From: Nitrospirota bacterium
Lineage (GTDB): Bacteria; Nitrospirota; Thermodesulfovibrionia; Thermodesulfovibrionales; JdFR-86
DNA: 35,329 nt
NCBI GenBank assembly: GCA_016207905.1
Contig: JACQZC010000009.1
Coordinates: 1-35,329, forward strand
Direction of reading: 5' to 3'
The notes under the pieces are model-generated. The model saw only the letters and a program-made list of their open reading frames with translations, did not search any database and was not told where the DNA came from. Shown here piece by piece: positions 1-35,329 of the stretch (position 1 is the first letter of the stretch; each line of letters opens with the position of its first letter). The translations under genes were made by a program, and so were the position numbers.

Positions 1-132
1 AAAGGCACGGACTTCGGTAAAATAACCAATGAGCAGGTGGCAATGGTAGCATCATTAATTAACACAAGGCCCAGAAAATGTCTGGGCTACAAGACGCCCC
101 TTGAAGTCGCATCTGTTGCACTTCGAGATTGA
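1..132 (+). CDS. IS30-family transposase, C-terminal end (5' part outside window)
   Basis: The frame is open from the first base and stops with TGA at 130-132, giving 43 residues. It contains TRPRKCLGYKTPLEV, the typical C-terminal signature of IS30-family DDE transposases (family knowledge). The catalytic residues lie upstream of the window. The enzyme would cut and join the ends of its own insertion sequence. The stop is followed almost at once by the truncated end of a beta-helix gene on the other strand, so the right end of the element must lie within roughly ten to fifteen bases of this stop. Confidence 0.85.
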   Translation, partial: KGTDFGKITNEQVAMVASLINTRPRKCLGYKTPLEVASVALRD

Positions 133-142
133 ATGTAGGAGA
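1..142 (+). mobile_element. Right end of an IS30-like insertion sequence
   Basis: The transposase tail plus a few bases form the right end of the element. The boundary near 142 is an estimate: upstream of it the minus-strand reading of the neighbour stops resembling a beta-helix protein. The segment about 118-142 resembles IS30-type terminal repeats from memory. The left end and target duplication are outside the window, so the boundary is not proven. Confidence 0.55.
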
Positions 143-547
143 GGCGAAAAGATAAAGGCCGTAGTAATTATTTACCATGATATTACCAAAGATGTTACTA
201 TTGGTAGAATAATACACAAAAAATGCACTCCAGAATTGCTTGATGGTACAATTTTTGACAGTAACATTCTTCTTATGAGGTATATAGATTCCGACATCCC
301 AATAATGATTACTGCTAATTAATGAATGACCGTTTCCATCAACTGTTATACCATCATTTTCGATACTTATGCTATCAGTTAAGTCAATTGTCAATGTACA
401 TGTCTTTGTCGCCAAATCCCAAATACCAATCAAACTACAATCCCCGCCTGTTACATCATCTCTTATCCTATAGTAGTCAGCCATTGCAACACTTGCCATG
501 CCAAAAAACAATGCCATAAATGCTAAGCCTATCAATAGCCTTTTCAT
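143..547 (-). pseudogene. Secreted right-handed beta-helix (NosD/CASH-like) protein, truncated by the IS
   Basis: The minus-strand frame starts at 547 after a strong AAGGAGG site and begins with a clear signal peptide (cleavage near MASVAMA, residue 23). Short beta-helix rungs follow, for example ISIENDGITVDGNG, NVTVKNCTIKQF and NNYYGLYLFAS. These are typical of NosD/CASH carbohydrate-binding or sugar-hydrolase-fold proteins, which usually run to several hundred residues. The open frame continues to 59, but the last 27 or so residues (from about 142 down) are encoded by the IS end and look unlike the fold. About 135 native residues remain. The product is probably non-functional; no specific substrate can be assigned. 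Confidence 0.7.
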
Positions 548-614
548 CTAAGCCCTCCTTATAGACTAAGTTTCAAACATTTAAGCATATCCCCCCCCGA
601 TTTTCAAGATAATT

Positions 615-642
615 TTGTTAATGGCTTGATAAGTTTTATAAA
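615..642 (+). promoter_or_regulatory. Candidate sigma-70 promoter for the PLD/cardiolipin synthase gene
   Basis: TTGTTA at 615-620 and TATAAA at 637-642 are separated by 16 bases. They lie in the divergent gap between the truncated beta-helix gene and the downstream PLD gene. The match is good but unsupported by any transcript data. A strong AGGAGGAG at 653-660 follows but has no start codon in the right frame close by. Confidence 0.4.
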
Positions 643-718
643 TAGCCTTATGAGGAGGAGTGTATAAAGGGGTTTCTTATTCCAGAAAAAATCTATCTCT
701 ATTTCAGACAAATATCAA

Positions 719-1894
719 ATGCTATTAAATTTATGTATCAATGCTAAAATATTAAATATGTCATTTAAAAGGCAGGACATAGAAAGGCTCTACGGAAGCC
801 CCTTTGTCGATGGAAACAGCATAGAGCTTCTCTGGAAAGGCAGGGAGGCATTCGGAAGGATATTTGACTCTGTAAAAGAGGCTAAGAATTTCATCTGCCT
901 TGAATTCTACATATTCAGAAATGACGACACAGGCATAGAGCTATCCGAAATCCTTAAGGAGAAAGTCAAAGAAGGAGTAGAGGTTTATCTTCTTTATGAC
1001 TACCTGGGAAGTTTTGGCACTCCAATAAGCTTTTGGAGAGAGCTTAAATCCAGAGGCATAAAGGTCAGGGCATCCCATCCACTCAGATGGACCTCACCTA
1101 ATGGTTTTATGCACAGGGACCATAGAAAACTTGTAATAATCGATGGACATACGGCATTTACAGGCGGACTTAACATAGCCGATGAATACAGGGGAATCCA
1201 TCTGAGAAAGAAAGAGCCGTGGAGGGACACAGGCATTGTAATAAAGGGCCCTGAGGTCACTGCACTGCTTAAGACATTCAAAAAGGCATGGATTCAATGG
1301 GCTAAAGAACCTGTCGGGTATTCTTCATTGCCTGAAAAGGCAGGAGACCTGCCTGTAATTACCATATTTGCACATTCCTCGAGAGGAAGAAGAAGGATGA
1401 GAAGGCTGATTTACTACAGCATCAACCATGCTGAAAAAGACATATGCCTTACAACTGCATACTTCACGCCAAGTAGAAGAATGCTTGAGACATTAGAGAT
1501 GGCTCAAAAAAGAGGAGTAAGGGTAAGGCTTTTGCTTCCGGGTGAAAGCGATGTGCCTCCTGCACACTATGCAAGCAGGGCATCCTATGAGAGACTTCTT
1601 CGGGCAGGTGTCGAGATATATAACTACAAGGGTCAGGTGCTTCATGCAAAAAGCTATATATTCGATTCCTGCTGGAGTATCGTGGGCTCTGCAAATTTAG
1701 ACTTTCAGTCCTTGAGATGGAACGACGAGGGCAATGTTGGCATACTCGATGAGGGATTTGCAAAGGAGATGATTGACATATTCGAGGACGACCTTGGGCA
1801 TTCTATCCAGATAATCGAAAAGGACTGGCAGAAAAGACCATTTAAGGAAAAACTTAAAGAAAGGTTTTTCTCTCTCTTTAGAAGATGGCTTTAG
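719..1894 (+). CDS. Phospholipase D family protein, cardiolipin synthase-like (ClsB type)
   Basis: The protein has two HKD motifs, HRKLVIID at residues 135-142 and HAKSYIFD at 309-316, each with H, K and D intact. The PLD superfamily uses this pair for phosphatidyl transfer. Length (391) and spacing fit cardiolipin synthases that make cardiolipin at the inner face of the membrane. There is no N-terminal pair of membrane helices, so it resembles ClsB rather than ClsA. The start is uncertain: neither ATG 719 nor ATG 758 (MSFKRQD, which fits family N-termini better) has a Shine-Dalgarno sequence. A promoter-like pair lies at 615-642. Another PLD-type phosphatidyltransferase is possible. Confidence 0.85.
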   Translation: MLLNLCINAKILNMSFKRQDIERLYGSPFVDGNSIELLWKGREAFGRIFDSVKEAKNFICLEFYIFRNDDTGIELSEILKEKVKEGVEVYLLYDYLGSFGTPISFWRELKSRGIKVRASHPLRWTSPNGFMHRDHRKLVIIDGHTAFTGGLNIADEYRGIHLRKKEPWRDTGIVIKGPEVTALLKTFKKAWIQWAKEPVGYSSLPEKAGDLPVITIFAHSSRGRRRMRRLIYYSINHAEKDICLTTAYFTPSRRMLETLEMAQKRGVRVRLLLPGESDVPPAHYASRASYERLLRAGVEIYNYKGQVLHAKSYIFDSCWSIVGSANLDFQSLRWNDEGNVGILDEGFAKEMIDIFEDDLGHSIQIIEKDWQKRPFKEKLKERFFSLFRRWL

Positions 1895-1952
1895 TAGGGA
1901 AGAAAGAACTTCTGCTCTCGACTATTCCTTTTATTTTGTGTCATAATTTAAG

Positions 1953-3644
1953 ATGATTAAGAAATCTCTTTTGTTCACACTGATAGCTCTATCCCTGCTG
2001 TCCTGTAGCCCTGTGCATACTATAAAGGAAAAACCCTCTCCACCAGGGGATGCCTATTACTACTATATCTTAGGATACGAGGCTGAGATAATGGGCGAGT
2101 GGGAAAAGGCACTTACCTATTACCAGATGAGCCTTGGTTTTGACCCTGATTCCTCTCACATAAGGACCCAGATAAGCTATATCCTTCTCAGGCTTGGAAG
2201 GCTTAGTGAGGCATTGCCCTATGTAGAGGAGACCGTCAGGATGGACCCTGAGCATCTGCCTTCGCTTATGCTTCTTGGACAGCTCTATAATGCCCAGCAA
2301 AGAACAGTAGATGCCATAAAGGTCTATGAGAAGGTTATCGAACTGTCGCCTGATGATGACACTTCATACCTTTTACTTGGAGCCCTTTATGCAGGGGAGA
2401 AAAGATACGATGATGCACGGGCTATATTGAATGCCCTTCTCAAAAAGGCACCTGACAATGTCTTTGCCTTATATCATTTAGGAACCATAGAGATAGAATT
2501 AAAAAACTTCTCCGAGGCAGAGAAACTCTTGAATCAGGTCATCTCGCTCAGACCTAATTTCGATACCGCATACATGGCACTGGGAATTATAAACGAGATG
2601 AACGACAATCCCGAACAGGCAAAACTTTATTATGAAAAGGCAATAGAAATAAATCCTCATAATGTGCAGGCACGGCAGAGGCTTGCACAGGTATTCGTAA
2701 AGGAAAAAACCATAGACAAGGCAATCGAACAGCTTAAGGAGGCAATTGGCATCGAGCCATCTAATATTAACATCCACAGGTCACTTGCGATTCTGTATAT
2801 GGAGCAAAAAGAGCCTGATAAAGCTATCATTGAATTCAGGCTGTACCTTGAGGTAAATCCGGAAAATATCGAAATCAGGCTTTACCTTGCGGCTGTCTTA
2901 GATGAGATGGAAAGAACAAACGAGGCAGAAGAGGAATTAAAAAATATTCTTTCCATAGACCCTCAAAATATAAATGCACTCTTACACTTAGGTTTCATCC
3001 AGACAAAAAATGAACGGTTTGAAGAGGCAATAGATACATATGAAAAGCTCATTGGCATTGACCCCAAAAAAGCCGAAATCTATATTCATCTTGGCTCATT
3101 ATACATCCAGATGAAAAACTACGCCAAGGCAGAGGCTATCTTAAGCACAGGCATGGGTTTATTTCCCGATAATGCGGACATGAACTTCAATATAGCTGTC
3201 CTTTACGAAAAAACAAGCAGGTTCGAGGATATGGTTACCCATCTGAGAAGGGCAATAAACATAGACCCTCAGCATGCAGATGCACTGAATTATCTCGGAT
3301 ATAGCTTTGCAGACAAAGGCATCAACCTCGATGAGGCATTGACGCTCATCAAAAAAGCCATTGAACTAAAACCAGACAGCGGATACATAATTGACAGCTT
3401 AGGATGGGTCTACTTCAAGTTAGGCAAACTCGAAGAAGCAATAGAGGAGCTGCAAAAGGCACTCGATACGGTTGGCACAGACCCGGTTATATACGAGCAC
3501 TTAGGAGATGTTTATTCCGCAAAAAGCATGAAGACAGAAGCCCTTAAGGCATGGTCAAAGGCACTTGAACTTCACGAAAAAGAAGAAGGGCTTAAGATTA
3601 GGGTGGAAGAAAAAATAAAGAACCTGAATTTAACCGACCAATAA
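1953..3644 (+). CDS. TPR-repeat lipoprotein
   Basis: A lipoprotein signal peptide is present: MIKK, a hydrophobic stretch and the lipobox LLSC with Cys18. From about residue 35 to 555 the sequence is an almost unbroken solenoid of roughly fifteen 34-residue TPR units with the usual W/LG-Y-A/F-A-P pattern (for example KALTYYQMSLGFDPDS and EEAIDTYEKLIGIDPKK). It should be anchored in the envelope and act as a protein-binding scaffold; the partner is unknown. It lies 4 bases upstream of ispE and is very probably co-transcribed with it. A TPR lipoprotein next to ispE recurs in deltaproteobacterial and Nitrospirota genomes (from memory, not checked). Confidence 0.88.
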   Translation: MIKKSLLFTLIALSLLSCSPVHTIKEKPSPPGDAYYYYILGYEAEIMGEWEKALTYYQMSLGFDPDSSHIRTQISYILLRLGRLSEALPYVEETVRMDPEHLPSLMLLGQLYNAQQRTVDAIKVYEKVIELSPDDDTSYLLLGALYAGEKRYDDARAILNALLKKAPDNVFALYHLGTIEIELKNFSEAEKLLNQVISLRPNFDTAYMALGIINEMNDNPEQAKLYYEKAIEINPHNVQARQRLAQVFVKEKTIDKAIEQLKEAIGIEPSNINIHRSLAILYMEQKEPDKAIIEFRLYLEVNPENIEIRLYLAAVLDEMERTNEAEEELKNILSIDPQNINALLHLGFIQTKNERFEEAIDTYEKLIGIDPKKAEIYIHLGSLYIQMKNYAKAEAILSTGMGLFPDNADMNFNIAVLYEKTSRFEDMVTHLRRAINIDPQHADALNYLGYSFADKGINLDEALTLIKKAIELKPDSGYIIDSLGWVYFKLGKLEEAIEELQKALDTVGTDPVIYEHLGDVYSAKSMKTEALKAWSKALELHEKEEGLKIRVEEKIKNLNLTDQ

Positions 3645-3648
3645 CCAG

Positions 3649-4497
3649 ATGCTCACTCTAAAAGCCCCTGCAAAGATTAACTGGTTTCTATTCGTAAAAG
3701 GCAAAAGACAGGACGGCTATCACGACATCCTGAGCCTCGTTCAGTGCATAAGCCTTTATGACTCTCTGACACTCGAGGAATCAGCCCAGACAGACGATAT
3801 AGAGGTCATAACGGACAGCCCGATTCCATACAGGGAAAACCTCGTCTATAAAGCCGCAATTGCCCTGAAAGAGAGGGCATCTATAGAAAAGGGTGCCCGC
3901 ATAACCCTTAAAAAAGACATCCCTATCTCAGCTGGTCTTGGCGGTGGAAGCTCTGATGCGGCTTATACCCTCATGGGGCTAAACAAACTATGGAGGCTTT
4001 CTCTAAATAAAATGGAGATCTATGAGCTTGCTATCTCTTTAGGCTCTGATGTGCCGTTTTTCCTCGATGGCTATTGTGCCCTAATAGAAGGCAGGGGTGA
4101 GAAAGTCACCCCAACTCCGCTTCAGGCATTCCACACACTGCTTCTTTTAAAACCCAATATAGAGGTCTCTTCAAGCTCAGCATATTCCGATTTGGGGTCA
4201 TTGGAGTTGACAAAGCCTGCGGGAAATATTAAACTTTTAATTCAAATCCTTGATACAGGTGATTTCTCCTCTTTGAAGTCCGTAGCGAGAAACGACCTTG
4301 AAAATCCGGTCATAAGGAGACACCCTATTTTAAAGGAGATGAAGGAGAGATTAGAAGAATCAGGGGCAGTTTTCTCGGCAATGAGCGGAAGCGGGCCAAC
4401 AGTGTTTGGTGTGTTTAACGACCCGAAAGATGCTGAGAGGGCAAGAAATGCTATTCCTGCCCACTGGTCAAGGGTTGTCAGGACATTGGGTGTCTGA
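3649..4497 (+). CDS. ispE: 4-diphosphocytidyl-2-C-methyl-D-erythritol kinase
   Basis: IspE phosphorylates CDP-methylerythritol with ATP in the MEP pathway to isoprenoids. This is a GHMP kinase of 282 residues, the usual size. Visible motifs are PAKINWFLFV at the N terminus, the ATP loop PISAGLGGGSSDAAY near residue 90, LGSDVPFFL, and the C-terminal SGSGPTVFGVF glycine loop. The ATG follows the TPR gene stop by 4 bases with only a weak ribosome site, so coupling to the upstream gene is likely. tRNA-Gln and prs follow on the same strand. Confidence 0.96.
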   Translation: MLTLKAPAKINWFLFVKGKRQDGYHDILSLVQCISLYDSLTLEESAQTDDIEVITDSPIPYRENLVYKAAIALKERASIEKGARITLKKDIPISAGLGGGSSDAAYTLMGLNKLWRLSLNKMEIYELAISLGSDVPFFLDGYCALIEGRGEKVTPTPLQAFHTLLLLKPNIEVSSSSAYSDLGSLELTKPAGNIKLLIQILDTGDFSSLKSVARNDLENPVIRRHPILKEMKERLEESGAVFSAMSGSGPTVFGVFNDPKDAERARNAIPAHWSRVVRTLGV

Positions 4498-4533
4498 GAG
4501 TATTAAAAAATTGGCAGGGTCAGAGACCCCCTA

Positions 4534-4605
4534 TGGGGCGTAGACAAACGGCAAGTCAGGAGACTTTGGATCTCCCATTTGGAGGTTCGAATCCTCCCGC
4601 CCCAG
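4534..4605 (+). tRNA. tRNA-Gln (anticodon TTG)
   Basis: A full cloverleaf can be drawn. The acceptor is TGGGGCG (4534-4540) with CGCCCCA (4598-4604) and discriminator G4605. The D arm is at 4543-4557, the anticodon stem is GGAGA/TCTCC around loop CTTTGGA (4564-4570) with anticodon TTG at 4566-4568, and the T arm is GGAGG-TTCGAAT-CCTCC (4581-4597). CCA is not encoded. It sits between ispE and prs. Confidence 0.95.
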
Positions 4606-4643
4606 TGAGGCAGTAGCCTCTGATTGACTAACAGGAGGTAGTT

Positions 4644-5585
4644 ATGCCAGAAGGCATAAAACTTATAGCTGGGAATGCCCATAGAAAACTCGCACAGGAT
4701 GTTGCAGAGCATCTAAACATCCAGATGTGCGATGCGACTATTACCACATTCAGCGACGGCGAGATAATGCTTCAGATAAACGAAAATGTAAGGGGCTCGG
4801 ATGTATTCGTATTACAACCCACATGTATGCCTGTAAACGAAAACATAATGGAGCTTCTTCTGATAATCGATGCCTTGAAAAGGGCATCCGCAAGAAGAAT
4901 AACTGCAGTAATCCCTTACTATGGCTATGCACGACAGGACAGAAAGGTTCAGCCGAGGGTGCCAATATCCTCGAAGTTGGTTGCAAATATCATAACAGCC
5001 GCAGGTGCCAATAGAATCCTCACAGTAGACCTTCATGCCTCACAGATACAGGGATTCTTCGATATACCCGTTGACCACCTCTATGCCTCCCCTGTGCTTT
5101 TGGATTATATACGAAGATGCGAATTTAAAAACCTCGTTGTGGTCTCCCCTGATGCAGGCGGGGTCGAAAGGGCAAGGGCATTTGCAAAAAAACTCAAGAC
5201 ATCGCTGGCAATAATAGACAAACGCAGAGAGTCAGCTAATGTATCTCAGATAATGAATGTCATAGGAGAGGTCAAAAGCCGTGATACGATTCTATTAGAC
5301 GATATGATTGACACTGCTGGAACTATCGTGCAGGCGGCAGATGCCCTCAAGGCAAAAGGCTCAAGAAAGGTCTTTGCCGCATGCACTCATGCAGTGCTAT
5401 CTGGTCCTGCCATAGAGAGGGTCAATAACTCCGCCTTAGAAGAACTAATCGTAACGGATACGATACCGTTTGACAGCAAGAAGGAAAAATGTAGAAAGCT
5501 CACTGTCCTGAGCATTGCCCCTTTGCTTGCCGAGGCAATAAAGAGGATTCATGAGGAGTCTTCGATAAGCTCGCTTTTTGTATAA
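4644..5585 (+). CDS. prs: Ribose-phosphate pyrophosphokinase
   Basis: Prs converts ribose-5-phosphate and ATP to PRPP for nucleotide, His and Trp synthesis. The 313-residue length matches bacterial class I enzymes. Visible motifs include the flexible-loop region [39 protein letters not shown] and the PRPP-binding loop [15 protein letters not shown]. The ATG is preceded by CAGGAGGT at good spacing. The gene stands between tRNA-Gln and rplY; the order prs-rplY-pth is conserved in many bacteria. Confidence 0.97.
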
Positions 5586-5609
5586 GATTTTAAAAAGGAG
5601 GATATATAA

Positions 5610-6272
5610 ATGGAAAGAATCACAATCGAGGCTGAAAAAAGAGATACAGCCGGCAAAGGCTCTGCGAGGGCACTGAGAAGAGGAGGCATAGTCCCTGCTG
5701 TTCTTTATAGAGACGGCAAGACACAACCAATAAAGATTTCCCATAAGGAGATGTATCAATTCCTAAAGACAACCTCAGGCAAACAGGTTTTAGTGAGCCT
5801 TAGATTTCCTGATGGTATTGAAAAACTCGCACTCCTAAAAGAGTATCAGATAGACCCAATCAAGGGCAAACTCCTGCACACCGATTTCTTTGAGGTAGCC
5901 TTGGATAAAAAGATTCGCACAAAAGTTCATGTATCGGTCATAGGAGAGCCTATAGGAGTTAAAAGGGATGGTGGAATCCTTCAACATAGCCTAAGGGAGA
6001 TAGAGATAGAATGCCTCCCTGACAAAATCCCCGGACACATAGAGACAGACATATCAGAACTCCTTACAGGCCACTCTATACATGTAAGCGCTCTCAGGCT
6101 TCCAGAAGATATAAAAGTCCTCACTGACCCCAATGAGGTCATTGCTACTGTTACTGCACCTCTGGTTGAGGCGGCACCTACACCTGCTGAGGCAGTAGCC
6201 GCACCAGCAGTAGAGCCGGAGGTCATAAAGAAAGGCAAGAAAGAAGAGGAAAAGGCAGAGGAGAAGGCATAG
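5610..6272 (+). CDS. rplY: 50S ribosomal protein L25, long Ctc type
   Basis: This 220-residue protein has the N-terminal L25 5S-rRNA-binding domain (GKGSARALRRGGIVPAVLY, about residues 10-90) followed by the Ctc-type beta domain (to about 185). The tail is low-complexity, Ala/Pro- then Lys/Glu-rich. It binds 5S rRNA in the large subunit; the long form is often named a general stress protein. AAAAGGAGG lies 9 bases before the ATG. Its stop codon touches the TTG start of pth directly. Confidence 0.94.
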   Translation: MERITIEAEKRDTAGKGSARALRRGGIVPAVLYRDGKTQPIKISHKEMYQFLKTTSGKQVLVSLRFPDGIEKLALLKEYQIDPIKGKLLHTDFFEVALDKKIRTKVHVSVIGEPIGVKRDGGILQHSLREIEIECLPDKIPGHIETDISELLTGHSIHVSALRLPEDIKVLTDPNEVIATVTAPLVEAAPTPAEAVAAPAVEPEVIKKGKKEEEKAEEKA

Positions 6273-6851
6273 TTGTGGGCTATAGTTGGATTAGGAAACC
6301 CCGGACCAAGATACTCTAAAACAAGACACAACATAGGCTTCATGGTTATAGAAGCCATTGCCGAAAAACATAAAATCGAGCTTTTAGAAAAAAAACTCTA
6401 CCTTTCAGGCAGAGGCGATATCGAGGGCACACCCGTTGTCCTGATTAAGCCCCTGACATTTATGAATCTAAGTGGCAGGGCAGTCAAGGATGTCCTCAAA
6501 AGATTCAATATACCAAATGAAAAATTTATCGTAATCCATGATGATATGGACATGGAAACAGGCAAAATTAAGATTAAAAATAAAGGTAGAGGTGGTGGAC
6601 ATAAAGGAGTGGAATCAATCATCTCAAGTATCGGCGGAGAAGACTTTATCAGGGTCAAGATAGGTATAGGCAGAGACCCTTCGATTCCTTCCGAGGATTA
6701 TGTCCTTAGTAAATTCAAAAGAGTAGAGATGTCCTCGATTAAAGAGGCAATCGAGACCGTAGGTGTGGCAGTCGCAGGAATCCTTGCCCAAGGCATAGAG
6801 CGTGCAATGAACAGGTTCAATAAGAGGAGCGTCGATGTCAGAGGCATCTGA
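6273..6851 (+). CDS. pth: Peptidyl-tRNA hydrolase
   Basis: Pth cleaves peptidyl-tRNAs that drop off ribosomes. The 192 residues carry GLGNPGPRYSKTRHNIGF with catalytic His19 (His20 in E. coli) and Asn9, FMNLSGRAV, and IHDDMD with the catalytic Asp. The start is TTG at 6273, immediately after the rplY stop. An AGGAG lies in the end of rplY, so translation is probably coupled. The 3' end overlaps the next gene by 17 bases. Confidence 0.96.
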   Translation: MWAIVGLGNPGPRYSKTRHNIGFMVIEAIAEKHKIELLEKKLYLSGRGDIEGTPVVLIKPLTFMNLSGRAVKDVLKRFNIPNEKFIVIHDDMDMETGKIKIKNKGRGGGHKGVESIISSIGGEDFIRVKIGIGRDPSIPSEDYVLSKFKRVEMSSIKEAIETVGVAVAGILAQGIERAMNRFNKRSVDVRGI

Positions 6852-7365
6852 CCGCCAGAAGCTGATTAAAGAACGACTTAAGGAAGAAGAGGATTTTGCC
6901 CGCATACAGACAGGAATTATCAGACAGATGGTGTTTGACGAGCTGAAAAACACAAAGGATTTTAGTGACGAAGACATAGAGATAGACAGGGAATTCATTA
7001 TACTTCTGGATGGAAAAGAAGATAAGGCATCCGTTGACTTTATTATCAAGATAGATGACAAAAGGCTCGCCTCGATAAAATGCTCTTTAGCATCCATAGA
7101 ATCCAGAGAAAGGCACATCCTTGCTTTCTCGAGGGTTGTGGATGAATATATTATCCCATTTTCTGTTGTTACAGATGGCATTCATGCAAGGGTCATGGAT
7201 ACTGCCTCGGGTAAACTCCTTTCTGAAACATTACAAGGTATTCCCTCCAAGACAGAGTTAGAAATCTTGGATTGGGCACTAATGAAATGCCCTGAAGAAA
7301 GGCTTGAAAAGGAAAAGAGGATTCTTCTTGCCTTTCAGACGATAAGCTGTCCGATTGATTACTGA
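6835..7365 (+). CDS. Stand-alone HsdR N-terminal-type nuclease-fold domain protein
   Basis: At 176 residues this matches the small HSDR_N_2 family (type I restriction enzyme R protein N-terminal-like) without a helicase part. It shows the PD-(D/E)XK-like core in degenerate form: ASVDFIIKIDDKRLASIKC around residues 61-79 and FSVVTDGIHARVMDT near 120-133, with a helical N terminus. No methylase or specificity subunit is fused, so a restriction role cannot be assumed. A repair, RNA or regulatory role is equally possible. It overlaps pth by 17 bases and ends the housekeeping operon. Confidence 0.7.
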   Translation: MSEASDRQKLIKERLKEEEDFARIQTGIIRQMVFDELKNTKDFSDEDIEIDREFIILLDGKEDKASVDFIIKIDDKRLASIKCSLASIESRERHILAFSRVVDEYIIPFSVVTDGIHARVMDTASGKLLSETLQGIPSKTELEILDWALMKCPEERLEKEKRILLAFQTISCPIDY

Positions 7366-7516
7366 TGCAGCACCCTTCATTACGCTGAAATTTTCTAAAG
7401 GGGCTATTAGGGGATTGAGAGGATTTTTCAGAGAAGCCAAACAATATAAATTTATGTGCCTTTTGAGAGGGTTCAAAGAGGTAGTGGATTAGGGAGCTAA
7501 TGTCCTGTCCCTACCT
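7366..7516. other. Non-coding stretch after the HsdR_N gene
   Basis: I see no credible gene here. A segment at 7448-7496 is an imperfect inverted copy of 22890-22945. There is no clear terminator hairpin with a T run. Confidence 0.5.
7448..7496 (-). repeat. Degenerate dispersed repeat, copy 1 (partner 22890-22945)
   Basis: Read on the minus strand, this stretch matches plus-strand 22890-22945 through blocks such as CTCAAAAGGCA and CTCCCT..AATCC.CTA.CTCTTT. Roughly four fifths of positions agree, allowing short gaps. Both copies lie at the edge of accessory regions. The repeat's nature is unknown. Confidence 0.55.
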
Positions 7517-7696
7517 CTCCTTTTCTCTTTATCCCATCCCTTGACGGGAGGGGTTAGGGGAGGGTGAGATAATCCTATTAATTTCCTTATACAACGCAAT
7601 ATCGTGTTCTCTACCCCTCTTTATTCGTTCTAAAGGATATGTAGACCAATCTTTTAAAGAAGAAAACACGCCCTTAAGTAATTCAAGTATTTCCAT
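7517..7696 (-). pseudogene. Short ORF or gene remnant downstream of the nuclease-methyltransferase
   Basis: A 59-codon minus-strand frame starts at ATG 7696 (MEILELLKGVFSSLKDW...). It lies in the same frame as the methyltransferase, after its stop and two further in-frame stops. Residues up to about 44 look like ordinary protein (WSTYPLERIKRGREHDIALY). The end runs into the G-rich dispersed repeat, so the last residues are repeat-encoded. It may be the remnant of a gene that once followed the methyltransferase, cut by the repeat. I do not recognise the family. Confidence 0.35.
7538..7566 (+). repeat. G-rich dispersed repeat, copy 1 (partner 35288-35316)
   Basis: These 29 bases around TTGACGGGAGGGGTTAGGGG recur at 35288-35316 with one difference (C/T in TTGAYGGG). 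Both copies are in intergenic accessory DNA. Repeats of this kind are often seen in environmental genomes (general impression). Confidence 0.8.
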
Positions 7697-7762
7697 AGAG
7701 TAATCTATCCATTACTATTTTTTTATCAGGGCATTCCATATTTCTTTCCATCCGTCCGTTTT

Positions 7763-10021
7763 TTAATCAAACAGTATCCGTTGTCCTTCTTTTTTCAATC
7801 GCCAACTGCCCTCTCCGACATGCTCGCCAATGTCTTCTAATACATTCAGAATTGTTTGATTTTCGGGTGTAATCCCATTTTTAAGCAATGGCAAAATATA
7901 TAAAACTATTTCGTCAAAGGTCGGATTTCTGTTTTCACGCTCCATTCTCCGTAAGTAGCTTATCAGGTAATACCGTATCCGCAGTCTCACATCAACTTGT
8001 GTTTTGAATTTAGTGTTCTTACTTATTGTAAATTGTTGTGTTTCCTCATTGTAATCAAAGTTTTCAAACAATAAAGGTGTCAGGTCTGTATATTCCTTTT
8101 TGAGCAAGTCAAGGAAGCCAAGCTCCAAGCCCTTAATGATAAGTTCGTCATTAATCTGCTCAAGTGTTGCACCGTTATTCTTTGCTATTATGCCTTCAAT
8201 TGTTTGCATCACGATTTCAGTAATGTCCATTCCCAAGTTGGCTTTCATAATGGCTTTAGGGTTGCGGACTTTGCGGAAGTTGATGATTAGCTGACCTGAC
8301 AGAACTGTAAACGGGTGCTGTCGCTTCTTAAAACTGGTTTGACCGTTCTTTTGCGGAACAGCCCCAATATATTCAAATCCACAGCTTTCAGCTGTCTCAA
8401 TAATCAGATGCCAAAATTCAGGGTCTTTATGTGCAAAGACAAAAGAAAGCCAACGGTCATACTTCAGCACCCGATACATTTCTTTTATGCTCTGGGCAAT
8501 CAGTTGGTTGTATTCTACTTTGCTTTTTTCCTTTTCTCCACCTACAATGGCTTCCTGCTCGTAGTCCTGCTCGGTTACTTCTAAGTCAAGCCAAGAGTTC
8601 CACATCACAGATAAGTCAAGGTATGGAATTTTCTTACCATAAGGCGGGTCAGTATAGATATAGTCCACACTTTCTTTTGGTATCCATTTCAGGTCAGTAG
8701 CAGTTCCTTTTAGTATTTGTGCATTGCCAATAGTGTCTTCATTAATAAAATATGCCATTTCTTTTTTAGCTTGTAAAACCTTCTTAAACCGAAGCCCAAA
8801 GTATCTCAGTAAATCAATATCCACAGGCTTTGGTGCAATTCTGTATCTGTAATAAGCAAAAACTGCGGCATTCCCGCCTCCATCACCTCTTACAGTTGAC
8901 GGGTGGTAAGTTAAATTTACTTTTGTTATCAGTCCTGAAAACATTAACAATAATGAATTCCTAATATTCTCGTCTTGCTCTTTTTTGATTATGGATTTGA
9001 GAAGGGCAAGCTGAGCAAGTTGCTTATCAGTGAAAAGCCTCTCAACAGTTCCAACATCCGAACCTTTTGGAAGTGCAAAACCTTTGGGATAAGGATATTT
9101 CTTTCGTGCTTTTGCTATTTCTTCCTCTGTCTTTGGTTCTTTCTTTTCGTATTCAGCTTTTGCCCTTTCAAAGGCTTCTAATAAATCCTGTTGTTTTACA
9201 GGTGCTATCAACGACTGCACCATAAACACAGCCATTGGATTAATGTCAATGCTGATAGCCTTTCGGTTGTTCATTAATGCTTCAATGGGAGTTATACCGC
9301 TTCCTCCAAATGGGTCTAAAACGAGGTCTCCCGGTTTGCTGAAGTTTTTAATGTATTCAGCTACGACATTCCATGCCTGTTTTGTAAAATAACCGTGAAC
9401 TCCAAAATGCCTTTTTGCTTGCTGCTTTTTAATTGGGATTTCTTCAAGTAGCGGTCTGTTCTGGTAGTCAAACTGCACTGTGGGTTTAGCGGTTGCTGTT
9501 GTGCTTTCGTAAGTAAAGTTTTTGCCTGCCTGAAAGCTATCGGGCGATAGAAACATTTTGAGTTTAGCCCAATGTTGCTCAATCTCATTAAGGGCAAAAT
9601 ATAAAATAGGCGTGTCTGTCTGCTCTCTTCGGAAAAGTGCAAATTCAAGACCGTTACACAGGGCAAAATAAGTGCTTCGGATTTCTGGGTGTGTTGCATA
9701 ACTATATACCTGCTCAACATTATCAGAGTCTGTTACCCTTTCACTTGGTGATTTAGCGTCAAGAACCCAAGCAAAGTTATTGGCTACCTTAAGAGCATAA
9801 TCGGGTATAAGTTTTATCGGTATTTTCTTTTTGCTTCCGATTTTTAAAAAAGGGTGTCGTAGTGTCTTGCTGCGGACTATATCACCTTGCTGATAGCCAA
9901 GTTCTTTTAAAATCGGGAGGACTATTACTTCTCTTACGCTGTCTTCCTTGAAGTTCGGATTTTGCTCAAGTGTCCGAAAATCAAGCTGTCCGAATAGTTT
10001 TTCTTTAGTTATTTTTTCCAT
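7763..10021 (-). CDS. Single-chain PD-(D/E)XK nuclease-DNA methyltransferase (restriction-modification-like)
   Basis: The N-terminal 150 residues look like an HsdR_N nuclease domain: Glu26, Asp74 in PDY, D88-A-K90 in WVLDAKSP and Gln104 in the QVYSYA helix, so the catalytic set appears intact. An amino-methyltransferase follows, with the AdoMet loop VLDPFGGSGITPIEAL (234-249) and the catalytic motif TDPPYG (457-462). About 210 residues lie between them, probably including target-recognition sequence. Residues 610-752 form a helical C-terminal domain of unknown role. The protein could methylate and cut DNA as one chain (type IIG-like), or be an adenine methylase with a regulatory nuclease domain. 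It is flanked by repeats, a sign of recent transfer. Start MEKITKEK at 10021 has no strong ribosome site. Confidence 0.8.
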   Translation of the reverse strand: MEKITKEKLFGQLDFRTLEQNPNFKEDSVREVIVLPILKELGYQQGDIVRSKTLRHPFLKIGSKKKIPIKLIPDYALKVANNFAWVLDAKSPSERVTDSDNVEQVYSYATHPEIRSTYFALCNGLEFALFRREQTDTPILYFALNEIEQHWAKLKMFLSPDSFQAGKNFTYESTTATAKPTVQFDYQNRPLLEEIPIKKQQAKRHFGVHGYFTKQAWNVVAEYIKNFSKPGDLVLDPFGGSGITPIEALMNNRKAISIDINPMAVFMVQSLIAPVKQQDLLEAFERAKAEYEKKEPKTEEEIAKARKKYPYPKGFALPKGSDVGTVERLFTDKQLAQLALLKSIIKKEQDENIRNSLLLMFSGLITKVNLTYHPSTVRGDGGGNAAVFAYYRYRIAPKPVDIDLLRYFGLRFKKVLQAKKEMAYFINEDTIGNAQILKGTATDLKWIPKESVDYIYTDPPYGKKIPYLDLSVMWNSWLDLEVTEQDYEQEAIVGGEKEKSKVEYNQLIAQSIKEMYRVLKYDRWLSFVFAHKDPEFWHLIIETAESCGFEYIGAVPQKNGQTSFKKRQHPFTVLSGQLIINFRKVRNPKAIMKANLGMDITEIVMQTIEGIIAKNNGATLEQINDELIIKGLELGFLDLLKKEYTDLTPLLFENFDYNEETQQFTISKNTKFKTQVDVRLRIRYYLISYLRRMERENRNPTFDEIVLYILPLLKNGITPENQTILNVLEDIGEHVGEGSWRLKKEGQRILFD

Positions 10022-10321
10022 TATCTATCCACTTAATCCTACCACAACCCCCCTGTCTCTTTAAAGGGAAAAGGCAGATGGTAGAGCAGTAGAGTAGAAG
10101 TAACTGAGATTCTGAAATAATCCATGAAACAAGTTCAGGACAAGATTCAGAATGACATTTAAAAGAATGGATTCCCGACTAAGGACTTCGGGAATGACAT
10201 TTAATTGAGATTCTTCTGCCGAAGCATCGGCATCAGAATGACGGCCATATCGCAGGCTAAAGCCTGTGGCTACATTGATTAAAGAGAGAGACTGGATTCC
10301 CCGAACAAGCACGGAGAATGA
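10022..10321. repeat. Cluster of imperfect hairpins, probably decayed dispersed repeats
   Basis: There is no gene here. Four inverted repeats follow one another: TTCCCGA/TCGGGAA (10172-10194), ATTCT.TGCCGA/TCGGCA.AGAAT (10210-10239), CAGGCT-AA-AGCCTG (10253-10266) and ATTCcCCG/CGGaGAAT (10296-10319). Three share the layout (G)ATTC-stem-loop-stem-GAAT(G)AC, suggesting diverged copies of one palindromic repeat unit. No transposase is linked to them. Confidence 0.6.
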
Positions 10322-10357
10322 CCCCTCACCCTCGCCCTCTCCCGCAAGGGGAGAGGG
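10322..10357. repeat. Palindromic repeat CCCTCTCCC-GCAA-GGGGAGAGGG, copy 1
   Basis: A 36-base block contains a perfect hairpin with the stable GCAA loop. It recurs at 35190-35225 with only two differences ahead of the hairpin. There is no T run, so it is not a normal Rho-independent terminator. Confidence 0.8.
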
Positions 10358-10385
10358 GAAATGGAAACCATAGTTCACTTTTTAC

Positions 10386-10414
10386 TTGACAAAAGGGGTT
10401 AAATGTGTTATTAT
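10386..10414 (+). promoter_or_regulatory. Strong sigma-70-type promoter upstream of the deacetylase-family gene
   Basis: TTGACA (10386-10391) and TATTAT (10409-10414) are separated by exactly 17 bases. This gives an expected start near 10421, about 20 bases before a short ORF and 150 bases before the deacetylase-family gene. Confidence 0.75.
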
Positions 10415-10439
10415 CTAACTATAGTTTATAGGGTTGGGT

Positions 10440-10568
10440 ATGAAAAGAGAGGAAGTAAGGATGGTGATTTGGTTCAATAGTGAAGCAAAATTGAAGCAGG
10501 AATCATTTAAAATCAAGGGGTTAGGGGACACCCCCCTACCCCATAAACTAAAGCAAAAGGTGAGCTGA
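10440..10568 (+). CDS. Possible leader ORF (42 codons) overlapping the deacetylase start
   Basis: The frame opens at ATG 10440, just after the promoter at 10386-10414. A second ATG at 10461 has a better GAGG site and would give 35 residues. It ends in TGA that overlaps the next gene's ATG as TGATG (10566-10570), an arrangement typical of translational coupling. The peptide is basic and unrecognised. A GC-rich inverted repeat (GGGGTTAGGGG / CCCCTACCCC, about 10517-10541) lies inside it. It could be a leader peptide, a small gene or chance. Confidence 0.3.
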   Translation: MKREEVRMVIWFNSEAKLKQESFKIKGLGDTPLPHKLKQKVS

Positions 10569-11494
10569 TGAAAAAAACAGGCTTTATATACGATGAGATT
10601 TTCTTAAGCCATAAGACCCCAAAATGGCATCCTGAATGCCCTGAAAGACTCCTGTCGATTATCGAGCATCTTAAGGCATCCCCTATCTGGAATAAGCTCA
10701 TTCACATTAAGCCCAGAAAAGCAACATTCCAAGAAATCAGTGCTGTTCATAACCATGAATATGTAGAAAGGATTAAGGGTATGGGGACAGGGTATTTAGA
10801 CCCTGATACATACATGTCCGAGGGCTCATTAGATGCCAGCCTTTATGCAGTTGGTGCGGTATTAACTGCAATAGAGGGCTGTAAGAACGGCTTTATAGAG
10901 AGGGCATTCTGTGCAGTAAGGCCTCCTGGACATCATGCTGAAGGAGACAAGGCAATGGGTTTTTGCATATTCAACAACATAGGAGTTGGTGCAAGATATG
11001 CACAAGCACAGGGCTATAAGAAAGTCTTTATCGTTGACTTCGATGTCCATCATGGAAACGGCACACAGCATATCTTCGAAGAAGATGACTCTGTGTTTTA
11101 CTTTAGCACCCATCAATACCCACACTATCCCGGAGGAGGAGATAGCTCGGAGAAAGGAAGAGGAAAAGGAAAAGGCAAAACATTCAATATCCCCCTTCCA
11201 TCAGGCTCAGGAGACAGAGAATATGCTACTTCATATAATGAGGTGCTTCCTGACCTTATGGGGGATTTCTCTCCTGACATAGTGCTTGTTTCCTCTGGGT
11301 ATGATATACATGTGAGGGATCCGCTTTCAGACATTAGGGTTACAAACGAGGGAATAAGAAGCATAATAAGGGGCATTCTTTCGGTGCCAGAGGTGCCTTA
11401 CATATTCAGCCTTGAAGGCGGATATGACCTCGATAGTCTCGGTGAGTGTGTGCTTATAACACTCGAAGAGATTTTTAAAGAGAGGTTAAATTAA
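10568..11494 (+). CDS. Histone deacetylase-family (AcuC/amidohydrolase-like) zinc hydrolase
   Basis: The arginase/deacetylase fold is clear at 308 residues, the usual prokaryotic size. Visible are HPECPERL (21-28), the catalytic pair H122-H123 in PPGHHAEG, zinc ligands D159 and H161 in DFDVHHGNGT and D251 in HVRDPL, and Tyr286 in LEGGYD. Members remove acetyl or acyl groups from lysines, polyamines or small molecules; the substrate here is not visible. AAGGTGA lies before the ATG. A strong promoter (10386-10414) and the overlapping short ORF precede it. The gene converges with queE, 59 bases apart. Confidence 0.92.
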   Translation: MKKTGFIYDEIFLSHKTPKWHPECPERLLSIIEHLKASPIWNKLIHIKPRKATFQEISAVHNHEYVERIKGMGTGYLDPDTYMSEGSLDASLYAVGAVLTAIEGCKNGFIERAFCAVRPPGHHAEGDKAMGFCIFNNIGVGARYAQAQGYKKVFIVDFDVHHGNGTQHIFEEDDSVFYFSTHQYPHYPGGGDSSEKGRGKGKGKTFNIPLPSGSGDREYATSYNEVLPDLMGDFSPDIVLVSSGYDIHVRDPLSDIRVTNEGIRSIIRGILSVPEVPYIFSLEGGYDLDSLGECVLITLEEIFKERLN

Positions 11495-11553
11495 ACTCAT
11501 GCAGTCAGAGTGCCCTCTTGAAGATGAATTGCTCGAGGTTGACCCTTTAGGGG

Positions 11554-12183
11554 CTACTGCCTTTTAGCTCCAAAGATATACTTATGCATCTGAAGGTTAA
11601 GCCTTACATCGAGCCTGTCTTGTAAAATCCATGCCGAAAGGGTCTCAGGGATCAGGAATTCAAATGCAGGGGAAAAAAGCACCTTGCATTTGTCTTTCAG
11701 TCTATGCCTCGAGATAAATTTTTTTGCCCACACATAGTCGTCTTTATCTAATATTACGAATTTGACCTCATCCTTTGGTTTAAGGTAATCGAGATTCATA
11801 AGGTCCATTTCCTCGGACATACCGCTTTTAGGGGTTTTTATATCAAGTATAACCACTGCCCGAGGGTCTATCTCTTTTATGCTCATCGTGCCGTTTGTCT
11901 CAACTAAAACGCTGTAGCCGTCATTCAGGAGATGCTCTATAAGGTGATAGGCGCCTTCCTGCATGAGTGGCTCTCCGCCGGTTATCTCAACGAGATTCAC
12001 TCCGACTAAGGAAACCTCGTTTATTATGTCTGCCTCTGAAAGCTCTACACCCTCGCTATAGGCATAGGTAGTGTCGCAGTAAGTGCATCTTAGGTTACAA
12101 CCAGAAAACCTTACGAATGTGCATGGGCATCCTGCATATGTAGATTCGCCCTGTATGCTTGTGAATATCTCGGCAATCTTCAT
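11554..12183 (-). CDS. queE: 7-carboxy-7-deazaguanine synthase (radical SAM)
   Basis: QueE makes 7-carboxy-7-deazaguanine from carboxy-tetrahydropterin on the way to queuosine/preQ0. The N terminus shows EIFTSIQGES and the radical-SAM cluster motif C29-x3-C33-x2-C36 (CNLRCTYC). VEITGGEPLMQ follows for AdoMet binding. The 209 residues match the family. No other queuosine genes are in the window. It converges with the deacetylase-family gene and lies downstream of the GT39 gene on the same strand. Confidence 0.93.
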   Translation of the reverse strand: MKIAEIFTSIQGESTYAGCPCTFVRFSGCNLRCTYCDTTYAYSEGVELSEADIINEVSLVGVNLVEITGGEPLMQEGAYHLIEHLLNDGYSVLVETNGTMSIKEIDPRAVVILDIKTPKSGMSEEMDLMNLDYLKPKDEVKFVILDKDDYVWAKKFISRHRLKDKCKVLFSPAFEFLIPETLSAWILQDRLDVRLNLQMHKYIFGAKRQ

Positions 12184-12232
12184 TTTAAATTATTATACCC
12201 GATATGTATAGATCTCTACCAGCCCCACTGTT

Positions 12233-13885
12233 TTAGAGCCAGTAAACTTTTACCATCGTCTGGTATCGAAAGACATCGGGTGTGCTAATGAATTCCTTTG
12301 AGTTATAACCCTTTATCTTATCCCTTATATGTTGAGGGAGGTCGCTATCAGCTCTGCCTGATATTATGACTACTGCTTTACTTATAGAAATATCCTTTTC
12401 GTCGTAAACATAATATTTCGGGTTTTCATATTCCCATGTAAACCTCAAGGCTGAGGTCAAAACATCCTCTGGAGGCTGGGCAGGATGGTAGTTATATAAA
12501 ATCCTTTTCCTCGTATGGATATCAAAAAGAGAGACAGAGATTGCTGGATTAACGGGGCTATCCCCTTCCAATGTAAAAACCTCCACACCATCTACATCGA
12601 GAGAATCTATAAACCTGCCTGCCTCTTTCAGGTTCTCCGCAGTCATGCTCCTCAAAAAAGGCAGATAGGCAAATATTGCCACTGCCAAAGACGATGTAAC
12701 TACTGCTAACATAATAAATCTTCGAACCTCTACTGCCCTGATTTCCCTCAGCCCATAAGATGCCATAAGGGTTAGCATTGGAAAAAGGGGAATGACATAT
12801 CTTATCCGCTTAATGTCCATTAAAACCATAAGGAGTGGAAGATAGCATATAACTGCATATTTTAAATCCCTTTTCTTAAAGGCACGATATATGGAGTAAA
12901 CCGAAAATGCGGTAATAAAAGGATGTATCTGAAATAAAAAAGTGGATAGATAGCTCTCGGACCATCTTTGAAGCCCTGCTTTCTGATAGCTGAAAATCAG
13001 CTTAAACTGTTGTCTGAAAAAATCATACTTATAAAGAAAAATAGCGACTGAGACAGCCCCTGCTATGAAGACAATCAAGATAGCACGCTGAATCGCAGGC
13101 TTATTGTTTTTGGCTTCTACCAAAAGAACAATCGAAAGGACAGAAAGCATTGGCAACAAAGAGTATTTGGAGAGGATGCTTAGGAATATCGCTAAAGAAG
13201 AAAGCCCTATCCAGAGTATTTTGCCTCTAACTAAAGCCCTTCTGAATGTAAAGACCGACGATGTAAGGAAAAACATAGAGGCAGTGTCAACGAGCATAAG
13301 AGGCACCTGTGTAAACAGATATGGTATACCCATAAGAAGCACACCTCCTGCAATGCCAACCTCATCATCCCAAAGGTCTTTTCCTATCTGATATGTAAGT
13401 AAGACGGTCAGGGAAAACAGGCATGTATTGAAGACCTGTATAAAGAGCCGCGTTTCGCCAAAGATTTTAAATATCACTCCATAAAGAAACGGCATTAGAG
13501 GTAAATCCGTCCATGAAAAGACTCCCCTACCCCACTCTTTAACGAAATACCCTATGCCGTACATCTCAATGTGCTTTGCCTGTGTAAAATATCTTCCTGC
13601 ATCGACAATTACCTCTGGCTCTTGCCAGAAAAGGGTTGCAAAAGCAAATGAGGCTATAAAAAGAAATGTCGGACTTAGAGAAAACCTCGAAAACATATAT
13701 GCAAGGATGATACCTATAAGGAGTATGAGATATATCTTCCATGGGGTAGTGACTGTGAATACCCAGCTCCAGTTTGTAAGACGGTTGTCGTCAAATGAGC
13801 GAAAGGTAAAAAGCAAAACAAAGACAGCGAGGCTAAAGACAACGACTAAAAGGACCTGATTAGATTTTTTCGTTTGAGGAGGCAT
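12233..13885 (-). CDS. GT39-type (ArnT/PMT-like) polytopic membrane glycosyltransferase
   Basis: The protein has about eleven hydrophobic segments and a soluble C-terminal domain of about 120 residues, the plan of GT-C lipid-linked sugar transferases. The first large loop carries an acidic catalytic-type site (PEVIVDAGRYFTQAKHIEMYG), and LPLMPFLYGVIFKIFGE resembles the GT39 substrate loop. It would move a sugar from a polyprenyl-phosphate donor to lipid or protein outside the cytoplasmic membrane. I take ATG 13885 (MPPQTKK). An in-frame GTG at 13906 would lie inside the hairpin at 13899-13921 and is unlikely. No ribosome site is obvious. Confidence 0.8.
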   Translation of the reverse strand: MPPQTKKSNQVLLVVVFSLAVFVLLFTFRSFDDNRLTNWSWVFTVTTPWKIYLILLIGIILAYMFSRFSLSPTFLFIASFAFATLFWQEPEVIVDAGRYFTQAKHIEMYGIGYFVKEWGRGVFSWTDLPLMPFLYGVIFKIFGETRLFIQVFNTCLFSLTVLLTYQIGKDLWDDEVGIAGGVLLMGIPYLFTQVPLMLVDTASMFFLTSSVFTFRRALVRGKILWIGLSSLAIFLSILSKYSLLPMLSVLSIVLLVEAKNNKPAIQRAILIVFIAGAVSVAIFLYKYDFFRQQFKLIFSYQKAGLQRWSESYLSTFLFQIHPFITAFSVYSIYRAFKKRDLKYAVICYLPLLMVLMDIKRIRYVIPLFPMLTLMASYGLREIRAVEVRRFIMLAVVTSSLAVAIFAYLPFLRSMTAENLKEAGRFIDSLDVDGVEVFTLEGDSPVNPAISVSLFDIHTRKRILYNYHPAQPPEDVLTSALRFTWEYENPKYYVYDEKDISISKAVVIISGRADSDLPQHIRDKIKGYNSKEFISTPDVFRYQTMVKVYWL

Positions 13886-13898
13886 ATAAAAGAAGTTT

Positions 13899-13933
13899 GG
13901 GAGCACCTCAGAGGTGCTCCCCGGATTTTTTTT
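13899..13933 (+). terminator. Rho-independent terminator-like hairpin with T8 run
   Basis: GGGAGCACC-TCAGA-GGTGCTCCC forms a near-perfect stem, extendable by TC/GA. On the plus strand it is followed by CGGA and eight Ts. Both flanking genes are on the minus strand, where only the weaker CAAACTTCTTTT follows the stem. It may act in both directions, ending the rhodanese operon on minus and blocking antisense transcription on plus. Confidence 0.75.
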
Positions 13934-13934
13934 A

Positions 13935-14411
13935 TTACTCTACAGGGTAATTGCCTGCTCCATTGATAGCATCCTGCATGACTTTAGCTCCTAAGTAGCC
14001 TTTAATCCATGCAGACATTCCAAATGACATTGTGCGTGCATCATATCCCAATGCCCTCAGAGCCAATACAGGTAAGTTTTGTGTCTGTCCTGTAACGCAT
14101 ACGAGGACTACTTTTTTGTCCTTTGGAAGCTTCTTAAGGTTCTCAGGCTTGAGGATTTCGTTATAGGGGATATAAATCGAGCCTGGAATCTTGCCACCCT
14201 GCTGTCCCGGAGGGGTTGGCCTTACATCTACAATAAGAAAATCCGTTTTCTTTTTGGCAATCCACTTTGAAACATCAGCTGCCTTTACCTGCCAGTGGCC
14301 CTCCTGAGGTGCCTTCAATAAAATTGCATTGAGCTTTGCGGCCAGGTCATCTGCATAAACAGGGACTGCTATAACTGCCATTAATGCCATAAAAAGAATC
14401 ACTTTTTTCAT
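13935..14411 (-). CDS. Secreted rhodanese-like sulfurtransferase
   Basis: A signal peptide (MKKVILFMALMAVIAVPVYA, cleavage after residue 20) is followed by one rhodanese domain (about 40-150) with FLIVDVRP and the catalytic Cys105 in LVCVTGQT. The 158 residues fit single-domain periplasmic rhodaneses, which carry sulfur as a Cys persulfide. A GGGAGGTAAGG site precedes the ATG. It is the last gene of a minus-strand run with DsrE-like and DsrH-like small proteins, which points to sulfur transfer. The partners are predicted cytoplasmic while this protein is exported, so direct relay is unproven. Confidence 0.88.
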   Translation of the reverse strand: MKKVILFMALMAVIAVPVYADDLAAKLNAILLKAPQEGHWQVKAADVSKWIAKKKTDFLIVDVRPTPPGQQGGKIPGSIYIPYNEILKPENLKKLPKDKKVVLVCVTGQTQNLPVLALRALGYDARTMSFGMSAWIKGYLGAKVMQDAINGAGNYPVE

Positions 14412-14468
14412 ACCTTACCTCCCACTTTTACTGATATAAAAAGCCCTATGGACTTTTTTTGGTTCTAC

Positions 14469-14639
14469 TTACCAGCTTGTAACCCTATCATTAGAGAATA
14501 TCTCATCTATGATAGTCTCATAAGAGACATCCTTTTTTGACATATCGATAACCTTTACCTCGTTACCGCCTTTCTGTGCCTCTATTATCTTAGTTGAAAG
14601 CCCTGTTTGACCGTCGCTTAGAAGATGAAGAATCTTCAT
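14469..14639 (-). CDS. 56-residue DsrH/TusB-like small protein
   Basis: ATG 14639 is preceded by an excellent AGGAGGAG site and lies 17 bases after the DsrE-like gene, so it is clearly translated as an operon member. The protein starts MKILHLLSDG and ends VSYETIIDEIFSNDRVTSW. That ending follows the pattern at the C terminus of DsrH/TusB proteins (SY..xV/I...ND/HDKV.SW, from memory). DsrH proteins are usually about 95-100 residues, so this would be a shortened form lacking the middle. It has no Cys, whereas functional DsrH has none or one. I infer a role with the DsrE-like protein in sulfur handling, without proof. Confidence 0.65.
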   Translation of the reverse strand: MKILHLLSDGQTGLSTKIIEAQKGGNEVKVIDMSKKDVSYETIIDEIFSNDRVTSW

Positions 14640-14656
14640 TTCTCCTCCTATCTTTG

Positions 14657-14965
14657 TTACAGGTTAATAACCCTGTCTGCCTCATGAAACATGGTTGCAT
14701 TATTGAACTGACTGCCACAGATTATATCCTTAGGAAGCCCTTCTTTGACATCAGGCACATGAAGCATCTCTGTGCTGTGGTCACAATAAGCCATTGTAAC
14801 GCCTTTTGTACCACACAACTGCCTAAAAGAAGGCTCACCCAAAAGCTTCACGCCCTCATCCATGTTGAAAATATTTACCTCGTGTCCCTTTGAGATGGCG
14901 GCATTTGTCAAGCCTAAGACATAGGCAAGATGCCTGTTTGTGGTAATTAGGATTCCCAATCTCAT
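14657..14965 (-). CDS. DsrE/DsrF-like sulfur-relay family protein
   Basis: The start ATG 14965 (MRLGILITTNRH) follows GGGGAGGAGAG; an in-frame ATG at 15004 lacks such a site. The 102 residues match the DsrE/F-like alpha/beta fold: a first strand LGILITTN, then HEVNIFNMDEGVKLL, Cys51 in RQLCGTKG, Cys61 in MAYCDHST and Cys83 in IICGSQFNNA. In this family one such Cys carries persulfide sulfur. It is the first gene of the operon with the 56-residue protein and the rhodanese, divergent from nuoE. Confidence 0.82.
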   Translation of the reverse strand: MRLGILITTNRHLAYVLGLTNAAISKGHEVNIFNMDEGVKLLGEPSFRQLCGTKGVTMAYCDHSTEMLHVPDVKEGLPKDIICGSQFNNATMFHEADRVINL

Positions 14966-14984
14966 AAAAACTCTCCTCCCCTCT

Positions 14985-15045
14985 TTAAAAGACAGGGTCA
15001 GCAAACCCTGTATTTGGGATTAGAGGTCAAAGACCCCTTTAGTAT
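14985..15045. other. Small inverted repeats in the DsrE leader region
   Basis: CAGGGT-CAGCAA-ACCCTG (about 14993-15010) and GGTC-AAA-GACC (about 15027-15037) lie in the 5' leader of the minus-strand DsrE-like operon. They could affect leader folding; neither matches a riboswitch I know. Confidence 0.35.
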
Positions 15046-15111
15046 AGACAATATACTTAATAGAAAGCATCCCAAATGTCAATAGAAATTTCCAAGCTGT
15101 ATATTTTTTAG

Positions 15112-15141
15112 TTGACACATTAGTGGCATTTTGAGTATAAA
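15112..15141 (+). promoter_or_regulatory. Sigma-70-type promoter for nuoE
   Basis: TTGACA (15112-15117) and TATAAA (15136-15141) are separated by 18 bases in the divergent gap. The nuoE start follows 55 bases later, with a GAGAGGGG ribosome site. Confidence 0.65.
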
Positions 15142-15195
15142 TATACTGTTTGAATAACGGGCGTTAGAAAACCCTGTAGTTTTAGAGAGGGGTTA

Positions 15196-15660
15196 ATGCT
15201 TACGGAATCAGCCGTAAAAGAGCTTGAAGAGGTTAAGGAAAGATACCCGAATCCAAGGGCAGTAATTCTTCCTGCACTTTATATTGCACAGAAACAGTTT
15301 GGATGGCTTTCCACTGAGGCATTTGAATCGGTCTCCAATGCCCTGAATGTTCCTGAGGCAACTGTAAGAGGAACTGCAACATTTTATTCTATGTTTAAAC
15401 ATAAGCCTGCTGGCAGGCATCTAATACAGCTTTGCACAAATGTCTCTTGCATGCTCTTTGGCGCAGAGACCCTTGTAAGCCTGCTAAAAAACAAATATGG
15501 CGTTACGCCTGAAGACACATCTTCTGACGAAAGATTCTCCCTTGTTATAATGGAATGCATTGGTGCATGCGACAAGGCACCTGCAATGCTCATAAATAAC
15601 GATTTCTGGAGCGGACTTACCGAAAAAAATATCCTTGAGATATTAGAGCAGTATAAATGA
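15196..15660 (+). CDS. nuoE: NADH dehydrogenase-type subunit E, 2Fe-2S thioredoxin-like
   Basis: The 154 residues are the 24-kDa subunit family: a helical N terminus (AIYLAQ-type PALYIAQKQFGWLS, then VRGTATFYSMF) and a thioredoxin-like domain with the 2Fe-2S ligands C80, C85, C121 and C125 (CTNVSC...CIGAC). It pairs with NuoF (encoded at 18413) to take electrons from NADH or pass them to NAD. No nuoG or other complex I genes are nearby, so the pair may serve a soluble complex such as a hydrogenase or formate dehydrogenase. Its last 18 bases are repeated before nuoF. Confidence 0.93.
   Translation: MLTESAVKELEEVKERYPNPRAVILPALYIAQKQFGWLSTEAFESVSNALNVPEATVRGTATFYSMFKHKPAGRHLIQLCTNVSCMLFGAETLVSLLKNKYGVTPEDTSSDERFSLVIMECIGACDKAPAMLINNDFWSGLTEKNILEILEQYK
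15643..15660 (+). repeat. 18-bp direct repeat, left copy, at the end of nuoE
   Basis: TTAGAGCAGTATAAATGA occurs here and again, without mismatch, at 18399-18416. This copy encodes the last residues and stop of nuoE; its ATGA also supplies the start of the exported-protein gene at 15657. Confidence 0.97.
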
Positions 15661-17432
15661 GCCGGCAGTATTTGAATTCTAAAAGGTATCTATTTATTGT
15701 TGCATCCTTGTTTCTTCTTTTAGCACCAAACTTACTTTTTGCAGAAGGTCTTTTTGCTGATGGCTCATCTGAAAATACCTGTAATTCCACTCCTTCATCT
15801 CAATTTTTAGTAGCATCAGGAGGAGGAAGTAATACCTGTTCTTTATCCATCTCAGGTCCTGATGGGGGGACAAAATCAGGAAGTTATCAATATAGCATTG
15901 CTCATGCAAATGGCGATATAAGGTGGTGTGTGGAAGGTGCAGGTGTGAGCATAGATGCAAGTGGAGTTGTTAGTCTAAGTAGTTCTGCCTGTGGTGCATT
16001 CTCTGTAAGTGCAACTGACTCTTGTGGGACAGTGAGTAAGGATGTGAGGGTTACGGATGCAGGGCAATGGGTAGAAGTATCTAGTTGTAGTTGTAATAAC
16101 TGTGCTTACCCTCCCTTCAGCATTTCTGACTGTTATAGCGGTAGAACCAGATATGGGGAGGTTCATTCTATATGGGCGTATGGCAGTATGCAAGACTGTG
16201 CTGAACGAACGGCTGGTAAATGCACTCCTCTTTGTGGTTCTCTTTGCCACCCAGGGGGTAATGCATGTTATATGAGAGCCGACGGTGCGATTTTGTTTGA
16301 TTGTATATGGATATCAGTTACCTATGAATGGAAATGCTCGACTCAAAAAGAAGTTGTCAAGGTCTGTGCAGGTGGGTGTGAGGATAAGGATAAAGATGGG
16401 CATTATGCAAAAAGCGAGAGTTGTTCTCAAGGCGATGATTGGGACGATAATGATGCAACCTCTTATCCTGATGCTCCGGAGCTTTACGATGGAAAAGACA
16501 ACGATGGCGACGGCTTGATTGATGAGGGGCTTTATTTGGATAGCGATGGGGATGGTTATGCATCAGATGTAGACTGTAATGACTATGACAATACAATTTA
16601 TCCCGGCGCTCCTGAGTTGTGCGATAATAAGGATAATGATTGTGATGGAGAGACTGATGAGGGGTGTTGTGAGATGGAAGTGAAGGTTTCTCCGTCAGAG
16701 GTAGCTCCACAAAAGACATTTGGAAATACACAGGCAGATATTATTTTGACACTTAAAAAGCCTGCACCTTCTGATGGATGTACTGTAAAGCTAAGTGTAG
16801 AGCCTGTTGACAATTCGGGTGGACATCTACATGATGGAAATAGACCCACAGGAGGGCTGAGTGCAGATAGTGTTACTGTTACTAATATTGAACCAGTGAA
16901 ACATGTAAAGTATACAAGTGGTGAGGTCTCAGGCACAGAGAAGATAATAGCGGAGTTGGTTGGAGGCAGTAAAGAGGAGTTTTCAATAGATGTAAAGGTG
17001 CAGGGGCTCGCGGGCTTAGGCGGTGGGTATTACCAGTTGAAACCGACTCCGATAGGTTACGGACATGTGGATTTCTATAATGTCCAGTCATGGGTTAAAG
17101 GCTTATTTGACAGCATCGCTGAGCTTTATCACAAGAGATTTCCTTCAGCACCTTTACTTGTTGTAACGGATGCAAGCCTCGAATGGGGAGGGCTTTATGA
17201 CTATAAAAATACTTGGACATCACCACACAATACTCACCGCATAGGAACTGATATTGATGTGAGGAGTAAGAATATACCGATAGGGATAAACCGGAATGCA
17301 TTCAAAAGGTTTGTATGCCGAGCTGCTGGATTCCCTTACTTAGAATATCTCGGTCAAGACAATGAGCATTATCATTTATTTTTTTATGAATACAAAAACT
17401 ATGACTATTTTTGCCCACGGGAGGAAAAATAA
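15657..17432 (+). CDS. Secreted multidomain protein: Ig-like, MopE-type repeats, LAS metallopeptidase
   Basis: The signal peptide is about residues 1-29. A Cys-rich region with an Ig-like fold (about 60-135) follows, then two MopE-type metal/calcium motifs (about 241-337). The second is DSDGDG...DCND...PGAPELCDNKDNDCDG; the first has lost its Cys pair in the PELYDGKDNDGDG part. A beta domain (340-450) precedes a C-terminal LAS-type peptidase domain (about 465-580) with H527-x6-D534 (HRIGTDID) and H571-Y-H573, the zinc set of M15/M74 murein peptidases. It may cut peptidoglycan crosslinks or another envelope substrate. ATGA overlaps the nuoE stop. It lies in the insert between nuoE and nuoF. 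Confidence 0.78.
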   Translation: MSRQYLNSKRYLFIVASLFLLLAPNLLFAEGLFADGSSENTCNSTPSSQFLVASGGGSNTCSLSISGPDGGTKSGSYQYSIAHANGDIRWCVEGAGVSIDASGVVSLSSSACGAFSVSATDSCGTVSKDVRVTDAGQWVEVSSCSCNNCAYPPFSISDCYSGRTRYGEVHSIWAYGSMQDCAERTAGKCTPLCGSLCHPGGNACYMRADGAILFDCIWISVTYEWKCSTQKEVVKVCAGGCEDKDKDGHYAKSESCSQGDDWDDNDATSYPDAPELYDGKDNDGDGLIDEGLYLDSDGDGYASDVDCNDYDNTIYPGAPELCDNKDNDCDGETDEGCCEMEVKVSPSEVAPQKTFGNTQADIILTLKKPAPSDGCTVKLSVEPVDNSGGHLHDGNRPTGGLSADSVTVTNIEPVKHVKYTSGEVSGTEKIIAELVGGSKEEFSIDVKVQGLAGLGGGYYQLKPTPIGYGHVDFYNVQSWVKGLFDSIAELYHKRFPSAPLLVVTDASLEWGGLYDYKNTWTSPHNTHRIGTDIDVRSKNIPIGINRNAFKRFVCRAAGFPYLEYLGQDNEHYHLFFYEYKNYDYFCPREEK

Positions 17433-17433
17433 G

Positions 17434-18402
17434 ATGAAACTGAAAATTAGCTTTTTAATAATATGTATGCTTTTTATTACAAGTATTACATTTTCTACCG
17501 CATTAACACAAAACGAACTTGTCAGAGGCTTTTACGACCCCGTAAACGACTGGTTTGTATTTGAATGGGATCGTCCCGAATATGGGAAAACTATGACGGT
17601 TTATGACCCGCCAAACAAGATAGAACCTGATATAAGAGCGTTCCTCAATTTTAACGCTGAACTTAATGAGTATAGATATAGCTATGAGGTGTCCAACTAT
17701 AAAGAGGCGGTACAACCTTTATACATAATCCAGATTAAACATCTTATGGGCATATACAATGCAACACAACCAAATGAGGATTGGGATATGGGTGAATACA
17801 GAGGTGGAGGGCTCTGGGAATGGGCAAAAGTTGGTGGTGAAATTTATGGAATCCTCGCAGGCGAGACGGTAAGCGGATTTTCTTTTAAAAGCCATGGCTT
17901 ACCTACCATCGTAAATGCGGCGTTTTTCGGTTACGAAAGAAATGAAGGGACCAAATTAGAATTTTTGCCGCCTTATGGTGAGCAAGACACGGATGAAATA
18001 GCCAACTCTTTCGACAGAGTATTCAGTAGCCTTGAAGCAACATATCCAGAAAAATTTGAATATGTTTCAGCTAAAACCATCGGCCCGACCGCCCCTCCTT
18101 TAGATTTCAACCCCCTTTCATTCCTTGATTATATTATAGGCATGAAACATGAAGCATCTACTTTAGGCTGGATAACAAACAAGGGCATAGAGATGAGCTT
18201 AGATGCAAAACTGGAAGCCGCAAAGAAGAAACTTGAACAGGGTCAAAATAGCACAGCTAAGAATATTTTAAATGCTCTAATAAATGAGATAGAGGCACAG
18301 GGCTGTGAAACATATGAGGGATGCCTAAAGGGCAAACACCTCACCCCCGAGGCATACGCCTTGCTAAAGTATAATGTTCAGTATCTAATAGAAAGGCTTT
18401 AG
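17434..18402 (+). CDS. Secreted protein with C-terminal FIMAH-like domain
   Basis: ATG 17434 has a GGGAGG site nine bases upstream and starts a signal peptide (MKLKISFLIICMLFITSITFSTA). The central 230 residues are unrecognised; they are rich in aromatic residues and follow no family I know. Residues about 250-323 (SLDAKLEAAKKKLEQGQNS, then LNALINEIEAQ, LTPEAYALL) match the FIMAH domain pattern found at the ends of many bacterial exported proteins. It starts one base after the preceding peptidase gene and its TAG lies inside the right 18-bp repeat. The two exported proteins probably act together in the envelope. Confidence 0.7.
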   Translation: MKLKISFLIICMLFITSITFSTALTQNELVRGFYDPVNDWFVFEWDRPEYGKTMTVYDPPNKIEPDIRAFLNFNAELNEYRYSYEVSNYKEAVQPLYIIQIKHLMGIYNATQPNEDWDMGEYRGGGLWEWAKVGGEIYGILAGETVSGFSFKSHGLPTIVNAAFFGYERNEGTKLEFLPPYGEQDTDEIANSFDRVFSSLEATYPEKFEYVSAKTIGPTAPPLDFNPLSFLDYIIGMKHEASTLGWITNKGIEMSLDAKLEAAKKKLEQGQNSTAKNILNALINEIEAQGCETYEGCLKGKHLTPEAYALLKYNVQYLIERL

Positions 18403-18416
18403 AGCAGTATAAATGA
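18399..18416 (+). repeat. 18-bp direct repeat, right copy, at the start of nuoF
   Basis: This copy is identical to 15643-15660. Its TTAG gives the stop of the FIMAH-domain gene, and its ATGA begins nuoF. Confidence 0.97.
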
Positions 18417-19693
18417 ATTACCTGCTTAAAAACATAGAAAACCCAAATTCATCCGATATTTCCGAATACGAAAAAGCCGGCGGTTATCAGAGCCTTAAAA
18501 AGGCAATTTCCATGGAGCCTCCGTCACTTATAGACGAGATTAAAAGGTCCGGGCTGAGGGGAAGAGGCGGAGCAGGTTTTCCAACTGGCATGAAGTGGGC
18601 ATTTGCCAATGCAGACCCTAAATTTCCCAAATACCTCATCTGTAATGCCGATGAAGGCGAACCCGGAACATTTAAGGACAGACCTATACTTGAGAGAAAC
18701 CCTCACCTTTTAATAGAGGGAATGGCGATTTCAGGACATGCCCTTAGGGCAGAGTATGGATATATATATCTGAGAGGCGAGTATCCCCATGCAAAGGATG
18801 TCCTGAACAAGGCAATCAGGCAGGCATACGAAAAAGGGTATCTGGGAGATAACATAAGTGGAAAGGGTGTAAGGTTTCACCTAACAGTCCATCAGGGTGC
18901 AGGCGCATATATATGCGGTGAGGAGACAGCTCTTATAGAGTCCCTCGAAGGCAAACGGGGACAGCCAAGAATCAAGCCACCCTTTCCTGTCAATGTTGGT
19001 GCCTTTTCTTTGCCAACAGTCGTTAATAATGTAGAGACCCTCTCTAATGTCCCTTATATTATCGAGATTGGGGCTGAGGCATACTCAAAGATAGGCTCTC
19101 CTGACTGTCCAGGGCCAAAGCTTTACTGTGTAAGCGGTCATGTGGAGAAGCCCGGAGTTTATGAGCTTCCAATGGGAACGGCGCTCAAGGAGATTATTTA
19201 TACTCACTGTGGCGGAATTAGAGAAGGAAAGAAGCTAAAGGCAGTTATACCCGGAGGCATATCAACGCCTGTTTTGCCTTTAGAAGGGATTGACTGTCCC
19301 ATGGACTTTGTCTCTATGCCAAAGCACGGCTCGATGCTGGGCTCTGGTGCCGTAATAGTTTTCGATGAGACCACATGTCTTGTAAAGGTGTGTTTGAGGG
19401 CAATGAGATTCTTTGAGCATGAATCATGCGGCAAGTGCACTCCATGTAGAGAAGGCACTGGATGGCTAAGGGCAATACTTGAAAGGATAGAGAATGGAAA
19501 CGGCATAAAAGAAGATATAGAGCTTCTTTTAGACATCGCAGGCAATATAGCAGGAAAGACATTCTGCCCACTCGGAGACGGTGCGGCATCAGTTGTAACG
19601 AGCTTTATCAAGCATTTTAAAGCAGAGTTTCAAGGGCACATCGAAAAGAGAGCATGTCCAATAAAGTCCGAGATGGTCGTTGGTTTAAACTGA
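18413..19693 (+). CDS. nuoF: NADH dehydrogenase-type subunit F (FMN, NADH, 4Fe-4S)
   Basis: NuoF oxidises NADH at FMN and passes electrons through a 4Fe-4S centre to NuoE. The 426 residues show the nucleotide/FMN region GLRGRGGAGFPTGMKW, NADEGEPGTFKDR, and GAGAYICGEETALIESLEG. The cluster ligands are C339-x2-C342-x2-C345 and C385 (SCGKCTPCREGT, FCPLGD). No extra N-terminal thioredoxin or C-terminal ferredoxin domain is fused. The ATG lies in the right 18-bp repeat. The TGA (19691-19693) abuts the 3' end of ssrA on the other strand with no spacer. Confidence 0.95.
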   Translation: MNYLLKNIENPNSSDISEYEKAGGYQSLKKAISMEPPSLIDEIKRSGLRGRGGAGFPTGMKWAFANADPKFPKYLICNADEGEPGTFKDRPILERNPHLLIEGMAISGHALRAEYGYIYLRGEYPHAKDVLNKAIRQAYEKGYLGDNISGKGVRFHLTVHQGAGAYICGEETALIESLEGKRGQPRIKPPFPVNVGAFSLPTVVNNVETLSNVPYIIEIGAEAYSKIGSPDCPGPKLYCVSGHVEKPGVYELPMGTALKEIIYTHCGGIREGKKLKAVIPGGISTPVLPLEGIDCPMDFVSMPKHGSMLGSGAVIVFDETTCLVKVCLRAMRFFEHESCGKCTPCREGTGWLRAILERIENGNGIKEDIELLLDIAGNIAGKTFCPLGDGAASVVTSFIKHFKAEFQGHIEKRACPIKSEMVVGLN

Positions 19694-20042
19694 TGGTGGA
19701 GGCGGCGGGAATCGAACCCGCGTCCGGAAGCATTACTCTCAGGCATCTACATGCTTAGACTGTTTATTAAGTCTCGGATAATGTTCCGCCAGCAGTCAGG
19801 CATCCCATACCCAATCCCCTTTTGTCTTAACCATTAGCGTAGGAGAGACACTAACAGCGTAGCCTGCTAAATGACGCCTCATCCTCAGGCACAGGCAACC
19901 AGAGGCGAAGCGTGCCGCTTTTAATTAAGCGGCAAGTGCCAATTCAGTGTTGGCTTTTGTGAATGTTCCATCTTTTTCCGTGGTGATGGAGCCACGACAT
20001 GCAGACTGAGCCTCACAACCTCCGTCAAAACCTTGCGCCCCC
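19694..20042 (-). ncRNA. ssrA: Transfer-messenger RNA (tmRNA)
   Basis: The tRNA-like ends pair: 5' GGGGGCG (20042-20036) with CGCCTCC followed by A and encoded CCA (to 19694). The T arm reads GCGGG-TTCGATT-CCCGC. The tag frame at 19954-19925 encodes ANTELALAA and a TAA stop, ending in the expected ALAA. The RNA rescues stalled ribosomes by adding this degradation tag. It lies 15 bases after smpB on the same strand. Such genes are common integration sites, and an accessory region lies on the far side of smpB. Confidence 0.97.
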
Positions 20043-20057
20043 TATTCATTGGAAATT

Positions 20058-20513
20058 TCATCCACTTCTGCTCGATGCCTTCAAACCCTTTTCAATCTCT
20101 TTTTTAGCTTCCTTTTCCTTAATAGCCTCTCTCTTTTCAAAGAGCCTTTTGCCTTTTGCAATGCCAATCTCCACCTTTGCCAGATGGTTTTTAAAGTATA
20201 TCTTAAGAGGTATCAGGCTATAGCCTCTCTGTGCCACCTTTCCGCTGAGCTTACTAATCTCTGCCCTTTTCAGCAAGAGCTTTCTTGTCCTTAGAGGCTC
20301 GTGGTTTGCAATATTGCCATGACTATAAGGACTTATATGGCAGTTAATGAGAAATGCCTCAGAGCCCTTGACAATAGCATAACTGTCCTTAAGGTTCGCC
20401 TTCCCCTCTCTCAGGGATTTCACTTCGGTTCCTAAAAGAGCAATGCCTGCTGAAAAGGTGTCTTCTATAAAGTAGTCGTAAAACGCCTTTTTGTTCGAGC
20501 AGACTACATTCAT
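20058..20513 (-). CDS. smpB: SsrA-binding protein
   Basis: SmpB binds the tRNA-like part of tmRNA and brings it to stalled ribosomes. The 151 residues show NKKAFYDYFIEDTFSAGIAL, GTEVKSLREGKANLKDSYA, FLINCHISPYSHGN and the C-terminal basic tail (KGKRLFEKREAIKEKEAKKEIEK) that enters the decoding channel. The gene for its RNA partner follows directly, 15 bases downstream, so they are probably co-transcribed. Confidence 0.97.
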   Translation of the reverse strand: MNVVCSNKKAFYDYFIEDTFSAGIALLGTEVKSLREGKANLKDSYAIVKGSEAFLINCHISPYSHGNIANHEPLRTRKLLLKRAEISKLSGKVAQRGYSLIPLKIYFKNHLAKVEIGIAKGKRLFEKREAIKEKEAKKEIEKGLKASSRSG

Positions 20514-20616
20514 CTATAATTTTATCATATTTGGAAAGATTTTGGATTGTTGGGTAATGTCAATCATCCTGTATAAATCCCTTTCATAAATCGTTGCCAC
20601 CTCCTTTTTTATATGT

Positions 20617-20844
20617 TCAGATGTTTTCGACTAAGTCTTTGTCTTTATTTGGTTTTTCAGCCATTTCACAGTTCAAATGTTCAGATAAATCATGGTTTTC
20701 TTGAACAGAGACACCATTGATTTTTAAGGGATTCTCCTCTAAGCATCGGGTCTGTTCAAATCCCTGTTCAGATAAATTGGGTTTCAGCTTTGAATCTAAA
20801 GGGTTTTCCTGTTCAAATAACCTTGCCTTAGAAATCTTCTTCAT
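20617..20844 (-). CDS. 75-residue hypothetical protein with internal duplication
   Basis: ATG 20844 is preceded by GGGAGGT at good spacing, which supports real translation. The protein is hydrophilic and acidic. It contains two related blocks of about 24 residues: FEQENPLDSKLKPNLSEQ and LEENPLKINGVSVQENHDL. The duplication is visible in the DNA as paired GTTCAAAT / TGTTCAGATAAAT elements. No family is recognised. It diverges from the gene at 21063 and shares its regulatory region. Confidence 0.5.
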   Translation of the reverse strand: MKKISKARLFEQENPLDSKLKPNLSEQGFEQTRCLEENPLKINGVSVQENHDLSEHLNCEMAEKPNKDKDLVENI

Positions 20845-20878
20845 AATACCTCCCTAAGCCAGCTTAAATTAAAAAATA

Positions 20879-20932
20879 TGAAATTGTCCATATGAAATCC
20901 TTCACCTGAAATCCTTCACCTTGACAATTTCA
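20879..20932. promoter_or_regulatory. Operator-like inverted repeat around a 14-bp tandem repeat
   Basis: TGAAATTGTC (20879-20888) and GACAATTTCA (20923-20932) form a perfect 10-bp inverted repeat. Between them the 14-bp unit TGAAATCCTTCACC stands twice in tandem (20893-20906, 20907-20920). The array lies between the divergent genes starting at 20844 and 21063, where a regulator could act on both. Confidence 0.55.
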
Positions 20933-20956
20933 CGGCTTTTATGAACCCATACAACC

Positions 20957-20988
20957 CCTTGACAGGAAAGAGAGGTCTGCTTAAGATA
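20957..20988 (+). promoter_or_regulatory. Promoter block, copy A (partner 35119-35150)
   Basis: TTGACA (20959-20964) and TAAGAT (20982-20987) with a 17-base spacer form a sigma-70-type promoter. The whole 32-base block recurs on the minus strand at 35150-35119 with two differences. An imperfect hairpin (GTCCTTCCT / AGGAAGGGAC, about 20999-21027) lies in the leader. Confidence 0.75.
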
Positions 20989-21062
20989 TAACAGTCGGAG
21001 TCCTTCCTGCTTCAACGGAGGAAGGGACAGCATCCATTGTAGGCAAAAAGGAGGGAGTTGAG

Positions 21063-21959
21063 ATGTCAGAAACAATGAATCAAAAAGGAGTTGAACAAAA
21101 TGTTTTTGGGCTTCCTGTAGACCATGATATTATATTTTCAAATCATAAAGGTATTTATAAACAAGGAGTAGAAAAACGTCAGACAAAACTACTTAAAAAA
21201 ATTTCTTTCATCAAAACATTTTTGAAAGTTGATGAAAAAATAATTCTTATAACAACTGGATGTTCTCCTATGTCTATTTTCGAAGAATGGTCAATGGGAT
21301 GGATTGCGACTTATCTAAAACGTTCTTTGTTAGTTTTTACCAATAAACGTATTTTCCACATTCCAACAGAACGGGATTATTCCTATAGAAATTCAATAGC
21401 CCAAATCCTTTATGGTGACTGCCAAGCAATTGAAATGAAAGAAGGTCTAAGGAGAAAGCTTGTTATTAAATATAAAAGCGGAGAAAAAGAAAAATTTCCT
21501 TATATAGCAAGAACAGAGAGAAAGAAAATAAAAGCGTTGCTTAAGACTATTTCGCTGGAAGGTATACAGAGTAATACAGCGGGGAGAATACATCTTTGCC
21601 CTCGTTGCACAAAAGAACTAACCAAAAATGAATACACATGTCCAAACTGTCGTCTTGATTTTAAGGACAAAGCTGAAGCTAAAAAAATTTCTATTGTTTA
21701 CCCTGGTGGTGGGTATTTTTATACTAGGCATCCATTGTTAGGAGTAGCTGATGCAATAACAGAATCTATCCTTCTTCTTTTTGTAGTTTTATCATTGGTT
21801 GATACACTGCAAGGTGGTAAAGATGGCTTTAACTCGTTTGTGCTTTTTTCAATAATATTAGCACTTGAAAAAGTAATAACAGTTTATCATTCTAATCATT
21901 TTATTAAAGAATATATTCCAAAAGAGAAGGAGATAAAACCTATAATTGCGAGTCAATGA
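21063..21959 (+). CDS. PH-like, zinc-ribbon, two-helix membrane protein (cassette-like)
   Basis: ATG 21063 follows AAGGAGGG. The N-terminal 170 residues resemble a bacterial PH-like domain (KSLLVFTNKRIFHIPT, then a beta strand pattern). A zinc ribbon follows at about 178-200 (CPRC...CPNC). Two hydrophobic helices lie near residues 233-250 and 261-278. The PL-x7-TE-x4-LLF segment there resembles the end of the protein encoded at 33682. The gene is AT-richer than its neighbours, has its own promoter block, and is followed 28 bases after its stop by an attC-like hairpin, so it looks like a transferred cassette. Its function is unknown; a membrane-linked sensing or defence role is only a guess. 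Confidence 0.7.
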   Translation: MSETMNQKGVEQNVFGLPVDHDIIFSNHKGIYKQGVEKRQTKLLKKISFIKTFLKVDEKIILITTGCSPMSIFEEWSMGWIATYLKRSLLVFTNKRIFHIPTERDYSYRNSIAQILYGDCQAIEMKEGLRRKLVIKYKSGEKEKFPYIARTERKKIKALLKTISLEGIQSNTAGRIHLCPRCTKELTKNEYTCPNCRLDFKDKAEAKKISIVYPGGGYFYTRHPLLGVADAITESILLLFVVLSLVDTLQGGKDGFNSFVLFSIILALEKVITVYHSNHFIKEYIPKEKEIKPIIASQ

Positions 21960-21987
21960 AGGGTGTTTGTTTTTGTCCACAACAGAT

Positions 21988-22053
21988 GGCTAACACGTTG
22001 CAAAAACTGACGTCCAAACCCTTCGGGCTTCTTTTGCACCAACAACGTTATAT
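21988..22053 (+). other. attC-like recombination site
   Basis: The outer boxes GGCTAAC (21988-21994) and GTTATAT (22047-22053) pair through TAAC/GTTA. The inner pairs are GTTG/CAAC, GCAAAA/TTTTGC and CCC/GGG around a TTC loop. This nested, imperfect hairpin with unpaired bases is the plan of integron attC sites. The right box deviates from GTTRRRY at one position. It lies just after a gene stop, as in gene cassettes. No integrase is in the window. Confidence 0.6.
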
Positions 22054-22195
22054 GAAATAGCTAAATAGAATAGTCTAAATAGCTCCACTTCCTATTTACT
22101 TAGGATTGTTAATCAGGGACATTACTCAGGCTCCCCTTCCCACATTTCCTGACAACACTCCTGCAAGATTTCAGGAGCTTTACACTGGAAAGCAA
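22054..22195. other. Short intergenic stretch with two hairpins
   Basis: CTCCTG-CAAGATTT-CAGGAG (about 22160-22179) and CTGGAAA-(7)-TTTCCAG (22185-22205) are perfect stems downstream of the minus-strand toxin-like gene. The second spans that gene's stop codon. Neither has a T run on the minus strand, so terminator activity is uncertain. Confidence 0.4.
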
Positions 22196-22546
22196 TTATT
22201 TCCAGTTGCTTAGAAACTCAACCCTGTTTTTTATGTCCCCTGCCCTGAGTGTAAACCAGAGTTTCATTAGCCTTTTTAGCAGAACGCCGACAGGCAACTG
22301 GTCTGATAGTATAATCCCTGAATGCTCCTTGCCATGGCTGATAAACTCATCATGCAGGACCTTAAAGTCCTTTTTGTTGTGGGTGAAAATGGCTCTTTTT
22401 CCCTTTACGGCAAAAATAAGTTGCTCTTTATCAGACAGATTGTAGTTCCCTGCCTGCTGTGTTGTAATTACATCAACGCCTCTGTTTAAAAGGGCTTGCG
22501 CAAAGGATAAAGGCACATCTTCGTCAAGATAGAGCCTTATCCTCAT
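22196..22546 (-). CDS. DUF5615-family PIN-like protein, putative toxin
   Basis: The 116 residues begin MRIRLYLDEDVPLSFAQALLNRGVDVITT, the typical start of DUF5615/Mut7-C-like PIN-fold proteins. Acidic residues Asp8 and Asp10 and the THNKKDF segment near residue 55 resemble the metal site. Family members are predicted RNases that pair with DUF433 antitoxins. The ATG overlaps the upstream DUF433 stop by four bases (22543-22546), typical of toxin-antitoxin operons. It could instead be a solitary housekeeping nuclease, but the pairing argues against that. Confidence 0.85.
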   Translation of the reverse strand: MRIRLYLDEDVPLSFAQALLNRGVDVITTQQAGNYNLSDKEQLIFAVKGKRAIFTHNKKDFKVLHDEFISHGKEHSGIILSDQLPVGVLLKRLMKLWFTLRAGDIKNRVEFLSNWK

Positions 22547-22815
22547 TTTCGGAGGAGCTTTTTAATGGTGTCTTCGCTGTCTTCGTCTATCTCCCTGTCT
22601 ATCTCTGACTGGTGCTCGTAATAGTAAGAGAGGGCATCATGGATTTGTGCGAGGCTGAGATGGGGAAACTCCCTCGCAAGGTCTTCCGGTGAGAAGCCAA
22701 GTTTGTAATACGCAATTATATTTGAGAGCCGTGTCCGTGTTCCTGCAATCAGCGGATTACCGCCTCCCACATCCTTTCGTCGGGTTATATATGGATGGGT
22801 GATTTTTGTTGACAT
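22543..22815 (-). CDS. DUF433-family protein, putative antitoxin
   Basis: At 90 residues it shows the DUF433 pattern: ITRRKDVGGGNPLIAGTRTRLSNIIAYYKLGFSPEDLAREFPHL, followed by a helix-turn-helix-like LSLAQIHDALSYYYEH. DUF433 proteins are DNA-binding antitoxins of PIN-like toxins. A GGAGGCGGAG stretch precedes the ATG. The gene is first in the pair and overlaps the DUF5615 start, so it probably represses the operon itself. Confidence 0.87.
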   Translation of the reverse strand: MSTKITHPYITRRKDVGGGNPLIAGTRTRLSNIIAYYKLGFSPEDLAREFPHLSLAQIHDALSYYYEHQSEIDREIDEDSEDTIKKLLRK

Positions 22816-23154
22816 CTCCGCCTCCTCGTTTTAGAAATTATAACATAAAATGCAGAATCTTTTTGCCATTTCAGGAAACAGGGGGACACCTCCCTCACTA
22901 ATCCGCTAACTCTTTAAAACCTTCTCAAAAGGCATCATATAATTTCTAATTCCCCTCGTTGAATCCCTTTCCTCTGAAAAGAAAATCTTAAAAATTGTCA
23001 AACCTAAAAATACACCCTTCTCCCCTTCCCCTCCCCACGCAAACTTCTTCAGGACAGATGGCATTCCTGATGAGTTTTTCCCTGTAAGTCGTTTTAAGAA
23101 TGCAGAGAAAAAGTATGGGAGATGCACAGAAGATTTTACGCTACCAGAAAGAAT
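22816..23154. other. Intergenic region with degenerate repeat, no credible gene
   Basis: It contains copy 2 of the degenerate dispersed repeat (22890-22945) followed by C-rich tracts. A 73-codon minus-strand frame at 22906-23127 is made largely of this repeat and lacks a ribosome site. Confidence 0.55.
22890..22945 (+). repeat. Degenerate dispersed repeat, copy 2 (partner 7448-7496)
   Basis: It matches the minus strand of 7448-7496 through shared blocks including CTCAAAAGGCA. The two copies are in opposite orientation, about 15.4 kb apart. Confidence 0.55.
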
Positions 23155-23400
23155 CTAAAGTTTTTTTGCCTTTGCGTTAAACACGGTTTTTCTGAGGTCA
23201 TCGAGCTTGTTCTGAAGCTCATTAAGTTCCTCCCTTAGCTGTCCACCATCAAGCTTTTTCATATGATTGACCCTCGAAAGAAGAAAGATTCCAAGCTCTG
23301 CCATCTTGGAGGGAAGCTCATCTAAACTTACATCGCCCTTTACATATTTACTCCCCCTGCTTGTTGCAATGTCAACTGCCTGCTTTAATAAAGAATCCAT
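23155..23400 (-). CDS. 81-residue helical hypothetical protein
   Basis: ATG 23400 has an AAGGGGGA site upstream. The protein is mainly helical: a conserved-looking N-terminal part (MDSLLKQAVDIATSRGSKY), then a likely coiled coil from about residue 48 (LREELNELQNKLDDLRKTV). It lies just downstream of the minus-strand tRNA-Ser. No family name can be given. Translation signals and codon pattern support a real gene. Confidence 0.65.
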   Translation of the reverse strand: MDSLLKQAVDIATSRGSKYVKGDVSLDELPSKMAELGIFLLSRVNHMKKLDGGQLREELNELQNKLDDLRKTVFNAKAKKL

Positions 23401-23478
23401 AATTATATCCCCCTTTAAATAATAAAATAATATATTAGGCTAACATATAGATTCTAAGAAGTAAATAGCATTAAAAAC

Positions 23479-23572
23479 TGGCGGAGAGAGTGGGATTTGA
23501 ACCCACGGTGAAGCTTTTAGACCCCACACACGATTTCCAGTCGTGCTCCTTCAGCCTCTCGGACATCTCTCC
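23479..23572 (-). tRNA. tRNA-Ser (anticodon GGA)
   Basis: On the minus strand the acceptor GGAGAGA (23572-23566) pairs with TCTCTCC (23489-23483), then discriminator G and encoded CCA to 23479. The anticodon stem CACGA/TCGTG holds loop CTGGAAA with anticodon GGA. A long variable arm is present, as expected for serine. The T arm is GTGGG-TTCAAAT-CCCAC. Confidence 0.95.
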
Positions 23573-23607
23573 AAGGTGTTGACTATACTATATCATGAAC
23601 AAATTTG

Positions 23608-24576
23608 TCATGCCCTCCACTCATTTATTGCCTCTTGAACAGGTGCATCGGGTGTGTGAATGTATTTTGGGGAGAAGTGCATGACAGTCAGGTTTTTGAC
23701 ACCTGCCTTTTTTGCAATATACCCTGCTAACTTTGAAGTCAAGTGGTTTCTCTCAACAGCCCTTTGTTTGTCAGAGTCCAGAAAATATGCCTCGGAATAA
23801 AGGGTATCCGAGCCTTTGACGAGCTCGATTATCTTTTTTATATTTTCCTCCGAAGGAGATGCATCAACGATATATGAGACCTTCTGTCCTTTATTGATAA
23901 TTGTTAGATTCTTAAGTTCCCCAAGACTATAGGATTTTCCGTTTACTATGAACTCCCTATCCTCAGGAGATGCCTGCCTTATTGCTTTTTTCAGGTCGCT
24001 AAGCCATGGACCTACAGGAAGCCCCATATCTATGAGTCTTGCCTTATCTATGTTTATATGAAAATCCTCTTCCATGGAAAACCCCATACAGTCAATGTCG
24101 TGTTTTAAGCAAACTGCCTTGACCTTAAAGGATATGTCCTCAAGTGCAATGCCTGAAAACTGCTTGCTTTCCCTTTGTTTTTTAGCAAAGCAGTCTTCTG
24201 CATAAAAGCTTGCATGCTCGATTGTGTCATTGTTTATGCCAAAGACCTCGAGCCTCAAGGGATATTCTTTTATAAGGTTCCACGAATAGCCTTTAAGTTT
24301 CCCCTCAACGCATTCTATGATGTTTGAAGGGCCAAAGACACTCAGAGGTTTTTCACTTCTAAGGAGTGCCCTAAGAACCGTATCAAAGCCTATGAAGTGG
24401 TCTATGTGGGTATGGGTTACAAATATATCCGTTATCTTAAGGAGCTCGCCTGTATTTAGTTTTCTTAAGTCGCCTAAGTCGAACATGAGTGCCCTTTTTT
24501 CCCATAAAAGCCTTATATAAAGGCATGGATCCTCGAATGGGCCATTGAGAAGTCTATGATGGAATGTGGGCTTCAT
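23608..24576 (-). CDS. MBL-fold metallohydrolase, RNase Z-like
   Basis: The metallo-beta-lactamase motif THTHIDH (H55, H57, D59, H60) binds two metals. Later ligand-type segments include KHDIDCMGFSME near residue 158, where RNase Z proteins carry a comparable HxxxSxGY/F motif, YIVDAS near 234 and TVMHFSPKY near 298. Length (322) fits RNase Z (tRNA 3' processing) and its relatives. The RNase Z exosite is not obvious, so a related phosphodiesterase or lactonase is possible. It lies 35 bases after tRNA-Ser's 5' end and is divergent from galT. Confidence 0.82.
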   Translation of the reverse strand: MKPTFHHRLLNGPFEDPCLYIRLLWEKRALMFDLGDLRKLNTGELLKITDIFVTHTHIDHFIGFDTVLRALLRSEKPLSVFGPSNIIECVEGKLKGYSWNLIKEYPLRLEVFGINNDTIEHASFYAEDCFAKKQRESKQFSGIALEDISFKVKAVCLKHDIDCMGFSMEEDFHINIDKARLIDMGLPVGPWLSDLKKAIRQASPEDREFIVNGKSYSLGELKNLTIINKGQKVSYIVDASPSEENIKKIIELVKGSDTLYSEAYFLDSDKQRAVERNHLTSKLAGYIAKKAGVKNLTVMHFSPKYIHTPDAPVQEAINEWRA

Positions 24577-24599
24577 ACAAAAGGAATTATAGCCTATTA

Positions 24600-24608
24600 T
24601 GATATAAT
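24600..24608 (+). promoter_or_regulatory. Extended -10 promoter element upstream of galT
   Basis: TGATATAAT is a consensus extended -10 (TG-N-TATAAT), 40 bases before the galT ATG in the divergent gap. No good -35 stands at 17 bases, which is acceptable for extended -10 promoters. It probably drives the operon through to 32836. Confidence 0.55.
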
Positions 24609-24647
24609 AAAATCAAACACTTACCTTTAATAAATATGGAGGATTAA

Positions 24648-25646
24648 ATGCCGGAATTAAGGAAAGACCCGATATTAGGCAGATGGGTCATAATATCGAT
24701 TGAAAGAGGTAAAAGGCCTACTGACTTTATCTCTCCGTTTCAGAGGAAAAAAGACGGTGGTTTCTGCCCGTTCTGTCCGGGGAACGAATACACCACGCCT
24801 CCTGAGATATTAGCCTTCAGGCCAGAAGGCACAAAGTCAAATTCAGGGGGCTGGTCATTAAGGGTTATGCCAAATAAATTCCCTGCCCTTCATATATCAG
24901 GCGAGCTTCTGAAAAAAGGAGAAGGCATTTATGACAGGATGAATGGCATTGGCGCACATGAGGTAATAATAGAGACGCCAGAGCATCATCTGTCTTTGGC
25001 AACGATGTCTCTTAAGGGCATGGAGGATGTGCTCTGGGCGTATCATCTGAGGCTTAGTGACCTCAAGAAGGATATGCGGCTAAAGTATGTCCTTATATTT
25101 AAAAACGAGGGTGACACAGCAGGTGCCACGCTTGAGCATACGCATACCCAGCTCATAGCCCTGCCAATTGTGCCAAGAACCGTTAAGGATGAGCTTCAGG
25201 GCGCAAAAGACCATTATAGAATCAAAGAAAGGTGCATTTTCTGCGACATAATCCAGCAGGAGATTTCCGATGGAAGAAGGATTATTGCTGAAAACGAAGG
25301 CTACATAGCCATCTCTCCATTTGCCCCCCGTGCACCATTTGAGACATGGATAATGCCAAAAAGCCATGAGGCTTCTTTTTTACCGCAGGATATGAGTTTC
25401 CGGGGGCTTGCCGAGATCTTTCAGAGGATTCTAAAACAGATGGACAGGATACTGGATGTGCCGCCATATAACTTCATAATCCATACTTCTCCATTCGGGC
25501 TTGAGAATGTGGAGTATTATCACTGGCATATAGAGCTTATGCCCAAGCTAACAAAGATAGCTGGCTTTGAATGGGGCTCTGGGTTTTACATAAACCCGGT
25601 TCCGCCTGAGGAGGCGGCTAAATTTATGAGGGAGGCAAGGTTATAA
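24648..25646 (+). CDS. galT: Galactose-1-phosphate uridylyltransferase family protein
   Basis: The HIT-superfamily active site is HTHTQ (His164, His166, Gln168) in LEHTHTQLIALP. The structural zinc site is C40PFC43 with H113/H114. A second CIFC pair is at 196-199, and the C-terminal HWHIELMP is at 292-299. GalT transfers UMP between glucose-1-P and galactose-1-P. In GalT the nucleophile lies in HPHGQ; the variant HTHTQ is seen in bacterial relatives that may act on other sugar phosphates or as ADP-glucose phosphorylase-like enzymes. The neighbouring glycogen synthase makes that a live alternative. It has a TATGGAGG ribosome site and an extended -10 upstream. Confidence 0.88.
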   Translation: MPELRKDPILGRWVIISIERGKRPTDFISPFQRKKDGGFCPFCPGNEYTTPPEILAFRPEGTKSNSGGWSLRVMPNKFPALHISGELLKKGEGIYDRMNGIGAHEVIIETPEHHLSLATMSLKGMEDVLWAYHLRLSDLKKDMRLKYVLIFKNEGDTAGATLEHTHTQLIALPIVPRTVKDELQGAKDHYRIKERCIFCDIIQQEISDGRRIIAENEGYIAISPFAPRAPFETWIMPKSHEASFLPQDMSFRGLAEIFQRILKQMDRILDVPPYNFIIHTSPFGLENVEYYHWHIELMPKLTKIAGFEWGSGFYINPVPPEEAAKFMREARL

Positions 25647-27083
25647 GTGAGGGTCGTTATTGCATCCTCTGAGGCTGTGCCCTTTGCAAAAACAGGAGGT
25701 TTGGCTGATGTGGCTGGTTATCTCCTTGAGGGCTTGACAAGGAAAGGCATAAAGGCACGGCTTTTTATGCCCCTCTATAAGGCTGTCAGAGACAACTTTC
25801 CCGACCTAAAATATACAGGTGTTGAGATAAAGGTAACTGTTGGAAACAAAATGTACTCCTCGAGGCTTTTCTCTTACAACGATAGTGCATTCTTTACGGA
25901 ATGCGATGTGTTCTTTGAAAGGCAGGAGCTTTATGGCAGTTCCTCTGGAGATTACAGGGACAATGCAGAAAGATTTATCTTCTTTTCAAAGGCAGTCCTT
26001 CAGGCAGTTCAAGCACTTAACCTTATCCCTGATGTCATGCACTCAAACGACTGGCAGACAGGGCTTATTCCACTTTATATGAGGAGCATTTACAAAAAGC
26101 ATTTTAGTAAGACTGCCACTCTTTTTACCATTCATAACTTAGGCTATCAGGGACTGTTCCCTTATTCTGTTATGCCTCTTACAGGGCTAAGTAACGAGCT
26201 TTTTAAGCCTGAAGGCATAGAGTTTTATGGTTCTGTCAATTTCCTCAAGGCAGGCATTCTCTCATCCACTGCAATAAACACTGTAAGTGAAAACTATGCC
26301 CAAGAGATATTAACCAGTGAGTATGGTTTTGGGCTCGATGGCGTTCTTAGAAAAAGGAGGGATGACCTATTCGGCATCCTTAATGGCATAGATTATAGTC
26401 AATGGAACCCTTCAAAAGACAACCTGATAGCGAAAAACTATGGAACTAAAGACTTTTCTGAGGGAAAGGCTTTATGTAAGAGGCATCTGCTTAAACAATG
26501 TGGCTTTAAAGTGGAGAGACCTCTTTTGGGAATGATAGGAAGGCTTTCGGCGCAAAAAGGGATAGATATATTTCTTTCAGCCTTAGAGGAGATAATCTTT
26601 GCAGGCACAAATGTAGTTGTCTTAGGAAAAGGTGATGAGGCATTCGAGAAGGCATTTGAGGGGTTTGCAAGGAAGCATCGTAAGAACCTTTTGTTCTGGA
26701 GGGGTTATGACGAGGCATTGGCTCACAGAGTTTATGCAGGCTCCGATGTCCTGCTTATGCCTTCAAGGTATGAGCCCTGCGGATTAAGCCAGATGATTGC
26801 CATGAAATACGGCACAGTGCCTGTGGCAAGAAAAACAGGCGGAATCAAAGATACGGTTGAGGACTATAACCCGCTTAAGAGAAAAGGCACTGGTTTTTTA
26901 TTTTCCGATTATACGCCAAATGCCCTGAGGGAATGTCTTATAAGGGCACTTTGCGTTTATGCAGAGCCATTAAGGTGGAAAAGGCTTATTCTCGGTGGGA
27001 TGAAAAAAGACTTCTCATGGGATTCCTCTATTCAGAAATATATTGCCCTTTATGAGTCCTTGAGAAGGAGGCTAAAGGGTTGA
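25647..27083 (+). CDS. glgA: Glycogen synthase (GT5)
   Basis: GlgA extends glycogen with ADP-glucose (or UDP-glucose). It has the N-terminal KTGGL motif (K15-L19) that binds the nucleotide sugar, the HNLGYQG segment, and the C-terminal catalytic loop with E376 in SRYEPCGLSQM, followed by ARKTGGIKDTVEDY. At 478 residues it has family size. The start is GTG 25647 directly after the galT TAA, so translation is probably coupled. The TGA overlaps the kinase start by four bases. Confidence 0.95.
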   Translation: MRVVIASSEAVPFAKTGGLADVAGYLLEGLTRKGIKARLFMPLYKAVRDNFPDLKYTGVEIKVTVGNKMYSSRLFSYNDSAFFTECDVFFERQELYGSSSGDYRDNAERFIFFSKAVLQAVQALNLIPDVMHSNDWQTGLIPLYMRSIYKKHFSKTATLFTIHNLGYQGLFPYSVMPLTGLSNELFKPEGIEFYGSVNFLKAGILSSTAINTVSENYAQEILTSEYGFGLDGVLRKRRDDLFGILNGIDYSQWNPSKDNLIAKNYGTKDFSEGKALCKRHLLKQCGFKVERPLLGMIGRLSAQKGIDIFLSALEEIIFAGTNVVVLGKGDEAFEKAFEGFARKHRKNLLFWRGYDEALAHRVYAGSDVLLMPSRYEPCGLSQMIAMKYGTVPVARKTGGIKDTVEDYNPLKRKGTGFLFSDYTPNALRECLIRALCVYAEPLRWKRLILGGMKKDFSWDSSIQKYIALYESLRRRLKG

Positions 27084-30000
27084 GTCTGAGATTTAGATTT
27101 ATAATATTTATGATAGCATTTCTTACTGCCGCAACTGTATTAGGAGTTGGAGCATTTTATATCTTCAGTAACCTTTCTAAAAGCCTTATCGTGCTCGAGC
27201 ATGAAATGGAAGACCATAAGCTCATTCAGGACCTAAGAGGTTCGATAAGGGAATTCGTGAGGGCAGGCAGTGGCTGGGCACTAACCGGAAGTTCGCCCTA
27301 CAAAAAGCTTTATAAGGATAGCCTCGCAAAGGTCAATAAGGGATTTAAAGACCTCGATAGGTTTAAAGAAGAGACCCAGACTATTAAAGCCCTCGATGAG
27401 GATTTCCGCCAGCTTAAGGCACTTTCAGAAAAGATAATTGCAGTTGAAAAGCCTGTAGGAGATGTCGCTACGCTAAGGACATTGCAGGTGGTGGAGATGC
27501 TTGAGTCTACATTGTTTCTAAAGCTGGATGAAATGTATGAAGCCTCTTTAGCGTCCACAGAAAAGGTTATAACGAGAGGGAAAAAGATAAGGCAGAACAT
27601 GACGATATATCTTACGATCCTCGTTGCCTTTAGCCTGCTTGCAACAGGACTGCTCATAGTCCTGATGCAAAGGATGCTCGAGGAGCCTTACAGGGAAATG
27701 CTTTATGCAACGGAGAAGGTCTCATCAGGAGACCTGAGTTACAGGATTAGCTCTTTAAGAAAAGACGAGTATGGAACCATAGCAAGAAGATTCGATACCA
27801 TGGTAGAGAGCCTTGAGGATTCCGACAGTAAGCTAAAGGCAAGACTCAGAGAAACCAGACTTCTGCTCGATGTAGCAAGAACAGCAGGAATGGCTCCCGA
27901 GACAAAAGAGGCAATGGGCATTATCACAGAGACGATAGCAAAAGGGATGAAAAAAACCCTCTGTGCCATATATATTCTCCACCCAAAGGAAAATGCATTT
28001 CATCTGAAGTCCTCCAACATGAAAGCACCTGCGCTGGATATCTCCCTTCCCATTGGCTCCTCCATTGCAAAGAAGGTGCTGAGAACCCTTAGTCCTGTCA
28101 TTATCGACGATGTGCTCCAACTGCCCGATGCAACCGATGTGGTGTGCGGGGTATGCCGTTCTTTTTTAGTTATTCCATTAGTTCGAGAAAACATCTGCAT
28201 AGGTTTGCTTTTGCTTGGAGCACAAAACCCAAAGGGCTTCAGGAAGGATGAAGTAGATACAGGACTGATACTTGCACACACCATAGATGTTGCCCTGAGG
28301 AATGCAGAGCTTTACGAAGAGACGATAAAAAAGGTAAGACAGCTTAGCATACTGTATGAGCTTTCAAGGGCACTCACATCTGTTTACAGGCTCGAAGAGC
28401 TTCTTGGGACAGTGACATCGGAGCTTTCGAGGCTTATCGGAGCAAAGGGATGCATCATAAGGCTCATAGAGGAGGACCTGCTAAAGGTCAGGTCGTTTTC
28501 AGGTCCTATAGAGAAACTGGTTGAGGATATGACCCTGCCTATTGGAAAGGGCATAGCAGGATGGGTTGCAAAAGAGGGAAAGTCTATTCTGGTTGAGGAT
28601 GTCTATGAGATGCCAGAAGACCTGAGGGTGCCTAAAATAGATGCAAAGACAGCGATATGTGTGCCTCTTAAAGTAGGCGAAAGGGTTATAGGAACCTTAG
28701 GGCTTTATGACAAGCTTGACCCTGATGGCAAGCCAATACCGTTTTCTTCGGATGACCTGAGCATCGTAGAGAGCTTTGCAAGCATGTCTTCAACTGCAAT
28801 AGAGAATGCAAGGATGCAGGAGTTGGATAAGAAAAGACAGTTCGAGGTCCTCGATGCAAAAAAGAGGCTTGACCTTATATTCGAAGGCGTGCAAGCAGGC
28901 ATGGTAACACTCGATGAAAACTTCAACATAATAGCCGCAAACAAATATATAGAAAGATGGATAGACATGCCTATCTCAGAGGCGCAGAGAAAGTCTGCAC
29001 TGGAGGTCTTTCATCAAAAAGGAGGTATATGTCCTCACTGTGCCGCAATAGGGACTTTTGAAACAGGCGATACAAATGTTATAACCCAGTCAAGCGGGCT
29101 TAATTATGCAGAGCTGACCTCATCGCCGATAAAGGACGAAACCGGTAAGGTCCAAGAGGCGGTCGTCTTTGTGCAGGATATTACAGATAGGGTGCTTTAT
29201 CAGGAAGAGATTATGGGCCTTTATAAGGAGGTCACACAGACAAAAGACTACATAGAAAGCCTGATAGAGAACTCTGCTGATGCAATAGTCATATCGGACA
29301 TTAATGGCATTATAACATCATGGAACCCAGCCGCAGAAAATATATACGGTTTTAGCGATGCCGAGGTTATGGGAAGGTTTCTGCCTTTTGTGCCAGAGTC
29401 CATTGTGGAGTCTGAAAAGGGAAACATAGAAAAGATAAAAAAAGGAGAGGTTCTTAACTTGGAGACCATCAGGCTCAGAAAGGATGGAAGGCTCATAGAG
29501 GTCAGCCTTACGCTTTCTCCGATAAAGGACATCGGAGGAGGGGTTATTGGTATAAGCGGTATATCGAGGGACATATCCGAGAGGAAACGCATCGAGAAGG
29601 AGCTGATTCGCAGAAATCAGGAACTTTCGAGACTGTTCTTTATAAGCTCCGCTATGAGAGGAACATTGGAGCTTGACAGGCTCCTCAGAATGGTTCTGAC
29701 TGCAGTTACTATGAGCGATGGACTGGGCTTTAACAGGGCAATACTTTTTCTCTTAGACGAGGTAACAGGCAAGCTAAGGGGTGAGATGGGTGTTGGTCCT
29801 GCCACTGTTGGGGAGGCATGGAGCACATGGGAACGGCTTTCGGTTGAGAAAAGAACACTCGCTGAGCTTATGTCCGATATAGATGTAGGGCCTCTCAGAA
29901 AGGATTCTTTTATGGATAGATTGAGCGTAGGTCTGGAGATCTCGCTTGCAGAGGATACGATTCTCGTGAAATCTGCAAAGGAAAAAATACCTTATAATGT

Positions 30001-31261
30001 CACTGATGTCAAGGCTGACCCAAAGGCTGATACTATCCTCATACAACAGCTTGGAACCTTTGCATATGCAGTTGTGCCTCTGGTCTCCAGAGATAAGGTT
30101 ATAGGCGTGCTCTGGGTGGATAATCTTTTTAACAGAAGGCCTATTTCGGATGAGGATATGAAATTCCTCACTGGATTCTCCAATCAGGTTGCCTCTGCAA
30201 TAGAGGGCGCAAGGCTTTTTCAGCAGGTCTCTCGCACAGAGGCAGAGCTCGAAAATATATTCAGGTCCATATCGGATATGGTCTATTTCGTGGACAAAGA
30301 CTACACCCTCAGACGAATAAACGAGGCGGTCTCAAAAAGGGTTCAGAGACAACAGGAGGAGATTATCGGCAAGAAATGCTATGAGGTCTTTCATGGCTTA
30401 AATGAGCCATGGTCTCAGTGCCCCCACCATAAGACAGTAGAAACACTCCTGCCACACATAGAGGAGATTGAAGACCCGTATCTTAAAGGCACATTCCTTA
30501 CATCTACATCTCCTATATTCGACACAGAAAGGAAATTTATCGGCACCGTGCATATAGTAAGGGATATTACAGAGCTTAAGGAATTAAGAGAAAGACTTGC
30601 CTCTACCGAAAGAATGGCTGCATTGGGAGAGGTTGCCGCAAAGGTTGCACATGAGATAAGAAACCCTCTTGTGTCTGTCGGAGGCTTTGCAAAGAGGCTT
30701 GAGGGAAAGCTCGATGGCAACCTTCAGGAGTACGCAAGCATAATATCTAAAGAGGTAAGCAGGCTTGAGGGTATATTGCAGGAAATCTTAGGTTTTGTCC
30801 GTGAAACGAGAATATCGAGAAGGATAGTCAACATCAACGGCCTACTCGAGGAGATTATAGGGCTTATGGGTCCTGAGTTTTCGGAAAAGGGTAATTCCCT
30901 TATTAAGGAGTTTTCGGAGCAAGAGATTATGACACTTACAGATGCAGACCGCATGAAAGAGGCATTAATGAATATCCTTACGAATGCAAATTATGCCACC
31001 GATGGCGGCACTATCACGGTCAGGACATATAAGGATAGCGGAAAAGCTGTTATCGAAGTATTGGACACAGGGTGTGGAATAAAGGAAGAGGATATAGGAA
31101 AAATCTTTGACCCGTTTTTTACCACAAGGCCCACTGGCACAGGACTGGGGCTTGCAATAGCCCGAAGAATCGTAGAGGAGCATGGAGGCAAAATCACTGT
31201 GCAGAGCAAGTGGGGCGGAGGAAGTAAATTCAGCATAAATTTACTACTAAAGGAGGTTTGA
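27080..31261 (+). CDS. Very large sensor histidine kinase (HAMP, three GAF, three PAS)
   Basis: Layout over 1393 residues: membrane helix 7-32, extracytoplasmic helical sensor 33-173, membrane helix 174-196, HAMP to about 250, GAF about 270-405 and 420-575, PAS about 590-700 and 724-845, GAF about 848-1050, PAS about 1055-1165, HisKA with phospho-His1191 (VAHEIRNPL) and an ATPase domain with N-box Asn1302, DTGCGI and TGTGLGLA. PAS1 has CPHC and PAS3 has a C-x15-C-like pair (KKCYEVF...QCPHH), hinting at redox or metal sensing. The start is TTG 27080, overlapping glgA. Its partner is the response regulator one base downstream. Confidence 0.92.
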   Translation: MSLRFRFIIFMIAFLTAATVLGVGAFYIFSNLSKSLIVLEHEMEDHKLIQDLRGSIREFVRAGSGWALTGSSPYKKLYKDSLAKVNKGFKDLDRFKEETQTIKALDEDFRQLKALSEKIIAVEKPVGDVATLRTLQVVEMLESTLFLKLDEMYEASLASTEKVITRGKKIRQNMTIYLTILVAFSLLATGLLIVLMQRMLEEPYREMLYATEKVSSGDLSYRISSLRKDEYGTIARRFDTMVESLEDSDSKLKARLRETRLLLDVARTAGMAPETKEAMGIITETIAKGMKKTLCAIYILHPKENAFHLKSSNMKAPALDISLPIGSSIAKKVLRTLSPVIIDDVLQLPDATDVVCGVCRSFLVIPLVRENICIGLLLLGAQNPKGFRKDEVDTGLILAHTIDVALRNAELYEETIKKVRQLSILYELSRALTSVYRLEELLGTVTSELSRLIGAKGCIIRLIEEDLLKVRSFSGPIEKLVEDMTLPIGKGIAGWVAKEGKSILVEDVYEMPEDLRVPKIDAKTAICVPLKVGERVIGTLGLYDKLDPDGKPIPFSSDDLSIVESFASMSSTAIENARMQELDKKRQFEVLDAKKRLDLIFEGVQAGMVTLDENFNIIAANKYIERWIDMPISEAQRKSALEVFHQKGGICPHCAAIGTFETGDTNVITQSSGLNYAELTSSPIKDETGKVQEAVVFVQDITDRVLYQEEIMGLYKEVTQTKDYIESLIENSADAIVISDINGIITSWNPAAENIYGFSDAEVMGRFLPFVPESIVESEKGNIEKIKKGEVLNLETIRLRKDGRLIEVSLTLSPIKDIGGGVIGISGISRDISERKRIEKELIRRNQELSRLFFISSAMRGTLELDRLLRMVLTAVTMSDGLGFNRAILFLLDEVTGKLRGEMGVGPATVGEAWSTWERLSVEKRTLAELMSDIDVGPLRKDSFMDRLSVGLEISLAEDTILVKSAKEKIPYNVTDVKADPKADTILIQQLGTFAYAVVPLVSRDKVIGVLWVDNLFNRRPISDEDMKFLTGFSNQVASAIEGARLFQQVSRTEAELENIFRSISDMVYFVDKDYTLRRINEAVSKRVQRQQEEIIGKKCYEVFHGLNEPWSQCPHHKTVETLLPHIEEIEDPYLKGTFLTSTSPIFDTERKFIGTVHIVRDITELKELRERLASTERMAALGEVAAKVAHEIRNPLVSVGGFAKRLEGKLDGNLQEYASIISKEVSRLEGILQEILGFVRETRISRRIVNINGLLEEIIGLMGPEFSEKGNSLIKEFSEQEIMTLTDADRMKEALMNILTNANYATDGGTITVRTYKDSGKAVIEVLDTGCGIKEEDIGKIFDPFFTTRPTGTGLGLAIARRIVEEHGGKITVQSKWGGGSKFSINLLLKEV

Positions 31262-31262
31262 T

Positions 31263-31610
31263 ATGAAAATCATGATTGTCGATGACGATGCCCATATCTT
31301 GAGGCTATACAAGGAAGAGCTTCAAGAGTCAGGCTACGAGGTGGTCGCTGTTAGCACAGGAAAAGAGGCAATAGCCTTGTTCGAAAAGGAAAACCCTGAC
31401 CTTGTAACCTTGGACATCCTTATGCCTGACATAGACGGCATAAGTCTTTTGAGGAAGATGAAAGAGCTTAGGCCAAGGATACCTATAATAATGTCAACTG
31501 CTTATGACTACAGAGATGACTTTGCTGTCTGGGCATCAGAGGCATACCTTGTTAAGTCAGCAGACTTGACCGAGCTTAAATCTACGATAAAGAGGCTTCT
31601 CGAGAAGTGA
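31263..31610 (+). CDS. Single-domain response regulator
   Basis: The 115 residues are one receiver domain: acidic triad D7-D9, phospho-acceptor D51 (LVTLDILMPDIDG), Ser/Thr79-80 and Lys98 (YLVKSA). There is no output domain, so it must act through protein contact, as CheY-like or Spo0F-like relays do. AAAGGAGG precedes the ATG, one base after the kinase stop. It overlaps the next gene by one to four bases. Confidence 0.94.
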   Translation: MKIMIVDDDAHILRLYKEELQESGYEVVAVSTGKEAIALFEKENPDLVTLDILMPDIDGISLLRKMKELRPRIPIIMSTAYDYRDDFAVWASEAYLVKSADLTELKSTIKRLLEK

Positions 31611-32836
31611 TGCAGTTGAAAGCAGACTGTCCTGTTTATGGCGGTTATGTCATTGTTAGGGATGAAGGCGTGGTGTTTGTAAAAGGTGCCATCCCCGAAG
31701 AGGTCGTAGAGGTCTCTGTAATCGAAAAGAAAAAGGACTATTCTATAGCAGTTGTCTTGGATGTTATAGAGCCATCACCTTTCAGGGTAAGACCGCCTTG
31801 CCTCCATTTCGGGCTTTGCGGAGGATGCCAGTTTCAGTTTATCTCTTATGAAAAGCAGGTCTCCATGAAACAGGAGATAATGCTCGATTGCCTAAGAAGA
31901 ATAGGTGGCATCGAAACAGAACTCAGAGCCCCTTTGATTGGAAATGATTTCAATTATCGCCTGAGGGCACAGTTTAAGGTCTCAAAGGAGGGACAAATAG
32001 GGTTTTATAAAGAAGCAAGTAGAGATGTAGTTCCGATAGATAACTGCCTGCTTATGGACGATAGGATAAATGAGGCACTTGGGAATCTTAAGAAGTGTAA
32101 TTTATCAGGCATAAAAGAGATTCATATAACATGCGGGGATAAGCTGATTGCACTTATAAAAGGCATGGGCTTTAATGAGGCACTTTCAGAGGAATTTATA
32201 GGTGTCGGGTTTTCAGGCATTGCCTTTGACGATTACAAATGGCGTGGGGCCGGTTATACGAGCTTTGACCTTCGTGGTTTGACATATTCTGTTTCTCCAT
32301 GGACATTCCTTCAGAGCAATTGGGCATTGAATACTCAGGCAGTAGAGTTGATTGTAAATGAGATCGAGCCGATTACCGGTCAAACTATAATCGACCTTTA
32401 TTCGGGTGCTGGAAACCTCTCTTTACCCCTTGCCAGAGACAGCCATGAGGTCGTTGCAATAGAGGAAAACCCATATGCAATCAAAGATGGTAAAAGAAAC
32501 CTCGAGATAAATAACATCCAGAATTTCAGGTTCCTCAAAAGCGATTGGACCACCATAGAGAAAGGCAAAGCCGTAGATATAGTCATACTTGACCCTCCAA
32601 GGATTGGGCTTACCGATAAGGTCATAAAGATGCTCCGAGAGATTTCGCCTCAGAGAATAGTTTATGTCTCATGCAACCCAGCAACACTCGCAAGGGACCT
32701 CAAGAGATTAAACGGCAAATACAGGCTCGACTCTATAAGGCTGATGGATTTCTTCCCCCATACATACCATATCGAGTCCTTAACCTTTCTGAGCCTTGCT
32801 AATGAGCACCGTGTATCAGGACAGGCAGACATCTAA
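31610..32836 (+). CDS. 23S rRNA/tRNA (uracil-5-)-methyltransferase, RlmD/RumA family
   Basis: A TRAM domain (about 7-58) binds RNA. The 4Fe-4S ligands are C65, C71, C74 and C147 counting from GTG 31607. The AdoMet motif DLYSGAGN is at 263-270, LDPPRIG at 328-334 and the catalytic Cys356 in VSCNPATLARDL. The family methylates U1939 or U747 of 23S rRNA, or U54 in tRNA; the exact site cannot be told here. ATG 31610 overlaps the response-regulator stop (TGATG); GTG 31607 adds one residue. Its 3' end overlaps a small minus-strand gene by 38 bases. Confidence 0.92.
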   Translation: MQLKADCPVYGGYVIVRDEGVVFVKGAIPEEVVEVSVIEKKKDYSIAVVLDVIEPSPFRVRPPCLHFGLCGGCQFQFISYEKQVSMKQEIMLDCLRRIGGIETELRAPLIGNDFNYRLRAQFKVSKEGQIGFYKEASRDVVPIDNCLLMDDRINEALGNLKKCNLSGIKEIHITCGDKLIALIKGMGFNEALSEEFIGVGFSGIAFDDYKWRGAGYTSFDLRGLTYSVSPWTFLQSNWALNTQAVELIVNEIEPITGQTIIDLYSGAGNLSLPLARDSHEVVAIEENPYAIKDGKRNLEINNIQNFRFLKSDWTTIEKGKAVDIVILDPPRIGLTDKVIKMLREISPQRIVYVSCNPATLARDLKRLNGKYRLDSIRLMDFFPHTYHIESLTFLSLANEHRVSGQADI

Positions 32837-32927
32837 CGCATACGAACTTTTCTTCGCCTTCATGTATGCACCTGAGATAAACCCTTTGGGCATCCTCTAC
32901 GCCACATACAAAACATTTTGCTTTCAT
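32799..32927 (-). CDS. 42-residue CxxC/CxxC zinc-ribbon-like protein
   Basis: It starts at ATG 32927, one base after the DUF1858 stop, with GGAGAG at suitable spacing. The protein carries KCFVCGVED near the start and FVCVRCLP near the end, two CxxC knuckles 22 residues apart, with a further Cys20. Similar tiny CxxC-CxxC proteins with a Cys-x2-Cys-Leu-Pro-x-Leu-Ile-His-Gly ending occur in anaerobes (from memory). It probably binds zinc. The 3' end overlaps the end of the rRNA methyltransferase gene by 38 bases in convergent orientation. Confidence 0.72.
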   Translation of the reverse strand: MKAKCFVCGVEDAQRVYLRCIHEGEEKFVCVRCLPVLIHGAH

Positions 32928-32928
32928 C

Positions 32929-33141
32929 TTATCTCTCCAGTTCGTTTATTTCTTTTACAATCTTTTCAGGGTCGATATTGTGCATCATGGCTCCAAAGGC
33001 AATCGACTCTACCCTGATGCCAGGACATGTAAAACATCCACCCCCGAAATACTTCTCTATTATCTTTGCCGCCTCTGGATTGTCTTTTATCACATCCCCG
33101 ATAATAGAGTCCTTTGTCACTAACTTTTTTTCTGTTACCAT
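32929..33141 (-). CDS. DUF1858 redox-disulfide domain protein
   Basis: The 70 residues match the DUF1858 family (hybrid-cluster-protein-associated redox disulfide domain): a helical start (DSIIGDVIKDNPEAAKIIEKYF) and the paired cysteines C-x2-C in GGCFTCPGIRVESI. Stand-alone members are common in anaerobes and thought to act in thiol redox or metal handling. AGGAGG lies before ATG 33141. It forms a two-gene unit with the 42-residue zinc-ribbon protein. Confidence 0.9.
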   Translation of the reverse strand: MVTEKKLVTKDSIIGDVIKDNPEAAKIIEKYFGGGCFTCPGIRVESIAFGAMMHNIDPEKIVKEINELER

Positions 33142-33213
33142 CTTAACCTCCTTGTATCTTTATCTTATCATATATAAGGTAAATTCCCTGACCCCATCTC
33201 TCATTGGTATAAA

Positions 33214-33450
33214 TTGACAAAAATTTATTGCATATGCAAAAGTATATATATGTATGTGCCTGCTTCATTATCAAGAAACCGTAAAATCCTGATAAATTTG
33301 GTGCCGCCATGGGATGCAGTGCCTCCTGTATGGGAATTAAGGGTTAAGCAATATCGGGTCTTTTACGATGTTGACGAGGCAAAAAAGATTGTTTATGTCA
33401 GGGCTGTAAGGGAGAAACCGACTAACAAAACAACGGAGGAGATTTTATGA
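33214..33450 (+). pseudogene. RelE/ParE-type toxin, N-terminally degraded
   Basis: The second half matches RelE/ParE toxins: SRNRKILINLVPPWD, then WELRVKQYRVFYDVDEAKKIVYVRAVREK. The usual helical N terminus is missing and replaced by unrelated residues (MTKIYCICKSIYMYV), and no ribosome site is present. The stop overlaps an ATG (ATGA at 33447) where an antitoxin would start; that frame stops after 18 codons. Both parts of the pair therefore appear decayed. Confidence 0.65.
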
Positions 33451-33644
33451 AAGCAAAGGAATTAAAGTCCGCATTTCGGAGACCAGCCGAGGCTGGAAGG
33501 ACATAAAACTGAAATTTAACAAAGGGGGTAGGCTTTTTCAGGGGGAAGTCAGCTACAATAATATGAATTTATGATGCATTTTTTTGTCTTTTGGGTGGAA
33601 ATAAAATGTAGGATTGCAAGACCTGACCCCTTTCCAATTTTAGG
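33451..33644. other. Decayed DNA between toxin remnant and attC-like site
   Basis: It holds the 18-codon antitoxin-like remnant and an overlapping frame about 33452-33573 (including ISETSRGWKDIKLKFNKGG) without a start codon, then a palindrome-bearing repeat at 33606-33648. No intact gene is seen. Confidence 0.5.
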
Positions 33645-33648
33645 TCAG
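33606..33648. repeat. REP-like repeat with CTGACC...GGTCAG palindrome
   Basis: CTGACC (33623-33628) pairs with GGTCAG (33643-33648). The minus-strand motif GGGGTCAGGTCTTGCA resembles sequences often found beside IS200-like REP-associated transposases (from memory). A shorter relative, CCCTGACCCC, lies at 33189-33198. Confidence 0.45.
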
Positions 33649-33687
33649 CGGTGGCTGTAAGCCATCCGCTGGAGTGATTTGTTAGAC
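33645..33687 (-). other. attC-like half site at the stop of the membrane protein gene
   Basis: On the minus strand GTCTAAC (33687-33681) matches RYYYAAC and contains the gene's TAA. It is followed by a hairpin: AGCGG-T(bulge)-TGGCT / AGCCA-CCGCT at 33670-33647 with TAC loop, ten base pairs and one extrahelical base. This is the left box and stem of an attC site. The right box is missing where the REP-like repeat begins. Confidence 0.5.
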
Positions 33688-34413
33688 GATTTTGCATTTC
33701 TTATATGATCGCTTAACACCAGAGATACCAAAAGATAATCGTTTTATGCCATCATATATGTCAACGAATAATACGAGCAAGAAAATGCTTGAATAAGACG
33801 ATGTCTTTCCCTCCATATTTGAACCTAAACCAATCATAAAGAGAAGCGACGAAACAGCTTCAGTCAGGCCTAAGAAGATATTGTTTAATGGATTACCCCT
33901 CAGGAATCTATTGCAGTTATCGCAGAAGTATTCCGAACTTTTCCCAATGAAGCTTATTGCTCTTTCTTTTCCAACGATTGTTATGCCGCCGCATTTGGAG
34001 CATGTTCCTCTATCATATTTCTTCTTTGTAATTGGATCAGTAAATTCGATAGTATTCTTCACTTCTGCATAATCAAACCTTGGCTCAAAATATCGGAAGA
34101 AGAAGCTAAAAAGAGATAGAGCCGTGTATATGATAATCCCTTCCTCTAAAGTGTTTATCATTGTTTGGCCAATAAACTCAGGATTGATAATAGCGGAGAG
34201 TAGAAACCTATATAAGAACAGAGCAATAAAAGAGAGCACGATAATTAGAATTAATTTTCGGAGTCTATAGATATAATCGGCAATCCAGATACCTAATGAA
34301 AAATAGAAAATATATGCGATTGTTCGCCATTCAGATTCAGCAATCTCTCTTGATAATTTAGAAAAGGTAATGCCAAGGATTACATCCAGTAAAATGACAA
34401 CAGCAGGCAACAC
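33682..34413 (-). CDS. Membrane protein with zinc ribbon (cassette-like)
   Basis: GTG 34413 opens a 243-residue protein with about four N-terminal hydrophobic segments (to about residue 105), a zinc ribbon near 136-172 (CSKCGG...CDNC) and two more helices. Its C-terminal segment NPLNNIFLGLTEAVSSLLF resembles the PL-x7-TE-x4-LLF segment of the protein encoded at 21063. The gene ends inside an attC-like box. It lies 39 bases after the zinc-ribbon peptide gene on the same strand. AT-rich composition and missing chromosomal neighbours suggest transfer. The function is unknown. Confidence 0.7.
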   Translation of the reverse strand: MLPAVVILLDVILGITFSKLSREIAESEWRTIAYIFYFSLGIWIADYIYRLRKLILIIVLSFIALFLYRFLLSAIINPEFIGQTMINTLEEGIIIYTALSLFSFFFRYFEPRFDYAEVKNTIEFTDPITKKKYDRGTCSKCGGITIVGKERAISFIGKSSEYFCDNCNRFLRGNPLNNIFLGLTEAVSSLLFMIGLGSNMEGKTSSYSSIFLLVLFVDIYDGIKRLSFGISGVKRSYKKCKIV

Positions 34414-34452
34414 GACTACGAAAAAGGTTACCTTTATGATCGAGACTTCTTT

Positions 34453-34623
34453 CTAAAATAGGGTATTTATGGGTTTGCTTGGAGAAGTAAGTTCATCATC
34501 TGATGCAATAACAGGAGGACCAAATGCGTCAATGTCAGGCATCTCTTTTAACCATTCGCCGCAGTGTTTGCATTTTATGGCCTCATCTTGAATGTCTTCA
34601 GCACAAAAGGGGCATTTTTTCAT
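34453..34623 (-). CDS. 56-residue zinc-ribbon protein
   Basis: ATG 34623 follows AAGGAGC. The N terminus [21 protein letters not shown] is a classic double CxxC zinc ribbon of the type found at the start of many small bacterial membrane or stress proteins. The acidic tail ([15 protein letters not shown]) is unstructured. The gene is third of four in the minus-strand run from 35092 to 33682. It may work with the membrane protein encoded directly downstream. Confidence 0.78.
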
Positions 34624-34637
34624 CCTCAGCTCCTTTC

Positions 34638-34862
34638 TTATTCTGATGTTGCCCCTTCCAGAATCAGATTTTCCGTAGAGAGATTGAAAATATCCTCTTT
34701 CCGGTATCTTTCTGTTGCACCTATAATCTCAAGCCCAATAATCTTTCCATTTTTATCAAGGTCAAGGTTTATTCCCTCTTCTATTTCCTTAGTGTGTGCA
34801 ACTTTTTTCTCCTGAATCCTGATATAAAGTGCATCAACCTCTTTATCATATTCAATCTTCAT
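34638..34862 (-). CDS. DUF2283-family protein, putative antitoxin
   Basis: The 74 residues show the DUF2283 pattern: [21 protein letters not shown], then [26 protein letters not shown]2283 genes are commonly paired with DUF4258 genes in predicted toxin-antitoxin operons, and here the partner ends eight bases upstream. An AGGAGG precedes the ATG. Its product probably neutralises the DUF4258 partner. Confidence 0.88.
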
Positions 34863-34870
34863 AGCTCCTC

Positions 34871-35092
34871 CTACTTGTTCCTGTCAATAACTGTAATTAT
34901 AATTATTCTACTGCTTTCCTGCTTAAAAGTCACTTTAAGCCACTTCTTGCCTATATGCTTAAAGGCATTCTTTCTGCCTTTTATAGAGTCCTCTATCTGC
35001 TCAGAATGAAAGATTGTATTTCTGATATCATCTTCACTGATTTCTCTCCACCTCATCTGCCTTCTTGCATGCCTGCTAAAATATATCTTCAT
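34871..35092 (-). CDS. DUF4258-family protein, putative toxin
   Basis: The 73 residues match DUF4258, a RelE-like fold: FSRHARRQMRWREISEDDIRNTI near the start and WLKVTFKQESSRIIIITVI near the end. Family members are predicted mRNA-interferase-like toxins. It is first in a four-gene minus-strand run, with promoter block copy B (35119-35150) about 27 bases upstream. AAAGGAG lies rather far (about 15 bases) before ATG 35092. Confidence 0.86.
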   Translation of the reverse strand: MKIYFSRHARRQMRWREISEDDIRNTIFHSEQIEDSIKGRKNAFKHIGKKWLKVTFKQESSRIIIITVIDRNK

Positions 35093-35118
35093 TTAATTAA
35101 GAAAAACTCCTTTGCCTT

Positions 35119-35150
35119 TATCTTAAGCAGACATCTCTTTTCTGTCAAGG
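35119..35150 (-). promoter_or_regulatory. Promoter block, copy B (partner 20957-20988)
   Basis: On the minus strand TTGACA and TAAGAT are 17 bases apart, in a 32-base block that differs from copy A at two positions, both in the spacer. It drives the DUF4258 operon. Confidence 0.75.
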
Positions 35151-35189
35151 ATTTTCTCAGAGCAGTAGAGCAAGAGAGCAATATTAATC

Positions 35190-35225
35190 CCCCTCACCCC
35201 AGCCCTCTCCCGCAAGGGGAGAGGG
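35190..35225. repeat. Palindromic repeat CCCTCTCCC-GCAA-GGGGAGAGGG, copy 2
   Basis: It is identical to 10322-10357 apart from two bases ahead of the hairpin. Confidence 0.8.
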
Positions 35226-35287
35226 TAATTAAAAGGAAGCAAAAACCTGTCCTGTAAGGAAAAATGCGATTTGCTTTATCGACCCCA

Positions 35288-35316
35288 CCCTTGATGGGAG
35301 GGGTTAGGGGAGGGTG
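35288..35316 (+). repeat. G-rich dispersed repeat, copy 2 (partner 7538-7566)
   Basis: It is identical to 7538-7566 apart from one base, in the same orientation. Confidence 0.8.
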
Positions 35317-35329
35317 CAACCTGCTAACA

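Follow-up and report, generated by a model that had tools for sequence, protein, structure and literature searches.

Two places in the window, the 35,329 nt stretch of DNA analysed here, carry a near-identical promoter-like block of 32 bp on opposite strands. The window is contig C9 of a 2.03 Mb genome assembly of 98 contigs, and the question is where a block shared in its spacer as well as in its hexamers came from, and whether it serves the genes beside it. An earlier note on this DNA saw in it a recent copy or a bound regulator, not just sigma-70 constraint. We conclude that the two blocks, A and B (Table 1), are probably right-end relics of an IS256-family IS, carrying a complete outward-facing sigma-70 promoter and perhaps driving unrelated neighbours.

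Blocks A and B

As the earlier note had described, A and B are identical at 30 of 32 positions, with both differences in the spacer, and both spell TTGACA-N17-TAAGAT. No such match is expected by chance (0 in shuffled windows), and A and B are the only TTGACA-N15-19-TAWRAT sites in the window, against 0.25 expected. The -10 hexamer, TAAGAT, agrees with the consensus at 4/6 positions. The further claim that sequences outside the block do not match did not hold. As an inverted pair, the two can be followed over 64 nt at 73 % identity, because both copies continue into the same IS right end (GGAGT..TTC.T), which is soon lost in B.

The region of the right inverted repeat (IRR) beside A has one mismatch to each IRR half, contains an exact GGAGTCCTTCCTGCTTC at 20997-21013, and can form a hairpin in the transcript. 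B has no IRR and is cut off just downstream of the promoter, where the next gene starts. A candidate second IRR downstream of B (34645-34659, 14/20 matches, inside the DUF2283 gene) was within the control range and was taken as chance. The upstream flank of A (TGAACCCATACA) is common to the copies at C37, C94 and C36; B has another leader type (GGCAAAGGAG) and another upstream flank (CTGAGAAA). Judged by these upstream modules and leaders, A and B are best classed as family cousins in different subfamilies, not as recent copies of each other.

Table 1. Features of blocks A and B in the window, and genes downstream of these and other copies of the block
Feature	Position	Strand	Remarks
Block A, outward promoter-like	20957-20988	+	CCTTGACAGGAAAGAGAGGTCTGCTTAAGATA
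-35 of A	20959-20964	+	TTGACA; 17-bp spacer
-10 of A	20982-20987	+	TAAGAT
Relic codons in A	20958-20984	+	L D R K E R S A stop
IRR region beside A	20995-21034	+	TCGGAGTCCTTCCTGCTTCAACGGAGGAAGGGACAGCATC
Gene downstream of A	21063-21959	+	298 aa; starts 74 nt after block A
Block B, outward promoter-like	35150-35119	-	CCTTGACAGAAAAGAGATGTCTGCTTAAGATA
-35 of B	35148-35143	-	TTGACA; 17-bp spacer
-10 of B	35125-35120	-	TAAGAT
Relic codons in B		-	L D R K E M S A stop
IS right-end remnant after B	35099-35118	-	AAGGCAAAGGAGTTTTTCTT
First gene downstream of B	34871-35092	-	DUF4258 (PF14076), 73 aa; start codon 26 nt after block
Second gene downstream of B	34638-34862	-	DUF2283 (PF10049), 74 aa
Downstream of copies at C34, C64			DUF2283 (read by hand)
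Downstream of copy at C37			64-aa ORF, then PemK/MazF toxin (read by hand)
Downstream of copy at C6			DUF433 (read by hand)
Downstream of copy at C23			Gp49/HigB-type protein and HTH-like partner (read by hand)
Downstream of copy at C56			NTP_transf_2 (read by hand)
Downstream of copies at C71			weak DUF4258; DksA-like (read by hand)
Downstream of copy at C39			DUF559 (read by hand)
Downstream of copy at C96			iron-sulfur protein, Hdr-like by eye
Downstream of copies at C62, C20			lipoprotein-like proteins (read by hand)

The parent IS

The flanks of the copies have in common a downstream stretch ending GGAAGGGACAACATC. The block corresponds in relatives to the 3' end of a transposase gene, in frame, CTT GAC AGG AAG GAG GCG GCT GCT TAA (LDRKEAAA, then stop), and the stop codon TAA forms part of the -10. 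Long open frames enter the block in frame in four genomes (...KFRRVQGYREIPKLVAVLQQKNLDRKEAAA, then stop), and the transposase stop is followed by ~50 noncoding bases that include an inverted repeat ending GGGACAACATC. The protein of L059 (426 aa) is an IS256-family transposase (NF033543, 223.7 bits with a cut-off of 150; PF00872, E 1.3e-32). A complete IS of 1,444 bp (L129) with both terminal inverted repeats (IRL, GATGATGTCCCTGTAAGTTGTTGAAGTAGGAAG; IRR, GATATTGTCCCTTCCTTTCGTTGAAGTAGGAAG) was found in G001, which belongs to a related genus; the terminal repeats of the parent IS are GATGWTGTCCCT...GTTGAAGTAGGAAG. The right boundary is sharp. Two CG02 MAG contigs (L164/L166) are identical as far as GGGACAATATC and unrelated beyond it, a pattern that we read as the signature of a mobile end, and the flanks diverge at the same boundary in many copies.

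The parent thus conforms to the IS256 family (NF033543, PF00872), as its transposase passes the NCBIfam and Pfam cut-offs and terminal repeats are present at both ends. In contrast, the window copies have no transposase domain, retaining only the last 8 transposase codons, and no left end. There is no IRL near A or B, A having only an IRR and B neither end. Lacking a transposase gene and two ends, A and B are remnants and not IS copies. Elsewhere in the window's genome the transposase survives in two fragments, neither of them intact, beside two left ends, though this is a draft assembly, which can lose full copies of a repeated IS, and intact copies may be absent from it. The two fragments match aa 1-260 and aa 280-426 and are 71 % identical to L059.

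An internally deleted IS256 copy of ~0.5 kb (L115, G000 C96:20241-20745) consists of the left end joined to the C-terminal 147 codons of the transposase and the right end. IS256-family elements generate target-site duplications of about 8-9 bp. None was recognisable by eye in the flanks of L127 and L115, and L129 abuts the end of its contig on the left.

In the intact IS of G001, arms AAGCGACC...GGTCGCTT surround the transposase ribosome-binding site (L129:20-95, + strand), and the same arms are present in L127. Read-through RNA forms a strong hairpin here, in which the ribosome-binding site is concealed (-22.3 kcal/mol, z -3.35), whereas RNA started inside the IS does not fold so. This looks like a translation shut-off against impinging transcription, and the fold recalls the way in which IS transposase genes are known to be shielded from read-through. 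Outward promoters are believed to serve transposase expression from circles, and IS256-family elements are described in PMC3299598 as transposing through circles. It is doubtful that the right-end promoter would do so here, because the leader hairpin is predicted to hide the ribosome-binding site when transcription enters from outside.

A structured leader or riboswitch was also considered, as the leader first seemed riboswitch-like; this stretch proved to be the inverted repeat of the IS, and the leaders of 19 loci gave no relevant match in Rfam.

Copy number and distribution

Whereas the earlier note treated the block as a pair, it belongs to a genome-wide family. Counting it with up to three mismatches and listing the genes downstream, as had been suggested there, gave 9 occurrences in the window's genome, and the genes are unrelated. 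Exact sites for the pattern TTGACA-N16-18-TTAAGATA number 19 in this genome, against 0 for the reversed pattern used as a control. With a model built from sequence alone over 62 positions, ~33 copies are recovered at E<1e-5. Right-end copies (~33) outnumber the remaining transposon parts by about 15 to 1. The finding named in the earlier note as telling against its own reading, that the block is only the edge of a longer ordinary repeat, is therefore largely what was seen, in that the block is part of an IS256-family right end; that repeat, however, itself carries the promoter.

Copies are numerous (~18) in just one of 60 relatives, G001, which belongs to another genus of the same family; the others have none or few matches, mostly weak. 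In a scan of 84,980 species the exact pattern was present in only three MAGs, two named Thermodesulfovibrionales bacterium and one Nitrospirae bacterium CG02 41_53, and viral contigs gave 0 matches to it.

Proposed origin and retention of the right ends

We propose that the last codons of an IS256-family transposase gene would have supplied the -35 and the spacer, with the -10 straddling the stop codon. With the inverted repeat about 10-15 bp beyond the -10, the right end of the intact IS would constitute a complete outward sigma-70 promoter. Many copies of the IS would have inserted in the lineage, the transposase and left end being deleted later. Short right-end fragments (30 to 85 bp) persist at >30 places, starting just upstream of the -35 and facing the adjoining gene, which is the orphan gene at A and the DUF4258-DUF2283 pair at B.

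As a promoter-based search would itself find promoters, right ends were collected by the inverted repeat only, kept if they were similar downstream of the -10, and aligned to the intact IS. In this promoter-blind set, the left homology edge lies within 16 bp upstream of TTGACA in ~12 of ~17 non-full copies. The clustering is significant even with edges limited to a 165-bp span (binomial 3e-9, a test that assumes independent copies; the look-alike pair L178/L180 was counted once). TANNAT is kept as the -10 in 17/18 copies that include the promoter. Over these 18 copies, -10 positions 1, 2, 5 and 6 are 99 % conserved, and positions 3 and 4, at 47 %, are among the most variable columns. However, column 25 (-10 position 3, the third base of the stop codon) and column 7 (the third base of an Arg codon) vary as codon synonymy predicts, and conservation of the hexamer is thus not clean proof of selection on a promoter.

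The -35 and -10 hexamers, 17 bp apart, lie inside an IS end and face out, as in an outward IS promoter. A promoter role of the blocks is likely; they would initiate transcription and be retained for that reason. From the left edges and the -10 pattern we infer a tendency for right ends to be retained as promoters. Rather less likely is that selection has cut an IS256-family element back to its outward promoter at dozens of sites, with left edges that end just outside the -35, and has so made it a standard promoter, ready for use by incoming genes (toxin-antitoxin-type modules in particular), in this Thermodesulfovibrionales lineage.

The clustered left edges could also mark a defined small mobile derivative. 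The short fragments would then be internally deleted ISs with residual left tips, moved in trans by a transposase, and the promoter a passenger. They do resemble MITEs, including Correia-type elements, in being short, dispersed, non-coding and IS-derived, and the edges are clustered and not scattered. Some subgroups have common upstream flanks (L004/L010; L003/L018; L005/L043/L089/A), as for a unit copied together, and an internally deleted copy with both ends exists (G000 C96, above). TGTC(CC) occurs shortly before the block in some G001 copies, but this match is too short to count. Unlike MITEs, the window copies have no recognisable second inverted repeat, B lacking even the IRR, and only two left inverted repeats were found in the whole genome. 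We regard a MITE-like origin as rather improbable.

Somewhat less probable still is that the blocks are decayed IS ends with no transcriptional role, whose likeness to a promoter is a by-product of the IS sequence. The looser, IRR-anchored G000 set does include copies truncated inside the promoter (C13, C32, C6 and C82), so promoter retention is not absolute. Inert relics would not account for left edges that cluster just outside the -35, for the kept TANNAT, or for B, which keeps the promoter yet loses the IRR.

A regulon, in which a transcription factor recognises the conserved spacer and controls the downstream genes together, is very unlikely. The spacer is conserved in at least 19 copies, but it consists of inherited transposase codons, so no bound regulator is needed, and the conservation of its columns does not exceed that of the inverted repeat (0.915 vs 0.939). 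The downstream genes are unrelated (PemK/MazF toxin, DUF433, DksA-like, DUF559, lipoprotein-like, orphan), and relatives outside the two genera have few or no copies. Of the origins offered in the earlier note, copying as opposed to sigma-70 constraint therefore stands; the regulator is superfluous, and A and B, from different subfamilies, are not recent mutual copies. Ordinary housekeeping sigma-70 promoters alike by constraint can be dismissed, as near-consensus hexamers would explain neither the conserved spacer nor the IRR that follows, 0 chance matches are expected, and the flanking homology shows the block to be continuous with a transposase gene.

If A and B are outward promoters left by an IS256-family element, a transposase coding tail doubling as a sigma-70 promoter gives a concrete origin for a 'propagated promoter', and the left-edge distribution offers a route to testing whether bacteria keep IS ends for their promoters. 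More generally, spacer conservation between promoters can be plain transposon descent and need not imply a regulator.

Genes downstream of the blocks

Most of the copies that were read by hand are followed by the start of a gene in the same orientation. Only genes read by hand were used here (Table 1); an automated orientation count was noisy, with mechanical ORFs overlaying the block. The genes downstream of different copies are mutually unrelated, so that the same promoter-like block stands before non-homologous genes in one genome. Accessory and toxin-antitoxin-type genes look frequent among them, though no enrichment is claimed. The 298-aa protein encoded downstream of A has weak bacterial-PH, zinc-ribbon and TackOD1 matches, all below the cut-offs, and no homologue among 20 relatives. 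Close to A, a second toxin-antitoxin-like pair (DUF5615-like and DUF433-like by eye) lies at 22196-22815 on the minus strand, with no recognisable copy of the block upstream.

Comparison with known elements

Complete outward promoters have been experimentally confirmed in IS3, IS4, IS5, IS6, IS481, IS982, IS1380 and ISL3, as listed in PMC9330008 (section 4.4), and IS256 is cited in that review only for -35 fusion promoters. Like the complete outward promoters, the present right ends have both hexamers, -35 and -10, within the IS terminus and are directed through the inverted repeat into neighbours. They differ from the confirmed cases listed there in belonging to the IS256 family and in that the candidate promoter overlaps the last transposase codons and stop. 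Mobile promoters (Matus-Garcia, Nijveen and van Passel 2012), as cited in PMC9208149 and PMC8049555, are near-identical short promoter regions before non-homologous genes in one genome. The blocks share this arrangement with the putative mobile promoters; unlike them, they have an identified source element, and the left edge of the fragments lies just upstream of the -35. The blocks are thus of a known kind (IS outward promoter or mobile promoter), in what is apparently an undescribed family.

Adjoining repeats

Upstream, the blocks are bordered by mosaics in which several families of short dispersed repeats are combined. A repeat of ~234 bp upstream of A (~20657-20890) recurs at 92 % identity in front of the HigB-type copy of C23 (L012), and overlaps a 75-aa minus-strand ORF (20617-20844). 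Short dispersed repeats also adjoin block B (10322-10360/35190-35228 and 7533-7566/35283-35316), and are of the types CCCCTCACCC..CTCTCCCGCAAGGGGAGAGGG and CCC..CCTTGAYGGGAGGGGTTAGGGGAGGGTG.

Short dispersed repeats in intergenic mosaics, with such palindromes beside and inside these IS ends, recall REP/REPIN elements with RAYT. However, the block is not palindromic, and a RAYT/IS200 origin was rejected, the only Y1_Tnp protein of the genome being unrelated and unlinked to the block. Several IS right ends (L117, L120, L124, L125, L136, L139, L145 and L147) contain small palindromes of the CCTGTCTGCGTGCATCGCACAGGCAGG and TCCCGATGCTTCGGGA types, inserted at comparable points between the -10 and the end of the IS, as though REP-like elements favoured this site.
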